From NCBI GenBank assembly GCA_021414245.1, contig JAIOOU010000007.1, positions 248,001 through 312,000 on the forward strand: 64,000 bases of DNA, written 5' to 3'. Of this stretch, positions 1-64,000 are shown piece by piece. The notes under the pieces are model-generated. The model had not been told where the DNA came from. It saw only the letters and a program-made list of their open reading frames with translations, and did no database searches. Numbering within the stretch: position 1 is the stretch's first letter; each line of letters starts with the position of its first letter. A program made the position numbers and the translations under genes. The stretch comes from Chloroflexota bacterium (GTDB lineage: Bacteria; Chloroflexota; Anaerolineae; Anaerolineales; Villigracilaceae).

Positions 1-1
1 A

Positions 2-799
2 GGTAGGCCTACTGAAGTAAAAGAACGCATTGCCGAAAGTTTAAATATTTCTGAAGATGAGCAAGAAGAACAAATTGCTAGCGGAATGTCAAGATTTAGC
101 AATAAGGTTGACTGGGCAAGATTTTATTTGGTCAAAGCGGGTTTTATCGATTCGTCAACTCGCGGAATTTGGAATCTCACCGAAAAAGGCAGGAATATTA
201 AGTTATTAAATGACGAAGCGCTTCAATTATTCCAGAATATCCATCAACAATTTTCTGTAGAAAGAAAAAAGCAAAAAGAAAAAAACTCAGTTCCATCTGA
301 AAACAAAAACAATACTTCAGATGAATTGCCTGACGAAGAAAATGACCACCGAATTGTCCTATTGAAACTGCTGATGGAGATGCCTGCAGGTGGCTTTGAA
401 CGTTTATGTCAAAGATTGTTGCGTGAATCTGGCTTTGAAAGCGTAGTAGTCACTGGTAAAAGTGGTGATGGTGGATTGGACGGGCTTGGTATTTTACAAG
501 TAAACCCATTTGTGAGTTTCAAAGTCTTATTTCAATGCAAAAGATACAGCGGAAGTGTCAGTCCATCACAAGTCAGAGATTTTCGTGGGGCGATGATGGG
601 AAGAGCGGATAAAGGCATAATCCTTACTACTGGAACTTTTACATCTGAAGCAAAAAAAGAAGCAGTGCGAGATGGGGTTCCGCCAATAGAACTTGTTGAT
701 GGAGAAAAATTACTCGATATGTTTGAAACCCTTGAACTTGGTTTAAAGCCTAAGAAAGCCTACAATATCGACGAAAAATTCTTTGATGATTTTCGGTAA
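2..799 (+). CDS. mrr: Mrr-type restriction endonuclease, 5' end cut by window edge
   Basis: The reading frame is open back to base 2, so an upstream in-frame segment (RPTEVKERIAESL...) belongs to the protein and its true start lies outside the window. About 265 residues are visible. The N-terminal part looks like the Mrr winged-helix domain (WARFYLVKAGFID, then WNLTEKG). A charged Lys/Glu/Asn linker follows, then a catalytic Mrr domain with GGFERLCQRLL, a GDGGLDG turn and the QCKRY strand. Together these give the PD-(D/E)xK acid residues and the QxK lysine. Mrr proteins are type IV-like nucleases that cut modified DNA in the cytoplasm. No methyltransferase or partner is visible. The gene is clearly more AT-rich than the rest of the window, which suggests transfer. 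It heads the accessory stretch discussed elsewhere. Family assignment is firm; specificity is unknown. Confidence 0.85.
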   Translation, partial: GRPTEVKERIAESLNISEDEQEEQIASGMSRFSNKVDWARFYLVKAGFIDSSTRGIWNLTEKGRNIKLLNDEALQLFQNIHQQFSVERKKQKEKNSVPSENKNNTSDELPDEENDHRIVLLKLLMEMPAGGFERLCQRLLRESGFESVVVTGKSGDGGLDGLGILQVNPFVSFKVLFQCKRYSGSVSPSQVRDFRGAMMGRADKGIILTTGTFTSEAKKEAVRDGVPPIELVDGEKLLDMFETLELGLKPKKAYNIDEKFFDDFR

Positions 800-895
800 A
801 ACATAAAAGCCGCCGAAATAATCGTGCGCTTGCACTTCTGGCATTGGGACGCTTTGTATCGAGAATTTCGCGCAACGTGTCTTCGAGTTATTTCT

Positions 896-919
896 CTGCT
901 CCCTGGCAGAGTCCACGCC
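896..919 (+). repeat. spacer repeat, copy 1 (paired with 3849-3872)
   Basis: A 24-nt block starting CTGCTCCC and ending in a CGCC run matches 3849-3872 at 22 of 24 positions. Both copies lie in spacers between single genes. Downstream of this copy is GGGCAAAATGTGGGG (around 940), a degraded look-alike of the attC right half at 2041-2057. The rest of the 800-993 spacer shows no gene. Confidence 0.55.
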
Positions 920-993
920 TGCGAGGGCGGGTCCACAAGGGCAAAATGTGGGGCTGACAAATGGGAAAATATTTTGGAGATTAAGGATCCTGC

Positions 994-1323
994 ATGAATA
1001 TAGAAAATGTTTCCTTTGGCATCAGCGATTGGTCACAAATAGAGGTAACTGAGCATAAAGGGGAAGCTGGAATGGCGTTTTGGCGTACACAGCAATTTGA
1101 TAAAATCCGGGTTCGCATGGTTGAATATAGTCCCGGGTATCTTGCCAATCACTGGTGCTCGAAGGGGCATATATTGTTATGCCTGGAAGGTGAATTACAT
1201 ACTGAACTTGCCGATGGAAGGAAATTTTCACTGACCCCGGGGATGAGTTATCAAGTGGCTGATCATGCGGAGCCGCATCGTTCCTACACAACGACCGGGG
1301 TTAAACTCTTTATAGTGGATTAA
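994..1323 (+). CDS. DHCW-motif-like cupin fold protein
   Basis: This is a 109-aa single-domain cupin. It begins MNIENVSFGISDW and carries NHWCSKGH at about residues 52-59, close to the DHCW signature of a small cupin family, followed by LEGELHTELADG and a second strand ending HAEPHRS. The His and Glu residues could bind a metal. The ATG at 994 follows GGAGATTAAGGATCC, giving an AAGGA-type RBS. The family has no settled reaction. The gene stands alone, with unusual spacers on both sides, as expected for a cassette. A catalytic or small-molecule-binding role is possible but cannot be read from sequence. Confidence 0.75.
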   Translation: MNIENVSFGISDWSQIEVTEHKGEAGMAFWRTQQFDKIRVRMVEYSPGYLANHWCSKGHILLCLEGELHTELADGRKFSLTPGMSYQVADHAEPHRSYTTTGVKLFIVD

Positions 1324-1325
1324 TG

Positions 1326-1422
1326 AGGCAACTAAAAGATTTGCGGGAATATGGTTTCTCCCGGGTCCACGGCCTCATCCGGCCCCGCCTCGGGGATTCT
1401 GCGCAAACGCAAATCGTTGGGC
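1326..1422 (+). repeat. attC-like site with foldable arms
   Basis: The right end is GTTGGGC (1416-1422), matching the integron R' box GTTRRRY. The 8-nt arm GATTTGCG at 1338-1345 is an exact reverse complement of CGCAAATC at 1408-1415, and GAAT/ATTC add an inner pair. The left end reads GGCAACTAAAA, which keeps the AAC triplet but not a perfect RYYYAAC. So this is a foldable, non-canonical attC candidate directly downstream of the cupin gene. Confidence 0.45.
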
Positions 1423-1466
1423 GCCTTGTCAGTTCGATCAAACATTGACATTATGGAGGGGATAAC

Positions 1467-1964
1467 TTGATAACAATCAGACGAATCCAAATTGGCGAGG
1501 CTGCCCTTTACAGGCAGATCAGACTTGCAGCCTTGAAGGACGCACCGTACGCCTTTCAAACCACATACGATTCGGCATTTCAGCGTACTGATGAAATGTG
1601 GCGTGACAGGGTGGAGAGGACTGCACAGGGGATGGATGAAGCAATATTCCTGGCCTTTTCCGACGGCCTTCCGGTCGGCATCGCGGCGCTGATTCGGAGA
1701 AAGGATCAGGCCGAAGCAGGAGAACTGATGCAGGTCTGGGTTGAAGCTGAACATCGGGGCACAAGTGCCGCATGGGATTTGATGGATTCCATTTTTCAGT
1801 GGGCAAAGGGGAATCATTTTCGCAAGGTCATGGCTGGAGTTACAAAAGTCAATACCCGTGCGCTCAGGTTTTACACGCGGTATGGTTTCTCCAGGATGGA
1901 GGAGTCTGCACAAAGTGATCCCGACAGTGTATATTTGGTGAAAGAAATAACCCGGGATGCCTGA
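1467..1964 (+). CDS. GNAT-family N-acetyltransferase
   Basis: A 165-aa GNAT protein. The chosen start is TTG at 1467, preceded by GGAGGGG at a good distance; no ATG fits as well. The fold is visible in order: N-terminal strand/helix (ITIRRIQIGEAALYRQIR), a central strand with LPVGIAALIRR, motif A in LMQVWVEAEHRGTSAAWDL (a variant of the Q/RxxGxG/A acetyl-CoA loop), and the C-terminal V-x-x-x-N-x-x-A-x-x-F-Y-x-x-x-G-F pattern (TKVNTRALRFYTRYGF). The family transfers acetyl from acetyl-CoA to amines. The substrate could be an antibiotic, amino acid or protein N-terminus and is not predictable here. GNATs are common integron cargo. An attC-like site follows the stop. Confidence 0.85.
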   Translation: MITIRRIQIGEAALYRQIRLAALKDAPYAFQTTYDSAFQRTDEMWRDRVERTAQGMDEAIFLAFSDGLPVGIAALIRRKDQAEAGELMQVWVEAEHRGTSAAWDLMDSIFQWAKGNHFRKVMAGVTKVNTRALRFYTRYGFSRMEESAQSDPDSVYLVKEITRDA

Positions 1965-1980
1965 ATCAATGCGAATCTGA

Positions 1981-2057
1981 GCCCAATAAAGCATGCATCG
2001 CCCTCCGCCCCAGCGTCATGGCCCAAAGGGTCAGTCCGCAAGGGCAAGCCGTTGGGC
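1981..2057 (+). repeat. attC-like site, best-formed in the window
   Basis: This 77-bp element starts GCCCAAT (1981-1987) and ends GTTGGGC (2051-2057). The outer boxes GCCCAA and TTGGGC are perfect complements. An inner GCCCT/AGGGC pair (about 2000 and 2041) extends the hairpin. The spacer AAAGC after the left box is typical of attC sites. Location just after the GNAT stop and before the next single gene fits a cassette boundary. Confidence 0.55.
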
Positions 2058-2116
2058 GGCAATTGGCAAGAAGACCTGACCTGTTTGGCTTTGAAGTTTT
2101 TATTCATGGAGAGAAA

Positions 2117-2617
2117 ATGGACGCAGACCCCGTACCCACTAAACACAATGCAAACAAGCCTTACAGGTTGCCATTGGTATTATTGTGTTTTGGATTCGTC
2201 TGTGTTTGCATGGGTATTCTCTCGTTTGCCATGAACAATTTATTACTATCCTATTCCATTTTACTCCTGGGCGGCTCCGGGATCATATATGGATCCATCA
2301 AAATCCCCGCCTTTGGGTTTTTTCTTTTAACTTTTACAGGATGGATATTCCTTGGTCTTTATATCAATGATTTCATTGGTTCATTGGATTTTTTCGACAG
2401 TCCATATCTAAATAGACATTATGCTAAGGTCATTCCCGCTATGCTGGCTGTTCAGCTGATGGGCCTTGGTTTTGCCTATTTTCTGTATCGCAAGAACAAA
2501 CGATCAGCAAGCTTGGGGATTATTTTAGCGTCAATACCTTATCTGCTTGGGTTTGTTCTGTTTGGCGGTTGTGTTGGTCCAGGATTGCCATTCCCCCTGT
2601 CTTTTATCCCTTGTTGA
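2117..2617 (+). CDS. small multi-pass membrane protein of unknown function
   Basis: A 166-aa protein starting at ATG 2117, chosen over an upstream in-frame start at 2018 because that start lies inside the attC-like site and the ATG follows GGAGAG. After a short hydrophilic N-terminus (MDADPVPTKHNANKP) there are about five hydrophobic segments: LPLVLLCFGFVCVCMGIL, LLLSYSILLLGGSGIIYG, FFLLTFTGWIFLGLYI, VIPAMLAVQLMGLGFAYFL and a final LGIILASIPYLLGFVLF. A short Cys-containing tail follows. No family is recognised. Small membrane proteins are frequent in cassette arrays. Nothing in the sequence indicates a substrate. Confidence 0.7.
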   Translation: MDADPVPTKHNANKPYRLPLVLLCFGFVCVCMGILSFAMNNLLLSYSILLLGGSGIIYGSIKIPAFGFFLLTFTGWIFLGLYINDFIGSLDFFDSPYLNRHYAKVIPAMLAVQLMGLGFAYFLYRKNKRSASLGIILASIPYLLGFVLFGGCVGPGLPFPLSFIPC

Positions 2618-2677
2618 TGTCACAGCTGAATATGAATGCTTTTTCTGCCTTGGCAGCAGGCACGAACTGCAAATCCC

Positions 2678-2699
2678 GCCCAACAAAGCATGTGCTGCC
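2678..2699 (+). repeat. orphan attC-like left half
   Basis: GCCCAACAAAGCATG here repeats the left half of the 1981 site with one change (T to C), and the seven-base box GCCCAAC is a perfect RYYYAAC. No matching GTTRRRY right half is found in the next 150 bp. Either the right half was deleted or the following cassette junction has decayed. Confidence 0.5.
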
Positions 2700-2853
2700 T
2701 CGCCGTAATAGTGCTTCCCTTAAATCAGACCATCATTTAATTTCTCCTGCCCCCCAAGTGGAGGAGGGCAACACTCCCCGTTCGATGGATGTGGATGGGG
2801 AGCATTTATCGTATGATGACATTGAATAACATATCACCCAAAAGGAGTGTAAC

Positions 2854-3186
2854 ATGAGCATATTTACTGATATCTTCAACAAAATTCTTGGAAAGGTCAA
2901 GGGTCTGGTCCCCGGTGCCAATACCGTATCAGATGTTAACCTGACTGTCGAGCTTGACAAACTGGCAAAAGGCAAAGGCCTTGAGTGGAAAACCTCTGTC
3001 GTTGATTTTTTGAAATTAATCGGCGCAAACAGCAGCCGGGAAAATCGGGATGCGCTGGCATTGGAGCTGGGTGTTGACGCCAGCTTTGAAAGTGGAAGCG
3101 CGGCGAAGAACGAAGCACTGCGAAAGGCGCTTTTCAAGAAGATTGCTGCAAACGGTGGAAATATTCCCGCTTCCCTTTTGGACTAG
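2854..3186 (+). CDS. DUF3597-family protein
   Basis: A 110-aa protein. It begins MSIFTDIFNKILGKVKG and has the DUF3597 core: DVNLTVELDKLAKGKG, LEWKTSVVDFLKLIGANSS, a helix ending ALELGVD, and a C-terminal KKIAANGGNIPASLLD. The W(K/R)TSIVDLMKLLG-like and AANGG motifs are the family hallmark. Members are small soluble alpha-helical proteins with a LysM-adjacent history in some genomes and no assigned reaction. The ATG is preceded by AAAAGGAGTG, a strong RBS. A terminator follows at 3224. It shares orientation and isolation with the other accessory genes. Confidence 0.8.
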   Translation: MSIFTDIFNKILGKVKGLVPGANTVSDVNLTVELDKLAKGKGLEWKTSVVDFLKLIGANSSRENRDALALELGVDASFESGSAAKNEALRKALFKKIAANGGNIPASLLD

Positions 3187-3223
3187 GAACAAGGATATTC
3201 CCTGCTTTTTCTGTTTCTTCAAT

Positions 3224-3255
3224 AAAATCCCCGCCTTGTAAAGGCGGGGATTTCT
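3224..3255 (+). terminator. intrinsic terminator after the DUF3597 gene
   Basis: AAAATCCCCGCC (3224-3235) pairs with GGCGGGGATTT (3243-3253) around a TTGTAAA loop, with a short T tract. The rest of the 3187-3493 spacer holds a GCCCAAT box at 3352-3358 and the attC-like right half at 3441, but no gene. Confidence 0.7.
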
Positions 3256-3440
3256 CGTATTACCCCGGAATGGGATGCTGTTGTACTGCAAAGTTTTTGG
3301 GGGCAGGGTAAAATACAACTCATCAGAATATATATCTCCATGACCAAAATTGCCCAATACAGGGCTCCTAAACAGGTGAAATTCGCCGTCACACTTCACG
3401 TCAAGTATATTTATGACTTCGAGCTTTTTTCCGCCTTGGG

Positions 3441-3467
3441 ATGCTGCGCAAACGCAAACCGTCAGGT
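3441..3467 (+). repeat. attC-like right half (GTCAGGT variant)
   Basis: The block GCGCAAACGCAAA followed by CCGTCAGGT closely matches 1401-1422 and 3891-3919. The terminal box is GTCAGGT, one base off GTTRRRY. A possible left box GCCCAAT lies at 3352-3358, but no arm pairing is convincing. Confidence 0.4.
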
Positions 3468-3493
3468 CTTAAAAGTACAGAGAGGAGAACACA

Positions 3494-3838
3494 ATGAGCA
3501 ACCAACAGTTGGCGCCTGAGACGAAAGGTGTTACGGTGAAACTACTTGCAACGGTTGACCTTGGCCCTGAGATCGAAGGCATGGCCGGACGCCAGTTTCG
3601 AATGCGCATGGTCACCATCGAACCCGGAGGCGTCTTTGGCCCGATTCACGACCATAAAGACAGGCCAGGCATCGTGTATATACTGATGGGAACGATCACT
3701 GACCATCGAAATGGAGTCGCTACGGACTACGGGCCGGGAGTGGGCTGGCCCGAGGATAGGAACACCGTGCACTGGCTTGAGAACAGAGGCGCGATTCCGG
3801 CGGTGGAGATCTCGGTCGATATCGTCAGGGAAGAATAA
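3494..3838 (+). CDS. cupin-domain protein
   Basis: A 114-aa single cupin domain. MSNQQLAPETKGVTVKLL leads into a strand pair with FRMRMVTIEPGG, then GPIHDHKDRPGIVYILMGTITDHRNG, which is the first cupin motif with two His. The second motif ends in TVHWLENRGAIPAVEISVDI. The histidines (HDH and VHW) can make a metal site. The start ATG follows AGAGGAGAACACA, a strong RBS. The protein differs from the cupin at 994, so the two are not recent duplicates. Small cupins of this type bind metals or small ligands; no specific reaction can be named. Confidence 0.8.
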   Translation: MSNQQLAPETKGVTVKLLATVDLGPEIEGMAGRQFRMRMVTIEPGGVFGPIHDHKDRPGIVYILMGTITDHRNGVATDYGPGVGWPEDRNTVHWLENRGAIPAVEISVDIVREE

Positions 3839-3848
3839 GTCCAGTGTC

Positions 3849-3872
3849 CTGCTCCCAGGCAGAGTCCGCGCC
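3849..3872 (+). repeat. spacer repeat, copy 2 (paired with 896-919)
   Basis: Twenty-two of 24 positions match 896-919, with substitutions at two positions only. Both copies occupy the same context, a spacer between single + strand genes. Confidence 0.55.
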
Positions 3873-3890
3873 GGCCAGTGCCATCCCGGA

Positions 3891-3919
3891 GATGCGACGC
3901 GAACGTAAACCGTCAGGTT
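3891..3919 (+). repeat. attC-like right half (GTCAGGT variant), second copy
   Basis: GATGCGACGCGAACGTAAAC followed by CGTCAGGTT is a diverged copy of the 3441 block. It lies between the cupin stop and the GH10-like gene. No paired left half was found. Confidence 0.4.
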
Positions 3920-3944
3920 GTTCCTTTCAAAGCACAGGTGACCC

Positions 3945-6002
3945 ATGAAAATAAAGACACTTCTGACAATCATCCTGGCCGTTATTCCCGTTTCATGTTC
4001 ACCGGCGCTTACGCCTGCGTCCACGCGGGCAGGCACCCCTGAGGCAGCGCCTGCCGCCGCTTCCACGCTTCCGTCAACGCTGACGCCTGTGCCGGCTTTG
4101 GCGCAATTGCAGGCGACGCCCATTGCCTTGTATACGCCCATCGAATTGTCACCCGCAGACAATGAAATCTATCAAAAAGCGTTAAGCGATATTCCCGTTT
4201 ATCGTCAAGGGGATATTCGAATTAATATTCAGGATGAAAAAGGTGATCCGCTGACCGGGTATCAGGTCAAATACAGCCAGACCCGTCATGATTTTTTATT
4301 TGGAGGGGTCACCGAACCCTTCCACGCGACGGAGTTGAGGCAGGCTGGAATTAACGCGATGAGCGTTCAAATGTCCTATTATTGGATACAGCCTGAATAC
4401 GGGAAATTTGATCTGGATTTTACAAATTACTGGCTGGGAATTGATGAGCTTCAAACCGGGAATATGACTGTAAGAGCACAGGGCCTTTACTGGTACGCCC
4501 CCGGGGAGGTGCCGCCCTTCTACGGAGACGTGGAGTTTGATGAATTTCAAAAAAGACTTTACGAACACATATCCGCCACTGTAAAAAGGTTTGCCCCGTC
4601 CGTTGATTATTGGGAGGCGGTCCTTGAACCCGATGCGGTGAAAAACAACCCCTTGAATTTAACAAAAGATCAATACTATCAGGCGATCGCCACCTCCATT
4701 AAGGCGATTCGCGAGAATGACCCGACCGCTTACGTGGAGGTCAATTTTGGAATTCCATGCGGCGGGTTCGACTGGCTTGATAGTTATCAAACCCTTCAGG
4801 ATATGCTCGACAGGAACCTTGATTTCGACCTTGTCGGTTTGCAGTTTTACTATAACGCTTATATCGCGGCTGGAAATTATCAGATGCCCAGGATGTCTTT
4901 TAGCGAGATGAGCGCATGTTATGACAAATACGAGAGCCTGCTGACTCCGCGCGGGAAAAAAATAGTTGATTCTGAATTTACCGTCCCATCCGAGGCCCCT
5001 GCCGGTCAAACGGGATATTGGAATACTGCCTGGTCGGATGACACACAGGCGCAGTATTTGGACACCGCCTACACCATATTTTTTTCAAAGCCTTCGATCA
5101 TGAGTTTGGTCTGGTGGAACACATTTGAACCTTCGCCCTTTGTTTATCACGGAGGTTTGATAAGAGATGATGGAACACCCAAAAAATCCTACTATGCCCT
5201 GCAGCGACTCATTGATGGCTGGACGACCGCCGGCACAGGCATCACGAATGAAAATGGAGCCATTGAATTCAGGGGTTTTGGCGGGGATTATCGACTTGAA
5301 ATCATCAACCCGGCCAATGGCGAAAGTATGGCTGCCCAGGTCCATGTCACCGAACAGGATTCAACGAACGAAACCATCCAATTTACTCCCAACAATGGAC
5401 TTTTGGAAAAGAAAGCGGGTCTGGAAAAGTTAGTGGCTTATTGGGAATCGAAATCAGAACAAGGCCGTGTGCAAAAAGGAAGGGATTATCTTGCTTTGGT
5501 AAATCACCACATCCAAAATTCCGAGTGGGCGCTTGCTGAACAAACTTTGGCGGCGGCTTTGGATGAGTTGTCCATCACTGCCGAAATCATTATTCCCAAT
5601 AACCAATTAATTCCTGTTGGAAATCAGGGGAATGGATATGTGATGGAAAACGGAAGTGCTTTAATTTGGGGGGCAACCACTTTGCATTTTCCGCATGATT
5701 TTCCGGCCGGAACGGTTACAGTCGAAATTAAGGCGCACGCGCAGAACGAAAAAGGCGAGTCGCCAATCATGGTATCCGGTGTGGGTGCAAATTATTCGCA
5801 AGTGTGGAAGGTTGAAAATCCCCAATCGGAAATCTATTCATACACAGTTTCAACAACGGGCGATGAGCGGGATCTTACGATCCGCTTTCCTTATGACGGG
5901 CGCATCTATGACCGCATTGATATACAAAACGGCAATGGCGGCGAATTGAAACTTTATATTGATGGAGTAAGATTGATTATAAAAACAGCGGAAGTTCCGT
6001 AG
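3945..6002 (+). CDS. GH10-like (xylanase-type) secreted lipoprotein
   Basis: A 685-aa predicted lipoprotein. The signal peptide MKIKTLLTIILAVIPVSC ends at a lipobox-like cysteine, and a Thr/Ala/Pro-rich linker runs to about residue 70. A (beta/alpha)8 glycoside-hydrolase-10-like domain follows (about 85-430). Its likely acid/base Glu is E228 in DYWEAVLEP and its candidate nucleophile is E344 in VDSEFTVPSE, at GH10-like spacing. The C-terminal third has a helical segment and a beta-rich domain (about 540-685) that may bind carbohydrate. GH10 enzymes cut beta-1,4-xylan outside the cell. The catalytic motifs are variants of the classical WDVVNE and TELD, so the substrate may differ. It is the longest gene in the accessory stretch, unusual for a cassette. 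An attC-like right half follows at 6090. Confidence 0.7.
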   Translation: MKIKTLLTIILAVIPVSCSPALTPASTRAGTPEAAPAAASTLPSTLTPVPALAQLQATPIALYTPIELSPADNEIYQKALSDIPVYRQGDIRINIQDEKGDPLTGYQVKYSQTRHDFLFGGVTEPFHATELRQAGINAMSVQMSYYWIQPEYGKFDLDFTNYWLGIDELQTGNMTVRAQGLYWYAPGEVPPFYGDVEFDEFQKRLYEHISATVKRFAPSVDYWEAVLEPDAVKNNPLNLTKDQYYQAIATSIKAIRENDPTAYVEVNFGIPCGGFDWLDSYQTLQDMLDRNLDFDLVGLQFYYNAYIAAGNYQMPRMSFSEMSACYDKYESLLTPRGKKIVDSEFTVPSEAPAGQTGYWNTAWSDDTQAQYLDTAYTIFFSKPSIMSLVWWNTFEPSPFVYHGGLIRDDGTPKKSYYALQRLIDGWTTAGTGITNENGAIEFRGFGGDYRLEIINPANGESMAAQVHVTEQDSTNETIQFTPNNGLLEKKAGLEKLVAYWESKSEQGRVQKGRDYLALVNHHIQNSEWALAEQTLAAALDELSITAEIIIPNNQLIPVGNQGNGYVMENGSALIWGATTLHFPHDFPAGTVTVEIKAHAQNEKGESPIMVSGVGANYSQVWKVENPQSEIYSYTVSTTGDERDLTIRFPYDGRIYDRIDIQNGNGGELKLYIDGVRLIIKTAEVP

Positions 6003-6071
6003 GCCAAAGACAAACTGTCAAAGTGCGCGGTGCTTTCGCGGGATTTGCAGGCATTTTCCCGGTCCGCCCGC

Positions 6072-6096
6072 CGGCCGTCAGCGGGTATCGTTGGGC
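6072..6096 (+). repeat. attC-like right half
   Basis: CGTCAGCGGGTATC followed by GTTGGGC (6090-6096) and GGCC. The seven-base box is a perfect GTTRRRY and is shared with 1416 and 2051. A possible left box GGCCAA lies directly after the GH10-like stop, with one mismatch to the expected complement. Confidence 0.4.
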
Positions 6097-6165
6097 GGCC
6101 TGTCTGATTAAAATGTGAACAGGCTGTATTCTTTTTTATAACCTATGATAAGGAGAAAATAATCC

Positions 6166-6462
6166 ATGGTGATCACTGTTCTGGAAGCCCAGGTTGCACC
6201 CGAAAAAGCAGCCGTGCTGGAGGCTGCGTACAAACAGGCGATTAAGTCCTTGGACGCTGGGATTGCGCAAACATTTCTTCTGCGCAGTTCAAAAGAGCCG
6301 GCACTATGGCAGATTGTTACGGTGTGGGAGAGCCGTGAAGCACTGGAAGCTATGCGACAATCAGGCGAAACACCTCGCGGTGTCCTGATATTTCAGACTG
6401 TGGGGGCTCAACCTGCCCTGTCTGTGTTTGGGGTGGCAGCCCATGCCCGGTCATCAGCCTAA
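6166..6462 (+). CDS. ABM-like (antibiotic biosynthesis monooxygenase fold) small protein
   Basis: A 98-aa protein with a ferredoxin-like dimeric alpha/beta-barrel pattern. A first strand VITVLEAQVAP leads to the helix KAAVLEAAYKQAIKSL, then strand TFLLRSSKEPALWQIVTVWES, helix REALEAMRQS and a final strand PALSVFGVAA. The W-x-I-V-T-V-W-E-S strand is typical of ABM-domain proteins, which include quinol monooxygenases, haem-degrading enzymes and many of unknown role. The RBS AAGGAGAAAATAATCC precedes the ATG. The stop overlaps GCCTAATAAC at 6457, which resembles an attC left box without a right partner. The function is not predictable beyond the fold. Confidence 0.6.
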   Translation: MVITVLEAQVAPEKAAVLEAAYKQAIKSLDAGIAQTFLLRSSKEPALWQIVTVWESREALEAMRQSGETPRGVLIFQTVGAQPALSVFGVAAHARSSA

Positions 6463-6611
6463 TAACAGATCGGCATGGTCCAGGTGGCGTGCGTGCCGGA
6501 CTGGCCGCGTTCATCATTGTTCGGGAGCAGATCCGGAATGTTCAAATAATAAATCGCTCCGGGCTCGAAACATAACAGGAAGTTTTCACACCCTTTAAAA
6601 GGATGGAACTC

Positions 6612-6842
6612 ATGCTTAACCCTTATCAATATTCAGACTCCTACGACGATCTTTTGAAACTGATGATCCGGAATGCACAGCAGGAGGAGATTGACCAGCG
6701 GATAGCGGAAATATTAAAGCAGTTCTTTGAAAAGGAATTGGGCAGGGAGAGCCGGGCGTTTTCACGCCCCGAAAGAAACCGTTTGTTTGGAGACGTTACG
6801 AAAGCGATATTAACAGATGTTCAGGGGAAAATCGGGGGGTAA
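6612..6842 (+). CDS. small helical protein of unknown function
   Basis: A 76-aa protein if started at ATG 6612, preferred over ATG 6603 because AAGGA at 6599-6603 is then about 8 nt upstream. It is rich in Glu, Gln, Arg and Leu with heptad-like helices (DDLLKLMIRNAQQEEIDQRIAEILKQFFEKEL) and has no signal peptide or Cys. No family recognised. It ends just before a strong terminator, so it may form its own unit. The spacer 6463-6611 shows no gene. Confidence 0.55.
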   Translation: MLNPYQYSDSYDDLLKLMIRNAQQEEIDQRIAEILKQFFEKELGRESRAFSRPERNRLFGDVTKAILTDVQGKIGG

Positions 6843-6864
6843 AATGGAAAAAACAATATCCGGC

Positions 6865-6896
6865 GGCGGCTTTCCGAAAAGCACAGCCGCCTTTTA
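6865..6896 (+). terminator. intrinsic terminator after the 76-aa gene
   Basis: GGCGGC (6865-6870) pairs with GCCGCC (6886-6891) around a loop, followed by TTTTATT. It separates the small helical gene from the SCO1 gene. Confidence 0.7.
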
Positions 6897-6951
6897 TTGA
6901 ATGACTGAATTCAAACCCTGGGGACCGATTTGTTTCGAAAGGAATATGGTT

Positions 6952-7530
6952 ATGCAACGGAAGATACAATGGTTAAGTGTTGCCGGGCTTGCGGGAGTGA
7001 TCATCCTTGCGGCCGTGTTTGTCCTCACCCGCAAACCTGCCTTCAAGGGCGTGGTAATTTCCCCGCCCCTGGCAGCCGCAGAAATCGAGTTGACAGACCA
7101 CAACGGCAACCCCTTCAGATTGAGCGATCATCGCGGCGAGGTGGTGTTGCTTTATTTCGGTTATATTAACTGCCCTGATGATTGTCCCCTGACAACGGCG
7201 CATCTCAAATTGGCCCTTGAAGATCTTGGCGCACGTGCAAAGAAAGTACAGGTGGTTATGGTGAGTACCGATCCTGTCCGCGATACGCCGGCGGGATTGA
7301 AGGACTTCATGGCGCACTTTAACCCCGATTTTCTCGGGTTGACAGGGACTCAGGCGGAACTTGAAAAGGTCTGGGAGGATTATTGGGTGCACGTGGAAAA
7401 CGGGGGCGAAACTCACGGCACCTCGATTTTTGTGATTGATCCTGCCGGAAATATACGGATATTGTTTTCGCCCGAATCCGAACCCGATGATATTTCCGCA
7501 GATGTAAATCTTTTGATAAAGGGAAAATAA
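6952..7530 (+). CDS. SCO1/SenC-family copper chaperone
   Basis: A 192-aa membrane-anchored thioredoxin-fold protein. ATG 6952 is chosen because AAAGGA sits 8 nt upstream; in-frame ATGs at 6946 and 6901 are possible. One N-terminal membrane segment (LSVAGLAGVIILAAVFVL) is followed by an extracytoplasmic SCO domain with LYFGYINCPDDCPLTT, the CxxxC copper site, and the conserved His in THGTSIFVIDPAG. SCO proteins deliver Cu to the CuA site of cytochrome c oxidase subunit II or act as thiol reductases. No oxidase genes are in the window. The next gene starts 6 nt after the stop, so the two are probably co-transcribed. Confidence 0.92.
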   Translation: MQRKIQWLSVAGLAGVIILAAVFVLTRKPAFKGVVISPPLAAAEIELTDHNGNPFRLSDHRGEVVLLYFGYINCPDDCPLTTAHLKLALEDLGARAKKVQVVMVSTDPVRDTPAGLKDFMAHFNPDFLGLTGTQAELEKVWEDYWVHVENGGETHGTSIFVIDPAGNIRILFSPESEPDDISADVNLLIKGK

Positions 7531-7536
7531 AACCTT

Positions 7537-8250
7537 ATGGCTGCTCAACTATTCCAATGTCCGTCCTGTGGCGCTCCTGTGATCCCCAAAGGCGCCACCG
7601 CAGTAATTAACTGTCCGTATTGCCATGCTTCCGTGGTGGTGCCGGAGGAGCTGCGGCAGACTTCAACTGCCGCAGGCTGGTCCACGCGTGTGTATGACGG
7701 TTTTATATCCAATCATAATGACTGGACGACCGGTAGCCAAAACAGCGAGTATTTTGCTCCGCTAAACCGGTCGATTGCGGAAGGACGTTATCGCTGGGAG
7801 GCCAGGGTAAACACCGCTTCCAGTATTTCAGCGGCCTGGTTAATGGGCTATCCAGTTTCCGATTTTCACCTGATCGCCAATTGCAAACACATACAGGGGA
7901 GCAGGGCAGGCAGTAGTGCGGGTGTGGTTTTCCGAATCCGGGACAACAACAACTACTATCATTTTCATGTCACCGATCACCAGTTTTTTGCGGTTTCAAT
8001 GAAAAAAGACGGTCAATGGCTGACCATCGTGGAGTGGACAAGCTCCAACACGATCAAACCGAACGGTGTCAATCAGATGGAAGTCATCGCGCACGGGGGA
8101 CATTTCACTTTTTTGATCAACGGGCGGATGGTCAGTGAAGTTGATAATGATCAATTCAGCGAAGGCCTGGTCGGCTTGGCTCTTGAAGGGTATACACCCG
8201 GAGAAGAAACGACTTTTGATTTTCTGGACATCACTCTGCGTGCGCCCTGA
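7537..8250 (+). CDS. zinc-ribbon plus jelly-roll (LamG/DUF1080-like) protein
   Basis: A 237-aa protein. The N-terminus is a double CxxC zinc ribbon: CPSCGAP at residues 8-14 and CPYCHAS at about 28-34. After VPEELRQ comes a beta-rich domain of about 180 residues (YDGFISNHNDWTTG, GVVFRIRDNNNYYHFHV, FTFLINGRMVSEVDND, GLVGLALEGYTPGEETTFDF). This pattern is typical of concanavalin-like glucanase folds such as DUF1080. No signal peptide is present, so the protein may be cytoplasmic. Such zinc-ribbon/LamG fusions have no established role. Tight coupling (6 nt) to the SCO1 gene is probably positional only. Confidence 0.6.
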   Translation: MAAQLFQCPSCGAPVIPKGATAVINCPYCHASVVVPEELRQTSTAAGWSTRVYDGFISNHNDWTTGSQNSEYFAPLNRSIAEGRYRWEARVNTASSISAAWLMGYPVSDFHLIANCKHIQGSRAGSSAGVVFRIRDNNNYYHFHVTDHQFFAVSMKKDGQWLTIVEWTSSNTIKPNGVNQMEVIAHGGHFTFLINGRMVSEVDNDQFSEGLVGLALEGYTPGEETTFDFLDITLRAP

Positions 8251-8294
8251 TGCTTCCAAAGTCGTTGTGTGCCATGCCACGGTGGATTTGATGA

Positions 8295-8921
8295 TTATCC
8301 CTCCCCGGCCGCGGCGTGACATTTCTGACAGGTTTGTTCGGTTTTCACTTTATTCAGAAACATAAGGTTGGCATCGTTGGTGATATCGTGGCTGGCGTGA
8401 CAGTCCACGCAGCTCCCGGCATTTTTGGGATCAAGCGACTGCCATTGCGCCAAAAAGACATGAAAATGATTCTTGAAATCCTGTTTGGAAGCCAGGTCTG
8501 CGTGGCATTTCAGGCAGTTCACGTCGGGATAGGGTTCTTCGAGGGCCGCAGGCTGGGGATAATGTCCGCTGAAGTAGGAGATCAAGTCTGTGGACCCGGC
8601 CATGATCCCGCTATAGCGCCCGATCAGGCCGGGCCCGGTGTGACAGTCAATACAGCGCGCGGCATGTTTGGCGGCATGAAAACTCGCCAGGTCCGTGGAA
8701 TGATCGACCGGGACGAGTGACCGGTTGAAGAAGGTCAGCTCGCCTTCCGTGTGACACGAGGCGCAAAATGAGTCGTGGTTTTCGAATTGCATGGCGGTGA
8801 CCGGAATGGCCACGCCAAACACCAGAAAGGCCGCGATCACACCGATCGCAGTCCATTGAATTCGCCGATTCATCCATCTCTGCGGTTTTAACGGCCTTGT
8901 TGCTTTGCGGGCTTTTGCCAT
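8295..8921 (-). CDS. membrane-anchored five-haem c-type cytochrome (NapC/NirT-like)
   Basis: A 208-aa protein with a basic N-terminus, one membrane anchor (WTAIGVIAAFLVFGVAIPVTA, about residues 24-44) and five CxxCH haem sites: CASCH, CIDCH, CLKCH, CVDCH and CQKCH. NapC/NirT/NrfH proteins pass electrons from quinols to periplasmic reductases. Five sites rather than the usual four, and the absence of a reductase gene nearby, leave the partner open. ATG 8921 follows AGGAGAATTGCC. It stands alone on the minus strand, convergent with the SCO1 pair. Confidence 0.85.
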   Translation of the reverse strand: MAKARKATRPLKPQRWMNRRIQWTAIGVIAAFLVFGVAIPVTAMQFENHDSFCASCHTEGELTFFNRSLVPVDHSTDLASFHAAKHAARCIDCHTGPGLIGRYSGIMAGSTDLISYFSGHYPQPAALEEPYPDVNCLKCHADLASKQDFKNHFHVFLAQWQSLDPKNAGSCVDCHASHDITNDANLMFLNKVKTEQTCQKCHAAAGEG

Positions 8922-8980
8922 GGCAATTCTCCTGATTTTTTCCGGAGAGTATACGGTTCCAAGATGACTCTGCGATGAAC

Positions 8981-9014
8981 AAAAACACCCATCCTGTTCA
9001 GGATGGGTGTTTTT
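8981..9014 (-). terminator. intrinsic terminator of the ABC-2 exporter operon
   Basis: AAAAACACCCATCC (8981-8994) pairs perfectly with GGATGGGTGTTTTT (9001-9014) around a TGTTCA loop. It works on both strands and lies directly downstream of the permease that ends at 9028. Confidence 0.85.
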
Positions 9015-9027
9015 GTTGTTTTATTTT

Positions 9028-10224
9028 TTATTCGTACCGGAAGCGCCATACTCCGATGCTGAAGAACAGGGCCGCGAAGCCGAGTAACACCCCCGTTTCC
9101 GGCAGGATCTGGGTCAGCCCGCCGCCGCGTAGAACAAGATCCAGCATGCCCTGCATGGCCCAGGTCGTGGGCAGGATTCGCACGATGCTTTGCACCACGG
9201 ATGGAAAGAGCTCGATCGGATACCAGCATCCGCCCATCAAAGCCATGACCATGCCCATCATAATGCTCAAACCGCTGGCCTGGCCTTCGGTTTTGATGAA
9301 GGTGCCCATCGTGGTGCCGATCGCTCCGGCCGCAAGAGCGGCCGAAGTCAGCAGGACGAACAAGGCCACAGGCTCGCGTCCCCAGCCCAACCCCATGACA
9401 AAAATGCCGAACAGGATCAGGATGGACATTTGTACGAGCGCCATCAGCACCTGGCCGGAGATCGTGCCGAGCAGGTAGGTGGCTTTACGGGTGGGCGTGG
9501 TCAGGATGCGGCGCAGGGTCCCTTGTTGACGTTCATAAGCGAAGAGGGCCGAGATGCCAAACAATGGGATGAAGACCCATGTGATCAACTGGCCTGCGGA
9601 TGAGCTGGCGCGCGGGTCATACTGGACCCGGTCCGGGGTCGTGCCTTCGATGATAGTTACCCGCTCCGGAGCATTATCCTGCAGGGTTTGGGCGGACTTC
9701 AAGGCCTCGTCAAAATAAGCCTGCCGTTCAGACTCTGATTCAAAGGTTCCGTTCTTTTCGGCTGCCTTGACAGCATTGTTGGCCGCATTGACCGCACTGC
9801 CGACTCTGCGGATGGCGGTTTGGACGGCGCGTTCAGCCACCGTGGCGTTGAGATTGTTGGGCTGCTGGCGGAAGTCCACCTGGGCCGTGCCGTTTTGAAT
9901 GGCCTGCAGGTCCAGGTCTGCGGGGATGACCAGCACCACATTTGCGCGCCGTGCATCGAACTGGCTCTCCGCCTCGGCCAGCGTCAGCTCTTCGGGCCGC
10001 ACTGCCGTGGACTTCTCCAACTCGGAGATGATATTTTGTGAAATGGGCGTATGAGCCTGGTCCACAACCACCAGGCGGATGCGGTTGTCATCCTCCCCGG
10101 AGGGAGTCCCGCCTGCCAGCAGGAAGGTAAAGACAATGGGCAGAATGATGAAGAACAGCAGCTCCGACGAACTCGCAAATCGGATGATCGCGTCCTTCCA
10201 GGCAATGGCGAATAATTTTTTCAT
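9028..10224 (-). CDS. ABC-2 type exporter permease
   Basis: A 398-aa permease starting MKKLFAIAWKDAIIRF at 10224. The start overlaps the stop of the upstream permease as ATGA. Architecture: a first membrane helix (LLFFIILPIVFTFLLAGG), a large extracytoplasmic domain (about 60-200, with VVVIPADLDLQAIQNG), then five C-terminal helices from ITWVFIPLFGISALFAY to VLLGFAALFFSIGVWRF. This is the ABC2_membrane_3/YhgE-like layout. ABC-2 permeases move drugs, lipids, polysaccharides or peptides outward. It pairs with the permease just upstream and the ATPase at 11506, giving a heterodimeric exporter. Confidence 0.88.
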   Translation of the reverse strand: MKKLFAIAWKDAIIRFASSSELLFFIILPIVFTFLLAGGTPSGEDDNRIRLVVVDQAHTPISQNIISELEKSTAVRPEELTLAEAESQFDARRANVVLVIPADLDLQAIQNGTAQVDFRQQPNNLNATVAERAVQTAIRRVGSAVNAANNAVKAAEKNGTFESESERQAYFDEALKSAQTLQDNAPERVTIIEGTTPDRVQYDPRASSSAGQLITWVFIPLFGISALFAYERQQGTLRRILTTPTRKATYLLGTISGQVLMALVQMSILILFGIFVMGLGWGREPVALFVLLTSAALAAGAIGTTMGTFIKTEGQASGLSIMMGMVMALMGGCWYPIELFPSVVQSIVRILPTTWAMQGMLDLVLRGGGLTQILPETGVLLGFAALFFSIGVWRFRYE

Positions 10225-11489
10225 TTCTGCACCAAATTCTTTTTGCCGAACATAAAGACCGAGACCAAAAACAAGATCATGCCCATTGCGAGCAGGGCAA
10301 GGATCGGTGTGGAAAGATCCGCCAATGTCCCGCCGAGAGCCAATGTGGTAAATCCGTCCAAGGCCCACGAATTGGGCGTGATCTTGCTGAAGGCCTGTAC
10401 GGCGGCGGGCATTTGGTCCAGGCTGATGAAGCTGCCGCCCATGATGCCGAAGATCAACATGATGGCCGAGCCCACACTGCCGACCTGGGCCGGGGTGCGT
10501 GCCAGGGCCGTGATGAACATGCCCCAGCCTGTGGCTCCGAAGACGGCCGCGAGCACCAGCACCACCACACCGAATAGGTCACCCCATTTCAATTGAAAGA
10601 ATAATGACGAGGCGCCGATCAGAATTAACATTTGTGCGGCTCCGGTCAGGAAGATTCCGAAGACTTTGCCTCCCAATATTTGAGATGGGCTGGTGGGGGA
10701 GATCAGCAGGCGCGGCAGGGTCCCCTGTGTTTTCTCGGCCAGGATGGAGCGTCCGCCGTAACTGACGGTGTATATTAGGAACATCAATGCCATTCCCGGC
10801 GCGAGATAGGCTAGGATGTCAAACTTTACCGCCTCGCCGTCCGCGGTGGATGAATTCATTTGGATCGCAAGCGCGTTGTCGGTTGTATGGGTCTGCAGGT
10901 TTTCAGACATGTGGGCAATGACTGTTGGGACTTGGTCAGGTGGGATTCGTCCGCTCATCAGCAGCTGTGTGATGGACACACTGCCGCTGATGAGATTCTC
11001 CTCAACGCGACTGAGGAACTCGTCCACGATGGCCTTGACGATGCCTGCACCCGTGGGCCGGGAGGGATTGGCATACACTTCGATCTTGACTGGATCTGCG
11101 GCGGCGGTTGTCAGGTTCGCACGATCGCCTGCCGCTGGAATGATCGAGCGGGTGAAGCCTTCCGGGATGATGACCACGGCTGCAGCCTTGTCCTGGTCAA
11201 TTAACTGGCGGGCCGCTTCGGGGTCGGACGATGCGGTCGGTTCCATCAGATCGGCCAGTTCTGCCGAATGGAAAAGGTCTGCCAGCGCATTTCCCAATTG
11301 TTCGTTGTCCAGATTCACGATAATGACAGGGATGTCGGAAAGCCCGCTGCTGTTATTGCTAAAGCGGCCGGTGACCAGTCCCAGGCCGAGCGTGAGCACG
11401 AACGGCGCGGCCAGCATGAGGATCAGCGCGGCGCGGTCGCGAAAAGCGAGTCGCAGGTCTTTGATGCCGATCAGAAAGGTTTTTAACAT
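10221..11489 (-). CDS. ABC-2 type exporter permease
   Basis: A 422-aa permease beginning MLKTFLIGIKDLRLAFRDRAALILMLAAP at 11489. It has one N-terminal helix, a long extracytoplasmic domain (about 45-220) and a C-terminal block of five helices (GMALMFLIYTVSYGGRSILAEKTQGTL through LALLAMGMILFLVSVFMFG). It is a paralogue of the downstream permease with the same domain order but low similarity. Its stop and the next start overlap by 4 nt, so translational coupling is likely. The ATPase gene ends 17 nt upstream of its start. Confidence 0.88.
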   Translation of the reverse strand: MLKTFLIGIKDLRLAFRDRAALILMLAAPFVLTLGLGLVTGRFSNNSSGLSDIPVIIVNLDNEQLGNALADLFHSAELADLMEPTASSDPEAARQLIDQDKAAAVVIIPEGFTRSIIPAAGDRANLTTAAADPVKIEVYANPSRPTGAGIVKAIVDEFLSRVEENLISGSVSITQLLMSGRIPPDQVPTVIAHMSENLQTHTTDNALAIQMNSSTADGEAVKFDILAYLAPGMALMFLIYTVSYGGRSILAEKTQGTLPRLLISPTSPSQILGGKVFGIFLTGAAQMLILIGASSLFFQLKWGDLFGVVVLVLAAVFGATGWGMFITALARTPAQVGSVGSAIMLIFGIMGGSFISLDQMPAAVQAFSKITPNSWALDGFTTLALGGTLADLSTPILALLAMGMILFLVSVFMFGKKNLVQK

Positions 11490-11505
11490 GGGGTGCTCTT
11501 TTTCA

Positions 11506-12450
11506 TCAGTCACGCAAGGCTCTGCCGGTAAGATGCAGGAATACCGCTTCGAGATTCGGTTCGCGAATATCGATCGAACGGATCTTGATGCCGCGTTCGT
11601 TGGCTTTGGTGACCACTGCCGCCAGAATGTCCTCGGCTTCGGCGCACACGATGGAGACTTCATGGTCAACGGCCTCGGCTTGTTGCACACCTTGAATGCC
11701 CTTGAGAGCTTTGGCAAGCGCTTCCGAGTCGTCGTTCTCGCCGACATGCAAAATCAGTGTTTCCGCCTGCCCGACCTGTTGGGTCAGTTCCTTTTGCGTG
11801 CCGATGGCGATCAATTCACCGTGGTCAATGATGCCGACACGGTTGGATAATTCCTCGGCTTCTTCCATATAGTGCGTGGTGTAGAGCAGGGTCATACCCT
11901 GCTGGTTGAGGTCCTTGACCGTATCCAAAATTGCGCGCCGCGATTGCGGGTCGATGCCGACAGTGGGCTCATCCATGAAAAGCACACGCGGTTTGTGCAA
12001 CAGCCCCACGCCGATGTTAACGCGGCGCTTCATGCCGCCTGAATAGGTCTTGACCCGGTCCCTGGCCTTGTCGGTCAGGCCGATCTGCTCGAGGACTTCG
12101 TCCACACGCATGGTCAGGGACTTTCCGTTCAGGTTGTACATCTGGCCCCAGAAGATCAGGTTCTCGCGGGCGGTCAGATCTTCGTACAAGGCCAGGTCCT
12201 GTGGCACGACGCCGATCACGGCGCGTACAGCCATGGGGTCCGTGGTGATCGAATGTCCGCCGATGGTTGCGTCACCGGAGGTGGGTGAATATAGAGTGGA
12301 AAGCATGGAAATCGTTGTGGTCTTCCCTGCGCCGTTGGGGCCGAGCAGGCTGAAGATCTCCCCTTCCTCGATATTGAATGTGACGCCTTTGACGGCTTGA
12401 AAGCCACCGTAGTTTTTCGCGAGATGTTGAACTTGCACAATTGAGTTCAT
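11506..12450 (-). CDS. ABC transporter ATP-binding protein (ABC-2 exporter, DrrA-like)
   Basis: A 314-aa cytoplasmic ATPase. Walker A GPNGAGKTT (about residues 37-45), Q-loop VPQDLALYED, signature YSGGMKRR, Walker B VLFMDEP, H-loop TTHYMEEAEEL, and a C-terminal extension of about 80 residues. This DrrA/CcmA-type layout usually energises ABC-2 exporters. It leads the two permease genes. The P1-peptidase gene ends 54 nt upstream with no terminator in between, so the five minus-strand genes from 14462 to 9028 may form one operon. Confidence 0.93.
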   Translation of the reverse strand: MNSIVQVQHLAKNYGGFQAVKGVTFNIEEGEIFSLLGPNGAGKTTTISMLSTLYSPTSGDATIGGHSITTDPMAVRAVIGVVPQDLALYEDLTARENLIFWGQMYNLNGKSLTMRVDEVLEQIGLTDKARDRVKTYSGGMKRRVNIGVGLLHKPRVLFMDEPTVGIDPQSRRAILDTVKDLNQQGMTLLYTTHYMEEAEELSNRVGIIDHGELIAIGTQKELTQQVGQAETLILHVGENDDSEALAKALKGIQGVQQAEAVDHEVSIVCAEAEDILAAVVTKANERGIKIRSIDIREPNLEAVFLHLTGRALRD

Positions 12451-12504
12451 GATGTCTCCTGAATAATCGATATGCCATATACGAATCTGCGTGAAGCAGG
12501 TTGC

Positions 12505-13584
12505 TTATTTGAGCCGGTTGTATTGTCGAAGTAATTTTTGGACCTCGCCATGCGGCAGAGCCTTGATTTCCGTGTCGTTATGGCCTTTCATATCCTCGGC
12601 CGCGATCATTGCATTGATGATCGCCTCTTCCGTGGCCAGCACGGATGAGGATAACAACGGGTCAATATGATCGTTGGACAGCGCCTGAATGGTGGACAAG
12701 CCCATCGCGTCACCCACAGCCGCCTGCGGATTCGCTGTCGAAAACGCCAGAAAAATGTCACCGGAGCCGTTGCCGCCCAGGCTGCCGGTGCGCGCCATGC
12801 CCAGCGAGGCGCGTTTTGCCAGCCGTTTGAGTTGATGGGGCAGGACAGGCGCATCGGTGGCGATGATGACGATCAACGACCCGTCATCCTGTCTAAATGG
12901 ATTTTCGCCGTTTGTGATGGGCGCTCCATCCAGTAAATGGCTTCCCACGGGCACGCCTGCGATCGTCAATTGATATCTTCTGCCAAAATTGCACTGCGCC
13001 AGAACGCCCACCGTCCAGCCGCCGAGTTTGACGGGAAGCTTGCGGGATGACGTTCCGGTGCCGCCTTTGAATTCGTAGCACAGCATGCCTGTCCCGCCGC
13101 CGACATTCCCTTCTTCAATGGCGCCATCCTTCGCCGAATCGAGGGCCTTCATTATATGGTGTTCCTTTACATGAAAACTGTTCATGTCATTCAGCCAGCC
13201 GTCCGCCGTTTCGGCGACGACAGGACAGGACCATCTTTGATAAAGCGCGCCGTTTTTCGCCTGCCATGCAATGATCGTATCGCGCACAATGCCCACGCTG
13301 TGTGTATTGGTGATCCCGATCGGTCCCTCGAGCAGGCCGCCTTCCTCAACCCACGCCGCACCTGTCATTTCGCCATTGCCATTGAAGGAATGCACGCCTG
13401 CATACACGGGCGTATGGTCCCTGCTTCCGTGCGGATGGATGATTGTTACCCCTGTACGGGCTGAGTGGCCTTCGATCACGGTGGCATATCCAACGGTCAC
13501 ACCGGAAACGTCCGTGATCGCGTTGAATGGCCCGGTGCCGCCTTCAAATGGGATTCCCAGGTCGCGTGCACGTAATTTTGTCAT
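12505..13584 (-). CDS. P1-family (DmpA/BapA-like) aminopeptidase
   Basis: A 359-aa Ntn-fold hydrolase. Family marks: RARDLGIPFEGGTGPFNAITDVSGV, THSVGIVRD, GNVGGGTGMLCYEFKGGTG, LAQCNFGRR, and LGGNGSGDIFLAFSTAN near the C-terminus. In DmpA-type enzymes the precursor is cut between Gly and Ser of this last motif, freeing Ser as the nucleophile. P1 enzymes act as L- or D-aminopeptidases, or on beta-peptides and modified peptides. No signal peptide is seen. The start overlaps the stop of the ATP-grasp gene (ATGA), so ligase and hydrolase are translationally coupled. Specificity cannot be told from sequence. Confidence 0.88.
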   Translation of the reverse strand: MTKLRARDLGIPFEGGTGPFNAITDVSGVTVGYATVIEGHSARTGVTIIHPHGSRDHTPVYAGVHSFNGNGEMTGAAWVEEGGLLEGPIGITNTHSVGIVRDTIIAWQAKNGALYQRWSCPVVAETADGWLNDMNSFHVKEHHIMKALDSAKDGAIEEGNVGGGTGMLCYEFKGGTGTSSRKLPVKLGGWTVGVLAQCNFGRRYQLTIAGVPVGSHLLDGAPITNGENPFRQDDGSLIVIIATDAPVLPHQLKRLAKRASLGMARTGSLGGNGSGDIFLAFSTANPQAAVGDAMGLSTIQALSNDHIDPLLSSSVLATEEAIINAMIAAEDMKGHNDTEIKALPHGEVQKLLRQYNRLK

Positions 13585-14462
13585 AAATTTTCCTTTGCGA
13601 TCTTCACAAGTTGTCTGGCAATACTTTGCATGATTTCGTCGGGCACTCCGTCCAGGGCCTGCGACTGCACGCGCGTATCGATCTCGTCGTTCACGTAATC
13701 CACAACGATGAACTCATCGGCCATGGCGATCTCGGTCGAGAACCAGTCCAGTTTGCAGATGGAGGCGATGCGCTTCGTGATTTCCCTCAGCCTGCCCAGG
13801 CGGTACTGAGACTCTTCCTCTGCTGTGACAGGCGCGTAGATGTGTGTGTCGGTATCCCACCAGCACGGGTAGGTTTCCCCATTGGCATAAAAGACGCGGA
13901 ACCATGCCGGTGCATCCTCGATCATGCATGGCGTAACATGTGCCTGGATCAAATATTTTTGTTCGGGGAATTCCATGCGTGCCTGCAATATTTCATCCCG
14001 GCTCGAAGCGCCAAGGATCACACCCTCACCGCCTCCGCCGTTGGATGGTTTGATCACGAAATTTTCCCCCAGGGGAGCCAGGTCGATTTCCGGAAGAACC
14101 GGTTGCTCCAGGAAGGGAGCCAACAGGATGGTGTATGGGGTGTGAAGTCCGGCATGGATCAGCTCAAGGTGCATGGTGGCCTTGTCTTCGGACCAGGCTG
14201 AGACTTCGGCGGGATTGATCCGCCGCGCGCCGAATTCCAAGGCCCAGCGCGGGATCGGGTCAAAAGTTGCTTCGCCCTGGCCGCGATGAAGCAGAGTTTT
14301 GAAAGTCAGTACTCCCTTGTAAAGTGCTGTGATCGATTCAAGCAGGTTGTCGGGTTTGATCTGCCAGAGGGTAATGCCTTCTTCCATGCAGGCCCGCTCG
14401 ATCAGTCCTGCAAACGTGTCGTCGTATTCCCAATACCAGGGCAGGCATAAATCGTACCGCAT
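13581..14462 (-). CDS. ATP-grasp domain protein (probable carboxylate-amine ligase)
   Basis: A 293-aa protein. Residues 1-90 form an alpha/beta pre-ATP-grasp part (YDLCLPWYWEYDDTFAGLIERAC). The ATP-grasp core follows: DKATMHLELIHAGLHTPYTILL, NFVIKPSNGGGGEGVIL with the glycine-rich lid, YLIQAHV, and the metal-binding end (LDWFSTEIAMADEFIVVDYVNDEID). ATP-grasp enzymes make an acyl phosphate and join it to an amine or thiol. The protein resembles the glutathione-synthetase/RimK type rather than carboxylases. It is first in the minus-strand set with the P1 aminopeptidase and ABC exporter. A peptide or amino-acid conjugate as product is inference only. Confidence 0.75.
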   Translation of the reverse strand: MRYDLCLPWYWEYDDTFAGLIERACMEEGITLWQIKPDNLLESITALYKGVLTFKTLLHRGQGEATFDPIPRWALEFGARRINPAEVSAWSEDKATMHLELIHAGLHTPYTILLAPFLEQPVLPEIDLAPLGENFVIKPSNGGGGEGVILGASSRDEILQARMEFPEQKYLIQAHVTPCMIEDAPAWFRVFYANGETYPCWWDTDTHIYAPVTAEEESQYRLGRLREITKRIASICKLDWFSTEIAMADEFIVVDYVNDEIDTRVQSQALDGVPDEIMQSIARQLVKIAKENL

Positions 14463-14560
14463 GCAGGGATTATAAAGGAGCGGCCGTGAATTCGGGGTTT
14501 TGCCGCGGCATGTCCAATCACTGGTAAAATGGACGCACCAATTTTAAAAAAGGATGAAAA

Positions 14561-15049
14561 ATGAGCAAAGATACAGTGCAGGACGGCCTGGTGGTTTCCA
14601 TGGATTACACATTACGCGTGGACGGGGAGGTGCTCGATTCCTCCGATGACGCCGGCCCTTTGCAATTTCTTGCCGGGTATGAAAACATTGTACCCGGGCT
14701 GGAACGCGAAATGATCGGTATGAAGATCGGGGAAAGCAAGGATGTCGTTGTAGCCCCCGAAGACGGCTATGGCGAATTCGATGAGGAAGGTTTCATGGAT
14801 GTGCCGCGCAGTGAACTTCCCAGCGACCTCGAGATCGAGGAGGGTCTGGAATTAAGCGTGACCGATGAGGAAGGACAGAATCAATATGCCCGCGTGGAGA
14901 GTGTCAGCGATGAAAGCGTGCGTCTCGATTTCAACCATCCGCTGGCCGGGGCCGAATTGCATTTCAGTGTGACCGTGGTGGCCCTGCGCGAACCCACCAA
15001 GGAGGAGCTTGAGCACGGGCACGTCCACGAAGAGGGACATCACCACTAG
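14561..15049 (+). CDS. slyD: SlyD-like FKBP-type peptidyl-prolyl isomerase
   Basis: A 162-aa protein. Its FKBP core (VVSMDYTLRVDGEVLDSS, ENIVPGLEREMIGMKIGE) is interrupted by the insert-in-flap chaperone domain (VAPEDGYGEFDEEGFMDVPRSELP through ARVESVSDESVRLDFNHPLAG). The core then resumes with LHFSVTVVALREPT. The C-terminal tail is His-rich (EHGHVHEEGHHH) and can bind nickel or other metals, as in SlyD. It catalyses cis-trans isomerisation at Xaa-Pro bonds and assists folding in the cytoplasm. ATG 14561 follows AAAAAAGGATGAAAA. A perfect bidirectional terminator follows. Confidence 0.93.
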   Translation: MSKDTVQDGLVVSMDYTLRVDGEVLDSSDDAGPLQFLAGYENIVPGLEREMIGMKIGESKDVVVAPEDGYGEFDEEGFMDVPRSELPSDLEIEEGLELSVTDEEGQNQYARVESVSDESVRLDFNHPLAGAELHFSVTVVALREPTKEELEHGHVHEEGHHH

Positions 15050-15088
15050 AATCAAAAAGCGGAAGCTTCAAGCTTCCGCTTTTTGATT
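15050..15088. terminator. bidirectional terminator between slyD and dedA
   Basis: AATCAAAAAGCGGAAGCTT (15050-15068) is perfectly complementary to 15070-15088 around a single-base centre. Both strands have A/T tracts at the edges. It serves the convergent slyD and dedA genes. Confidence 0.88.
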
Positions 15089-15676
15089 TCGCCGGGTCCG
15101 ATTTTGTTTTTGCCAGTTCAAGGCCTGCCGCAGGCCAAAACCGAAGATGACCAGGCCGAGGATCAGGCCGCCGAAGTTGGTGGTGAAATCGTAAACCAGT
15201 TCCCATTGACTGCCGAAAAGATATCCGAGACCGCCGTACAAGCCGATCCAGAGAGTCTCGCCTGCAATGTCGTAGATCATGAAGCGCGAGAATTTATATC
15301 CGCTGCCGCCCGCGATCAAATTTGTGGGAATGGCCAGTGCGGTCACCAGCCAGCGGGTGAGAAAGATCGCCGCTCCTGCTCGCTGCTGAAAGGAGACACG
15401 AGCACTCCGCCAGGCCGGGGACTTCCCAAACCTGTTTTGGACCGCATCTTTGGCATAATACCCCATGCCGAAGCTGAGCGTATCACCAAGCAGTGCGCCC
15501 GCGAGACCAATCAGGGCCGCGGTGGGCCAGTTCAAAATCCCCTGCTGACCAAATGCGCCGGCCGCGATCACCACCACCGAGGCGCCAATCGGCAGGCCGA
15601 GTGCCCCCAGAAACAGGATCAGTCCGATGAGCGGGTTGCCATAATTAATGACTTGTGTAAGAAGAAATTCTGACAT
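15068..15676 (-). CDS. DedA-family membrane protein
   Basis: A 202-aa DedA/VTT protein. Marks: FLGALGLPIGASVVVIAAGAFG (first re-entrant region), GALLGDTLSFGMGYYAKD, and the conserved F-x-x-R-(W/F)-x-P-x-x-R-like stretch, here IFLTRWLVTALAIPTNLIAGGSGYKFSRF. A C-terminal helix (FGGLILGLVIFGFGLRQAL) is also present. DedA proteins flip polyprenyl-phosphate or phospholipids and support membrane homeostasis. The canonical arginine motif is altered (LTRWLVTALAIPTNL). The upstream small membrane protein stops 1 nt before this start region, so the genes form a unit with obg. Confidence 0.87.
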   Translation of the reverse strand: MSEFLLTQVINYGNPLIGLILFLGALGLPIGASVVVIAAGAFGQQGILNWPTAALIGLAGALLGDTLSFGMGYYAKDAVQNRFGKSPAWRSARVSFQQRAGAAIFLTRWLVTALAIPTNLIAGGSGYKFSRFMIYDIAGETLWIGLYGGLGYLFGSQWELVYDFTTNFGGLILGLVIFGFGLRQALNWQKQNRTRRNQKAEA

Positions 15677-15677
15677 G

Positions 15678-16097
15678 CTAGGGTGCGGGAACGCTTGGAG
15701 CAGAAATGGCTGTAGGGGCCGAAGCAGGTTGAGGCGCAGGTTGATGCGCGAGGATCGCCGACTTTACCTGCTCAATCACAAACCCGTCCGTATCGGGGTA
15801 GTATTCCCTGTTTAGGTCCACCAGGCTTTTGTCGCGGTTATTTTTCGGCGGAATGCCAAGCGCATCGAAGATGACTTCATCCGGCACTCGGTACATGCGG
15901 GAAATAAAAGGCACGGTCATCCAGTCACGGATCAATTCAACATCCGTTTCCACCTTTCCCGGCGGCGGGGGGTGATGGCCGTTGAATCTTCGGAGTGCAT
16001 GCAATGCCCGCATCCCAAAGAAAATGGTGATCAACAGGCCGATCAGGACCAGGACGATGACGAGGATGCGTTGCTGTGTTTTTGACTTTGGAGGCAT
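15678..16097 (-). CDS. single-pass membrane protein with Pro/Ala-rich tail
   Basis: A 139-aa protein starting MPPKSKTQQRILVIV at 16097, chosen because GAGGAAATCC precedes it; an in-frame start at 16124 would overlap obg. One membrane segment (RILVIVLVLIGLLITIFFGM) is followed by a conserved-looking region: ETDVELIRDWMTVPFISRMY, VPDEVIFDALGIP, DREYYPDTDGFVIEQVKSAI. The tail is HQPAPQPASAPTAISAPSVP. Homologues next to obg/dedA are often annotated only as hypothetical. The VPDEVIFDALGI stretch resembles a short helical domain also seen in some dedA fusions. Function unknown. Confidence 0.75.
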   Translation of the reverse strand: MPPKSKTQQRILVIVLVLIGLLITIFFGMRALHALRRFNGHHPPPPGKVETDVELIRDWMTVPFISRMYRVPDEVIFDALGIPPKNNRDKSLVDLNREYYPDTDGFVIEQVKSAILAHQPAPQPASAPTAISAPSVPAP

Positions 16098-16111
16098 GGA
16101 TTTCCTCTTCG

Positions 16112-17374
16112 TTACTCCTGCCATTCCAGTTCAAAATCGCCGATGAAAACCGTATCGCCTTCCTCAACGCCGGCTTCCCGCAGGGCCTTGTCCACGCCGA
16201 GTTTTTCCAGTAATTTTTGGAATCTGCGCAGGGAGCCTTCGTGCTCAAAATAGGTCATCTTTGCGGAGCGTTCGATGGCCACGCCGGTGACCCGCCAGTT
16301 GCCATCCTCTTCGCGCGTGATCGCAAACTGGTTCGGATCCACGTCAGGTTTGTACACGGGCAGGGATTCATCCAATTCCTGCACCGGGATTTCTGCGAGT
16401 CTTTGATGTGCGGCGATCAGCAGGTCCCGGGTATTGGTGCGGGCCATTGCGGAAAGCGTGAATAATTCGATCTTTTTCTTTTTAAAACCCGCCTTGATTT
16501 CATCCAGGCGTTCCTGTACATCGGGCTGGTCGATCTTGTTAAGGGCCACGATCTGGGGTTTGGTTGCCAGTTTGGGATCGAACAGGGCCAGTTCGCTGTT
16601 GATCTGGGTGTAATCTGCAAGCGGATCCTCCGACAGGCCGTCGACCATGTGGATCAGGACCCGTGTGCGCTGAATGTGACGCAGAAAATCATGGCCGAGT
16701 CCCGCGCCTTCCGCGGCGCCTTCGATCAGGCCGGGGATGTCGGCCATGACCACCGTGGTATCGTCGTCGATGTTGGCCACGCCCAGATTGGGCTCGAGTG
16801 TCGTGAATGGATAATCGCCGATCTTCGGTTTGGCGTTCGTCAGCGCTGCCAGCAAAGTGGATTTCCCGGCGTTGGGCAGGCCGATGATGCCGATATCAGC
16901 GATCAGTTTGAGTTCGAGTCGCAGCTTTTTTTCCTCATGTGGTTCGCCGCGTTCTGCCGTGCGGGGGGCTTGATTGCGAGAGGTCGCATAATGTTGATTG
17001 CCCAAACCGCCGCGCCCGCCTTTGCAGACCAGCAATTGCTGACCGGGGCTGGTCAGGTCTCCCAGAAGGGCGCCGGTTTCGGCATCGAAAATAACAGTAC
17101 CCGGGGGAACGTAAATGACCAGATTCTTGCCGCCCCGACCGGTCATCTCCGAACCACCGCCTTTTTTACCGTCTTCGGCCATGAATTTTTCATTTTGTCG
17201 GAACGCAGAAAGGGTATTAAGCGTGGCCCTGACTTCAAAAATGACGTCGCCGCCTTTGCCGCCATCGCCTCCGTCCGGGCCGCCGAGCGGAACGAATTTC
17301 TCCCGGCGAAAATGCACCATGCCATCCCCGCCCTTGCCGGATCGTACGTGAATATTTACCTGATCTATGAACAT
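16112..17374 (-). CDS. obg: GTPase Obg/CgtA
   Basis: A 420-aa ribosome-associated GTPase. MFIDQVNIHVRSGKGGDGMVHFRREKFVPLGGP begins the Gly-rich Obg domain (about 1-158). The G domain has GLPNAGKSTLLAAL, DIPGLIEGAAEGAGLGHDFLRH and NKID. The C-terminal OCT domain (about 340-420) carries VYKPDVDP and FEHEGSLRRFQKLLEKLGVDKALREAGVEEGDTVFIGDFELEW. Obg acts in 50S assembly and the stringent response. The start at 17374 gives the standard N-terminus. It is the first gene of a short minus-strand unit with the membrane proteins downstream. Confidence 0.97.
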   Translation of the reverse strand: MFIDQVNIHVRSGKGGDGMVHFRREKFVPLGGPDGGDGGKGGDVIFEVRATLNTLSAFRQNEKFMAEDGKKGGGSEMTGRGGKNLVIYVPPGTVIFDAETGALLGDLTSPGQQLLVCKGGRGGLGNQHYATSRNQAPRTAERGEPHEEKKLRLELKLIADIGIIGLPNAGKSTLLAALTNAKPKIGDYPFTTLEPNLGVANIDDDTTVVMADIPGLIEGAAEGAGLGHDFLRHIQRTRVLIHMVDGLSEDPLADYTQINSELALFDPKLATKPQIVALNKIDQPDVQERLDEIKAGFKKKKIELFTLSAMARTNTRDLLIAAHQRLAEIPVQELDESLPVYKPDVDPNQFAITREEDGNWRVTGVAIERSAKMTYFEHEGSLRRFQKLLEKLGVDKALREAGVEEGDTVFIGDFELEWQE

Positions 17375-17450
17375 GTTTATCTCTTCATCTCTTGGAAAGT
17401 CTCGATTTTCAATTATAGCCGTTTCGCAAACCGAGTATCCGCCCAAACAG

Positions 17451-17488
17451 GAAGGCTTCGGAGACCATGTTCGGTCTCCGAAGCCTTC
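17451..17488 (-). terminator. strong hairpin between bioY and obg
   Basis: GAAGGCTTCGGAGACC (17451-17466) pairs perfectly with GGTCTCCGAAGCCTTC (17473-17488). It lies just downstream of bioY on the minus strand. The T tract is weak (CTGTTTGGG), so termination efficiency is uncertain. Confidence 0.7.
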
Positions 17489-17512
17489 AAGAACTCTTTC
17501 TCAGGCCGGGGT

Positions 17513-18085
17513 TTATTTGCTTAAATTCCACGCGGCGGGGAGTGCCAGTGCGGCCGCGATCAACTTGATAATATCACCGATTAGGAAGGGAACCAGGCCC
17601 AATGTGACCGCCTTTGCAAAACTGCCGAGTACAACGGCCAACCAGCTCACTCCACAGGCGTAGATGATGACTGTGCCGGCCAGGAAAGGCAGGAAGGAGG
17701 TCCGTACGCTTCTTTCCAGACCCCGTTCTGCCAGCAGGCCCATGGCATATGCGGCGGCGACGAAGCCGGCCAGATAACCGGCCGTGGCCCCGGTCAGCAC
17801 ACTGAGTCCATGAGCGCCGCCGGCGAAGACAGGCAGACCGAATGCACCCTCAACCAGATACAGTCCAAGGGCCGCCGCACCGCGTTTGGATCCCAGTGCA
17901 ACGCCGACCAGCAACACCCCAAAGGTCTGACCGGTAATCGGTACAGGTGTAAAGGGCAGGGGGATCTCCACCTGGGCCAGGGCCGCAACAAAAAGCGATC
18001 CGAGCATGATCAGGAGAACATCACGCAGCCAGGAGGATGTGCGTGGAAAATAACGGGTGGATAAGGTGGGGGCAAGTGTGGTCAT
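17513..18085 (-). CDS. bioY: BioY biotin ECF-transporter S component
   Basis: A 190-aa membrane protein with about six helices. Family marks: AQVEIPLPFTPVPITGQTFGVLLVGVALGSKRGAAALGLYL, GAFGLPVFAGG, GYLAGFVAAAYAMG and a C-terminal FLIGDIIKLIAAALALPAAW. BioY binds biotin in the membrane, alone or with the shared EcfAT module. No ECF ATPase genes are adjacent, so it must use a module encoded elsewhere or work alone. No clear BirA operator was seen upstream. It is divergent from the Mg2+ module. Confidence 0.93.
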   Translation of the reverse strand: MTTLAPTLSTRYFPRTSSWLRDVLLIMLGSLFVAALAQVEIPLPFTPVPITGQTFGVLLVGVALGSKRGAAALGLYLVEGAFGLPVFAGGAHGLSVLTGATAGYLAGFVAAAYAMGLLAERGLERSVRTSFLPFLAGTVIIYACGVSWLAVVLGSFAKAVTLGLVPFLIGDIIKLIAAALALPAAWNLSK

Positions 18086-18170
18086 AAAAGGTTTCCTTTG
18101 TGGATGATTTTCTATAATTCTAAACGAATTTACAGACCTGATAAGTCAGGGATTGCCCGATTTTAAATTC

Positions 18171-18199
18171 TTGACACCATCTTTTTACGGGGGTATAAC
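18171..18199 (+). promoter_or_regulatory. sigma70-type promoter of the magnesium module
   Basis: TTGACA at 18171-18176 and TATAAC at 18194-18199 are separated by 17 bp. The predicted transcript start (about 18206) lies just ahead of the M-box fold. Confidence 0.75.
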
Positions 18200-18212
18200 T
18201 ATTTTGTAATCT

Positions 18213-18400
18213 GAATAGTCCTCGTTAGGCGAGGCGTCTGCAAAATACACAAGCCATTGTCCTGAAACGTCGAAAGACGCCAAAGGGTATACCAGGTGAG
18301 GTCGGCATAAGGCTTCACTCAATGTGGCTGGGACCGGGAACGATCCCTACGATATGCAGTGCTAAAGCTCAACCAGAGAGGCGGCGCGTTCAACGCAAGT
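18213..18400 (+). ncRNA. M-box (ykoK) Mg2+ riboswitch
   Basis: The leader contains the conserved M-box blocks in order: CGTTAGGCGAGGC (about 18223-18235), AAACGTCGAAAGACGCCAAA then GGGT (18265-18287), GGCATAAGGC (about 18304), GCAGTGCTAAAGCTC (18356-18370) and a closing GCGGCG. Spacing matches the ykoK leader known from Bacillus. The aptamer binds several Mg2+ ions and shuts genes off when Mg2+ is high. It precedes three Mg2+-transport genes. A terminator hairpin follows immediately, the usual expression platform. Confidence 0.92.
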
Positions 18401-18407
18401 TTTCCCT

Positions 18408-18441
18408 GCCTCCTGGTCAATTGACGGGAGGCTTTCATTTT
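18408..18441 (+). terminator. M-box expression-platform terminator
   Basis: GCCTCC (18408-18413) pairs with GGAGGC (18427-18432). The intervening GTCAATTGAC is itself palindromic, and TTTCATTTT follows. Its place 8 nt after the aptamer fits Mg2+-dependent transcription termination. Confidence 0.75.
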
Positions 18442-18495
18442 ACCAACATGTGGTGCACAAGCAAATCCAGACACATGCTGCAAGGAGGTTTTCGC

Positions 18496-18606
18496 ATGGA
18501 CGATGATAGTCATAAACAAATAATGTTCGAACGAGGGCATGATTTGCATCATCCGTTCCGTTTGCATTCCTCCGCGCAACCTTGGCTGGGCCGCTTCAGT
18601 CCGTGA
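18496..18606 (+). CDS. 36-codon leader ORF between M-box and transporter genes
   Basis: ATG 18496 is preceded by AAGGAGG at 18482-18488, an ideal RBS seven bases away, the strongest in this leader. The peptide starts MDDDSHKQIMFERG and is rich in Asp and His (DLHHPFRLH), ending PWLGRFSP. A second intrinsic terminator follows 55 nt after the stop. In enterobacteria mgtA is controlled by a leader peptide (mgtL) whose acidic/Pro stretch senses low Mg2+ through ribosome behaviour. A similar role here is inference from position, the N-terminal DDD and the following terminator. The peptide itself matches no known leader. Confidence 0.55.
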   Translation: MDDDSHKQIMFERGHDLHHPFRLHSSAQPWLGRFSP

Positions 18607-18661
18607 ACTGAACCGGGGCCGGCCAGGCCGGGGGAACGGTAGCAGATGTCGGGTACGTGTG

Positions 18662-18698
18662 AATCGCCTTTCGGTCAACTGGAGGCGATTTTTGTTTT
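18662..18698 (+). terminator. second attenuator/terminator in the Mg2+ leader
   Basis: AATCGCCT (18662-18669) pairs with AGGCGATT (18683-18690), followed by TTTGTTTT. A GC-rich palindromic stretch (CCGGCC..GGCCGG, about 18616-18630) lies between the leader ORF stop and this hairpin. No gene ends here except the leader ORF, so the hairpin must act on the leader transcript. Confidence 0.75.
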
Positions 18699-18729
18699 CC
18701 CTCCAAAACAAAATTCTACGGAGGTACCC

Positions 18730-19986
18730 ATGGCTTTCTTGAGCGAAATTCTCGGCCACATCATCACCGATTTTGATGGCAACTATGTTGGAAAACTGGA
18801 GGATCTGATCGCCCGCGAACTGGCGGATGCGACCCATCCGATCGTGGATGCGGTGGTCATCCAGGGCAAGAACAAAATCATCATCGCGCCCTATGCGCTG
18901 GTGATGGCCTTGTTCGCGCCCTCGATACCCCTGAAATGCCGGGCGGATGAGATCCCCGATTATCAACCCGCTGAAAACGATATTTTTCTTTCGCGCGATG
19001 TGCTCGATAAACAGATCATCGATACGAATGGGGCACGTGTCATTCGCGTAAACGATCTCGAACTGGTCCGCGTCAACGGGACCCTGTATGTCGGCAATGT
19101 CGACATCGGCATGCTGGGAATTTTGCGCCGTCTCGGCCTGGATAAGGCCACCCTGCGCATGTCCTCGATCCTGAAATTCCGCGCCCCGCAGGTTTTTATT
19201 TCGTGGGATGACGTCGAACTGCTGCGTCATGATCCCTTCATGCGCCTGCGTGTGCCGGTCGAAAGCATTTCCGAACTGCATCCTGCGGATGTGGCAGAGA
19301 TCATCAGCGATATGAACAAACTCGAGAGCGGACAACTGCTGGAGGCGCTCAATATGGAGCAGCTAGCCGATACGCTCGAGGAGGTTGAAACCGAATTCCA
19401 GGCGGACCTGGTCGAAAACATGTCTGATGAAAAAGTGGCGGATCTGCTCGAAGAGATGGAGCCGGACGATGCGGCCGACCTGCTGGCTGAATTGCCTGAA
19501 AAGCGCAGCCGCGGATTGCTGGCCCTGATGAATAAGGAGGATTCGGACGATGTGCGCAAGCTGCTGTCGTATCCGGAAGACTCCGCCGGCGGCATTATGA
19601 CCACCGAATACGCCTGTGTCCCGCCGAATGTTACCGCGGAGGAAGCCATCAAATATCTGCGGGAAACCGCCATCGACGCGGAAACCCTCTTTTATGTGTA
19701 TGTCACTGACGAGCAGGATCACTTGAAGGGGGTCTTTTCCCTGAAGAACCTGATCTTTGCCAACCCCCAGGCGCGCGTCGAGGAGTTCATGGAGGACCGC
19801 GTCAAGAGCGTATCTTTGACGGACGAACAGGATGAAGTGGCACAGACCATTACAAAGTACGATCTGCTGGCCATCCCTGTGGTGGATGAACAGAATGTGA
19901 TGCATGGCATCGTGACAGTCGACGATGCGCTGGACAAGATCATTCCGACGGCATGGAAGAAGCACCTGCCTCGTTTTTACCGTTAA
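18730..19986 (+). CDS. PRC-barrel / MgtE N-domain / CBS protein lacking a membrane domain
   Basis: A 418-aa cytoplasmic protein starting MAFLSEILGH at 18730 behind ACGGAGGT. The order is two PRC-barrel-like segments (about 1-75, FDGNYVGKLEDLIARE; and 90-140, LDKQIIDTNGARVIRV). An MgtE_N superhelical domain follows (about 175-285, LHPADVAEIISDMNKLESGQLLEALN... DDAADLLAELPEKR). A CBS pair ends the protein (about 290-410, AGGIMTTEYACVPPNVTAEEAIKYLRE... AIPVVDEQNVMHGIVTVDDALD). These are the cytosolic Mg2+-sensing parts of MgtE without the pore. With the Nramp-related transporter 12 nt downstream, it is probably its Mg2+-sensing subunit or regulator. That pairing is inference, but the shared M-box supports it. 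Confidence 0.85.
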   Translation: MAFLSEILGHIITDFDGNYVGKLEDLIARELADATHPIVDAVVIQGKNKIIIAPYALVMALFAPSIPLKCRADEIPDYQPAENDIFLSRDVLDKQIIDTNGARVIRVNDLELVRVNGTLYVGNVDIGMLGILRRLGLDKATLRMSSILKFRAPQVFISWDDVELLRHDPFMRLRVPVESISELHPADVAEIISDMNKLESGQLLEALNMEQLADTLEEVETEFQADLVENMSDEKVADLLEEMEPDDAADLLAELPEKRSRGLLALMNKEDSDDVRKLLSYPEDSAGGIMTTEYACVPPNVTAEEAIKYLRETAIDAETLFYVYVTDEQDHLKGVFSLKNLIFANPQARVEEFMEDRVKSVSLTDEQDEVAQTITKYDLLAIPVVDEQNVMHGIVTVDDALDKIIPTAWKKHLPRFYR

Positions 19987-19998
19987 AGGGAGGCAGAC

Positions 19999-21285
19999 AT
20001 GGAAAATCAGGTTTTCATTAACCGCAACCGGCGGTTCTTTTCCTCTGTATGGAAGAGATTGCTGCTCATTCTGGCCGTTTTTGGTCCGGCGACGATCACC
20101 GCCATGGCGGATAACGATGCGGGCGGGGTTGCCACGTATTCCATTGCAGGCGCGAAATTGGGATATCCGATCCTGTTCCTGCTGCCCATCATTACCTTAT
20201 TGCTGGGCATCACACAGGAGATGGGAATGCGCCTGACCGTCATCACCCGGCGCGGGCTGGCGGACTTGATCCGTGAACGCTACGGAGTACGGGCCTCGAT
20301 GTTCATGTTTGGGGCCCTTTTGTTTGCGAATATCGGCACGCTCATCACGGAACTTTCAGCCGTGAAGACCACCAGCACCATGTTCGGGGTGCCTCCCATT
20401 CCCGCGGTGATCGTGATCGTGGTGATCGCATTTGTGTTGATCACGCGCGGCAACTACAAGATCACCCAATCCATCATGCTCCTAGCCTGCGGGTTTTTCC
20501 TGGTGTATATCTTCTCTGCGATCAAGGCCAAACCAGACTGGTCTCTGGCGCTCTCCAACCTCGCCTACCCGCACGGTGTGGTCTTTACCCAAACCTATAT
20601 AAAAGACTATCTCATTATTGGAATGGGTGTGTTGGGAACCACCATTACTCCCTGGGGGCAGTTCTTTATCAGCAGCTTTGCCTATGACAAGAAGATTGAA
20701 AAAGGGCAGGTTGCCTTGTCCCAACTGGAGACTTACTGGGGCGCCTTTCTGACCGACTTTTTCTCCTTTTTCATGATCGTGGCGACCGCAGCCACCTTGT
20801 TCGCCAATCACATCATTTTGGATTCGGGGGAGCGTGCCGCGCTGGCCATTGCCCCGTTTGCCGGAAAGATCGCCTCCCAGTTGTTTGCCGTCGGCATTCT
20901 CAATGCGGGTTTTATGGGTCTGGTGATTGTATCCCTGTCCACGGCCTATGCCTTTGCGGAATTTTTCGGTCTCTCAGGCAGCCTGGATGATACATTCAAG
21001 GAAAGCAAGACCTTCTACATTTTGTATATTGCACAATTGTTGATCGCCACCCTGTTCGTGATCCTGTCCAATGTCAGTTTGTTCCAGATCGCGCTGGTCA
21101 CCCAGATCATCAATGCCGTGGCCCTGCCCCTTGTGTTCTATTATCTGATCAGCCTGACCAGCGACCATGACCTGATGGGGAGTTATGTCAATAACGCCTT
21201 CCAAAGGAATTTTGCAGTCATCAGTTCCATCGCCATCGTGATTGCCTCGATTTTTACGGTTGTCGCGGTCACGGCTGGATTGTGA
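19999..21285 (+). CDS. Nramp-related magnesium transporter (NRMT-type)
   Basis: A 428-aa SLC11/Nramp-fold protein with about 11 helices. In classical Nramp the metal site is DPGN in helix 1 and MPH in helix 6. Here the corresponding stretches read TAMADNDAGGVATYSIAG and LGTTITPWGQFFISSF. The Met that favours soft transition metals is missing and the site is reshaped, as in the NRMT branch shown to carry Mg2+. The M-box upstream and mgtE downstream support Mg2+ rather than Mn2+/Fe2+. The start follows GGGAGG. Transport direction and coupling cannot be read from sequence. Confidence 0.85.
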   Translation: MENQVFINRNRRFFSSVWKRLLLILAVFGPATITAMADNDAGGVATYSIAGAKLGYPILFLLPIITLLLGITQEMGMRLTVITRRGLADLIRERYGVRASMFMFGALLFANIGTLITELSAVKTTSTMFGVPPIPAVIVIVVIAFVLITRGNYKITQSIMLLACGFFLVYIFSAIKAKPDWSLALSNLAYPHGVVFTQTYIKDYLIIGMGVLGTTITPWGQFFISSFAYDKKIEKGQVALSQLETYWGAFLTDFFSFFMIVATAATLFANHIILDSGERAALAIAPFAGKIASQLFAVGILNAGFMGLVIVSLSTAYAFAEFFGLSGSLDDTFKESKTFYILYIAQLLIATLFVILSNVSLFQIALVTQIINAVALPLVFYYLISLTSDHDLMGSYVNNAFQRNFAVISSIAIVIASIFTVVAVTAGL

Positions 21286-21331
21286 TGGAAAATCATGTTT
21301 TATTAATTCATTGAACAGAGAGGTTTAACAA

Positions 21332-22711
21332 ATGGAAAATATCATCGAAAAGATCGATCTCGAAGGCTTGATCGAAGCACGTGACTTTAACACATTGCGC
21401 GAAGCGACAAGGAACTGGCCTGCTGGAAATCTGGCTGATCTGATGGAGCCGCTGTCGGCGGAGAAGGAGGCGGTTGTTTTCCGTCTGCTTTCCCGCGAAC
21501 AGGCGGCCGATGTGTTCGCCTATCTGTCCCTCGAAAGACAGGAGGAGCTACTAAAGGCCATGGCACGCGAAGAGGTGGCCGGCATTCTGAATGCCATGTC
21601 ACCGGATGACCGCACCTCGCTGTTGGAGGAGCTGCCTGCCAATGTGATCCAGCAGATGTTGAATCTGCTCTCATCCGAGGAGCGCACGGTTGCCTCGCAG
21701 CTGCTTGGCTATGACGAGGATTCGATCGGACGGTTGATGACGCCGGACTTTGTGCGCATCCGGCCGCACTGGACAATTGCCCAGGCACTCGATCATATCC
21801 GCCGCTATGGCAAGGACAGCGAAACCATGAGCATGGTCTATGTCATCGACGAAAACAATAAGTTGATCGATGACCTGCGAATTCGGCACATCCTGCTTGC
21901 GCCTCCGGAGACCCCGGTTTCGGATTTGATGGATTCCCGTTATATCTCCCTGAAGGCAACCGATCATCGTGAGAGCGCGGTCGAGGTCTTTAAGGATGCC
22001 GACCTGGTGGCTCTTCCTGTCACAGACATGGATAACTTCCTGATCGGCATCGTCACCGTGGATGACATCCTGGATGTGGCCGAGCAGGAGGCCACGGAGG
22101 ATATTCAAAAAATGGGCGGTTCCGAAGCCCTGGATGAACCGTATATGAAGATCGCCATTTCCAAAATGGTGCAAAAGCGCGCCACCTGGTTGATTATTTT
22201 GTTTCTGAGCGAAATGCTCACCGCCACTGCAATGGGCCGCTTTGAGGATGAGATCGCAAAGGCTGTCGTGTTGTCAATTTTTGTCCCGCTGGTGATCTCC
22301 AGCGGTGGCAATTCCGGTTCCCAGGCTTCCACTTTGATCATTCGTGCCATGGCACTGGGCGAGGTGAAACTGCGCGACTGGTGGCTTGTGATGAAGCGCG
22401 AAATATTGTCCGGGTTGTCCCTGGGCAGCATTTTGGGAACCATCGGATTCATTCGGATTTCCACCTGGCATTACCTGTTCAACTCCTATGGGGAACACTG
22501 GTTCTTGCTGGCTGTGACCGTTGGTATTGCCCTGGTTGGGATCGTTTTATGGGGATCGCTGGCAGGTTCCATGCTGCCATTTTTCCTGCGCCGGATCGGT
22601 CTGGACCCGGCCACTTCCTCCGCGCCCTTTGTGGCCACCCTTGTGGATGTTTCGGGGTTGATCATCTATTTTTCTGTGGCAGGTTTTATTTTACACGGTA
22701 CGCTTTTGTAA
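21332..22711 (+). CDS. mgtE: magnesium transporter MgtE
   Basis: A 459-aa protein of full MgtE layout. The MgtE_N domain (about 30-135) includes LADLMEPLSAEKEAVVFRLLSREQAADVFAYL. A CBS pair (about 135-260) includes DSIGRLMTPDFVRIRPHWTIAQAL and VTDMDNFLIGIVTVDDIL. A linker helix leads to the C-terminal five-helix pore (about 285-455) with VFVPLVISSGGNSGSQASTLIIRAMALGEV and GIALVGIVLWGSLAGSMLPFFLRRIGLDPATSSAPFVATLVD. Asp in LDPATSSAPF is the expected pore ligand. MgtE is a Mg2+ channel gated by its own cytosolic domains. It closes the M-box unit and ends at a terminator. Confidence 0.97.
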   Translation: MENIIEKIDLEGLIEARDFNTLREATRNWPAGNLADLMEPLSAEKEAVVFRLLSREQAADVFAYLSLERQEELLKAMAREEVAGILNAMSPDDRTSLLEELPANVIQQMLNLLSSEERTVASQLLGYDEDSIGRLMTPDFVRIRPHWTIAQALDHIRRYGKDSETMSMVYVIDENNKLIDDLRIRHILLAPPETPVSDLMDSRYISLKATDHRESAVEVFKDADLVALPVTDMDNFLIGIVTVDDILDVAEQEATEDIQKMGGSEALDEPYMKIAISKMVQKRATWLIILFLSEMLTATAMGRFEDEIAKAVVLSIFVPLVISSGGNSGSQASTLIIRAMALGEVKLRDWWLVMKREILSGLSLGSILGTIGFIRISTWHYLFNSYGEHWFLLAVTVGIALVGIVLWGSLAGSMLPFFLRRIGLDPATSSAPFVATLVDVSGLIIYFSVAGFILHGTLL

Positions 22712-22728
22712 TTTTGCGGGATAAAAAA

Positions 22729-22754
22729 GCCGGGTGATTTTTATCACCCGGCTT
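22729..22754. terminator. bidirectional terminator between mgtE and the cPGS-like gene
   Basis: GCCGGGTGAT (22729-22738) pairs with ATCACCCGGC (22743-22752) around TTTT, flanked by A and T runs. It ends the mgtE unit and the minus-strand gene ending at 22778. Confidence 0.85.
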
Positions 22755-22777
22755 TAGATTCTTCCTTTTCTGATCCT

Positions 22778-24100
22778 TTACTTCTTCCGGCCGAACTTCT
22801 TCATTAATACATCTGTCAAAGTCGGTTGACCGATCTCCTGCAGTTCATATCGTACACGCTGGTGCGGTTTCTTGATCTTCATCACGCGGGAGAGGTCGAT
22901 CGGGGTGCCGATGATGACCAGATCCACATCCGAGCGGTTGATCGTTGTTTCCAGGTCTTTGGTCTGTGCGTCGCCGTATCCCATCGCGGGCAGGATTGGG
23001 CCGGTCTTCGGATACTTCGCGTACGTCGCAGCAATGGACTTCACTGCAAACGGACGCGGGTCAACGATCTCCTTCGCGCCGAATCTGCGTGCGGCAACAT
23101 AGCCCGCGCCATATGCCATCTCTCCATGTGTGAGTGTCGGGCCGTCCTCAATGACCAAGACGCGTTTGCCGCGAATCGCATCAGGATCATCCACGAAGAG
23201 GGGGGAAGCGGCTTCGATCTGTGTCGCCTTTGGATTCAGCTTGCGCAGGTTCTCACGCAATTTGATCACATTTTCCGCGTCGGCCGTGTCCACCTTGTTG
23301 ATGACGAATACATCCGCCATGCGCACATTGGTCTCGCCGGGATAATACGTTGATTCGTGCCCGGTTCGATGCGGATCGGCCACGACAATTTGCAAATCAG
23401 GCACGTAGAACGGGAAGTCGTTGTTTCCGCCGTCCCATAAAACAATATCGGCTTCAGCCTCGGCTTTGCGAATGATCTTTTCATAATCCACGCCGGCATA
23501 AATGATCACACCGCTGTCGATGTGTGGTTCATATTCCTCGCGTTCCTCGATCGTGCATTTATAGCTGTCGAGATCCTTATAGCTTGCGTAACGCTGCACT
23601 TCCTGCGCGACGAGGTTTCCATATGGCATCGGATGACGGATGGCTGCGACTTTATAACCCATTTCCTTGAGGATCAGAGCCACACGCCTCGTGGTCTGAC
23701 TTTTACCTGATCCCGTCCGAACGGCACTGATCGACACGACGGGTTTGGCGGACTTCACCTGGGTGTACCGCGTGCCCATCATGCGGAAGTCCGCGCCTGC
23801 GGCATTGACCATGGCGGCCTTGTGCATCACATATTCATGGGGCACATCGCTGTAGGAAAAGATCACCTGCTCCACGCCGTATTTTTTGATCAGGTCAAGC
23901 AATTCCTCTTCCGCGCGAATGGGAATCCCTTTTGGATACAGATTGCCTGCGAGTTCCTTGGGATACACGCGGCCTTCGATATCAGGGATTTGGGTTGCGG
24001 TAAATGCAACCACTTCATAATCCTTGTTTCCGCGGAAGAAGGTGTTGAAATTGTGGAAGTCGCGGCCTGCGGCTCCCATGATGAGGGTTTTGATCGGCAT
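22778..24100 (-). CDS. cpgS: cyclic 2,3-diphosphoglycerate synthetase-like GTPase-fold protein
   Basis: A 440-aa protein. It opens with a nucleotide-binding strand (KTLIMGAAGRDFHNFNTFFR) and has a second domain with P-loop ISAVRTGSGKSQTTRR (about residues 130-145), VLWDGGNNDFPFYVPDL, VINKVDTAD and a C-terminal THGEMAYGAGYVAARRFGAKEIVDPRP. This matches the cPGS family, which in methanogens makes the thermoprotectant cyclic 2,3-diphosphoglycerate from 2,3-diphosphoglycerate and ATP. Bacterial homologues are widespread in mesophiles and may have another role. The reaction here is not certain. A hairpin in its 5' leader is described separately. Confidence 0.75.
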   Translation of the reverse strand: MPIKTLIMGAAGRDFHNFNTFFRGNKDYEVVAFTATQIPDIEGRVYPKELAGNLYPKGIPIRAEEELLDLIKKYGVEQVIFSYSDVPHEYVMHKAAMVNAAGADFRMMGTRYTQVKSAKPVVSISAVRTGSGKSQTTRRVALILKEMGYKVAAIRHPMPYGNLVAQEVQRYASYKDLDSYKCTIEEREEYEPHIDSGVIIYAGVDYEKIIRKAEAEADIVLWDGGNNDFPFYVPDLQIVVADPHRTGHESTYYPGETNVRMADVFVINKVDTADAENVIKLRENLRKLNPKATQIEAASPLFVDDPDAIRGKRVLVIEDGPTLTHGEMAYGAGYVAARRFGAKEIVDPRPFAVKSIAATYAKYPKTGPILPAMGYGDAQTKDLETTINRSDVDLVIIGTPIDLSRVMKIKKPHQRVRYELQEIGQPTLTDVLMKKFGRKK

Positions 24101-24141
24101 GGGAATCTCCTATCGTACGAACCGCACTGAGGACAGTGTCC

Positions 24142-24180
24142 GATGCGACCCGGTTTTGGTTTTGGGTCGCATCGTTTTTA
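24142..24180. other. strong hairpin in the leader of the cPGS-like gene
   Basis: GATGCGACCC (24142-24151) pairs with GGGTCGCATC (24164-24173), with GTTTTTA on the + strand side. As a + strand terminator it would serve no nearby + gene. On the minus strand it sits 42 nt before the start at 24100 and may shape the leader. Confidence 0.5.
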
Positions 24181-24213
24181 CCCAATACGGTCTCTTTGAT
24201 TGAATTAAACAAG

Positions 24214-24253
24214 AAAACAGGCCGAAAGCATAGATAACTTTCAGCCTGTTTTT
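24214..24253 (-). terminator. intrinsic terminator of the arginine deiminase-family gene
   Basis: AAAACAGGC (24214-24222) pairs with GCCTGTTTTT (24244-24253), extended by GAAAG/CTTTC. It lies just downstream of the minus-strand gene ending at 24269. Confidence 0.75.
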
Positions 24254-24268
24254 GGTATGACATATTGG

Positions 24269-25540
24269 TCAATGCGAACTGCGTTTTATGGGGGCGGTCA
24301 GGCAGTGGGTGGCGCCATACCCGTTGACCAGTTTGTTCAATTCCGCGCTCATCACCCGGAATCCGCGCCGCCGGAGTTCATGGTTGACACGCTCATTTTT
24401 GGATAGGGCCACGATCACGGTGTCATTGCCAAGGTTCAGCAGGTTGGTGGCGAAGTTGCGCTGCTCCTGCAGGCTCACTTCCATGATCTCAATGCCCTGG
24501 CCGACCAGAAAATCACGGAATCCCCCAAGTTCCTCGGTCATCACTTCACCATTTTTCATGGACAGGCGCAGAACGGTCCGGCGGTCCATTTCGTCACGGT
24601 TTGCCATGACTAGTTTTTTTCGAAGCGGGATCCAGAACATATCCAGATGCATCACGCTCATGTGATCCTCAATGGGGGCGGTAAACCTGCCTGCTTCTTC
24701 TGCGTGTTGTCGATTGATCACAGCCACAAGCTGGATATTGTGACTTTCCAGCGTGTCCCACAGCTTTTGACATAATTCCCTGACGGCACTTAACTCGGTT
24801 CGCGAACCCACGCCGATGTAGCAGGTATTCTCGAGGATTGCCATGTCGCCGCCTTCCAGGGCTCCGGAGGCGATCTCAACCAATGAGTTTCGGTAACCAA
24901 GTTCGATCAACGCCTCTTTGTAGACCCCCACCTCAGGCTTGCGGATATCCCATTTTAATTCCGAGAGGATGATCTTGTTTGCCAGCGTTTGGGATTGATC
25001 CCTTCCATAAAAGATGTTTGCCAGGGGAAGTGGCTTGGCCAGACTGAGGACATAGTTGATCCGGATCGTGGCGGTCTCACCGAAGGTTTCAAGATCCTCC
25101 TCGAGGATCCGGTCAATGTCTTTTTTGACTTGAAGATAGATGTCATCCAATGAACTTTCCACCCCGCTCCGGACAAGTTCTTCGGATTTTATCTTTTTGT
25201 AGGTTTGGTAATACTCGCCAGCCCTTTGCAGCAACCGGCTTTTTAGTTCCTTGATGGATTCCGGATGGGATGGAAAGAGATGACTATCCAGCAGATGCGC
25301 TGCCGCGTCCTTGGCCCGGATCACAGTGATGCCTTCCCTTTCGATCAGGGCCTGCAATCCCCTGAATTCCTCGCGGGCCTTGGATACTTCGTAATAACTG
25401 AAGAACAGGCTTTTTGATTTGGGCAGCAATTGCCCGAGCAGGGCCTCGATGCCCGGTTCGCCCCACACGAGAACTTCCTTCAAGGGGGCAATTTCACTGA
25501 ATACCTGCACTTTCGGCTCAGTTTTTCTCTGCATGTCCAT
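24269..25540 (-). CDS. arginine deiminase/amidinotransferase-family protein
   Basis: A 423-aa pentein-fold protein. Catalytic marks of arginine deiminase are present: GALEGGDMAIL (Asp), VMHLDMFWIPL (His-x-Asp) and the nucleophile Cys in NGYGATHCLTAPI near the C-terminus. The start region VQVFSEIAPLKEVLVWGEPG fits the arginine deiminase N-terminus. Arginine deiminase converts arginine to citrulline and ammonia, but amidinotransferases share these residues. No ornithine carbamoyltransferase or carbamate kinase is adjacent. It begins 30 nt after argS and may be co-transcribed. Substrate is probably arginine or a guanidino compound. Confidence 0.85.
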   Translation of the reverse strand: MDMQRKTEPKVQVFSEIAPLKEVLVWGEPGIEALLGQLLPKSKSLFFSYYEVSKAREEFRGLQALIEREGITVIRAKDAAAHLLDSHLFPSHPESIKELKSRLLQRAGEYYQTYKKIKSEELVRSGVESSLDDIYLQVKKDIDRILEEDLETFGETATIRINYVLSLAKPLPLANIFYGRDQSQTLANKIILSELKWDIRKPEVGVYKEALIELGYRNSLVEIASGALEGGDMAILENTCYIGVGSRTELSAVRELCQKLWDTLESHNIQLVAVINRQHAEEAGRFTAPIEDHMSVMHLDMFWIPLRKKLVMANRDEMDRRTVLRLSMKNGEVMTEELGGFRDFLVGQGIEIMEVSLQEQRNFATNLLNLGNDTVIVALSKNERVNHELRRRGFRVMSAELNKLVNGYGATHCLTAPIKRSSH

Positions 25541-25570
25541 ACCTCTAAAGGGGGTTGTGGGCTCGAAAGG

Positions 25571-27385
25571 CTACATCACATCAGGAGACTGGATATCGAG
25601 TAAACGCAGTGCGTTTTCAATGGTCTGTTTCGCCGCCATTACCAGTTGCAGGCGCGCATTGCGAGTCTTCTCGTCCGTGGTTTGCATGACGTTCACGGCA
25701 TGGTAAAACGAATGAAAGGTATTCGCCAGATCATACGCATAGGAAGCCATCACAAGCGGACGGTATTCATTGGCTGCCTGCTCAACGGTTTGCGGGAAAC
25801 GTGAAATTTGCTCGATCAGCTCGATCTCGTGTTTGGTCAATTCGTAATCGAAGTTTTGACTGTTTGCGGCTTTGAAAGACTGAATGTTGGCCTTCTTCAA
25901 AATTGAATTCGCCCGCACGTAGGCATTTTGAATGTAAGGCCCCGTCCGGCCGTCAAAAGATAACGCTTCGTTGATGTCAAAGACGATATGTTTGTTGTTA
26001 TCCACCGCAAGCATGGAATAAACCAGCGCGCCCAGGCCAATTTGTGAGGCGATCTTCTGCCGTTCTTCCGCGGGGATATCCGCGCTCTTTTCCGTCTCCA
26101 CCTGCAGGACACGTTTTATGGCTTCGTCATAGACTTCTTTGAACAGCGCCACGGTTCCGCGCCGCGCGGACATGGCGCCCTCCGGCAGGGTCACATAACC
26201 ATACGATAGATGGTAACAATTGGACGCTTGTGGAAAACCCCACATTTCCAATATCTTGAATGCCTGTTCGAAGTGCAGGCTTTGGCGGAAATCAACCACA
26301 TAGACCGAGCGGTCCACATGATATTGTTCGAACTTGACCTTGGCCAGGGCAAGGTCTTTTGTCAGATAAAGGGACGTTCCATCGCTGCGTAGAACCACAG
26401 CAGTGCGATATTTATCCTTGGTTAATCCGAGCTTCTCGTCGATTTTCACGATGACTGCGCCGCCATTGGGGCGCTCGTCGTCTGCGATGTTTTTCTGGAT
26501 CAGCTCGTCGATGATTACCTTGGATGGTTCGTCCACTTCGCTTTCATAGAACCATACATCGATCTTGATGTCCAGAATGCCCAAAATATCGCGCAGTTCT
26601 TCCAAACTCCATTCGCGGGTTCTGTGCCACAATTCCCGTACGGTTGCGTCTCCCGCGTCCCATTTGCGATACATTTCACGCCGTTCGGCATCGTAGGCCT
26701 CGCGCTGGGCTGTCTGTTCGGGAGTCTCGTCTTCTTTTTTCTCCAGCATGGCAGTCGCTTCGACATAAAGCTTCGCCAGCCATTGACCGCGCTCATGTAC
26801 TCCACTGGGTTCCTGCCCCTTGTAGAGTTTGTCGTAGATCCACATCACGGTGATGACGCCCAGTCCCAGGTCACCTGGGTAGGAGGCGCGGATCGTTTCA
26901 AAACCCGCAAATTCAACCAGGCGGGCGAGCACTTCACCCAGGATCGCATTGCGGGCGTGCCCGATGTGAAATGAATGGTGGGTGTTGGGCTGGGCATATT
27001 CGACCATGACCCGCTCATTTTTTTTCGTGCCCCGCCCAAAGTCCGGACCTGATGCGAGTACTTCCCCCACGACCCGGCTCGCGTAGGCGGCAGTTGAAAA
27101 ATATAGATTGAGATATCCCTTAACCGCGTCGATGCGGCTGATCCCCTCCACGGTTCCAATCTGACCTTTGACCTGTTCGGCCATCTCCTGGGCCCTCAGG
27201 GGGACAGGTTTCCCGCTTTTTCCAGTTCGTGCTTCGTTGGCAGCGGTCTGGAAAAAGGAAGTGGCAAAACCCCATTCACCCGAGAAGGGGATGGGCTGCC
27301 ATTTGAGTTCCGCCAGCGGAATGTCGTTTGCCGCGCAGAATTCCCTGATCTTTGTTTCGATGAGTTGTTGTTCTTTATTAAACAT
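25571..27385 (-). CDS. argS: arginyl-tRNA synthetase
   Basis: A 604-aa class I synthetase. N-terminal Arg-specific domain (about 1-130), HIGH signature in SFHIGHARNAILGEVLARL, and a KMSKS-region variant reading EGAMSARRGTVALF. The C-terminal DALR helical domain ends with PLVMASYAYDLANTFHSFYHAVNVM. It charges tRNA-Arg with arginine in the cytoplasm. Start ATG 27385 gives the usual length. It lies between rpsT and the deiminase-family gene, all minus strand. Confidence 0.97.
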   Translation of the reverse strand: MFNKEQQLIETKIREFCAANDIPLAELKWQPIPFSGEWGFATSFFQTAANEARTGKSGKPVPLRAQEMAEQVKGQIGTVEGISRIDAVKGYLNLYFSTAAYASRVVGEVLASGPDFGRGTKKNERVMVEYAQPNTHHSFHIGHARNAILGEVLARLVEFAGFETIRASYPGDLGLGVITVMWIYDKLYKGQEPSGVHERGQWLAKLYVEATAMLEKKEDETPEQTAQREAYDAERREMYRKWDAGDATVRELWHRTREWSLEELRDILGILDIKIDVWFYESEVDEPSKVIIDELIQKNIADDERPNGGAVIVKIDEKLGLTKDKYRTAVVLRSDGTSLYLTKDLALAKVKFEQYHVDRSVYVVDFRQSLHFEQAFKILEMWGFPQASNCYHLSYGYVTLPEGAMSARRGTVALFKEVYDEAIKRVLQVETEKSADIPAEERQKIASQIGLGALVYSMLAVDNNKHIVFDINEALSFDGRTGPYIQNAYVRANSILKKANIQSFKAANSQNFDYELTKHEIELIEQISRFPQTVEQAANEYRPLVMASYAYDLANTFHSFYHAVNVMQTTDEKTRNARLQLVMAAKQTIENALRLLDIQSPDVM

Positions 27386-27430
27386 GATTTTCAGATTATA
27401 GACGGCTCTGCCGATTTGGGGGAGGTAACA

Positions 27431-27464
27431 AAAACGGGAGCGCCGGTTGATGGCGTTCCCGTTT
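27431..27464 (-). terminator. intrinsic terminator after rpsT
   Basis: AAACGGGA-CGCC and GGCG-TCCCGTTT arms (27431-27464) surround a GGTTGAT loop. On the minus strand the stem is followed by TTTTTGTT. It separates rpsT from argS. Confidence 0.78.
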
Positions 27465-27486
27465 CAAGTGTTCACGTAAATTGAAA

Positions 27487-27828
27487 TTACGCTTCTTTCT
27501 TCTTGGCGGCTGCTTTCTTGGGAGCGGCAGCCTTTTTCTTCTTGGGTTCTTCGACCACGGGAGGGGCGGCAATAAATGCAGCAAGACGTTTCATTAAACG
27601 TCCCTTGCGGCGGGAGGCATTGTTTGGGTGAATTACGCCCTGTTCGGCGGCCCTGTCGAGGGTGCTGATCGCCTTCAATACGGCTTCTTTTGTATTGGGA
27701 TCGTTTTCCACAAAAGCGGTGCGGGCAAGGTTTACAGCGGTGCGGGCAGCTCCGCGAAAGGTGCGATTGCGAACGCGGCGCTTCTCGTTCTGACGATTGC
27801 GTTTGATTTGGGACTTAATATTAGCCAA
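27487..27828 (-). CDS. rpsT: 30S ribosomal protein S20
   Basis: A 113-aa S20. MANIKSQIKRNRQNEKRRVRNRTF and the AISTLDRAAEQGVIHPNNASRRKGRLMKRLAAF core are standard. The protein is about 25 residues longer than usual (85-90 aa) because of a Lys/Ala/Pro tail, EEPKKKKAAAPKKAAAKKKEA. Such basic tails are known on ribosomal proteins of several phyla and probably contact rRNA. S20 binds 16S rRNA early in 30S assembly. Confidence 0.96.
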   Translation of the reverse strand: MANIKSQIKRNRQNEKRRVRNRTFRGAARTAVNLARTAFVENDPNTKEAVLKAISTLDRAAEQGVIHPNNASRRKGRLMKRLAAFIAAPPVVEEPKKKKAAAPKKAAAKKKEA

Positions 27829-27911
27829 GGTTCTTCTCCAAAAATTACATATTCGTTCTTTACGACAGCGCTGTATTTTACATGAGGCGAGGGTATTTGT
27901 CCAGTAAATTC

Positions 27912-27950
27912 AAAAGCCCGTCCGGCTCCTTTGCGAGCCGGACGGGCTTT
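27912..27950 (-). terminator. intrinsic terminator of the LysM gene
   Basis: AAAAGCCCGTCCGGCTC (27912-27928) and GAGCCGGACGGGCTTT (27935-27950) are perfect complements around a six-base loop. It lies 18 nt downstream of the minus-strand LysM gene. Confidence 0.85.
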
Positions 27951-27967
27951 GTGTTCAACGACAGAGC

Positions 27968-28762
27968 CTAGTTTATGGGGGTAAAAGTGGCGGTCGGGAG
28001 GACTGTTCCAGCCCCGGGTGTGATGGGTGTGCTTGTAGGCGGGCGGGTGGGTGTGGCGGTAACCAGGTTCACGGGGATCACCAATAATTGTCCGACCTGA
28101 ATGGCATTCGGATCGGTGATGCTGTTTTCCTTGATGATGGCTTCCTCGGTGCTGTTGAACTTGGATGCGATTCCGGCCAGTGTGTCACCGGCTTGAATGG
28201 TGTAATTTAGTTTGGTGCCGCGCGGTAGGTCTGATGGGATCGGGGTGGGGGTGGGCAGTTGCATGCCTGGATTGGGCAGGAGGATTACCTGGCCGGGGAT
28301 AATATTTTGTGTGCTTGGGTCGATCCCAATCGGCATGCCTGTTTCCGGGGCGGTTCCACTATATGGATTGAGCAGCAGGATCAGGGCAATGCCGTCATCG
28401 CCGAGATTATATTTTTCCACGATCAATGCCAGGTAATCGCCATCCTGCACGGTGTAGGTAAAGGGCGACGAGAATGTTGCCGTTGGCGTGATCGTCGCTG
28501 TGGGGGTGACTGTGGGAGTCTCTGTGGGGGTGGAGGTATTCGTGGGTGTAAAGGTCAGCGTGGGTGTGGGGGTTTCCGTGGCGAACAGGGAATTAAGCGG
28601 CTTGCTGGGTCCCATCAGCCAGACAACGAGCAGAATCACGCCGCCCAGAACGAGCACTCCGGCAACGATGTAGACAATATTGGGCCCGCCCCGCATCTTG
28701 CGTTTTCGATACGCATTCAGACTGTTTGATGGGGAGGAGGAAATGGGAGGTCTGTTGTTCAT
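27968..28762 (-). CDS. membrane-anchored protein with two LysM domains
   Basis: A 264-aa protein. A short cytoplasmic N-terminus (MNNRPPISSSPSNSLNAYRKRKMRGG) is followed by one membrane segment (IVYIVAGVLVLGGVILLVVW, about 29-48). A Thr/Pro linker of TPT repeats runs to about residue 95. Two LysM modules follow: YTVQDGDYLALIVEKYNLGDDG (about 100-150) and YTIQAGDTLAGIASKFNSTEEA (about 185-230). A T/P-rich tail ends the protein. LysM binds N-acetylglucosamine polymers such as peptidoglycan. It has no catalytic domain, so a cell-envelope anchoring or scaffolding role is likely. Confidence 0.88.
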   Translation of the reverse strand: MNNRPPISSSPSNSLNAYRKRKMRGGPNIVYIVAGVLVLGGVILLVVWLMGPSKPLNSLFATETPTPTLTFTPTNTSTPTETPTVTPTATITPTATFSSPFTYTVQDGDYLALIVEKYNLGDDGIALILLLNPYSGTAPETGMPIGIDPSTQNIIPGQVILLPNPGMQLPTPTPIPSDLPRGTKLNYTIQAGDTLAGIASKFNSTEEAIIKENSITDPNAIQVGQLLVIPVNLVTATPTRPPTSTPITPGAGTVLPTATFTPIN

Positions 28763-28888
28763 GAATCGTTTCCTTTTGACAAAGCGCCTTATTAATGCAA
28801 ATTTCCATCCAACGCAATGTAAAATAATTCTACCTGAAAAATGGAGGTTGTGCGCGGGGGTTTAACTGAAGAACGGGTTGATTTAATG

Positions 28889-28925
28889 AAAAAAGAGGCC
28901 GGGCTTGTTTGCCGGCCTCTTTTTT
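28889..28925 (-). terminator. intrinsic terminator of uvrA
   Basis: AAAAAAGAGGCCGG (28889-28902) pairs with CCGGCCTCTTTTTT (28912-28925). On the minus strand it lies directly after the uvrA stop. Confidence 0.87.
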
Positions 28926-28928
28926 CAT

Positions 28929-31802
28929 TTACTTCATATGGGCTTTAAGATATTTCCCGGTGTACGAGTCCTTGACCTTCATGATCTGTTCAGGGGTCCC
29001 TTCTGCAAGGATCTCCCCGCCGCGATCGCCGCCTTCCGGGCCAAGATCCACGATCCAATCCGCGACCTTGATGATATCCAGGTTGTGTTCGATGATCAGG
29101 ACCGAATTGCCCGCATCCACCAGTCTTTGCAGTACTTCGATCAACTTGTGCACATCGGCGGCATGCAAACCCACCGAAGGTTCATCCAACACATACAGAG
29201 TGCGGCCTGTGGCCCGGCGCGACAATTCCTTGGAGAGTTTCACGCGCTGTGCTTCACCGCCGGACAGGGTGGTGGCCGGCTGGCCGACACGCACATATCC
29301 CAACCCCACCTCTTGGAGCAGTTTGAGTTTGTTCAGCATTTGCGGATAGTTCTGGAACTCTGTCAGGGCGTGATCCACGGTCATATCCAGGATGTCGGCG
29401 ATGGAATATTTTTCATGGAAGAGCACCTGCAGTGTCTCACGGTTGAAGCGTTTGCCATAACAGACATCACAGGGCACATAGACATCGGGCAGGAACTGCA
29501 TTTCGATGCGCAGTTCGCCCTGCCCCTGGCAGGCCTCGCAGCGCCCGCCGTGTACGTTGAAAGAAAAACGCCCCGGCTTGTATCCGCGGACCTTGCTTTC
29601 TGGGAGTTCGGCAAACAGCTTTCGGATCTCGTCGAACAACCCTGTGTAGGTCCCGGGGTTGGAGCGCGGTGTGCGGCCGATCGGAGACTGGTCAATGTTA
29701 ATGATCTTGTCGAGGTGCTCCACCCCTTCGATCTTTTCATGCTCGCCCGCCATGGTCCGTGCGCCCATTAATTTGGCCGCGAGTTCGTTGTAAAGGATAT
29801 CGCTCATCAAGGTGGACTTGCCTGATCCGGAGACGCCTGTCATACAGACCAGCTTCCCGAGCGGGATCGAGACGTTGATACCCTTCAGATTATTTGCCGT
29901 CGCATTGATGATTCTCAGCGACTTGCCATTTCCTTCGCGCCTCTTTTTCGGGACCTCGACCTGCTTGCGCCCCGATAAATATGCTCCAGTCAGTGATTTG
30001 GTATTTGCCAGGATCTGTTTCGGAGTACCTTCCGCGATGACCTGGCCGCCATGTTCCCCGGCCGCCGGACCCAGATCAATGACCCAGTCTGCTTCGCGAA
30101 TCGTTTCATCGTCATGCTCAACGACCAGGACGGTGTTGCCAAGATCCCGCAGGCCTTTGAGAGTCTCCAGTAATCTGGCATTGTCACGCGGATGCAGCCC
30201 AATCGATGGTTCATCCAAAACGTACAGGACTCCCACCAGCCGCGAACCCACCTGGGTTGCCAGACGGATGCGCTGGGCCTCTCCACCGGAAAGGGTGGTT
30301 GCTGACCGGTTAAGGGTTAAATAGTTCAAACCAACATTAACAAGGAAATTAAGCCGTTCGTGGATTTCCTTGATTACCCGTTCGGCAATGGTTTTCTGCT
30401 TTGAGGTCAATGGCGAATTCTTGCCGGAGATTTTTTTCACCCACTCGAGGGTGGTGGATACCGGCCAGGAATTGGCTTCCACGATATTGACATTGTCCAC
30501 CGTTACAGCCAGGGCGGCGGGATTGAGTCTCTTGCCTCCGCAGCTGGGGCAGGGGCGGTCGGACATGAACTCGGAAATCTTCTCACGCATCCATTCGGAA
30601 TTGGTTTCGCGGTAGCGCCGTTCCAGGTTGGTGATTACACCTTCATAAGCCCGCGTAAATTTGAATTCGTTTCCATTGGTGTTCTTGTACACCATCTGGA
30701 TTTGTTTTTCGCCCGTTCCATATAAGACCAGTTTGATCTGTTCCTTGGTCAGATCGCTGACCGGTTTATCCATGTCAATTTTAAATGCGCGGCACACGCC
30801 TTGCAGAGATTGCCAGTAATAACCGCCTTCTTCTTTTGGTCCCCACTCCATGCTGACGATTGCCCCTTCGTTCAGGGATAAATCCCGGTCCGGGATGATG
30901 CGTTCGGGGTCGATTTCCAGTTTTGAGCCCAGTCCCTGACAATCCGGACAGGCGCCTTGCGGAGTATTAAAGGAAAAAGTGCGTGGTTCCACTTCTGAGA
31001 TGCTTACGCCGTGTTCCGGGCAGGCAAGATGTTCGGAGAATTGGATATCCTCCTTTTTGTCGACCAGGTTAACCGTGATATATCCCTCGCCGAATTTCAG
31101 GGAGGTTTCAATCGAATCGGTCAGGCGGGTGAGGGCCGCCCGTTTCTCTTCTTTTTCGCCTGAATGGGAGATCACGAGGCGGTCCACCACCGCTTCTATC
31201 GTATGCTGCTTGTAGCGGTCCAGTTCGATCTCGTCGTCCAGCGAGGAAACGGCCCCATCCACCCGAACACGGGTGAAGCCAGCCTTGCGGATCTCTTCGA
31301 AAACTGCTTGATACGTCCCTTTACGGGCCCGGACCAGGGGGGCCAGGATCAAAATACGCGAGCCCTCGGGGAGTTTTTCGATTTTGTCCACAATCTCTTC
31401 GGCCGATTGCTTGACCACTTCACGTCCGCAGATGGGGCAGTGGGGAATCCCGGCCCGCGCAAACAGCAGGCGCATATAATCGTAAATCTCAGTCACTGTG
31501 CCGACCGTTGAGCGCGGATTGTGCGAGGTGGATTTCTGGTCGATTGAAACCGCCGGGGAGAGACCGTCGATATAATCCACATCGGGCTTGTCCATCTGGC
31601 CGATGAATTGGCGGGCGTAGGCGGAGAGTGACTCCACATAGCGGCGTTGACCTTCGGCAAAGATGGTATCGAAGGCCAGGGATGACTTGCCGGAACCTGA
31701 CAGGCCGGTTAAAACCACGAACTTATCCCGCGGAATTTCCACGGTGATGTTTTTCAGATTGTGGACGCGCGCGCCCACGACGCGAATGACGTTGGATGAC
31801 AT
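28929..31802 (-). CDS. uvrA: excinuclease ABC subunit A
   Basis: A 957-aa UvrA. The start MSSNVIRVVGARVHNLKNI at 31802 is chosen over an in-frame extension because AGGAGAACC precedes it and the family begins here. It has two ABC ATPase halves: GLSGSGKSSLAFDTI with TLSGGEAQRI, and GVSGSGKSTLMSDIL with TLSGGEAQRV. Zinc-finger cysteines are in CPDCQGLG, CPSCGGKRLN and CEACQGQGE/CDVCYGKRF. UvrA finds helix-distorting lesions and loads UvrB in nucleotide excision repair. No uvrB or uvrC is nearby. Confidence 0.98.
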   Translation of the reverse strand: MSSNVIRVVGARVHNLKNITVEIPRDKFVVLTGLSGSGKSSLAFDTIFAEGQRRYVESLSAYARQFIGQMDKPDVDYIDGLSPAVSIDQKSTSHNPRSTVGTVTEIYDYMRLLFARAGIPHCPICGREVVKQSAEEIVDKIEKLPEGSRILILAPLVRARKGTYQAVFEEIRKAGFTRVRVDGAVSSLDDEIELDRYKQHTIEAVVDRLVISHSGEKEEKRAALTRLTDSIETSLKFGEGYITVNLVDKKEDIQFSEHLACPEHGVSISEVEPRTFSFNTPQGACPDCQGLGSKLEIDPERIIPDRDLSLNEGAIVSMEWGPKEEGGYYWQSLQGVCRAFKIDMDKPVSDLTKEQIKLVLYGTGEKQIQMVYKNTNGNEFKFTRAYEGVITNLERRYRETNSEWMREKISEFMSDRPCPSCGGKRLNPAALAVTVDNVNIVEANSWPVSTTLEWVKKISGKNSPLTSKQKTIAERVIKEIHERLNFLVNVGLNYLTLNRSATTLSGGEAQRIRLATQVGSRLVGVLYVLDEPSIGLHPRDNARLLETLKGLRDLGNTVLVVEHDDETIREADWVIDLGPAAGEHGGQVIAEGTPKQILANTKSLTGAYLSGRKQVEVPKKRREGNGKSLRIINATANNLKGINVSIPLGKLVCMTGVSGSGKSTLMSDILYNELAAKLMGARTMAGEHEKIEGVEHLDKIINIDQSPIGRTPRSNPGTYTGLFDEIRKLFAELPESKVRGYKPGRFSFNVHGGRCEACQGQGELRIEMQFLPDVYVPCDVCYGKRFNRETLQVLFHEKYSIADILDMTVDHALTEFQNYPQMLNKLKLLQEVGLGYVRVGQPATTLSGGEAQRVKLSKELSRRATGRTLYVLDEPSVGLHAADVHKLIEVLQRLVDAGNSVLIIEHNLDIIKVADWIVDLGPEGGDRGGEILAEGTPEQIMKVKDSYTGKYLKAHMK

Positions 31803-31824
31803 GGTTCTCCTGTTGGGAGTTTGT

Positions 31825-31852
31825 ATTATAGCACATGTGTTCAGTAAATCAA
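31825..31852 (-). promoter_or_regulatory. uvrA promoter with palindromic operator-like core
   Basis: On the minus strand TTGATT (31852-31847) and TATAAT (31830-31825) are 16 bp apart. Between them lies TGAACACATGTGCT (31843-31830), with the palindrome CACATGTG. It resembles the Gram-positive LexA box CGAAC-N4-GTTCG at roughly 9-10 of 14 positions. SOS control of uvrA is therefore possible but not proven. The 31803-32072 gap shows no gene. Confidence 0.5.
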
Positions 31853-32072
31853 TAAATTGGGCATGTGATTCGCAATCCTTTATTATACTCAATGAAGGAT
31901 TCAGGCTCTCTTCAAATCAACTGCTTTGGGATGTGGTTAATCGAATGCCTCTTACCGGTCAGGATGGGGAAACCCTCTCATGCAAGTGATTTGCGTGCGC
32001 ATGTTATACTCGGTGCAACTTCTCAAATCCGGCGGTGTTATTTATACAAACCCCGCCGGTAAGGTTTTAAAC

Positions 32073-32645
32073 TTGCCGGAACTGGAATATAACGAAGAAG
32101 AAATCCTTGCCCGCGCCTCCCAAGGTGACCGTGATGCCTTTGGTCAGCTTTATGAGCGCTATGTGGAACGCATCTTCAATTATGTGTATTACCGGACAGG
32201 CAATACACATGATGCGGAGGATCTCACTGCCCGTGTTTTCCAGCGGGCAATGAACCACATCAAGAACTATACCGATCGTGGAGTGCCCTTTTCGGCCTGG
32301 CTGTATCGGATCGCCCATAACCTGGTTGCGAACTGGCATCGTGACCGCAGCCGCAAGCAGGAAATTCCGCTGGATGACATGCCCATCCTGCCATCCAGGG
32401 GGGATCATCCAGAGAAAAACCTTGTCCGGTCGCAGGAGCAGGACTCTTTGTTAAGAATGATCCGCAAATTGCCCGGGGAACGGCAAAATTTATTGATCTT
32501 AAAGTTTGTGGAGAACATGTCCAACGCCGAAATCGGCGAGATTATGGGAAGAAGCGAAGGCGCTGTGAAGAGCCTTTACCATAGAACCCTTCTTGCGCTT
32601 CGCGATCAGCTGGAAGACCAAAATCTTAATCTTGAAGGAGACTAA
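32073..32645 (+). CDS. ECF-like RNA polymerase sigma factor
   Basis: A 190-aa protein if started at TTG 32073, with GGTAAGG 8 nt upstream. ATG starts at 31980 or 32001 would add a non-conserved leader. Region 2 is AFGQLYERYVERIFNYVYYRTGNTHDAEDLTARVFQRA and WLYRIAHNLVANWHRDRSR. Region 4 is LPGERQNLLILKFVENMSNAEIGEIMGRSEGAVKSLYHRTLLAL. Regions 1 and 3 are absent, so it is a group 4 type. The next gene starts 3 nt after the stop. Its regulon and trigger are unknown. A small membrane protein two genes on may be its anti-sigma factor. Confidence 0.88.
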   Translation: MPELEYNEEEILARASQGDRDAFGQLYERYVERIFNYVYYRTGNTHDAEDLTARVFQRAMNHIKNYTDRGVPFSAWLYRIAHNLVANWHRDRSRKQEIPLDDMPILPSRGDHPEKNLVRSQEQDSLLRMIRKLPGERQNLLILKFVENMSNAEIGEIMGRSEGAVKSLYHRTLLALRDQLEDQNLNLEGD

Positions 32646-32648
32646 AGC

Positions 32649-33488
32649 ATGTTGAGAATTGTGACCGACGGCGCGGCCGACATCCTCCCGGAATGGCAAA
32701 AAGAATTTGGTATTGAGATGATTCCCGTCAACATCCTGTTTGGAGAAAAGTCGTACCTTCAGGGTGCTGAACTGGACAATGAAGGCTTCTACAAACTGGT
32801 GGATGAGACCAAACGCATCCCAAAGACCGCCCAGCCCTCCCCGCATCAATTCGTGGAGTTTTACCGCAAGGTTGCTCAAAAAGGGGACACGATTCTTTCC
32901 ATCCACATTACTGCAAAGCTCTCGGGAACCTACGCTTCCGCCATTTCAGCCGCCGAGGAATTAAAGGGTGAGTTTAATGTCATCCCTGTTGACTCGGCCT
33001 GCGGTTCCCTTGGCATCGGTTTAATGTGCCGGGAAGCCCGAAAACTGGAACGGGCAGGTAAAACCGTGGATGAGATCGTCCGGTATTTGGAGGAGATCAA
33101 GGGGCAGGTCCGGGTCATCCTCACGTTGGATACTCTTGAGTATGCAAAGATGTCCGGCCGTGTGAAAACCCTGCAGGCCGCCCTGGCTTCCGTGCTTAAT
33201 GTCAAACCGATCGCCATCCTCAGAAATGGTGATCTTAATATGGCGGAACGCGTCCGTACCCGCAAAGCTGCCCTAGAACGTGTAATCGAAATCGCCAAGG
33301 AAGAATATGGCGACAAACCCGTTTATCTGGCTGTCGTTCATGCCCGTGATCCCAAATCTGGCCAGGGCCTGCTTGAGGATGCCAAAAAATATTTCAACCA
33401 TAAAGAGACCATGCTCAGCGAGTTGTCCATTTCCATCGCGGCAAATCTTGGGCCGGGCACGGTGGGGCTGATCGTTTACCCCGTGTAA
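32649..33488 (+). CDS. DegV-family fatty-acid-binding protein
   Basis: A 279-aa DegV protein. RIVTDGAADILPEWQKEFGIEMIPVNILFG opens the domain. SPHQFVEFYRKVAQKGDTILSIHITAKLSGTYASAISAAEE gives the conserved S/T-x-K-L-S-G-T-Y and NVIPVDSACGSLGIGLM follows. The C-terminal domain has LDTLEYAKMSGRVKTLQAALASVLNVKPI and ends LGPGTVGLIV. Many DegV proteins (FakB) present fatty acids to the kinase FakA; no fakA is nearby. It is tightly coupled to the sigma-factor gene (3 nt gap), linking lipid binding to that unit's role by inference only. Confidence 0.93.
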   Translation: MLRIVTDGAADILPEWQKEFGIEMIPVNILFGEKSYLQGAELDNEGFYKLVDETKRIPKTAQPSPHQFVEFYRKVAQKGDTILSIHITAKLSGTYASAISAAEELKGEFNVIPVDSACGSLGIGLMCREARKLERAGKTVDEIVRYLEEIKGQVRVILTLDTLEYAKMSGRVKTLQAALASVLNVKPIAILRNGDLNMAERVRTRKAALERVIEIAKEEYGDKPVYLAVVHARDPKSGQGLLEDAKKYFNHKETMLSELSISIAANLGPGTVGLIVYPV

Positions 33489-33506
33489 TCAAACAAGCAG
33501 GAAAGT

Positions 33507-33785
33507 ATGACGAATAGAAAACCGACATTGACACCCCATGAAGAGCTGAATGCCCTTGAAGCGCATCTGGCCGGGACCTTGAAGCCGATCGCGCCTTCGA
33601 AGGAAATTGTTCAGCGCCTGCGCGACCGGATTCACATGCCCAATCGTGATGAGATCACCTTGCGCCTTACCGACTGGCGCAGGTTATTCTTTGTGTTTGG
33701 GGGTGTCATGTCGGGGATGCTTCTGCTGGTCACCCTTGCACGGGCATTTTACTACCTTGTGGGGCGCAGGAACGGCGGCGTGTAA
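33507..33785 (+). CDS. small single-pass membrane protein, possible anti-sigma factor
   Basis: A 92-aa protein. N-terminal soluble part (HEELNALEAHLAGTLKPIAPSKEIVQRLRDRIHMP) and one C-terminal membrane segment (LFFVFGGVMSGMLLLVTLARAFYYLV, about 60-85), tail RRNGGV. The LEAHLAGTLKP helix is reminiscent of anti-sigma N-terminal helices but lacks a zinc motif. Position after sigma factor and DegV suggests an anti-sigma role. This is inference only. A terminator follows. Confidence 0.7.
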   Translation: MTNRKPTLTPHEELNALEAHLAGTLKPIAPSKEIVQRLRDRIHMPNRDEITLRLTDWRRLFFVFGGVMSGMLLLVTLARAFYYLVGRRNGGV

Positions 33786-33800
33786 CCTGAAATTGACTTG

Positions 33801-33835
33801 ATAAACTCTGAAGATTGCAAGTCTTCAGAGTTTAT
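33801..33835. terminator. bidirectional terminator
   Basis: ATAAACTCTGAAGA (33801-33814) pairs with TCTTCAGAGTTTAT (33822-33835) around TTGCAAG. It serves the + strand sigma/DegV unit and the minus-strand gene whose stop overlaps it. Confidence 0.82.
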
Positions 33836-34167
33836 TTATTTAAAAGCCAGCTGCATAATAACCGGGATTCCGCAATGAGATCCGCTTCAATGGGCAGCCT
33901 GAATTCCTCGGTCACACGCACTGTCAAATGGTCGGCGACCAGTTTCAAGTCAGAGGGAAGAAGTGGATCCTCCTTAAGGAGATTCAGCAGGTCATAGGCG
34001 CTCGTGCTTGGGGCCGGCGTCCCTCTGCCCGTAAAATATTCCCGAAGGGCAATACCGGCAGCGCGTCTTGCACACACGCGCGCCTGTCCTTCGTTTCCTT
34101 TGGCGCGGGCCAGTGCGGCCCGGTCCAGTTCGGTTTGTATCTGTGTTTGCACATTCATGCGGGTCAT
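33832..34167 (-). CDS. small helical protein, possibly HEPN-like
   Basis: A 111-aa all-helical protein: VQTQIQTELDRAALARAKGNEGQARVCARRAAGIALREYF, then AYDLLNLLKEDPLLPSDLKLVADHLTVRV and a C-terminal helix. Start 34167 (MTRMNVQ) could instead be ATG 34158. The first helices resemble HEPN-type four-helix proteins, but the RNase motif Rx4-6H is not evident. It is not in a toxin-antitoxin pair. Function unknown. It is divergent from the S41 protease gene and shares a 42-bp upstream gap. Confidence 0.62.
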   Translation of the reverse strand: MTRMNVQTQIQTELDRAALARAKGNEGQARVCARRAAGIALREYFTGRGTPAPSTSAYDLLNLLKEDPLLPSDLKLVADHLTVRVTEEFRLPIEADLIAESRLLCSWLLNK

Positions 34168-34209
34168 TATACTTCGGCGTTATAATTTGAAAAAATTTAG
34201 GAGGCAGAG

Positions 34210-36684
34210 ATGAAGACAAGGTGGATTCAAATTGTTGTTCTATCAAGCATGCTGCTTGCCGCTTGTGCGCCTGGGGTGGCTACGGATAATCCGTCAGCGG
34301 CCGCCCAGGGAAGCGGACCCACGACGGTGACAGGCACCGTCACATATACCAACTACTTTTTTACGGAAGGGGTTGCCGAACCCGTGGTGATCCTTGAAGA
34401 TCAGGGCGGTTTTATTGACCGTGATCGCAAGTTCCTGATCCCGGTCGAATCCCAGGTCATCGCGGAGATCACCTCGGATTTTTATACCTCACCGTTTACT
34501 TACAGCCTTTCCCTGCCTGAAAAACCGAACGGCACCCTGCATGATGTGGATCATGACGGCAGGCAGGAGACCGGTGTCATGGTCTTTGCCGTGGCTTACT
34601 GGACCAATACATGGGGCGACCCATATCTTGAGCGCCGTGATCAGTTTGGCGGAGGCTGGTCGAGTGCGTACGCCTCCACCAAGGTCAGCGATGACCGTGA
34701 TTCCTATCTTGAGGTATACGGCGGCAAATATCTTGTTTATGCACCGGATGACCAGCAGCAATTCCCTTCCGGGTTTGGCGACGACGCGAAATTGTTCACA
34801 GATGACGATCCGATCATGGATCTGCCCGCCGGCTGGTCGGTTGTCGATCTGGATCAATCGCCCTTTAAGCTTGACCGCTCGGAAAGCCCGACAGTCGAAT
34901 TGTTTGAACCCGAAAGTTCCGCGATGGTGGACTTTTCGAAGCTTTCCTATACCGAAGCCTTTGACGGCATGGCCACGAAATTCAAAAACGAGTACGCCTT
35001 TACGGAATTAAAGAAGATCGATTGGGATGCGAAGATCGCCGAATTCCGTCCACGATTTGAAGCGGCAGATAAAAGCAAGGACAGCCATGCTTACGCCCTC
35101 GCCCTGCGTGACTTCCTCTGGTCCATTCCGGATACACATATAGGATTTGATCAAACCCTGCTTTCCGGTGACTTTCAAACAGATACGGCTGGCGGTCTGG
35201 GTTTTGCAATGCGCGAAACGGATGACGGAAAGATCATAGCCAATTTCATTCTGGATGGCGGTCCGGCGGCTCAGGCCGGCATGACGTGGGGGGCCGAGAT
35301 CATTTCGTTTGATGGAGTGCCCGTCGCCGATGTGGTCGAAGCGACAGTGCCCTGGTCCTCCCCATTCAGCAACCCGGAGATCAAGCGTTTGCAGCAACTG
35401 CGCTATGCGACCCGCTTTAAACTGGATAAGGGCCAGGTGGTGGTCAAGTTCAAGAATGAGGGCGGCAGCGAACAAACCGAAACGTTGGATGTGGTGGATG
35501 AGTTCGACAGTTTCAGTTTTGCCTCCTTCCGCAGGGGTGAGTCTCCGACAGCCTTGCCGGTTGAGTTTGATGTCCTGCCCAGTGGATATGGATACATCAA
35601 GATCAGCAGCTTTCTGGATAACGATGTCCTGTCCATCCTGGTTTGGGAGCGTGCCATCAAGTATTTCAACGATAATGAAGTCCCCGGCGTGATCCTGGAC
35701 ATGCGGAACAATAGCGGCGGAAGCGGCTGGCTGGCCGATCAAATGGCTGCCTATTTCTTTGACAAGGAAACTGTGGTTGGAAATACCGCCCGATACAACA
35801 AAGGCAGTGGCGAGTTTTACATGGACCCGGGCGATGAGACCCTGATGTTGCCTCCCCGCAAGGAGCTTCAATACCATGGTCCCGTCGTGGTCATGGTTGG
35901 CCCCAATTGCGCCAGTGCCTGTGAGTTCTTCTCGTATGATATGACGATCAATGACCGTGCCACGATCGTTGGGCAGTATCCCAGTGAAGGCGCCGGCGGC
36001 AGTGTTGAAGATTTTATGATGCCGGAAGGCATCACTGTCCAGATTACCATTGGCCGCGCCGTGGACGCACAGGGAAATATTCACCTGGAAGGAAAGGGGG
36101 TTGTGCCGGATGTGCGCGTCCCGGTGACCGCTGATACGCTCCGCAGACTTGCGAATGGCGAAGATGTGATCCTGGAAGCCGCCGAGAAGGTTGTAAGCGA
36201 ACCTCAGGGCGCTGGAGTGGCACCTTCTGGGGCCCCGGAGATTGCAAGTGCTGCGGCAGCCACATCCGCGTTGACTTCGGGGACAAGTTTCCTTGAGGAT
36301 AAGGCCCGTGAAAAATATGAGAGTGCTGATTTCGGTGTCCCGGGTGTTCTCAATTACACAGTGCCTTTGACCGAATCAGAGGACCTGGTCTGGCTGTATG
36401 CCTGGTGTGCGACCACCACGGATATTCTCAACAAGAACTTCGAGAGTATCAATTTGAAATTCACCCTGGACGGCAAGGATGTGCCGCTGGATAAATTCAA
36501 TACCGAAGACCTGGAAAACGGCGGGCAGCAATGCAGGTTGTTTTACACAGTCCTCGGAAACTGGCCGGGAGGTGAACATCATGTGGTTACCACTGCCACA
36601 TTCAAAGCTTCCATCAATGACGGCAGCGCAGACTATGAACCGGGTGATTACACTCTGGATTACGGGGTGTTTGTCAAACCGTAG
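34210..36684 (+). CDS. S41-family (C-terminal processing-type) peptidase lipoprotein
   Basis: An 824-aa lipoprotein. Signal peptide and lipobox VLSSMLLAAC (Cys at about residue 19). The N-terminal domain of about 220 residues is of unknown fold (Asp-rich, DVDHDGRQETGV). It is followed by PDZ (about 330-385, LDGGPAAQAGMTWGAEIISFDG) and the S41 core with PGVILDMRNNSGGSGWLADQM and VGPNCASACEFFSYDM. The nucleophile is S569 in CASACE. A C-terminal beta-domain of about 130 residues (LNYTVPLTESEDLVWLYAWC) ends it. CTPs cleave envelope proteins near their C-termini. Here it should act outside the membrane. AGGAGGC precedes the ATG. Confidence 0.88.
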   Translation: MKTRWIQIVVLSSMLLAACAPGVATDNPSAAAQGSGPTTVTGTVTYTNYFFTEGVAEPVVILEDQGGFIDRDRKFLIPVESQVIAEITSDFYTSPFTYSLSLPEKPNGTLHDVDHDGRQETGVMVFAVAYWTNTWGDPYLERRDQFGGGWSSAYASTKVSDDRDSYLEVYGGKYLVYAPDDQQQFPSGFGDDAKLFTDDDPIMDLPAGWSVVDLDQSPFKLDRSESPTVELFEPESSAMVDFSKLSYTEAFDGMATKFKNEYAFTELKKIDWDAKIAEFRPRFEAADKSKDSHAYALALRDFLWSIPDTHIGFDQTLLSGDFQTDTAGGLGFAMRETDDGKIIANFILDGGPAAQAGMTWGAEIISFDGVPVADVVEATVPWSSPFSNPEIKRLQQLRYATRFKLDKGQVVVKFKNEGGSEQTETLDVVDEFDSFSFASFRRGESPTALPVEFDVLPSGYGYIKISSFLDNDVLSILVWERAIKYFNDNEVPGVILDMRNNSGGSGWLADQMAAYFFDKETVVGNTARYNKGSGEFYMDPGDETLMLPPRKELQYHGPVVVMVGPNCASACEFFSYDMTINDRATIVGQYPSEGAGGSVEDFMMPEGITVQITIGRAVDAQGNIHLEGKGVVPDVRVPVTADTLRRLANGEDVILEAAEKVVSEPQGAGVAPSGAPEIASAAAATSALTSGTSFLEDKAREKYESADFGVPGVLNYTVPLTESEDLVWLYAWCATTTDILNKNFESINLKFTLDGKDVPLDKFNTEDLENGGQQCRLFYTVLGNWPGGEHHVVTTATFKASINDGSADYEPGDYTLDYGVFVKP

Positions 36685-36686
36685 CT

Positions 36687-36720
36687 AAAAAGGAGACCGG
36701 CGATCGCCGGTCTCCTTTTT
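36687..36720. terminator. perfect palindromic bidirectional terminator
   Basis: The 34-bp sequence AAAAAGGAGACCGGCG... is a complete palindrome centred at about 36703-36704. It lies between the S41 gene and the minus-strand glycosyltransferase. Confidence 0.88.
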
Positions 36721-37402
36721 ATTCAACAAACCTGTATTTGATCAGAGTCCAGACCGCCGCAAAGGCGTCCTGCAATTTGATCTTCTTCCCCTGCGTGTAA
36801 TCCCGCGGATTAAAGGTGATTGGAACCTCGAAAATACGATATTTGCGTTTAAGTATTTTGGCTGTGAATTCAGGCTCAAAGTCAAAACTGTTGGCGTGTA
36901 GAACCATCCCATTGAGGATCTCACGCCGGAAGACCTTGTATCCCGTTTCCATGTCGGTCAGGATCGTGTTGTACAAAATGTTGGTCATCAAAGTCAACAT
37001 TTTATTGGCCACCAGGTGCCAGAACATGGTAACCCGGTGGGCGCGGCCCAGAAAGCGGGAACCGTAGACCACATCGGCAAGACCCTCTTGAATGGGAGCA
37101 AGCAGCTGCGGAAAATCACGCGGGTCATATTCAAGATCCGCATCCTGGATGATGAGGATCTCGCCTTTGGCGGCAGCCATGCCCGTGCGGACAGCTGCAC
37201 CCTTTCCCTTATTGTGCTCATGCAGGATGATTCGCACGCCCTTTTTCCCGTCCAGAGACGCCAATACGTCACGGGTGCCATCCTTTGAACCATCGTCCAC
37301 CACAACGATCTCGTCGGCAAGTTTGGTATCCTGGACGCGTTTTAAAATGACCTGAATGCTCTCAACTTCATTGTAAACAGGGATGATGACTGATAGTTTC
37401 AT
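36719..37402 (-). CDS. GT2 glycosyltransferase, dolichol-phosphate-mannose-synthase-like
   Basis: A 227-aa enzyme, start MKLSVIIPVYNEVESIQ at 37402. GT-A fold marks: VVVDDGSKDGT, LIIQDADLEYDPRDFPQLL and VYGSRFLG, then NKMLTLMTNILYNTILTDMETGYKVFRREIL. There is no C-terminal membrane domain, so it is the soluble DPM1-type. Family members use GDP-mannose or UDP-sugars and a polyprenyl phosphate on the cytoplasmic face. The lipid-linked sugar feeds envelope glycans or protein glycosylation. The gene is divergent from the AAA ATPase. Confidence 0.92.
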   Translation of the reverse strand: MKLSVIIPVYNEVESIQVILKRVQDTKLADEIVVVDDGSKDGTRDVLASLDGKKGVRIILHEHNKGKGAAVRTGMAAAKGEILIIQDADLEYDPRDFPQLLAPIQEGLADVVYGSRFLGRAHRVTMFWHLVANKMLTLMTNILYNTILTDMETGYKVFRREILNGMVLHANSFDFEPEFTAKILKRKYRIFEVPITFNPRDYTQGKKIKLQDAFAAVWTLIKYRFVE

Positions 37403-37480
37403 AGGATCTGGATTATAAACGAAAAGAAGTATAATTAGTCCGTCTTTATAAAATTTTTTTGATGGTTGGAATGGTGGTGT

Positions 37481-38815
37481 ATGACAAGACAAACGGGAAA
37501 TTTTTCCGCTCCGGTCGGGGGGTTTTCCCCGCCGCAAATCAACAGCCTTGAAGAGACGGGTCTTTCCTCTCTTTGGCTGCAGGATCTGGTTCTTAAGGTC
37601 CTGTATTTTCGCGGTTATTTAACCGGTTTCAAGATCGCCGAAGAGATCGCCCTGCCTCTGGCGGGTGTGACTGATCAGCTTTTGACCACTCTGAAGCAGG
37701 AAAAATTCATAGAAGTGAAGTCCTCCCAGGGCGGCCTGGGCGAAGGTGCTTACACCTTCGGCATTACCAGTGCGGGGATTCTGCGTGCCCGTGAAGCCAT
37801 GGAGCGCAGTCAATATGCGGGGCCGGCCCCCGTTCCGTTTGAAGTCTACAACGAGGCAATTCGCCGCCAGAAGAGTGGACGCCTGACAGTGACCACCCGT
37901 ACCATGCGCCAGATCCTGTCCCAGTTGATTATTTCTGAAAACACTTTTCAACGTCTGGGGCCCGCGCTGAACTCCGGTTCGTCGATCTTCATGTACGGCC
38001 CGCCCGGGAACGGCAAAACCAGCATCGCCCGCGCCTTTGGCAATCTGGTGTTGAGCCAGAATATGTTTATCCCCTACGCCTTGTATTTGGACGGGCAGGT
38101 CATCAAGGTATATGATGCGGTCAGTCACAGCCTTGCACCCGATAATGAAGGCGGTGGTTCGGGTACAGGTTCCACCGGGAATTTGCGTTCCAATACCCGC
38201 CGGGACCCGCGCTGGGTCAAGATCCGCAGACCTTTCATTGTGGTCGGCGGCGAATTGACTTTGGAAGGCCTTGACCTTGTATTTGATGACACGACCAAAT
38301 TCTATGAAGCCCCGTTTCAAGTCAAGGCGAACGGCGGAATTTTGTTGATCGACGACTTTGGCCGTCAGCAGGTGCGCCCGCGTGACCTGTTAAACCGCTG
38401 GATCGTGCCCCTTGAAAACCGTGTCGATTATCTCCGTCTGCACACCGGCCGCAAGGTGGAAGTCCCCTTCGATGTGCTGATCGTATTTTCCACCAACCTG
38501 CCTCCAAAAGATTTGGTGGACGAGGCTTTCCTGCGGCGCCTGCGTCACAAGATCGAGATTGGCGACCCCACCTTTGAGGAATATCGCGAAATCTTTAAAC
38601 GGGTTGCCCAGGACAAGCGTGTTGAATATAACGATCAGGGACTGGCCTATCTCCTGCAGGAATGGTATATCAAACGAAATCGCAAACTGCGTGCATCCCA
38701 CCCGCGTGATCTCTGCGATCAGATCATCGATATTTCCTCCTATCTGGCCGTCCCGCCGACCATGTCTCGTGAAATGATGGACCACGCCTGCAAGGCCTAC
38801 TTTGTTGATATTTAA
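37481..38815 (+). CDS. AAA ATPase with N-terminal winged helix
   Basis: A 444-aa protein from ATG 37481 (an in-frame start at 37466 also exists). Residues about 20-110 form a winged-helix domain (LVLKVLYFRGYLTGFKIAEEIALPL; ITSAGILRAREAMERSQY). The AAA core has Walker A MYGPPGNGKTSIARAFG, Walker B GGILLIDDFGRQQ, and a sensor stretch VPFDVLIVFSTNLPPKDLVDEAFLRRLRHKIEIG. The C-terminal lid follows. A glycine/serine-rich insertion (EGGGSGTGSTGNLRSNTRRD) lies within the ATPase. No target is identifiable; such proteins are often annotated simply as ATP-binding. Regulatory or chaperone roles are possible. Confidence 0.85.
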   Translation: MTRQTGNFSAPVGGFSPPQINSLEETGLSSLWLQDLVLKVLYFRGYLTGFKIAEEIALPLAGVTDQLLTTLKQEKFIEVKSSQGGLGEGAYTFGITSAGILRAREAMERSQYAGPAPVPFEVYNEAIRRQKSGRLTVTTRTMRQILSQLIISENTFQRLGPALNSGSSIFMYGPPGNGKTSIARAFGNLVLSQNMFIPYALYLDGQVIKVYDAVSHSLAPDNEGGGSGTGSTGNLRSNTRRDPRWVKIRRPFIVVGGELTLEGLDLVFDDTTKFYEAPFQVKANGGILLIDDFGRQQVRPRDLLNRWIVPLENRVDYLRLHTGRKVEVPFDVLIVFSTNLPPKDLVDEAFLRRLRHKIEIGDPTFEEYREIFKRVAQDKRVEYNDQGLAYLLQEWYIKRNRKLRASHPRDLCDQIIDISSYLAVPPTMSREMMDHACKAYFVDI

Positions 38816-38847
38816 TCGCTTCAAACCGATCCCGAGCCTGATTCCCG

Positions 38848-39600
38848 ATGCTTGAAAATTTTCCCGTCCCAGTTGTTTTTGCCCACCGCGGCGATGCTGT
38901 CCACGCGCCGGAAAACACCCTGCCGTCGTTCCAACAGGCGCTTGCCAAAGGCGCGGACGGAGTCGAACTGGACGCAAAACTGACGGCGGATGGCCACGTG
39001 ATCGTCATCCATGACTCCTCGGTGGACCGCACTACGGACGGTAGGGGCCGCGTGGCTTCCTTCCCGCTTGAGGCGATCCGCAGCCTGGATGCTGGAAAAT
39101 GGTTTGATGAAAAATTTGCCGGGACAAAAGTGCCGCTGCTGGAGGAAGTCTTTGAAACAGTGGGGAAGGATGGATTGATCAACATCGAACTGACCAATTA
39201 TTCCACGCCACGGGATGGTTTGGTATCAAAGGTCTGTGAATTGATTAAAAGACATAACAATCAGGGTCAGATCCTGTTTTCATCCTTTTTGCCATCGAAT
39301 TTGCGGATTGCATCCCAAAAGACCCCCGAAATTCCACGCGGCTTGCTGGCCATGCCGGGCCTGGTGGGGCTTTGGGCGCGTTCCTTCGGTTTTATGTTCG
39401 GGGATTATCAGGCGTTGCATCCGCACATTTCCAATGCGAGCAGGGAACAGGTTCAGCGTGTCCATCGGATTCAACGCCGGGTTCACGTCTGGACGGCGAA
39501 TTCGCCTGAGGAGTTCGCCCGCCTCAAAGAGTGGGGTGTGGATGGTCTTTTTACGGATGACCCACAAATGGCAGTGCGTGCGCTCGGGAGGGGCGGGTGA
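38848..39600 (+). CDS. ugpQ: glycerophosphodiester phosphodiesterase
   Basis: A 250-aa GDPD. Conserved FAHRGDAVHAPENTLPSFQQALAKGADGVELDAKLTADGHVIVIHDSSVDRTT gives both catalytic His and the Glu/Asp metal ligands, with LDAGKWFDEKFAGTKVPLLEEVF and VHVWTANSPEEFARLKEWGVDGLFTDDP at the end. No signal peptide, so it is cytoplasmic. It hydrolyses glycerophosphodiesters to glycerol-3-phosphate and an alcohol. It follows the AAA ATPase by 32 nt, so the two may be co-transcribed. A terminator follows. Confidence 0.94.
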   Translation: MLENFPVPVVFAHRGDAVHAPENTLPSFQQALAKGADGVELDAKLTADGHVIVIHDSSVDRTTDGRGRVASFPLEAIRSLDAGKWFDEKFAGTKVPLLEEVFETVGKDGLINIELTNYSTPRDGLVSKVCELIKRHNNQGQILFSSFLPSNLRIASQKTPEIPRGLLAMPGLVGLWARSFGFMFGDYQALHPHISNASREQVQRVHRIQRRVHVWTANSPEEFARLKEWGVDGLFTDDPQMAVRALGRGG

Positions 39601-39655
39601 ATTTGATCGAAGGCCGGCAGCAGGCTGGAGCGGGGAAAGAACCGAATATCCAAAT

Positions 39656-39685
39656 GACGCCGTCCATTATGCGGCGTCCGTTTTA
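39656..39685 (+). terminator. intrinsic terminator after the GDPD gene
   Basis: GACGCCG (39656-39662) pairs with CGGCGTC (39672-39678), followed by CGTTTTAT. It isolates the GH3 gene downstream. Confidence 0.7.
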
Positions 39686-39718
39686 TCTTAAAGGCAAGTT
39701 GTGTTATAAGGGGAAGCG

Positions 39719-42448
39719 ATGCGATTGATCCGGACCTTATTTCTGTTGATTTTCATAACCGCACTGCTGGTACCTGCTCCGGTCCAGGCTCAGCCTTCCG
39801 AGTCCACATCGGCGGCTCAGGTGATTTTGAACTCGATGACCCCCGAGGAGCGGGTGGGTCAACTTTTTCTTGTCACCTTTTCCGGATCGGATACCGGGAC
39901 CACTTCCCAGGTCCATGATCTGATCACACGTTTTCATGTGGGCGGAGTGATGCTGCTTGCCCAGAACAATAATTTTACGGCCGATACGATCTCACAAAGT
40001 CACGACTTGATCGGAGCGCTTCAAAGATTGGAATGGAATAATTCCGTCAATCCCGAACCGGATTCGATTACCGGCCTGATCACGGAAACAGCCTACATTC
40101 CGCTTTTTGTCGGTATTGCCCAGGAGGGGAATGGATATCCGACCGATCAAATATTGAGCGGCCTTACTCCGCTGCCCAGTGAAATGGCGATTGGTGCAAC
40201 CTGGAACACCGATTATGCAAAACAAGTGGGGGAGGTTCGCGGCGCCGAACTTTCTGCGCTGGGGTTTAATATGTTTCTGGGTCCGTCCCTGGATGTTCTG
40301 GATGCACCCACTACATCCGGCGGAGACCTTGGCGAAAGAGTGTTCGGCGGTGATCCTTTCTGGGTGGGCGAAATGGGCAGTGCTTATGTGGCGGGCCTGC
40401 ACTCCGGAAGCGGCAATAAGCTGCTGGTAATCGCAAAACATTTTCCGGGAGTTGGTGGTTCCGATCGCCTGCCGGAAGATGAAGTCTCCACGGTCCGCAA
40501 ATCGATCGAGCAACTCAAGCAGATCGAGTTCGTACCCTTTTACAAGGTTACAGGCAATGCTGTGTCGAAAGAATCCACCGTGGATGGATTGCTGGTTTCA
40601 CACATCCGGTATCAGGGATTTCAGGGAAATATCCGTGCCACCACCAAACCGATCAGCTTTGATCCCCAGGCTTTGAAGCAGATCCTGGCCTTGCCTCAAT
40701 TTGCAGACTGGTATTCCAGCGGCGGGTTGGTGATCAGCGATGATCTCGGTACCCGGGCGGTCAGGGATTTTTACGAATCCGGCGGTGTGCCTTTCAGCGC
40801 CCGGACTGCTGCGCGGGATGCATTTCTGGCTGGAAACGACCTTGTATATCTTGGGAATATCAAATCCAACGATGCCCCCGATTCCTACACAACCACGAAA
40901 CGCGTCATCGAATTCTTCGCTCAAAAATACCGTGAAGATCCGGCCTTTGCCCGGCGTGTGGATGAATCGGTGGTCCGTATATTGACCGTAAAGCTTGGAC
41001 TCTATAAAACATTCATCCTGCCCAATGTTTTGATGTCCCCAAACCAACTGGATCAGATTGGGACTGCAACGGATTTGACCTTTGACGTGGCCCGCAATTC
41101 CGCAACATTGATCAGCCCGGAGTTGCAGGACCTTGCCTCTGTGATGCCTCTGCCGCCGCAGTCTGATGAACGGATGGTTTTTATTACGGATGCTGAGAAT
41201 GTCCAGCAATGTGCCGAGTGCGCCCAGCAGCCATCCCTGGCGGTGGATGCGCTGCAACAGGCTGTCCTTCATCTTTACGGCCCGCAAAGCGGTAATCAAA
41301 CCACCAACTTCAGGCTTTCCTCCTATGGGCTTCAAAATTTGGAGGCATTGCTGGATAACCTTGATGTTCCGTCCGTCGAGGAGGATATCAGTCGTGCCGA
41401 CTGGGTGGTTATTTCCCTTGCGGATGCATCCCGGGGGCAGCCAGCTTTGATCAGCCGTTTCCTGCGTGAGCGCCCGGACCTCTTGCGTGAAAAGCGTGTG
41501 GTTTTGTTTTCGTTTGGTGCACCTTATTATTTTGATACCACCACCATTTCAAAATTCACGGCCTATTTTGCCCTATACAGCAAACAACCGCAGTTCGTGG
41601 ATATCGCAGCCCGTTTGCTTTTTCAGGAATTGACCCCGGTCGGTGCATCCCCGGTTTCCATTCCGGGGATTGGATATGATCTGATCTCCATCATGGCCCC
41701 CGATCCCGAGCAGATCATTCCGCTCTTTCTGGACCTCGAACCTGTCGTGCAAGACCCGCAGGCCCTGGTCACGCCCGAACCGACTCCGATCCCGCTATTT
41801 CAAATCGGAGATACCATTGCAATTCGCACCGGTGTGATTAAAGACAATAATGGCCATTCTGTCCCGGATGGGACTCCGGTACAATTTTCGATGATGCTTA
41901 CCGGGGAAGGCGGCGGGATTTTACAGCAGGCAGATGCGGTCACAACCCAGGGGGTGGCAAGAGCTGCTTTCGGGCTGGTTAACCCTGGACTGCTGGAAAT
42001 CCGGGTGGTCAGCGAACCCGCCGTGATCTCCGAAGTTCTGCAATTGGATGTTTCGCAATCTGGGGCTGTGGCGGTTACGGTCGTGGTTCCGGAATTGACT
42101 CAATCCACGGAGCCGACACCTCAAGCCCCGGTTGTGGAAATTGTGAACAGATATGTTTCCCCTGAGGGTCATCCGCGTTTTCTGGGCTGGTTTCTTGCCA
42201 TGTTATTTGTTGTTTTCAGCATATGGATCACGTATAGTACCGGCTCGCGTATTTCCGACCGCCGATCCTCGCTCCGTTGGGCGTTGGGCATTGCTCTCGG
42301 CGGCTTGCTTGCATACAACTATCTTGCCCTGGGATTGTTCGGCATCACAAACTGGCTTATCGCGAGCGGAATGTCCGGGGTGCTGGCATTTGTGTTTCTC
42401 GGGGAAATTGTCGGGTTGATTGCCGGCTGGGTCTGGTCACGGCAGTAG
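39719..42448 (+). CDS. GH3-family beta-N-acetylhexosaminidase-like protein, membrane-anchored
   Basis: A 909-aa exported protein. Signal peptide LFLLIFITALLVPAPVQA, then a GH3 N-terminal domain (about 40-420) with VGQLFLVTFSG, NMFLGPSLDVLD, VIAKHFPGVGGSDRLPEDEVSTV and the Asp in VISDDLGTRAV. The KHFPG-x-G-x-S pattern matches NagZ-like enzymes, although the usual catalytic H-loop is only partly visible. A second domain of about 220 residues and an Ig-like Pro/Val-rich part (VPELTQSTEPTPQAPV) precede two C-terminal membrane helices. Such enzymes remove GlcNAc from peptidoglycan or glycans at the cell surface. The usual bacterial NagZ is half this size. Confidence 0.87.
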   Translation: MRLIRTLFLLIFITALLVPAPVQAQPSESTSAAQVILNSMTPEERVGQLFLVTFSGSDTGTTSQVHDLITRFHVGGVMLLAQNNNFTADTISQSHDLIGALQRLEWNNSVNPEPDSITGLITETAYIPLFVGIAQEGNGYPTDQILSGLTPLPSEMAIGATWNTDYAKQVGEVRGAELSALGFNMFLGPSLDVLDAPTTSGGDLGERVFGGDPFWVGEMGSAYVAGLHSGSGNKLLVIAKHFPGVGGSDRLPEDEVSTVRKSIEQLKQIEFVPFYKVTGNAVSKESTVDGLLVSHIRYQGFQGNIRATTKPISFDPQALKQILALPQFADWYSSGGLVISDDLGTRAVRDFYESGGVPFSARTAARDAFLAGNDLVYLGNIKSNDAPDSYTTTKRVIEFFAQKYREDPAFARRVDESVVRILTVKLGLYKTFILPNVLMSPNQLDQIGTATDLTFDVARNSATLISPELQDLASVMPLPPQSDERMVFITDAENVQQCAECAQQPSLAVDALQQAVLHLYGPQSGNQTTNFRLSSYGLQNLEALLDNLDVPSVEEDISRADWVVISLADASRGQPALISRFLRERPDLLREKRVVLFSFGAPYYFDTTTISKFTAYFALYSKQPQFVDIAARLLFQELTPVGASPVSIPGIGYDLISIMAPDPEQIIPLFLDLEPVVQDPQALVTPEPTPIPLFQIGDTIAIRTGVIKDNNGHSVPDGTPVQFSMMLTGEGGGILQQADAVTTQGVARAAFGLVNPGLLEIRVVSEPAVISEVLQLDVSQSGAVAVTVVVPELTQSTEPTPQAPVVEIVNRYVSPEGHPRFLGWFLAMLFVVFSIWITYSTGSRISDRRSSLRWALGIALGGLLAYNYLALGLFGITNWLIASGMSGVLAFVFLGEIVGLIAGWVWSRQ

Positions 42449-42473
42449 TAATGCATTCTTATTTCGTTTATGG

Positions 42474-42504
42474 ACTGCGGCGGTTCAAAACGCTGCAGTT
42501 TTAA
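42474..42504 (+). terminator. intrinsic terminator of the GH3 gene
   Basis: ACTGC-GCG and CGC-GCAGT arms (42474-42499) surround GTTCAAAA with one-base bulges; TTTAAATT follows. Confidence 0.55.
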
Positions 42505-42570
42505 ATTAAAATCGTCTCCACATAAAACATGTTATAAATAACCGCCACTTAATTTGACAAGGAGAACTTC

Positions 42571-43581
42571 ATGACGGCACAGAAGAAGGCAGGCAGGGAA
42601 AAGCAACCCCCGATCCTGTTTAATAAAACCCAGGCGATCATCGGCAAGGTCAACAAGCTTCTGGGCGGCACCCTTGTGACTTATTTCAATAATCCGCGCG
42701 GGAGCGTTTGTCATGATGACGTGCTGGCCTTTTACGAACTTCTTGAAAAGATCGGACATCAGGAAAAGATCTATTTGTTTATCAAATCGAGTGGAGGGAA
42801 TGGTCAGGCCTCCCTGCGTCTCGTCAACCTGCTGCGCCAGTATTGCAGGGAGGTGGTTGCCCTGGTCCCGTTGGAATGCGCCTCCGCTGCGACCATGATC
42901 GCCCTCGGGGCGAATGAAATCCATATGGGACCGATGGCTTATCTTACGCCGGTGGACACCTCCCTCACACATTCCCTTTCGCCTATTGATCGCGATAACG
43001 ACCGGGTCAGTGTCAGCCTCGATGAACTGACGCAGGTGGTCCGCTTATGGCAGGCCCAAAACGGGGAAGCCAGGGAAAATCCCTATCAGGAATTGTTCCA
43101 ACATGTTCATCCGCTGGTGATTGGCGCGGTTGATCGGGCCGAATCCCTGTCCATTATGTTGTGCAAGGAATTGCTGGCTTATCATATTGAAGATGACCAG
43201 ATGCAGGACAGGATCGCAGGTGCGTTAAATGCAAAATATCCCTCGCATGGTTATCCGATCCTGTTTGAGGAAGCCCATCGGATTGGATTAAAGGTAAGTC
43301 ATCTTTCCCCGGAGATCAATTCGCTTTTGCTTGAACTCAATGAACTGTATAGTGAGATGGGTCAGCGTGCCACCACGGATTTTGATGATACGCATGCGCA
43401 TGGGAATGAGATCATTAATATTTGGGAGTCGACCGGCGTGCTTGTCTATTATCAGCAGGACAAGGATTGGTTTTACCGAACCGAGGAACGCCGTTGGATC
43501 TCGCTGAACGATATCAGCAGTTGGCGCAGGGTGGTGAGGATGGGGAACAAGGTCGAAAAGTCAATTTTGCATATTGCCTGA
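42571..43581 (+). CDS. SDH-type (ClpP/crotonase-fold) serine protease
   Basis: A 336-aa protein of the serine-dehydrogenase-proteinase type. IYLFIKSSGGNGQASLRLVNLLRQYCREVVALVPLECASAATMIALGANEIHMGPMAYLTPVDTS has the ClpP/SppA-like oxyanion glycine pair and the nucleophilic Ser in ECASAAT. It lacks a signal peptide, so it is cytoplasmic. The C-terminal part is alpha-helical and ends in VLVYYQQDKDWFYRTEERRWISL, which resembles a small beta-barrel. SDH proteinases form rings with an internal chamber and cut unfolded proteins. Substrates here are unknown. Confidence 0.86.
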   Translation: MTAQKKAGREKQPPILFNKTQAIIGKVNKLLGGTLVTYFNNPRGSVCHDDVLAFYELLEKIGHQEKIYLFIKSSGGNGQASLRLVNLLRQYCREVVALVPLECASAATMIALGANEIHMGPMAYLTPVDTSLTHSLSPIDRDNDRVSVSLDELTQVVRLWQAQNGEARENPYQELFQHVHPLVIGAVDRAESLSIMLCKELLAYHIEDDQMQDRIAGALNAKYPSHGYPILFEEAHRIGLKVSHLSPEINSLLLELNELYSEMGQRATTDFDDTHAHGNEIINIWESTGVLVYYQQDKDWFYRTEERRWISLNDISSWRRVVRMGNKVEKSILHIA

Positions 43582-43626
43582 TTTTTGGGAGTTTTATGAA
43601 AGGTTTTTGTAAACCCATTCAATTTG

Positions 43627-43662
43627 CAAAACCTGTACAAAACCTGTGCAATCTGATAGAAT
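43627..43662 (+). promoter_or_regulatory. tandem 11-bp repeat over a putative promoter
   Basis: CAAAACCTGTA (43627-43637) and CAAAACCTGTG (43638-43648) are adjacent direct repeats differing only at the last base. TAGAAT at 43657-43662 could be a -10 box. The repeat sits one helical turn apart per unit and covers the expected -35. It may be an operator for the peroxiredoxin-like gene. A hairpin with a T tract (43681-43713) lies between it and that gene. Confidence 0.4.
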
Positions 43663-43680
43663 TTGAGGGTCAGATGATGG

Positions 43681-43713
43681 CAAAATCCGTATCTGCAAAG
43701 GTGCGGATTTTTT
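43681..43713 (+). terminator. hairpin with T tract upstream of the peroxiredoxin-like gene
   Basis: AAATCCG and CGGATTT arms (43681-43711) with a loop around TATCTGCAAAGGTG, then TTTTTTGATAA. It could end the protease transcript or act as an attenuator in the leader of the next gene. Confidence 0.65.
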
Positions 43714-43740
43714 GATAAAACAAATTTTGGCAGGGAATTT

Positions 43741-44340
43741 ATGACACAACACAATCAACTTAAGTTCAATGACCCCGCCCCCGATGTCAAAGTATTGGGG
43801 GTAAATGGAAAACCCGTGGCGCTATCCTCACTTTGGAAGAAAAGTGTGCTGGTGCTTGCATTCACCCGGCACTTTGGATGTCCGCAATGCAAGGAAATGG
43901 TGGATCAGCTGATCGATGCGCATCTGGCCCTGACCGGTAAAGGTTTGCAGCTTGCGATCGTTTCCCACGCTTCGCCGGAAGCCGCCAGGGAATTTTGTGA
44001 ACTGCGTGCACCCAGCGCAATCTGTCTCGCAGACCCAAATCGGGAAGCCTATAGGGCGTTCGGTCTGTATCGTGGTACTGCCTGGCAGACCATGCTTTCC
44101 CCGCGAATTTGGATCTCAAATCGCCGCCTGGCGCGCCGGAAAGGTTATAAGCCAGGTCTGCCTCTTGAAGGCCAGGACGCCTACCAAATGTCAGGTACCT
44201 TTATCATAGGCCGGGACGGGCGAATTCGTCTTCCTTATTATTATGAAGATATCGCGGATCACCCACCTGTGGATCTGATTCTGCACGGAGTGATGGGCGT
44301 GGATTGGAAGAAGCCATTCAATTCCGACCCTGTAGTGTAA
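43741..44340 (+). CDS. peroxiredoxin-like (AhpC/TSA-related) protein
   Basis: A 199-aa thioredoxin-fold protein: FNDPAPDVKVLGVNGKPVALSSLWKKSVLVLAFTRHFGCPQCKEMVDQL. The CPQC motif replaces the usual peroxiredoxin Pxx(T/S)xxC, which places it in the AhpC/TSA-2 or PRXL2-like branch. QMSGTFIIGRDGRIRLPYYYEDIADHPP ends it. The likely role is thiol peroxide or disulfide chemistry in the cytoplasm. It lies 29 nt before the ABC permease on the same strand and may be co-transcribed with it. Confidence 0.8.
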   Translation: MTQHNQLKFNDPAPDVKVLGVNGKPVALSSLWKKSVLVLAFTRHFGCPQCKEMVDQLIDAHLALTGKGLQLAIVSHASPEAAREFCELRAPSAICLADPNREAYRAFGLYRGTAWQTMLSPRIWISNRRLARRKGYKPGLPLEGQDAYQMSGTFIIGRDGRIRLPYYYEDIADHPPVDLILHGVMGVDWKKPFNSDPVV

Positions 44341-44369
44341 TTTGAAATTCATGATGGATAAATAATAAT

Positions 44370-45530
44370 ATGAAAAGTTTTTTTCTTGCAACATATCTAG
44401 CGGTAAAGGAAGTGATCCGTAATAAAGGTCGTTTTTTGCTCGTGGCCCTTGTGATTGCGCTCATTACCCTGCTCGTTCTTTTTATTGCGGCCCTTGGGGA
44501 AGGGTTGGCCAACGGAAACCGCCAGTACGTCGCCAATCTGGACGCTCAACTGGTGGTTTTTCTTGAGAAATCGGACTATAGCATATCCGCCAGCCGGCTG
44601 GATACAAACACCGTAAAATCGGTTCGGCGCGTGGACGGGGTGGCGGATGCGGGTCCGATTTACACCTCCAACACCGAGATTGTTTCCCTGCCCGAGCCAT
44701 TGAAGGTTTCTCTGCTCGGAGCGGAAGCCGGACGGCCCGGCATGCCTCCCATTCTCGAAGGCCGTGCCTTCCGCGGGGGGGAGGCGCGCGAAGCGGTCAT
44801 GGACCGAAATGTGGCCCTGCGTTCAAATCTTCAGATCGGCGACATGATCCAGATCCGTTCCACACAGGGAACAAACGACGAATTCTTTGATTTGGAAATC
44901 GTCGGGTTGGTGGATGGTCAATCCTATTTCTTTCAGCCTACCATCTTTGTCCCTGCAGCCACCTGGGAAAAGATCCGGCCGCAATCCGAAGCCGAACTTG
45001 CCAGTGATACCCCGTACCCGAATATCGTTGCGGTTAAACTGGTGGATCCCGCACAGACCGACGCCATGTCCGTGCGGCTGGTCGACAAGGTCCCTAATAT
45101 CGAGGTCGCAGACATTGCCACCACCATTAATACCATCCCCGGATATTCCGCCCAGCAGGGCACAGTACAAACACAGGGTGTGTTTACCCTGCTGATCGGC
45201 ATCCTGGTCATCGGCGGTTTCTTCCAAATTCAGATCCTGCAAAAGGTCCCGCAAATCGGTGTCTTAAAAGCCATCGGGTCCTCCAATGCGGTGGTTGGGC
45301 TTTCCGCAGTAATTCAGATCATCGTTGTAACTGCACTTGGCGTTGGGATTGGCGGTACGATGACCTATCTCTTTTCCCTTGGATTTCCCCCAACCATTCC
45401 CTTGGTTTTTAACGGCACCCGATCCCTGTTCGCGGTGATTTTGTTGCTGTTGATCGGCCCATTCGGCGGCATGGTTTCGATCATCTATGCGGTACGTATT
45501 GAGCCGTTAAAGGCTCTAAGGTTGGGTTAA
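44370..45530 (+). CDS. FtsX/MacB-like ABC transporter permease
   Basis: A 386-aa permease of the DevC/MacB type. One N-terminal helix (RFLLVALVIALITLLVLFIAAL, about residues 21-42), then a large extracytoplasmic domain of about 220 residues (EPLKVSLLGAEAGRPGMPP; AAVMDRNVALRSNLQIGD). Three C-terminal helices begin at VFTLLIGILVIGGFFQIQIL, followed by the FtsX signature KVPQIGVLKAIGSSN. This layout moves lipoproteins, lipids or drugs by mechanotransmission rather than by a classical channel. It couples directly to the ATPase 4 nt downstream. Confidence 0.9.
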   Translation: MKSFFLATYLAVKEVIRNKGRFLLVALVIALITLLVLFIAALGEGLANGNRQYVANLDAQLVVFLEKSDYSISASRLDTNTVKSVRRVDGVADAGPIYTSNTEIVSLPEPLKVSLLGAEAGRPGMPPILEGRAFRGGEAREAVMDRNVALRSNLQIGDMIQIRSTQGTNDEFFDLEIVGLVDGQSYFFQPTIFVPAATWEKIRPQSEAELASDTPYPNIVAVKLVDPAQTDAMSVRLVDKVPNIEVADIATTINTIPGYSAQQGTVQTQGVFTLLIGILVIGGFFQIQILQKVPQIGVLKAIGSSNAVVGLSAVIQIIVVTALGVGIGGTMTYLFSLGFPPTIPLVFNGTRSLFAVILLLLIGPFGGMVSIIYAVRIEPLKALRLG

Positions 45531-45534
45531 ATAC

Positions 45535-46266
45535 ATGAGTAATATTGCACTTGAAGTTCGTGATTTGGTGAAGACCTTTGACCTGGATGGCACCACCATC
45601 AACGCCGTGGATGATGTTTCGTTTCAGGTGCGTTCCGGTGAATTTGTTGCCCTGGTAGGGCCCAGTGGATCAGGAAAAACGACCATGCTGTCGATCCTGG
45701 CTGCCCTTCTGACACCGACCAGCGGCCGGGTTTTGATCGACGGGGAGGACCTGGCGCAAATGAATGAAAAACGACGCGTCAAATTGCGCCGCGAAAAGAT
45801 TGGTTTCACCTTTCAATCCAATAATCTGATTCCCTATCTGACGGCTCGCGAGAATGTGGAATTCATGCTGCGATTGAACAATACCCTTGATCGTACCGGT
45901 CGTGTGCGTTCGGATGAATTGCTTGCCCGCCTGGGATTATCCGACCGCCTGCATAACCTGCCCGCCCAGATGTCGGGCGGACAACAGCAGCGTGTTGCCA
46001 TTGCCCGCGCGTTGATCCACAATCCAGCTGTGGTCTTGGCGGATGAACCCACTGCCTCCCTGGATACGGAACGCGCCTTTCAAGTGGTGGAGACATTTGC
46101 ACATTTGATCCATGAGAAGGAACGTGCCGGCATCATGGTGACCCATGACCTGCGCATGTGCCAGTATGTGGACCGCGTTCTGCAGATGCAGGACGGGAAA
46201 CTGGTCAGGGAATATAAATCCCGCAAGGAGATCAGGGAGTTGGCCCTCGGCGTGCTCGAACATTAA
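45535..46266 (+). CDS. MacB/LolD-type ABC transporter ATP-binding protein
   Basis: A 243-aa ATPase. Walker [21 protein letters not shown]-loop [12 protein letters not shown], signature [15 protein letters not shown], Walker [14 protein letters not shown]-loop [14 protein letters not shown]. MacB/LolD-like ATPases couple to FtsX-type permeases, here the gene 4 nt upstream. The partner periplasmic or TolC components are absent, so the pump is probably a two-protein unit. A strong terminator follows. Confidence 0.94.
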
Positions 46267-46285
46267 AGATTCAAGCAAAGATGAT

Positions 46286-46325
46286 AAAAAAGAGACGCAG
46301 GGTTATAACCCTGCGTCTCTTTTTT
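46286..46325. terminator. bidirectional terminator between the ABC unit and the thioredoxin lipoprotein
   Basis: AAAAAGAGACGCAGGGTT and AACCCTGCGTCTCTTTTT are perfect complements meeting at ATA (46286-46325). It serves the convergent + and - genes. Confidence 0.88.
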
Positions 46326-46863
46326 AATTTTGTCGGGCATGAAAGAAGTTATCTAAAACTGGCCCGAAATTTTCGGGAATGTCTTCTTTCCAGGCCGCCC
46401 CGTCCACTGAATCGCCGGTAGGGAGGCCCTGGTCATCCAGTTTATAGTAGACCGGGATGGCTTCGACATTGAAATTTTTCCCATCCCCCCAGCCCCAATC
46501 ATCCACATCCGCCCGGATCAAATATATCCCTTCGAATGCTTTCAGGGTTAATGGGTCGCCGGATTTAATACTTGCGTCAATCGCCTGACAGGGTGGGCAC
46601 CAGGTTGCATCAAATTCAACAAATGGTGTCTGATGGAGGACCTTTGCCTTTTGTACCTCACCAGCAAGCTGTGTCAAAAGGTCGCCATCCTGTTTCTTGA
46701 TTCTGCTGATGGTGAAGGTGGTTGTGGAGATCGCTTCTGGCTGTGGGGATGACGGTTGGGCGGAAGCAGGCACCGGTGAAGCGGGAGCGTCTCGCTGTCC
46801 AGTAACATAATTACAGGCGAGGAAAATCAAAGGGAAGAGGATCGTGATGGTTTTCTTTTTCAT
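46324..46863 (-). CDS. thioredoxin-domain lipoprotein
   Basis: A 179-aa lipoprotein with signal peptide KKTITILFPLIFLAC (lipobox LAC) and a Pro/Ser linker. The thioredoxin domain has ATWCPPCQAID at about residues 92-102, so the catalytic CxxC is WCPPC, then LIRADVDDWG and IPVYYKLDDQGLPTG. It would reduce or isomerise disulfides outside the cell membrane. It follows the DsbD-alpha-like lipoprotein gene by 7 nt, and the two probably function as a redox pair. See the entry on that gene. Confidence 0.88.
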   Translation of the reverse strand: MKKKTITILFPLIFLACNYVTGQRDAPASPVPASAQPSSPQPEAISTTTFTISRIKKQDGDLLTQLAGEVQKAKVLHQTPFVEFDATWCPPCQAIDASIKSGDPLTLKAFEGIYLIRADVDDWGWGDGKNFNVEAIPVYYKLDDQGLPTGDSVDGAAWKEDIPENFGPVLDNFFHARQN

Positions 46864-46870
46864 GTTTGCC

Positions 46871-47410
46871 TTACGGGATCAGGTTGTCGCCGGGAATTTG
46901 AATGGGAATGACCTTGCCTTCCACTGGCGGACGGCAGCCTCTTTCATTGCATGCCATGTAGGTGACAAGAACCCGGTCATTGAACCATTGATCTCCCTCC
47001 GGCAGGATGATCGGCAGACTCAGGGTGATCGCCCCGGGCGGATAGACCACCAGGTTCTTCGGCTCGAAATCCGGGATTTGTGAGGGAACACTTTCCAGCA
47101 GGTTCCCGCTTGTTTTGATGAGTGAGTCGCTTGCGATTTCGAGCAAGGTCGGCCTGCCCAGTCCATTCGCACCATTTTTGGGGATGTCTTTACTATAAAA
47201 GTGCAGGTCGGAAAGAAGCGGGATGAATGTGGCGGATAAAAAGATTTGGCCATCCCCTTTGTTTTCCAATTTGATTCCTACTTCCACAAAGTTTTCGCGG
47301 TAGGTGGCCAGCTGAATGGTTTCGCCCGGGCGGGGTCCGCTGGGCGATTGACATGCAGATGCGCCAATCAGAATGATCAGGGAGGATATAACCAGTGCGT
47401 TATATTTCAT
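46871..47410 (-). CDS. DsbD N-terminal (alpha)-domain-like lipoprotein
   Basis: A 179-aa lipoprotein, signal LIILIGASAC. The domain has LHFYSKDIPKNGANGLGRPTLLEI, then YPPGAITLSLPIILPEG and the Cys pair in VTYMACNERGCRPPVEGKV. This matches the DsbD-alpha/DsbC-like module, whose two Cys receive electrons from the membrane domain of DsbD. DsbD itself is a three-part protein; here alpha and thioredoxin (gamma-like) parts are separate lipoproteins with a 7-nt gap and no visible membrane CcdA domain. The membrane reductant must be elsewhere. Role as a split DsbD-like pathway is inference. Confidence 0.75.
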   Translation of the reverse strand: MKYNALVISSLIILIGASACQSPSGPRPGETIQLATYRENFVEVGIKLENKGDGQIFLSATFIPLLSDLHFYSKDIPKNGANGLGRPTLLEIASDSLIKTSGNLLESVPSQIPDFEPKNLVVYPPGAITLSLPIILPEGDQWFNDRVLVTYMACNERGCRPPVEGKVIPIQIPGDNLIP

Positions 47411-47451
47411 TGAGAATTGATCCAGATTTAGAAAAAAAACCGGCCCGCAAA

Positions 47452-50400
47452 TCAGGCTGTCTTTAGGTTCAGCAGATTTTCCGTTTCAGTATAGTCATAT
47501 AGCGCATGAGCGGCTTTGAAAAGATTTAATGCATCCTGTAAGTACCGGATTCGCGCCTCGCCATTGGAGTGTCGGCCGATCTCTCGCAAGGCGCTGGCCT
47601 CATCTCTCGGCATGGATAATTTTTGGGCTGCTGCGGCACTTGCCTGCCAGGTTCGGAGTGCCCGGGCGTGCCTGTCATCCATCCATTCGAACCAGCCAAG
47701 GTATAGAAGATAGCTTGGCTTCCCGAAGGGAAAGGTGCGCTGAAATTTCCGCAAGAGACCCAGTATGCTGGCTGCTGTTTTTCTGAATTCAGCCGGGCTG
47801 CGAAACCCTGGGACATCGAAAGGTTTACCCCTTTCCCGGGCCTCAAATATGATCTGGGCCAGCGGGCGCTCTCCCACGTGCAATGAATATAACTGTGGAG
47901 GCAGGGACTTGAGAATCGGCAGGCTTTTTGCACAATATTGAATGGCTTTTTCTTCAGCCTGTGTCCGCCAGAATGCCAGGGCGCGGATGCCGAATAGATG
48001 GGTCAGGTTGATGGGGGCACTGTCAAAGGATTCTTCATCCTGGGTGGCTTTCAGGGCATCTTCGAATTCACCACGCACCAAATTCAAAAGCGCAAACCCG
48101 TAGATGGTCCAGGTCAGATATAGATTGTTTCCCGATCCCTTCATCAGGGAATACAAATGATTGTATGGCTCATTACAAAGGGTGAAATCCCTGCCGCGTG
48201 CAAACTCCAGCCCGCCGAGAATGACATGGCTGTTGCCTTCCAGCATGCGATCGGCTGCGCGGCGGGAGAGGTCCCGCGCGGTATGCAGAGCTTGTGTGGC
48301 AGTCTCCCATTCGCCAACCCCTAATTTGTAGGTTCCGACTGCCAGCTGGGTCCAGATCTGGGAATGTGGATCATCCACCTGCGCAGAAGCCTCCAAGGCT
48401 TTTTGAGCGTAATGTTCGGCAAGCGCATGATTGGGAATGGTTCCGAGGATCGCGCTGGTCGTTCCCAGAGACCAAACCCGCGGTGGGGACATGCTGCCTC
48501 CACTCTCGGAAAGATTCAAACCTTTCAAGGCGTGATAGACCATCGAAAAAGTCTCAGAGTCAATGAAGCTGATGTAGGAGAGATTGGTATGATTTTGAGC
48601 GGCTTCCTGAAGCTCCCTGTCCTTTGTTTTATTCCTGCCGATAAAGAGGCCGGGAAATTGCCGGTGCAAACTTTGAATCGTAAATTGTAAAAGCAGTCCG
48701 GCCAGAATGGTCGGTGGGGTGCTGGCGGAGGAATACTTCAATACCTGTGTGGCCCTGCGAAAATATCCGCGGGCGCTTTCCAATTGTCCAAGACCCATGT
48801 GGGCTTCTCCAATGGAACGCAGCCAAAAGGCATGCCGAATGAGCGGGGTCTGCTCGTTATTCGCATTCTCGATCTTTTCGATGGCCTGCGTGAAGAATTG
48901 AATGGCTTCCCGGTATGCTCCGTTATGCAGGGCCAACAGTCCGGCTTTTTCAAAATACTCCAGGGCCTTTGGCCCAACCTCGGCCTGTTTCCAGTGATAG
49001 GCCAGGGCGGGGTAGTGGGTTGGCGCGTTCAATCCGAAGGCTTCTTCATACCACTCGGCAATGGCGCAATGCAGGGAGCGCCGTTGTGAAAAGAGCAGGA
49101 GGTTGTAGGCCACTTCCTGGGTGATGATATGTTTGAAAATGTAGGAAGTGTCTGGGTCCGGGGTGTCCAGAATGGTCAGTTCCTGTTTTTCGAGCTGGGT
49201 TAGGTAATCGGGCAGCGCGGATATTTCCGAACGGATGGGGTAGATCGCGGATAACTCCTGAAGGGCAAAGATGCGTCCGATGACCGAGGCAACTTTCAGG
49301 GTGAGTTGATGCGAGGGCGGCATTTTGTCGATGCGGCTGGTTATGACCCCTTCCAGGGAGCCGGGCAGGTTCAGTGCCTCCAAATTGCCGGCGGTTGGGG
49401 AGAGTCTGCATTCATGGTCGTGGATTTGCAGGACGCCGCTGTCCCTTAAGGCATAGACCAGTTCTTCGCTGTAGAAGGGATGTCCCTCTGCCTTGTTGCG
49501 AATGAAGCTGACCAGTTTTTCCGGAAGTTGGCGCACATTCAAACGCTGGCAGAGCAGGGTTTCAATATCGGTATTGCCCAGCGGTTCCAAATGCAGGAAG
49601 CGTGTGAACGGCAAATCCCGCAGGATGGTCAGCTCAAACGGCGGGGCGGCATTCATCGGGCGCATGGTCACCAGGATCAGAATGGGTCTGACCCTTTGAG
49701 CAACGAGGTTTAATAATGACCAGGAGCCGGAGTCCATCCAATGCACATCTTCGATCACAAGGGCTGTCGGTGACTTGACGGCCAGTTTTTCGAGCCGCTC
49801 CACGATCAGTTCATGCATGGCACTTGCGCGGGCTTCGCCCGTGATGTTTTTGGTCAGGTCATTTTCAGGCAGGTCAAAGGGCAGCAGAACATTGAGCAGC
49901 GGGGCGCGCTCCAGGAAGGAAGGGTCGTCCCGGATCGTTTTTTCAAATTGAACCTGTTGCTCCGAAGTATCCGCCTGCGGTTCGATCTCAAAGATCGTCG
50001 CGGCGATATTTTTCCAGACGTGATATGGCGTGCTTTGTTCGATGGATTCGCTTAACCCGATCAGGACATTCACATTCATGGCCGAAGCCTGACGGAAGGC
50101 CTCATCCACGAGTCGGGACTTACCCAGACCTGCTTCCCCTTCGATGATGATGGCCTTGCTTTCCTTTGTGACCAGGGCCCGCAACGCCTCCGCCAGTGCA
50201 AAGCGCTCCTCTTCGCGCCCAATCATGTCCGTCAGCGCGATCTTGCCCATGTCTTTCGCATGACGGGCCTGGGGAACGAAAACCGCCACGGGCTGGGCCT
50301 TGCCTCTTACGGCGATGGGAGTTAGAGCTGAAAAATTAATGCGGCTCCTGGCTGATTCGTACGTGGTTGTGTCGGTCAATATGGCGGCGGGTGAACCGTC

Positions 50401-51564
50401 CGGCAGGTTGAGTCCCAATGCGGATGAGCCCATTAAGCGCGCGGCCAGGTTGACCGCATCGCCGTTGATCGTGTATTCCCTTCTTTGTTCATTGCCGATC
50501 ACGCCGCAAAACACGCGGCCGGTGGTAATGCCGATGAAACAATCCAATCCCATTTCCGTGATCGCATTCTTGATATCCTGGGCGGCCAGCACCCCGCGCA
50601 GCGGATCGTCCTCATGCGAAAAAGGCGGCAGACCGAACGCGGCCAGCAGAGACACCCCCTTTTCGTCCACGGTAATCTTGTTGACACTGCCTTCATACCG
50701 ATAGATCGCTCCCTGCAAAACCTGGGCGACATTTTGAGCTGCGTTCGCTTCGATCCCGCGCGTCATTTCGGGAATATTGATGAAGAGACTTGTCACCCGG
50801 CGAAGTTCCGCCAACCAATCCGACTGGCCCGCGTCGATACGTTTGGCGATTGCTCCAGGGATGTAGGACCGAAGGGCAGGGATGCACTCTTCCTGCAGGT
50901 CAAATTTACTTTCCGCTTCGGGCGGGACCTGGATGTGGAGCCCGTTCAAGATCATGTGGCCGTCTTCAAGCGGACTTCCCGAAGCATATCCTTTGATCTT
51001 TTCCCAGGCTTCGGGAGAGATGCTGATCTGGCCCGGCTGCAATAATTTTTGTTTGCGTCCGACCTGCTCAATGGGTTCGCCGGTAATTAGAACTTCCCAG
51101 CGATTGAAGATGCCGCCCAATCCGGTCAGTGCGATCTCACCGGCGCAGATGGCGATGCGCGTGGACAGAGTGTGGTCTCCGGCGCGGAAATTCTCCAATT
51201 CCCTGCGGGCTTCCAATGCGGTATGGACCGCACGCAAGGTGGCCTTTTCCAGGTCGAGATCCTGCCAGATTACCAGCAGCGCGTCGCCGGCGAACTTGAT
51301 CACATCCCCGTTGTATTTTCTTACGATCCGGATCCATTGCCCGTAAAAATTATTCAGAATGCCGGAAATATCCTCCGCGCCGGAAGGCCCACGGGCGGCG
51401 AAATTCTCGGTCAATGCGGTAAAGCCCGAGATGTCCACAAATAAAACAGCCGCCGTATACCTTTCGATAAAAGGTTTGGTTGGCGGCGTGGGATCATTCA
51501 AGATGCGGCGTTGCAGAATATCCGGAATGTAACTTTTCAGGGTGTCTATTTGGGAGGAGGCCAT
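47452..51564 (-). CDS. ADCY10-like soluble adenylyl cyclase with ATPase and TPR regions
   Basis: A 1370-aa protein started at ATG 51564 (an in-frame TTG at 51579 is possible). It has two class III cyclase domains (about 40-200 and 255-400), an AAA/NB-ARC-like ATPase (Walker A GEAGLGKSR, about residue 465) and a long TPR-like helical C-terminus. Cyclase 1 has the metal Asp residues in LFVDISGF and FAGDALLVIW, with Lys just before AGD. Cyclase 2 has lost the first Asp (SLFINIPE) but keeps NKITVDEKG and the NxxxR pair in GDAVNLAARLMG. So one composite active site is expected, as in mammalian bicarbonate-stimulated soluble cyclase. Product would be cAMP. No signal peptide. Bicarbonate control is not provable here. 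Confidence 0.87.
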   Translation of the reverse strand: MASSQIDTLKSYIPDILQRRILNDPTPPTKPFIERYTAAVLFVDISGFTALTENFAARGPSGAEDISGILNNFYGQWIRIVRKYNGDVIKFAGDALLVIWQDLDLEKATLRAVHTALEARRELENFRAGDHTLSTRIAICAGEIALTGLGGIFNRWEVLITGEPIEQVGRKQKLLQPGQISISPEAWEKIKGYASGSPLEDGHMILNGLHIQVPPEAESKFDLQEECIPALRSYIPGAIAKRIDAGQSDWLAELRRVTSLFINIPEMTRGIEANAAQNVAQVLQGAIYRYEGSVNKITVDEKGVSLLAAFGLPPFSHEDDPLRGVLAAQDIKNAITEMGLDCFIGITTGRVFCGVIGNEQRREYTINGDAVNLAARLMGSSALGLNLPDGSPAAILTDTTTYESARSRINFSALTPIAVRGKAQPVAVFVPQARHAKDMGKIALTDMIGREEERFALAEALRALVTKESKAIIIEGEAGLGKSRLVDEAFRQASAMNVNVLIGLSESIEQSTPYHVWKNIAATIFEIEPQADTSEQQVQFEKTIRDDPSFLERAPLLNVLLPFDLPENDLTKNITGEARASAMHELIVERLEKLAVKSPTALVIEDVHWMDSGSWSLLNLVAQRVRPILILVTMRPMNAAPPFELTILRDLPFTRFLHLEPLGNTDIETLLCQRLNVRQLPEKLVSFIRNKAEGHPFYSEELVYALRDSGVLQIHDHECRLSPTAGNLEALNLPGSLEGVITSRIDKMPPSHQLTLKVASVIGRIFALQELSAIYPIRSEISALPDYLTQLEKQELTILDTPDPDTSYIFKHIITQEVAYNLLLFSQRRSLHCAIAEWYEEAFGLNAPTHYPALAYHWKQAEVGPKALEYFEKAGLLALHNGAYREAIQFFTQAIEKIENANNEQTPLIRHAFWLRSIGEAHMGLGQLESARGYFRRATQVLKYSSASTPPTILAGLLLQFTIQSLHRQFPGLFIGRNKTKDRELQEAAQNHTNLSYISFIDSETFSMVYHALKGLNLSESGGSMSPPRVWSLGTTSAILGTIPNHALAEHYAQKALEASAQVDDPHSQIWTQLAVGTYKLGVGEWETATQALHTARDLSRRAADRMLEGNSHVILGGLEFARGRDFTLCNEPYNHLYSLMKGSGNNLYLTWTIYGFALLNLVRGEFEDALKATQDEESFDSAPINLTHLFGIRALAFWRTQAEEKAIQYCAKSLPILKSLPPQLYSLHVGERPLAQIIFEARERGKPFDVPGFRSPAEFRKTAASILGLLRKFQRTFPFGKPSYLLYLGWFEWMDDRHARALRTWQASAAAAQKLSMPRDEASALREIGRHSNGEARIRYLQDALNLFKAAHALYDYTETENLLNLKTA

Positions 51565-51644
51565 AAGATGAATTCTCAAGGAGATATGAGAATTTTCGAA
51601 TTATATCAACAATACCCGATTTGAGGCTTCAACAACGGGTGATG

Positions 51645-51684
51645 AAAAAAGCACCTCCGGGGTTTCAGCCCTGGAGGTGCTTTT
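51645..51684 (-). terminator. intrinsic terminator of glnA
   Basis: AAAAAAGCACCTCC (51645-51658) pairs with GGAGGTGCTTTT (51673-51684) around GGGGTTTCAGCCCT, which itself can extend the stem. It is downstream of glnA on the minus strand. Confidence 0.85.
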
Positions 51685-51692
51685 AGGTCAGC

Positions 51693-53033
51693 TTATGCGG
51701 TTTCCAGATACTTCGTGATCTCGTAATCGGTCACACGCAGGCGGAACTCATCCCATTCCTCCCATTTTGCGCGCATGTAGGCTTCGAACAAATAAGTGCC
51801 CAGTGCGGACTTCACCACTTCATCCTTTTCCAGCTCACCCAGGGATTCGGCCAGCGAACCGGGGAGTTCGGTTACGCCCAGCTTGGTACGCTCCTCCTTG
51901 TTAAGATGATACAGGTTGATGTTGTTCAACGGCTTGGGTGCAGCCAGTTTCCTGTCGATGCCGTCCAGGGCGGCGGCCAGCATGGCTGTGAACGCCAGAT
52001 AGGGATTGCAGGAGGGATCCGGGAAGCGTAATTCCGCACGGACCGCTTTGTCGCGTCCCTCGGTGTAACGCGGAATACGGACCAAAGCCGAGCGGTTCTG
52101 CTGCGCCCAGCCAATATAGACCGGTGCTTCATATCCAGGGACCAAACGTTTATAAGAGTTCACGGTCGGGGCAACCACGCCTGCAAGGGCGCGGGCATGT
52201 TCCAACTGGCCGGCGATGAACGAGTAAGCCAGGGGCGAAAGATGGGCTGTATCGTTTGCATCAAAAAACAGATTTTGCCCCGTCTTGATGTCGAAGAGGG
52301 ACTGGTGGCAGTGCATGCCGGAGCCGTTAATGCCAAAGACAGGCTTGGGCATGAAGGAAGCGGTCAAACCGTGCTGGGCGGCAATGGCTTTCACCGTGTA
52401 CTTCAGGGTCAGCACATTATCGGCTGCCTTAAGCGCATCCGCGAAACGGAAATCGATCTCGTGCTGCCCCAGGGCCACTTCATGATGACCCACTTCCACA
52501 TCAAGTCCCATGGCATCCAGGGCATCCATCAGTGCGGTGCGTACCACCACAGCTTCGTCAAAGGAGGAGAAATCAAAATACCCGCCCGTATCGTGGGGGA
52601 CGGGATGCACGCCGTTGCCGTCGGAGGCTTTGAACAGAAAGAATTCGGGCTCGGGTCCGATGTTGAGCATCCAGCCGCGGTCGGCGATCTTCTTGAGAAT
52701 GCGCTTCAATGCGCCGCGCGGATCGCCGTCGAAGGGTTCGCCGCCCGGGGTGAAAATATCGCAGAAGACGCGCGCGCGTTTTGAATCCGCCGAAGACCAG
52801 GGCAGCACGGCATACGTATCCGGGTCGATCTTCAGGCGCATATCACTTTCCTGAATACGGGCAAACCCCTCCACGGAGGAACCGTCGAACCAGGCGCCGT
52901 CCTTCAACACATCCTCGAGGTGCCGAACCGGCATGTCCACGCTTTTCACGGCGCCCATCACATCCGTGAACTGCAGCGAAATGAATTTGACATGATCCTC
53001 CTTCACACGCTTGACCAGATCTTTTCCGTCCAT
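51693..53033 (-). CDS. glnA: glutamine synthetase, type I-alpha
   Basis: A 446-aa enzyme. MDGKDLVKRVKEDHVKFISLQFTDVMGAVKSV begins it, GSSVEGFARIQESDMRL carries the Arg equivalent of the Bacillus feedback-sensing residue, and NGSGMHCHQSLF, PTVNSYKRLVPGYEAPVY and NRSALVRIP follow. The usual GSI-beta insertion and adenylylation Tyr loop (NLYDLP) are absent; here the region reads NINLYHLNKEER. GSI-alpha enzymes are feedback-controlled instead. It makes glutamine from glutamate, ammonia and ATP. AAGGAGAG precedes the ATG. No glnR or nrg gene is adjacent. Confidence 0.97.
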   Translation of the reverse strand: MDGKDLVKRVKEDHVKFISLQFTDVMGAVKSVDMPVRHLEDVLKDGAWFDGSSVEGFARIQESDMRLKIDPDTYAVLPWSSADSKRARVFCDIFTPGGEPFDGDPRGALKRILKKIADRGWMLNIGPEPEFFLFKASDGNGVHPVPHDTGGYFDFSSFDEAVVVRTALMDALDAMGLDVEVGHHEVALGQHEIDFRFADALKAADNVLTLKYTVKAIAAQHGLTASFMPKPVFGINGSGMHCHQSLFDIKTGQNLFFDANDTAHLSPLAYSFIAGQLEHARALAGVVAPTVNSYKRLVPGYEAPVYIGWAQQNRSALVRIPRYTEGRDKAVRAELRFPDPSCNPYLAFTAMLAAALDGIDRKLAAPKPLNNINLYHLNKEERTKLGVTELPGSLAESLGELEKDEVVKSALGTYLFEAYMRAKWEEWDEFRLRVTDYEITKYLETA

Positions 53034-53078
53034 TTTCCTACTCTCCTTGTTGATATTTTTTGATTTGTGACTTCCTGC

Positions 53079-54005
53079 TTAAGTTGCGCTTTCCGCGCCG
53101 TCCTTCATTTCATACCTGACCTTTGGCCTGGTACTGTTGATGAAAACAACCGACCCGATGATCACCGCTGTCGCCAGCCAGATACGCGGCTCCAGCGCTT
53201 CATTCCCGAACAGAGTCCCGAGCAAAACCGCCACGACCGGATTGACGTAGGCATATGTCGATACCAGGGAGATCGGCGCATTTTGCAGCAGCCAGCCGTA
53301 TGAGGCAAATCCGATCAGCGAGCCCACAAGGATGAGATATATTACCCCATATATCGAGCGCGTGGATACTGCCGCAACATCCCAGCCATGCAGTTCGCCG
53401 GAAATCAGGGAAATGATGAAAAGACTGAGGCTGCCCATGAGCATTTGCGCCCCTGTGTTCATCAAAGACGATTTGGGCAGGTCTGCGGACTTGCTGTACA
53501 TCGAACCGGTGGCCCAGAACAAACAAGCACAGAGCAAAGCCGTTACTCCGAGGGGATTCAGCTTCATACCGCTTCCGGAAAACTCGGACGGACCGACCAG
53601 AATAAAGATTCCCGCAAATCCGATCAAGAGTCCCACGACACCCTGCCAGTTGGGTTTTACGCCGTTGGGTCGAATCGCTTCGCCAATGACCAGGAACATC
53701 GGCACAGTCGCGATAATGAGGGCTGCGATGCCGGAAGGGATGAATTGTTCCGCCCAGGCAACCAATCCATTGCCGCCCAGCAAAAGCAGGGTGCCGATGA
53801 TTCCCGTTGAGATCCATTGTCTGCGCGTAGGCATGGAGTGGCCAGCAGTCTTTTGCCAGATCACAAGAATAAGGCCGGAGATCAGAAAGCGCACCCCCGC
53901 ATGAAAAAATGGGGGGATGGTTTCAATGGCCACCTTGATGCCAAGATAGGTCGAACCCCAGACAATATATAAAGCGATCAATGCCAGCCAGATCTTTGAT
54001 TTCAT
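53079..54005 (-). CDS. EamA-family (RhaT/YedA-like) transporter
   Basis: A 308-aa protein started at MKSKIWLALIALYIVWGSTYLGIKVAIE (54005). Ten membrane helices in two EamA repeats, with the marks IVWGSTYLGIKVAIETIPPFFHAGVRFLISG and ATGSMYSKSADLPKSSLMNTGAQMLMGSL. It ends PVVAVLLGTLFGNEALEPRIWLATAVIIGSVVFI. EamA proteins export amino acids, nucleotides or drugs, or carry sugars. The substrate here is unknown. It is downstream of the AraC-MGMT gene on the same strand with 40 nt between them, so co-transcription is possible. Confidence 0.9.
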   Translation of the reverse strand: MKSKIWLALIALYIVWGSTYLGIKVAIETIPPFFHAGVRFLISGLILVIWQKTAGHSMPTRRQWISTGIIGTLLLLGGNGLVAWAEQFIPSGIAALIIATVPMFLVIGEAIRPNGVKPNWQGVVGLLIGFAGIFILVGPSEFSGSGMKLNPLGVTALLCACLFWATGSMYSKSADLPKSSLMNTGAQMLMGSLSLFIISLISGELHGWDVAAVSTRSIYGVIYLILVGSLIGFASYGWLLQNAPISLVSTYAYVNPVVAVLLGTLFGNEALEPRIWLATAVIIGSVVFINSTRPKVRYEMKDGAESAT

Positions 54006-54045
54006 TTTTGTCCCTTTTATTTGTAAATTGTTTTCCCTGCACTTA

Positions 54046-54921
54046 CTATGCAGGGAAAACATTGGAGATGCCGTATTCGCGGGCAAGTAATGCCTTTTTG
54101 CGGGCCAATCCATACCGGTAATTTCCAAATTCTCCGCTCTTGCGGATCACCCGATGACATGGAATTAGCACGGCAATCGGATTCTGCCCGACTGCTGTGC
54201 CGACCGCACGCAATGCGTTCGGGCTGCCGATGCGGGTGGCAATATTCTCATAAGTAGTTACCGAGCCTTCGGGGATGCCAAGCAATGCCTCCCACACTTT
54301 GATTTGAAAATTCGTGCCGCGCAGGTGAAGTTTGAGCGGCTGACTCTTTTTCTCGAAGGCCGGACCCGGTTCACGGTCAGGGAAGATGCGGGCAATCAGC
54401 GGGGCGGTGGCTTGATAGTCTTCGACCATGCTGGCCTGCCTCCAGTCCGCAACCAGGTTGTCGATTGCTTCTCCTTCACTGTTTTGAACAAATCCCAAAT
54501 GACAGATTCCCCGCCCGGTTGTGGCGATCAAACATCTGCCGAGATAGGTTTGATGCAGACCATACTGGATCGTCACGCCAGCACCCCGGGATTTGTATTC
54601 ACCAGGTGTGACCGCCTCGGTATTGATGAACAGGTCGTGCAGGCGGCCCAGGCTGGAGAGCCCGACCTGGTGCGTTGTCTCAAGCAGATTCTCGGAACGG
54701 GCAAGCAATTCCTTGGCGTGTTCCTTGGTCAGGAATTGCATGAAACGTTTCGGGCTGATGCCGGCCCAGCGGGTAAACAGGCGTTGAAAATGATACTCGC
54801 TTAAGCCAATGGCTGAGGCGATCTCGTCCAGTTCAGGCTGGCGGTGTACATTGTCTTCGATGTATTGGATGGCTTGTTCAATGCTTTGATAGTGCGCGGA
54901 AAGTTCAGGGTTGGGTTTCAT
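54046..54921 (-). CDS. AraC-type HTH fused to methylated-DNA-protein cysteine methyltransferase
   Basis: A 291-aa protein. An AraC helix-turn-helix pair covers residues 10-110 (AIQYIEDNVHRQPELDEIASAIGLSEYHFQRLFTRWAGISPKRFMQFL). A ribonuclease-H-like middle part follows. The C-terminal MGMT domain has VWEALLGIPEGSVTTYENIA and PIAVLIPCHRVIRKSG, with the acceptor Cys at about residue 255. The Ada N-terminal Cys domain (phosphotriester sensor) is missing, so this is an Ada-like variant lacking it. MGMT removes alkyl groups from O6-alkylguanine once. Whether it also acts as a regulator through its HTH is plausible but unproven. Confidence 0.9.
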   Translation of the reverse strand: MKPNPELSAHYQSIEQAIQYIEDNVHRQPELDEIASAIGLSEYHFQRLFTRWAGISPKRFMQFLTKEHAKELLARSENLLETTHQVGLSSLGRLHDLFINTEAVTPGEYKSRGAGVTIQYGLHQTYLGRCLIATTGRGICHLGFVQNSEGEAIDNLVADWRQASMVEDYQATAPLIARIFPDREPGPAFEKKSQPLKLHLRGTNFQIKVWEALLGIPEGSVTTYENIATRIGSPNALRAVGTAVGQNPIAVLIPCHRVIRKSGEFGNYRYGLARKKALLAREYGISNVFPA

Positions 54922-55125
54922 AAGAGTCTCCTTTCGATGAGGAGATTGTATAGGCTGGACTTTCCGAAAGCGACCCGATTCTTGCTCATTTTCTGCCCGA
55001 TCAAATTAGACAATATTATAAACGCAGTAGGGCAGCCGATTCGGAAGACTGGTCAGGTACATTTTGGTGATTGCTGTTGAACCTCTTTTTGGATATGATC
55101 GCTCCATATTTTACAGGAGGCAGGC

Positions 55126-56541
55126 ATGACTTCCATACAGGATTATGTTGACATTGTAAAACAGGGCATTTCCAAAAAAGCCAAAGACGGCAGGCCCAAG
55201 AAAGTGGTGATCGTTGGGGCTGGCCTGACCGGTCTCGCCGCCGGCTATGAACTGCTCCAGGCCGGGCATGATGTACAGATCCTTGAGGCGCAGCACCGGA
55301 TTGGCGGCAGAATTTATACCCTGCGCGAGCCTTTTGCGCCCGGATTATATGCAGAGGCGGGGGCAATGCGCATTCCGCGTGCGCACACCCTGACCATGGC
55401 CTATCTTGAAAAATTCGGATTAAAGACCATTGATTTTATGATGGGCAACCCGCAGGCTTATGTGCATGTTGGCGGGATAAAACGACGAATGGCCGAGGTG
55501 CAGGTCAACCCCGACTTGATGGGTTTTGAGACCTCTGCAAAGGAAAAAGGCAGGCTGGCGGGAGACATCTGGGATGAAGCCATCCGTCCCCTGGTTCAAA
55601 AGGTGGAAAAGGACGGCTGGGATGAGGTGATCGCGGAATACGATCAGTATTCGGTGCGTGAATTTCTCGAACTGAAGGGCTGGTCTGAAGGCATGATCGA
55701 AATGTTCGGATTGCTGAACAATCAGGAGTCGGTCATGAATTCGTCCTTCCTGGAATTGTTCCGCGAGGATGGCGGCAGCTATTATACGAACATGTGCCAG
55801 ATCGTGGGCGGGATGGATCATCTTTCCCATGCTTTTCTTCCCGCACTGGCACCGCGCATCCGTTATGGAGCGAAGATGGTCGCCATCGATCAGACGCCTG
55901 ACGAGGTGGTCGTTCATTACCACACACCGGCCGGCGGCTTTGACATCCGTGCAGAGTATGCGATCATCACGGTCCCTTTTCCCGTGCTGAGGCATGTGGA
56001 AGTGCTCCAGCCTTTCTCGCGGGCCAAACAACGCGCGATCCGGCAGCTGCACTACGACGCCTCCGCCAAGATATTCTTCCAGACGCGCCGGCGCTTTTGG
56101 GAAACGGACGAGGGCATTTACGGAGGCGGGACGGTTACCGATCTGGCCATCCGCAATTTATATTACACGAACTATGGCCAGGATACCGGGCGCGGTATTT
56201 TGCTGGCCAGCTACACCTGGTCCGAGGATGCCCAGCGTTGGGGGTCACTGTTACCGCATGAGCGCATCGAACAGGCGATCGAAAATGTGGCTGTCATCCA
56301 TCCCCAGATCATGGATGAGTTTGAAGCCGGCGCCTCGCACATGTGGCACGATGACCCATATGCCGGAGGGGCGTTTGCCCTCTTCGATCCGGGTCAACAA
56401 AGCCTGCTCTATGACGATATCGTCAAGCCGGAAGGGCGGATCCATTTTGCGGGGGAACACGCCTCGCTGTATCACGCCTGGATCCAGGGAGCTTTTGAAT
56501 CAGGTTTGCGTGCCGCACTGGCCGTTCATCAGGAGAAATAA
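55126..56541 (+). CDS. flavin monoamine oxidase-family protein
   Basis: A 471-aa FAD amine oxidase. The Rossmann motif is KVVIVGAGLTGLAAGYELLQAGHDVQILEAQHRIGGRIYT (about 27-66). YAEAGAMRIP follows, then a substrate domain (about 150-330). The FAD-binding end is GRIHFAGEHASLYHAWIQGAFESGLRAA. The start follows AGGAGG. It may oxidise amines or L-amino acids with O2, giving H2O2. The family is broad and includes tryptophan monooxygenases. No pathway genes are adjacent. Confidence 0.9.
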   Translation: MTSIQDYVDIVKQGISKKAKDGRPKKVVIVGAGLTGLAAGYELLQAGHDVQILEAQHRIGGRIYTLREPFAPGLYAEAGAMRIPRAHTLTMAYLEKFGLKTIDFMMGNPQAYVHVGGIKRRMAEVQVNPDLMGFETSAKEKGRLAGDIWDEAIRPLVQKVEKDGWDEVIAEYDQYSVREFLELKGWSEGMIEMFGLLNNQESVMNSSFLELFREDGGSYYTNMCQIVGGMDHLSHAFLPALAPRIRYGAKMVAIDQTPDEVVVHYHTPAGGFDIRAEYAIITVPFPVLRHVEVLQPFSRAKQRAIRQLHYDASAKIFFQTRRRFWETDEGIYGGGTVTDLAIRNLYYTNYGQDTGRGILLASYTWSEDAQRWGSLLPHERIEQAIENVAVIHPQIMDEFEAGASHMWHDDPYAGGAFALFDPGQQSLLYDDIVKPEGRIHFAGEHASLYHAWIQGAFESGLRAALAVHQEK

Positions 56542-56545
56542 AACA

Positions 56546-56580
56546 TTCGTCCGCCAGGGATCATTTCCTCGGCGGACGAA
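56546..56580. other. hairpin after the amine oxidase gene
   Basis: TTCGTCCGCC (56546-56555) and GGCGGACGAA (56571-56580) are perfect complements. The + strand has no T tract after it (AAATATG), so it is a weak terminator candidate on that strand. Confidence 0.45.
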
Positions 56581-56585
56581 AAATA

Positions 56586-56790
56586 TGAGAGAGAGAAACC
56601 CCGCTTATGCCGTGTACCGCCAGGTTTTGAACCTGCTTTTGCAGGTGGGTCCCTACCTAGAAACGCCGCCTTGGCTCAGGCCTATCGCGTTATTTCTATT
56701 AAGTTAAGGACCCTTTTAATCGGTATTGGCTCAAAACGTGAAGGCGATATCACGAACACAGAAGGGCTGTGATTCTTATACCATAATCAT
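56586..56790 (+). ncRNA. candidate structured RNA, possibly 6S-like
   Basis: This 373-bp gap (56542-56914) has no ORF of substance but is rich in pairable segments. AACCTGC-TTTT-GCAGGT forms a hairpin at about 56633-56650. GGGTCC (about 56650) can pair with GGACCC (about 56708). CGTG..CGCC near 56610 can pair with GGCG..CACG near 56745, closing a long rod. GCCT..AGGC makes another hairpin. A long rod with a central asymmetric loop is the plan of 6S RNA, which binds the RNA polymerase housekeeping holoenzyme. Support comes only from visual pairing, so confidence is low. Confidence 0.3.
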
Positions 56791-56914
56791 GGGTGCAAGC
56801 ATAGATATACATTAACCCGGGTGCAATGCGTATGGGCTTGGAATATTTGATTAAAATAAATAATTGTGCTACGCTTTACGGGTCTGGTAAAAATTTAATC
56901 GTACGGAGGAAAAC

Positions 56915-57925
56915 ATGGCAACCGTTCCCGGGATAGACGTCTCTTATTGGGATGCAGGCATTGACTGGCCAAAAGTGCGCGCGACAGGCCAGCGGTTTGT
57001 GGTCGCGAAAGCCACGGAAGGCATCACTTACAAGGACCCGACCTTTGACGATAACTGGCTGGGCGCGAAGTCGGCCGGGCTGCTGCGCGGAGCCTATCAT
57101 TTCTTTCGCTGTAATGTGGACGCCAAAAAACAGGCGGATTACTTTATTGATTATGTTAAGTCCGTCAAGGATAATGGGGAACTGCCTCCCGTACTGGACC
57201 TTGAAACGAATGACGGCATTTCCAAGGAAAAGATCGTCCCCGCTGTGAAGGTCTGGCTGGACCGTGTGGAAGCCGTCTTTGGAAAAAAGCCGATTATTTA
57301 TTCCGGACAATACTTCCTGCAGGATTATCTGGTCCAACCCGGCGGCGGCCCCCCCGCATGGGCCAAGGATTACCCTTTGTGGCTGGCCCAATATCCCAAC
57401 CAGTACGTTGACGGAATGAAACCGGTCCTGCCGCGCGGTTGGTTTGCGTGGACGATCTGGCAATATAGCGACAAGGGCGTGGTCAATGGGATCAATGCCT
57501 CCGTGGATATGAACATCTTTAATGGCACTCTGGAGGAGTTGTATAAATTTGCCGGTGCGAATATTGTGGTGGAAAAGCCCAAGACCCACAAGGTTGCCAC
57601 CGGTGACTCGTTCGAGACCATTGCCAACAAATACGGCGTTACGGTCCGGGAGCTCGTCTCGGCCAACCTGCAACTGCTTAAGGTCGGAGATACCTTGAAC
57701 GTGCCTGTCGCTGTGGCCATCCCGCAGGAAACCGGATCAGGTTCCGGGTCCGCAGGCAGCGGGGGTACATCCTCCACACCGCCGCGAACTTATACCATCC
57801 AGGCTGGTGATAATCTAACCATCATCGCCGTGAAGTTCGGAACCACGGTGGCGGCCATCGCATCCGCGAACGACATCAAGAATATCAACAACATTAAAGT
57901 CGGGCAGGTGCTGAAGATCCCTTAA
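56915..57925 (+). CDS. GH25 lysozyme with two LysM domains
   Basis: A 336-aa protein. The GH25 domain (about 1-205) opens VPGIDVSYWDAGIDWPKVRATGQRFVVAKATEG and has the catalytic DxE in PPVLDLETNDG. FAWTIWQYSDKGVVNGI ends it. Two LysM modules follow (about 225-265 and 290-336), separated by a GSGSGSAGSGG linker. GH25 enzymes hydrolyse N-acetylmuramic acid to GlcNAc bonds in peptidoglycan. There is no signal peptide, although LysM implies binding to the wall; export must use another route or the domain is released by lysis. A weak promoter-like TTGATT-17-TACGCT lies at 56847-56875. Confidence 0.92.
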   Translation: MATVPGIDVSYWDAGIDWPKVRATGQRFVVAKATEGITYKDPTFDDNWLGAKSAGLLRGAYHFFRCNVDAKKQADYFIDYVKSVKDNGELPPVLDLETNDGISKEKIVPAVKVWLDRVEAVFGKKPIIYSGQYFLQDYLVQPGGGPPAWAKDYPLWLAQYPNQYVDGMKPVLPRGWFAWTIWQYSDKGVVNGINASVDMNIFNGTLEELYKFAGANIVVEKPKTHKVATGDSFETIANKYGVTVRELVSANLQLLKVGDTLNVPVAVAIPQETGSGSGSAGSGGTSSTPPRTYTIQAGDNLTIIAVKFGTTVAAIASANDIKNINNIKVGQVLKIP

Positions 57926-57933
57926 TCGGGATC

Positions 57934-57965
57934 AAAAACCGGAGGTCATTCGACCTCCGGTTTTT
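57934..57965. terminator. bidirectional terminator between the GH25 gene and asnS
   Basis: AAAAACCGGAGGTC and GACCTCCGGTTTTT are perfect complements around ATTC (57934-57965). It ends both convergent transcripts. Confidence 0.87.
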
Positions 57966-57968
57966 GAT

Positions 57969-59312
57969 TTAAGGATAAACCCGTTTGATCGTTCTCGGGA
58001 ATGCGATCGCCTCACGGATGTGTTCAATCCCGCAGATCCAGGAGGTGACCCGTTCCGTGCCCATGCCGAAGCCGGAGTGGGGGACCGAGCCGTATTTGCG
58101 CAGTTCCAAATACCATTTGAAGGCATCCTCGGGCAGCTTTTCCTTGCGGATGCGTGCCAACAGCTTGTCGGGATCGCTCATGCGTTCGGAGCCGCCGCAG
58201 ATCTCGCCATAACCTTCGGGCGCAAGCAGATCGACGGATTTGCAGACTTCGGGACGTCCCGGCCACGGTTCCATGTAAAAGGCCTTGACCGCGCTGGGAT
58301 ACCCGTAAACGAAAACGGGCTTGTCAAATTGACTGGTGATGGCCGTCTCGTGCGGTGCGCCAAAATCCATGCCCCATTCGAAGGCAAGCAGCGCCTTCTT
58401 TTCAGGATCAGTTTCCTTCTCGCGTAATTCTTCGATCATCTTGGCGGCATCATCATAGGAGATGCGCGGGAAGGGACCGACGATTTTTTCCAATTTGGAA
58501 AGGTCCCGCCCGAGGGATTTCAGCTCAGGCATACGGTCGCGCATGACACGCTGGACGATGTGCGTGAGCATCTGCTCCTCGACTTCCATCAGCCCATCCA
58601 GGTCACAGAAGGCGATCTCCGGTTCGAGCATCCAGAATTCGGTCAGGTGACGACGCGTCTTGGATTTTTCGGCGCGGAAGGTGGGCCCGAAACAATAGAC
58701 TTTTCCGAACGCAAAGATATTCGCTTCGTTGTACAGTTGACCTGTTTGCGCGAGATAAGCTTTGCCTTCGTCAAAATATTCGGTTTCAAAAAGGGTGGTC
58801 GTGCCTTCGGCGGCGGCAGGCGTGAGAATGGGCGTGCTCATTTCGGCAAAGCCGTTGTTGTCGAGCCATTCGCGCGTTGCGGCCATGACCGTGGAGCGGA
58901 TGCGCAGGATTGCCCATTGACTCTGCATGCGGATCCACAGGTGGCGGTTGTCGAGCGCAAAATCCACGCCGTGATCCTTAAGCGACATGGGATAATCCAG
59001 GCCCGCTTCCTGCACGATCTCGATCTGCTTGACACCGATCTCATATCCGCCGGGGATGCCGGGTGCGCGCTTGTCTTCGCGGACGGGGCCGGTGATGATG
59101 ACGGAGGATTCCTGAGGCAGGCGTACGAGTTTATCGAAGATCTCGGGATCCAGATCGCCTTTGAAGGCCACGCACTGCACAAAACCCGAGCCGTCCCGCA
59201 CCAGCAAAAAGACCAGTTTGCCCTTGTCGGTGCGGTTGTAGACCCAGCCCTTGATGGTCACTTCCTTTTCGACGTAATTTGAAATTTTTGAAACGCTAAT
59301 GGTTTCAGCCAT
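57969..59312 (-). CDS. asnS: asparaginyl-tRNA synthetase
   Basis: A 447-aa class II synthetase. An OB-fold anticodon domain (about 15-105) includes VTIKGWVYNRTDKGKLVFLLVRDG. The catalytic domain has motif 2 FGPTFRAEKSKTRRHLTEFWMLEPEIAF and motif 3 SGFGMGTERVTSWICG near the end. The TRRHLTEFWMLEPEIAF residues fit AsnRS rather than AspRS. It charges tRNA-Asn. The presence of gatAB nearby is compatible with additional amidotransferase use on Glu-tRNA-Gln. Confidence 0.95.
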   Translation of the reverse strand: MAETISVSKISNYVEKEVTIKGWVYNRTDKGKLVFLLVRDGSGFVQCVAFKGDLDPEIFDKLVRLPQESSVIITGPVREDKRAPGIPGGYEIGVKQIEIVQEAGLDYPMSLKDHGVDFALDNRHLWIRMQSQWAILRIRSTVMAATREWLDNNGFAEMSTPILTPAAAEGTTTLFETEYFDEGKAYLAQTGQLYNEANIFAFGKVYCFGPTFRAEKSKTRRHLTEFWMLEPEIAFCDLDGLMEVEEQMLTHIVQRVMRDRMPELKSLGRDLSKLEKIVGPFPRISYDDAAKMIEELREKETDPEKKALLAFEWGMDFGAPHETAITSQFDKPVFVYGYPSAVKAFYMEPWPGRPEVCKSVDLLAPEGYGEICGGSERMSDPDKLLARIRKEKLPEDAFKWYLELRKYGSVPHSGFGMGTERVTSWICGIEHIREAIAFPRTIKRVYP

Positions 59313-59395
59313 GAAATAATTCCTCGCTTGGTTTTGTTTGCGATTTTGATGTGTTGGAACTTATTATAGTATGAATCAATGCTACTTGATTAATA

Positions 59396-60349
59396 TCAGG
59401 GAATATAGGCGCTAAAATCCTTTTGAAACCCTGCTTTATATTCTGCCGCCGTTTCGGCTGAATAGTTTTTATCAAGGATGTCCCATGCTTTTTCAGTTTG
59501 GCCCGAAACCAAATATGCTGAAACTAGGTCGTAAACATTGCATAATGGTACTTCGGCATTAGGGTTTTCTGCTTCGTATGAAATTAGGCTGTCTAAACCT
59601 CTCTGGATTATGGCAGCTAGAATCCCCTGGTTGTATTTGCTTGTCTTATTTACGTAACCTGATGCTGCGTTATATTCATATACAAAAGGGAAGTTAAGTA
59701 TTTGGCAGTCACTAAATTGTGACCATATCCTTGCCTCACCAGTGAATTCCAAAGATTTATCGTTGTTCAAATCTACAAATTTTATTTCTCTTCGGCTTCC
59801 CGTCCGTAAAATTTCTTTCAGAGTGCTTCCAGCTTCAAAAACCCATACTACTACTTCTCCAGCTGCATTGCCAATACCAGAAATGACCACAATGTTAGGA
59901 TAACCTCTTCCAGTTAAGTCGGTTCCTGTTTCCGCCCCCAAATAAATTGGTCCGCCCCAGATTTCAACTTGTTTCTCTCCAAGCGAAGAAATTGTTATAG
60001 AGCAAAATTCCTTTATAATTTCATCTTCTTTGCACCACTTCCGTACAACATACTTCCCAATATATAAATCGTGAGTTGAGATGTCGCTTTGACCAACAGG
60101 AATGTTGGGAGCAAATGAATCCAGCTCTACTGGTATGAGAGGAGTAGGATATCCAAATATTGTTTCTGGTGTTGAAGTTACCCATCTGTCTGGAAATAAA
60201 GTAGGTGTGTTTCCAGGAGATGGGATATTTGTTGAAACTGCGACAGAGGGAGTTGATGTTTTAGTAGTCATAGGTATGGGTGTAACGCCGCCACAGGCGC
60301 TGAGATAAATTGCAGACAAAAGAAAAGGGATTGCGCATTTTGTTTTCAA
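59396..60349 (-). CDS. AT-rich lipoprotein of unknown function
   Basis: A 317-aa lipoprotein if started at TTG 60349, preceded by GGAG (CTGGAGTTTCC). The ATG-started extension would lack a signal peptide at its front, while TTG gives MKTKCAIPFLLSAIYLSAC with a lipobox. A Thr/Ser/Pro linker follows. The mature part has FVDLNNDKSLEFTGEARIW, which looks like a calcium-binding/FG-GAP-type repeat, and TDLTGRGYPNIVVISGIGNAAGEVVVWVF. No family is certain. Base composition is clearly more AT-rich than neighbours, suggesting recent transfer. It lies beside a degraded gatB fragment. Confidence 0.65.
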   Translation of the reverse strand: MKTKCAIPFLLSAIYLSACGGVTPIPMTTKTSTPSVAVSTNIPSPGNTPTLFPDRWVTSTPETIFGYPTPLIPVELDSFAPNIPVGQSDISTHDLYIGKYVVRKWCKEDEIIKEFCSITISSLGEKQVEIWGGPIYLGAETGTDLTGRGYPNIVVISGIGNAAGEVVVWVFEAGSTLKEILRTGSRREIKFVDLNNDKSLEFTGEARIWSQFSDCQILNFPFVYEYNAASGYVNKTSKYNQGILAAIIQRGLDSLISYEAENPNAEVPLCNVYDLVSAYLVSGQTEKAWDILDKNYSAETAAEYKAGFQKDFSAYIP

Positions 60350-60368
60350 AGGAAACTCCAGGTTACTA

Positions 60369-60455
60369 TCTCTTTTCTTCCCAAACCCGCACTGACAACT
60401 CCTTCGCCACATTCGGGTTCGCCTTGACTTTGGTTGAACGGATGACTTGGTATCT
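60369..60455 (-). pseudogene. degraded copy of the gatB 3' end
   Basis: The minus strand here reads QVIRSTKVKANPNVAKELS, then VRVWEEKR and a stop TAG at 60366-60368. The real GatB tail is [19 protein letters not shown], then VKTMEKRRK and stop. The nucleotides match 61133-61187 at about 80 percent over 55 bases. Upstream of this point the frame is closed by TAA, so only the final 27 or so codons survive. It marks an old duplication or insertion event at the gatB end. Confidence 0.78.
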
Positions 60456-60552
60456 GGTTTATTTGCATCACCATTATATTTCATTATTTCAAACCATATT
60501 GATGAGTTATACTAGTAATGAATTCTTATCTATCCGCTACAAGAGGCCCCTA

Positions 60553-61071
60553 ATGTCAAATCGTTATAAAATCCGTCAAAACCTGATCTCCATTGGAGAC
60601 GACTTCTGGATCGAAAACGCCGAAGGCAAAAAAACCTTCAAAGTGGACGGCAAGGTCCTGCGCATCCGCAAGACGCTGGTCTTTGAAGATGCAAAGGGCA
60701 CGAAACTGGCCCAGATCCAGGAGCGCCTGCTGACCATTCGAGATACGATGGTAATCGACGATGCAGACGGCAAGGAACTGGCCGTGATCAAAAAAGCGCT
60801 GATCGCCCCGCTGCGCGACCGCTGGACCGTCAAGGTCAGGAATGGGGAGGATCTGGACGTGCAGGGCAGTATCCTCGATCATGAATATACGATCAAGCAG
60901 GGCCGGACCCGGGTGGCTGAAGTCTCCAAGAAATGGTTCAGTTTTACCGACACCTATGGGGTGGAGATCGACCCCGGTCAGAACGAGATCCTCATTCTGG
61001 CGGTGGCGGTGGCCATTGACATGATGGCACATCCGGATCAGAAAAAAGGGAAAGACAGAAAAGCAAAATAA
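60553..61071 (+). CDS. LURP-one/tubby-C-like (LOR) protein
   Basis: A 172-aa protein from ATG 60553, chosen because the frame upstream is non-conserved and overlaps the gatB remnant. The beta-barrel repeats read MSNRYKIRQNLISIGDDFWIENAEGKKTFKVDGKVLRIRKTLVFEDAKGTKLAQI, then RDTMVIDDADGKELAVIKKALI, and a central helix near the end (NEILILAVAVAIDMMA). This is typical of the LOR/tubby C-terminal-like fold, which folds around one central helix. Plant and bacterial members have no known reaction; some bind membranes or phospholipids. It sits between gatB and its remnant, so it may be the inserted segment. Confidence 0.85.
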   Translation: MSNRYKIRQNLISIGDDFWIENAEGKKTFKVDGKVLRIRKTLVFEDAKGTKLAQIQERLLTIRDTMVIDDADGKELAVIKKALIAPLRDRWTVKVRNGEDLDVQGSILDHEYTIKQGRTRVAEVSKKWFSFTDTYGVEIDPGQNEILILAVAVAIDMMAHPDQKKGKDRKAK

Positions 61072-61078
61072 AACAAAA

Positions 61079-61107
61079 GAGCCTCCGAAAAGAGGCTCCC
61101 TTTTTTT
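61079..61107. terminator. bidirectional terminator between the LOR gene and gatB
   Basis: GAGCCTC (61079-61085) pairs with GAGGCTC (61092-61098) around CGAAAA, followed by CCTTTTTTT on the + strand. On the minus strand the stem is followed by TTTTGTTTT, so it can also end gatB. Confidence 0.82.
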
Positions 61108-61109
61108 GC

Positions 61110-62561
61110 CTATTTTCTTCTTTTTTCCATGGTCTTCACCAACAATTCCTTTGCAACATTCGGGTCCGCTTTGCCCTTGGTGGAACGGGCGACCTGTCCC
61201 ATCAGCCATTGGACAATGGTCTCCTTGCCAGCAAGGTATTGTTCCACTTCCCCGGGATTATCGCTCAGGATCTTTTCAATGGCTTCCTGAATGAAGCCTG
61301 TATCTGAAACCTGCGCGAGATTTTTGGCTTTGACGATCTCTTGAGGGACGCCCCCGTTTTTGAGCATTTCGTTGAGCACGATCTTTCCCGAGTTGCCGCT
61401 GACGGTTTTATCTGTGACCATGTCAATGAGCTGCGCGAATTTTTCGGCGGGCAAGTCAATATTTTCCAAAGCCAATTCCGAGTCATTCATGTAGCGCATG
61501 AACTCACCCGCAATCCACGAGTGGATCGTTTTTGGGGAACTCCTGGATTTTGAAACGACCGCCTCAAAGTAATCCGCGAGGGGTTTTTCAGAGGTGAGCA
61601 GGATGGCTTCCTGCCGTTTCAGTTCATATTGTTCCATGAAACGACGGGTTTTTGCATCCGGCAATTCAGGCAATAGACTTTTGATCGAGGCGATCCACGC
61701 GGGCTCGAGTTGAAGAGGGGGCAGGTCCGGTTCGGGGAAGTAACGGTAATCGTGCGCATCCTCCTTGCCGCGCTGGGAAACGGTCACGCCGCGAGCTTCA
61801 TCCCAGCCCAGGGTTTCCTGTACCACTTCACCGCCGGCTTCATAGACTTTAATTTGACGTTCGATCTCATACGCGGATGCGCGGGTCAGCGCTCGGAAAC
61901 TGTTGAGGTTCTTGATCTCGGTTCTGGTTCTTAACTCGGAGCTGCCCGAAGGTCTGACGGAGATGTTCGCCTCAAAGCGCAGCACGCCCTTTTCCATGTC
62001 CCCGGAGTTGACCTCGAGATAACGCAGGATGGCGCGGATCCTGGTCGCGTACGAGAGTGCTGCCTCCACGTTTCGCATGTCCGGTTCGGAGACGATCTCA
62101 AGCAGCGGAACACCTGCGCGGTTGAAATCCACGAGGGCATGGTTCTTTTCATGTGTAAGTTTGGCGGTGTCCTCTTCGATATGCACGCGCCGAACAGTGA
62201 CACGCTGTGGATTTTCGGTGTCACCCGGAATATCCAAATAGCCGTTGGATGCAATCGGGAGTTCGTATTGCGAGATCTGATATCCCTTGGGCAGATCGGG
62301 ATAATAATAATTTTTGCGCGCGAAAGTATTGTGCGGGTTGATGGAGCAGTTCAAGGCCAGACCGACGAGCGCGGCAAGTTCCACGGCTTTTTTATTCACA
62401 ACGGGCAGGGCACCGGGGAGGCCTGTGCAAACCGGGCAGATCAGGGTATTCGGCTCGGGGGCGGAACCATAATCCGCGGAACAACTGCAGAACATTTTGG
62501 AATTCGTTAGCAATTCAGCGTGGATTTCAAGTCCGATAACGGGTTCGTAGGTCTGAGTCAT
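61110..62561 (-). CDS. gatB: Asp/Glu-tRNA amidotransferase subunit B
   Basis: A 483-aa Gat[29 protein letters not shown] and [22 protein letters not shown] carry the zinc Cys residues. [14 protein letters not shown] and the tRNA-binding YqeY-like tail (to 62561-61110) complete it. GatCAB converts Glu-tRNA-Gln or Asp-tRNA-Asn to the amide form. Its last codons are duplicated at 60369. gatC is not visible in the window, so it lies elsewhere or is encoded beyond the edge. Confidence 0.96.
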
Positions 62562-62661
62562 TTATTTACCTTAATGTACTTGCGGCCATGATTCTCTGAG
62601 CGATGACGAAGGGTCTCCAAGGTTGTTGTGGAGATTCATCCCTCCGCCCTGAATGACATCA

Positions 62662-64000
62662 TTAAATTGGGGGTAACTGTTCATGCCAGTCGGTGACCTG
62701 TTGATAGGCATGACCGACCTGGAACAGGGTCTGTTCATCCAAATGCCTGCCAATCAGCTGCATCCCGACAGGCATGCCTTTGGAAAATCCGCAGGGCAGG
62801 GCTAACGCGGGAACGCCTGCCGGGTTGGTGGCGACGACATATATGTCAGAGAGATACATTTCGAGCGGGTCGTTTGTCTTTTCGCCGAGTTTGAAGGCGG
62901 TGGTGGGAGAGGTCGGGGCGAGCAGAATGTCCACGGAGGCCAGGGCAGTTTCAAAGTCACGGCGGAGAAGCGTGCGGACTTTTTGGGCCTTGAGATAATA
63001 TGCGTCGTAATATCCGGAAGACAATGCGTATGCGCCAAGCATAATCCTGCGCTTGACCTCATCGCCGAATCCCTCGCGACGGGTCTGCAGGTAAATGTCG
63101 ATCACGTCCCTGGCGTTTTCCGAAACGGAGAGGCCGAAGCGCGTGCCATCGAAGCGCGCAAGATTGGAACTGGCCTCGGCCATCAGCAAAAGATAGTAAA
63201 CCGGCAGGGCGTATCGGGTGTTGGGCAGGGAAACCTCCCGGACCTTCATGCCAAGTGCTTCATAGGTTCGGATGGCTTCCTGAATGGACGACTCGACACC
63301 CGCTTCCATGCCGGACACAAAATATTCTTTTGGTATCCCGATGGTCATTCCTTTGACGGATTTATTCAGGTCCTGATGGTATTGCGGAACCGGTGAGTTG
63401 AACGTTGTGCTGTCGCGTTCGTCTTTACCTGCGATGGCTTCAAGCACAATCGCGCAGTCCTGAACATCGCGGGTCATGGGACCGATGCAATCGAAGGAGG
63501 AGACCAGCGAGATCAAGCCATAGCGCGAGACGCGGCCGTAGGTGGGCTTGATGCCGGTCACATTGCAAAAACCCGCAGGCATGCGGACCGATCCGCCCGT
63601 GTCCTCGCCCAACGAGAATGAGCAAAGGCTGGCAGACACGGCGGCGGCGGAACCTCCGCTTGATCCACCCGGCACGCGCTCAAGGTCCCACGGATTACGG
63701 GTGTCGACGAAAGCGGAATTTTCGCAGGAGGAACCCATGCCGAACTCGTCCATGTTGGTTTTTCCCATGAGCACGGCGCCTGCATCTGCAAGTTTGTTGA
63801 CCACTGTGGCACTGTATTGCGGAACGTATTCCGCAAGGATTTTCGAGGAGCAGGTGGTGCGGACTCCGCGGGTGGAAATGCAGTCCTTGAGCGCGAAAGG
63901 AATGCCCGTCAGGGGGGTGATGTTTTCGCCGCTGGCGATGCGGTCATCCGCCTGCCTCGCTTGCTCGAGTGCCAGGTCATCGGTGATGGTGACATAGGAA
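62662..64000 (-). CDS. gatA: Asp/Glu-tRNA amidotransferase subunit A, 5' end beyond window
   Basis: The frame stays open to the right edge, so the start is outside the window; about 445 residues are visible. Amidase signature residues are present: Lys in GIPFALKDC, Ser pair in PGGSSGGSAAAV and GEDTGGSVRMPAGF. GatA produces ammonia from glutamine (or asparagine) and hands it to GatB. It lies 100 nt upstream of gatB on the same strand. The 62562-62661 gap shows no other gene. gatC may precede it beyond the window. Confidence 0.95.
   Translation of the reverse strand, partial: SYVTITDDLALEQARQADDRIASGENITPLTGIPFALKDCISTRGVRTTCSSKILAEYVPQYSATVVNKLADAGAVLMGKTNMDEFGMGSSCENSAFVDTRNPWDLERVPGGSSGGSAAAVSASLCSFSLGEDTGGSVRMPAGFCNVTGIKPTYGRVSRYGLISLVSSFDCIGPMTRDVQDCAIVLEAIAGKDERDSTTFNSPVPQYHQDLNKSVKGMTIGIPKEYFVSGMEAGVESSIQEAIRTYEALGMKVREVSLPNTRYALPVYYLLLMAEASSNLARFDGTRFGLSVSENARDVIDIYLQTRREGFGDEVKRRIMLGAYALSSGYYDAYYLKAQKVRTLLRRDFETALASVDILLAPTSPTTAFKLGEKTNDPLEMYLSDIYVVATNPAGVPALALPCGFSKGMPVGMQLIGRHLDEQTLFQVGHAYQQVTDWHEQLPPI

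Follow-up and report, generated by a model that had tools for sequence, protein, structure and literature searches.

A putative leader-peptide attenuator with an acidic start between an M-box and a probable Mg2+-uptake operon in Anaerolineales

In transcription attenuation of the trpL type, a leader ORF is combined with a mutually exclusive antiterminator and intrinsic terminator. The signal read by a leader ORF can also be Mg2+: in enterobacterial mgtL and mgtQ, it is sensed through ribosomes that drop off while making an acidic nascent chain (PMC11282234, PMC8092293). When acidic residues stand side by side or are separated by a single position close to the N-terminus, ribosomes of Escherichia coli pause or dissociate (PMC11282234). 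In MgtL, whose ORF lies in the mgtA leader of E. coli and Salmonella, the motif is EPDP (Glu2, Asp4), and ribosome drop-off at low Mg2+ alters RNA folding and relieves termination (PMC11282234). The test construct in the same paper, which deals with EttA, needed at least DPEE for clear EttA dependence, and Pro was suggested to matter (PMC11282234). In mgtQ, an ORF of 8 codons located between mgtC and mgtB of Salmonella, Asp2 and Glu5 destabilize the ribosome and shift alternative stem-loops, which controls translation of mgtB, and the paper itself contrasts mgtQ with terminator-based attenuators (PMC8092293). M-boxes upstream of an MgtE fragment and nrmT have already been published (PMC4072509). 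The nearest published combination of an M-box and an upstream ORF that we found is the pe20 leader of Mycobacterium tuberculosis, where the M-box is followed by a conserved small ORF, uORF2 (PMC12810186).

The leader analyzed here spans positions 18171-18730 of the window, by which we mean the whole stretch of 64,000 nucleotides under analysis, and is located upstream of a probable Mg2+-uptake operon of an uncultured Anaerolineales bacterium. Its elements, all on the forward (+) strand, follow each other in the order promoter, M-box, terminator 1 (T1), Shine-Dalgarno sequence (SD), 36-codon ORF, terminator 2 (T2) and gene 1, which starts at 18730. A likely promoter at 18171-18199 was read from the sequence (TTGACA at 18171-18176, a 17-nt spacer and TATAAC at 18194-18199); it is absent from our promoter-scan list because the scan demands a final T, and similar promoter pairs were noted by eye upstream of the leaders of several relatives. 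The M-box riboswitch aptamer (RF00380) was detected by cmscan at 18214-18387 in full length, with 127.8 bits and an E-value of 2.6e-28 (gathering threshold 44). Its 3' part (18371-18385) serves as the putative T1 antiterminator and forms a predicted duplex of -20.7 kcal/mol with the 5' arm of T1 (18404-18424). T1 itself (18408-18441) consists of a hairpin at 18408-18432 with a dG of -14.7 and a T-rich tail, TTTCATTTT, and is presumed to be the output of the M-box. Judged by the sequence of the window alone, the antiterminator/terminator switch expected downstream of an M-box is present, while the Mg2+ response itself is inferred. At a permissive threshold, only five sub-threshold Rfam matches were obtained in 18380-18800 (eukaryotic, CRISPR and unrelated sRNA families), and therefore no second known riboswitch was seen in this region. 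Single-sequence folding of 18390-18500 was uninformative. The stretch 18442-18745 folds better than its shuffles (z -2.91), and its minimum-energy structure was not used in the analysis. Elsewhere in the window, a 6S RNA (RF00013, 81 bits) is located at 56594-56770 on the minus strand.

The leader ORF (18496-18606) starts with ATG, comprises 36 codons, ends with TGA and encodes the peptide MDDDSHKQIMFERGHDLHHPFRLHSSAQPWLGRFSP, which begins MDDDSHK. Its SD, AAGGAGGT (18482-18489), is the strongest in the leader; with a duplex of -12.4 kcal/mol it ranks above all other ATG, GTG and TTG starts in 18214-18730, the runner-up being gene 1 itself with -10.4, and only 2 of the 49 long ORFs of the window, each taken at its best start, have a better SD. 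The statement of the first-pass annotation that a 36-codon ORF has the best ribosome-binding site of the leader was thereby confirmed. Complementarity of the SD to the 3'-end of the 16S rRNA extends over 8 contiguous bases in the window and up to 14 in some relatives. The 3' tail used for this scoring is an assumed 16S rRNA end, because no 16S rRNA was found when the source genome was searched. The acidic codons 2-4 (Asp-Asp-Asp, 18499-18507) are the proposed site of ribosome abort at low Mg2+.

Downstream of the leader, gene 1 (18730-19986) encodes an MgtE_N and CBS protein, with Pfam matches to PF03448 and PF00571 only and without a membrane-domain match. Gene 2 (19999-21285) encodes an NRMT-type Nramp (Pfam Nramp), and gene 3 (21332-22711) a full-length MgtE with membrane domain (Pfam MgtE_N, CBS and MgtE). 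The closest PDB match of gene 2 is EleNRMT (7qia) with 225.6 bits, compared with 80.8 bits for the next structure, and its binding motifs DAGG and TTIT, aligned to 7qia, satisfy DxxG-TxxA/T, the binding motif of Mg2+-transporting NRMTs (PMC8806188). A relative of gene 2 follows gene 1 in 11 of the 13 loci checked, which include two same-genome pairs; gene 2 was not seen at L007 and was cut off at L036. On account of the NRMT match, the motifs and the linkage of the two genes in relatives, the MgtE_N/CBS-NRMT-MgtE operon most likely serves Mg2+ uptake, transport itself being inferred from the predicted proteins. This assignment comes with a caveat by analogy, as an MgtE-fragment-linked outgroup Nramp of Acidobacterium capsulatum was judged to be likely mainly a Mn2+ transporter (PMC4072509). 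Gene 1 may encode a split MgtE-like regulatory domain that gates the NRMT; gating of an NRMT by an MgtE fragment is presented as speculation in PMC4072509. Seven named loci were found with gene 1, six of which are close and belong to Chloroflexota/Chloroflexi, Anaerolineales or Anaerolineaceae MAGs, while the seventh, from a Sphaerobacteraceae MAG, matches at 36% over half of the protein; these relatives place the window in a metagenome-assembled genome of Anaerolineales (Chloroflexota).

T2 (18661-18699) consists of a hairpin at 18661-18691 with a dG of -14.4 and a U-tract (tail TTTTTGTTTTC); the hairpin is followed by TTTTTGTTTT and lies 5' of gene 1. It had been described as a hairpin before the first transporter gene, and T2 does precede gene 1, but since gene 1 lacks a membrane domain, the first membrane transporter is gene 2. 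Viewed alone, T2 is unremarkable: a mechanical scan, which missed T1, returned 1 terminator-like site in 18080-18760 against 0.7 expected, and the 106 bases of 18600-18705 fold no better than shuffles (z 0.33). As T2 is not unusual in the window alone, its weight comes from relatives.

From genomes of the same order, we retrieved the sequence preceding gene 1 orthologs in 60 cases, leaving out further near-full-length rows. Together with the window, these form a set of 61 leaders, in which some stretches end at contig ends; one of only 131 bases (L074) has no ORF. The ORF of each leader was chosen by the strongest SD alone, blind to the encoded peptide. An SD of -10 kcal/mol or stronger was found in 27 of the 61 leaders, and 25 of these 27 ORFs start with M(D/S/N)xD or a close variant, whereas M[DSN]xD occurs in 1 of the 49 long window ORFs used as a control. 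The two exceptions are L117, whose TTG start appears to be spurious, and L120, where MDENEHDF seems to belong to another gene. At least two acidic residues within codons 2-5 were present in 22 of the 25 strong-SD leaders compared with 1 of 49 window genes, and the mean number of acidic residues in these codons was 2.24 in frame versus 0.12 and 0.04 in the other frames. Near-duplicates (L084 and L118) were excluded from the pN/pS analysis and from the arm-pairing tests described below. In the remaining 23 leaders, pN/pS over codons 2-4 was 0.26 in frame compared with 1.68 and 1.19 out of frame; judged from these substitution patterns, for which there are no accompanying ribosome data, codons 2-4 evolve as coding. 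Ser or Asn occupies position 2 in 4 of the 23 distinct leaders, where the first acidic residue is at position 4. The remainder of the peptide and its length are poorly conserved, the start codon varies between ATG, GTG and TTG, and GC immediately precedes the start codon in 17 of 25 leaders. The peptide had been characterized in the first-pass annotation as beginning with MDDD and rich in His and Asp; the acidic N-terminus is conserved, but the His richness (5 of 36 residues in the window) is, by eye, not. A comparison of orthologous leaders had been proposed as a check, and absence of the ORF in relatives as a ground for refutation. This ground does not apply, as relatives, hold-out genomes among them, have the ORF with its acidic start and T2 as well, although not every ortholog does. 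The anatomy of the suggested second Mg2+ sensor, a leader ORF and a second terminator behind an M-box, likewise recurs, its dependence on Mg2+ remaining an inference.

At codons 5-6 (18508-18513 in the window), Ser is encoded by AGT in 21 of 22 cases over the 23 leaders. AGT accounts for 10.6% of the Ser codons in long window ORFs, and it recurs, by eye, in leaders of other orders. AGT might be a slow codon by which the ribosome is kept in place for as long as the acidic chain takes effect. When 400 phylum genomes were searched with a strict DNA pattern covering SD and start, only the window matched; the pattern was dropped as too strict because genomes with variant leaders were present in that sample.

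For a segment inside the ORF, from +28 to +54 (18524-18550), a duplex of 21 pairs and -18.3 kcal/mol is predicted with 18657-18680, which comprises the T2 5' arm and loop. The specificity of such pairing was assessed by an own-versus-foreign test, based on the double-centred duplex energies of each leader's segment with its own T2 arm and with foreign T2 arms. This corrects for base composition and for the tendency of GC-rich arms to pair generically. The set of 21 leaders comprised the 20 of the 23 distinct leaders with a T2 and, in addition, L031, whose ORF and hairpin were both placed by hand; the strict finder detected no T2 in the other three (L072, L076 and L081), which are outside the set. 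A scan of 40-base segments from -160 to +180 gave a single peak, with z -7.0, -7.6 and -6.0 for segments starting at +20, +30 and +40, and the largest other value was -3.0 in the adjoining segment at +10. Reduction to 12 representatives still gave z -4.9 with p 5e-5, the limit of 20,000 permutations, and the own arm ranked first or second in 8 of them and fifth to seventh in 4. The ORF nucleotides around +28 to +70 are thus complementary to the T2 5' arm, and own arms clearly beat foreign arms only there. Two clades carry different ORF segments, each fitting its own arms (A x A -15.3 and B x B -17.0 kcal/mol, versus A x B -11.6 and B x A -11.9). In the clade of the window the ORF site lies at +34 to +54 in 6 of 6 leaders, and in the second clade, loop included, at +45 to +65 in 3 of 5, at +46 to +83 in L079 and at +58 to +73 in L080. 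By eye, these pairing sites are the clearest conserved blocks of the alignments between the start region and T2, and the 5' edge of the antiterminator lies at +28 or later in all 21 leaders (the search began at +20).

Results for individual leaders were weaker. When the arm alone was matched along the leader, a best partner inside the ORF was found for 10 of 20 leaders, 8 of these sites being within +24 to +84; in 9 leaders the best partner was at the SD, and in 1 it lay upstream. Compared with shuffles of its own region, the ORF:arm duplex reached p <0.05 in only 4 of 21 leaders (window p 0.26), and the pairing claim therefore rests on the leader set and not on one leader. In folds of the nascent RNA from +25 to the T2 loop, the pairing probability of arm and ORF exceeded 0.5 in 21 of 21 leaders, and T2 formed (>0.5) in 21 of 21 when +25 to +85 was masked; however, this result is only moderately specific, because foreign arms also paired often in the same leaders (0.53 versus 0.74 for own arms). 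In the full RNA, antiterminator and T2 are about balanced (means 0.40 versus 0.45; in the window 0.37 versus 0.52, with T2 ahead), which is why antitermination would have to be kinetic and take place before the 3' arm emerges. A matching site was also found at the ORF end in the group 2 leaders (z -3.7 to -4.1, n=11), with ORF starts picked by eye or from the SD-only choice. In eight leaders from other orders, which were chosen with an acidity filter so that their acidity is not blind, the peak is in the region of the stop codon (z -3.3), the site being on the stop or immediately after it in 6 of the 8. That an antiterminator within the ORF, which the first-pass annotation had not seen, links the peptide and the terminator into a putative attenuator is well supported by this comparison.

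Hold-out leaders were obtained from a search of 152 family genomes, which gave nine new rows. Eight of these were fetched (G1120 begins at a contig end), and one, L164, was dropped from the count as a repeat of L031 (own-arm rank 5 of 27). All 7 new leaders start with MDADS, MDADG or MDADD by the SD-only choice, and all 7 contain an M-box, one of them cut off by the fetched end. With the segment +30 to +70 fixed beforehand, three new leaders placed their own arm at ranks 2, 1 and 3 of 27, and L168 and L171, for which the finder had picked a weaker hairpin, at ranks 14 and 11 of 27; no T2 was detected by the strict finder in L169 and L170. Choosing the strongest hairpin instead, a decision made after seeing the results, gave ranks of 2, 1, 7 and 2 of 21 for L168 to L171.

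We consider it likely, although by no means settled, that the locus encodes a ribosome-mediated transcription attenuator acting as a second Mg2+ checkpoint behind the M-box. At the sequence level there is good support for the ORF with its acidic start, for T2 and for complementarity between the two, whereas translation, the Mg2+-dependent abort and the direction of the switch are inferred without expression data. At low Mg2+ the M-box would open, as is established for this riboswitch, T1 would not be formed and RNA polymerase would reach the leader ORF, onto which the strong SD is inferred to load ribosomes continuously. With ample Mg2+, ribosomes would clear the acidic codons, cover +28 to +54 and block pairing of the antiterminator with the T2 arm; once the antiterminator is masked, T2 would form and transcription would stop, the pairing being predicted and the direction inferred. 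This OFF state would need following ribosomes, because +28 to +54 is uncovered again by the time a ribosome has reached the stop codon (+108). When Mg2+ is scarce, a 70S ribosome carrying the acidic N-terminal chain would dissociate or stall at about codons 3-5, as on mgtL and mgtQ. Given the size of the ribosome footprint, the leading edge of the aborted ribosome would lie at approximately +25 to +30, and since this is just upstream of the antiterminator, the latter would stay free, capture the T2 5' arm and allow transcription into the MgtE_N-NRMT-MgtE genes. The analogy with mgtL is weakened because the window peptide has DDD and lacks the Pro that is suggested to matter in PMC11282234.

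The same attenuator could also respond to ribosome supply or stalling in general, such as Asp-tRNA shortage, antibiotics or a global failure of translation, with Mg2+ felt only via the M-box. The antiterminator would be freed by any stall up to approximately codon 5, positions 2 and 4 are mostly Asp codons, the Pro that was important in the construct of the EttA paper is missing here (PMC11282234), and attenuators in which an upstream ORF senses ribosome-targeting drugs have been published. Nevertheless, we regard a general stall signal as unlikely in view of the cargo, a probable Mg2+-uptake operon, and of the peptides themselves: positions 2-5 mix D, S, N and G instead of presenting one codon, other orders use D and E interchangeably (METD, MEAE, MDED), and the LDPDP, LDPDH and LEE...DVPP peptides of other clades (by eye) are mixes of acidic residues and Pro and not one amino acid. 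The SD itself was also considered as the antiterminator, pairing with the T2 5' arm in an anti-SD-like manner so that ribosome binding would expose the arm. Pairing of the SD with the own arm is slightly above that with foreign arms (permutation p 0.023), no other single site pairs better with the arm than the SD does in 9 of 20 leaders, and the pairing is very strong in L075 and L085 (-25.0 and -29.7). However, GGAGG pairs with many CCTCC-like arms, SD segments reached only z -2.2 in the own-versus-foreign test compared with -7.6 inside the ORF, and the effect was not significant in the 12 representatives (p 0.11). SD-T2 pairing as the switch was therefore mostly set aside, and we think it improbable.

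An untranslated DNA or RNA element, for example a regulator site or a structured RNA, would account for the conservation at the nucleotide level, including the AGT Ser codons (21/22) and the GC before the start (17/25). It would not be expected to show the strong frame dependence of acidity and pN/pS, nor the interchange of D and E across orders, the variety of ATG, GTG and TTG starts and the strong SD, so that very little speaks for this possibility. In the window alone, one could even think of an ORF that arose by chance, with a riboswitch before it and an ordinary terminator behind it, as the T2 count, the 106-base fold and the comparison of the ORF:arm duplex with shuffles are all unremarkable there; the recurrence of ORF and T2 and their matching across lineages make a purely incidental arrangement scarcely tenable.

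The Mg2+ attenuator that we favor was followed beyond the family with a strict motif in 99 leaders of at least 340 bases from the order and class sets, some of which are closely related among themselves. An ORF of the strict M[DE]x[DE] type was present in 29 of 61 leaders with a terminator but in 2 of 38 without one, and in 2.7% of 1980 shuffled leaders. For the class-level set, 40 regions were fetched and further near-full-length rows left out. By the SD-only choice, an M[DE]x[DE] start was found in 6 of 39 class-level leaders, most of the class set being without such an ORF. An SD of -10 or better is absent from all 39 of the class-level leaders whose ORF could be scored, strong SDs occurring only within the order. 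The peptides of other orders, MDEDNSSSHK, METDSSNSH, MDTDSSSSH, MDSDGSNG and MEAESSSP, have weak SDs, and more distant leaders of the same order have LDPDPQ, LDPDH or LEE/LED...DVPP peptides (chosen by eye). Of the 25 strong-SD leaders, 13 contain an Rfam M-box, none being detected in the other 12, and a single leader, L102, has an M-box without such an ORF; to the extent that both can be recognized in sequence, the ORF with T2 is wider in occurrence than the M-box. Several orthologs, e.g. L086, L088, L094 and L095, have neither M-box nor ORF. In these four, a hairpin follows soon after the promoter with no clear leader ORF behind it, which is perhaps another control design for the same operon.

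Like mgtL, the window leader has a short ORF upstream of a probable Mg2+ importer, and positions 2 and 4 of its peptide (MDDD) are acidic, which meets what defines the type in this respect (PMC11282234). However, mgtL uses a Rho-dependent terminator and EPDP with Pro, whereas here a U-tract hairpin is combined with an ORF-internal antiterminator, the start is mostly D-A/S/T/D-D, transporter family and phylum are different, and an M-box may precede. The window peptide has no Pro before residue 20 and does not show the acidic-Pro alternation; because this pattern is absent and the terminator is an intrinsic-type hairpin, the leader was not filed as a member of mgtL. With mgtQ it shares the acidic residues near the start and the alternative structures, but mgtQ is intergenic, has 8 codons and controls translation (PMC8092293). 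From the M-box (ykoK leader, RF00380), which is present here with its own terminator, the arrangement differs in the second, presumably translation-dependent terminator and in the occurrence of ORF and T2 without a detected M-box in relatives. As in the trpL type, also drawn on for contrast in PMC8092293, a leader ORF is combined with mutually exclusive antiterminator and terminator; the latter pair is supported by the leader comparison, with weaker or adverse results for single leaders, and translation of the ORF by its coding signature in relatives, in the absence of ribosome data. Unlike the trpL type, there is no run of codons for a biosynthetic product, the operon encoding metal transport, the antiterminator lies inside the ORF in the clade of the window, and the presumed signal is Mg2+. 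In pe20, the M-box controls the upstream ORF via a translational platform and Rho, the mapped stops lack a canonical intrinsic terminator, and no acidic-abort/antiterminator design was found in the parts of the paper considered here (PMC12810186). The suggestion of the first-pass annotation that an M-box coupled to a leader ORF and a second terminator is undescribed thus holds only in part: an M-box with a conserved upstream ORF has been published in pe20, which differs in its platform and in Rho. Among the matches listed from the open-licence literature, seen mostly as titles and the beginnings of abstracts, there was no report of an M-box combined with a leader-peptide attenuator and an intrinsic terminator, and none of acidic leader peptides in Chloroflexota.

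We lean, by a narrow preference only, towards an attenuator family that extends over the class Anaerolineae, with the stability of the translating ribosome as the putative Mg2+ sensor, an antiterminator that lies within the ORF or at its end and couples this sensor to an intrinsic terminator, and an origin separate from enterobacterial mgtL; in the family of the window it would often stand behind an M-box and form a two-input gate. If this is true, RNA would read free Mg2+ and translation would then read ribosome-effective Mg2+, and the tandem raises the testable question of why Mg2+ is measured twice on one transcript. Should such sensing prove to recur in Chloroflexota with divergent sequences, this would point to the ribosome as a general sensor of Mg2+ that was recruited more than once in evolution, and the intrinsic terminator would provide a simpler readout that is testable in a reconstituted system.

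Further leader peptides were noted among the relatives. In L107, L108, L110 and L115, a second conserved acidic and Pro-containing leader peptide, GSDS..GE(E/D).AQPPS, lies upstream of gene 1; the hairpin of L107 is very weak (-4.9), and no T2 was detected by the finder in the other three. In L144, at about -173 to -74 from gene 1, a frame contains ...EEVIAIDADHKS..., which resembles the EVIALDADDH start of L077 and L080; an Ile codon is found where these two have their TTG start, indicating a decayed or non-canonical start.
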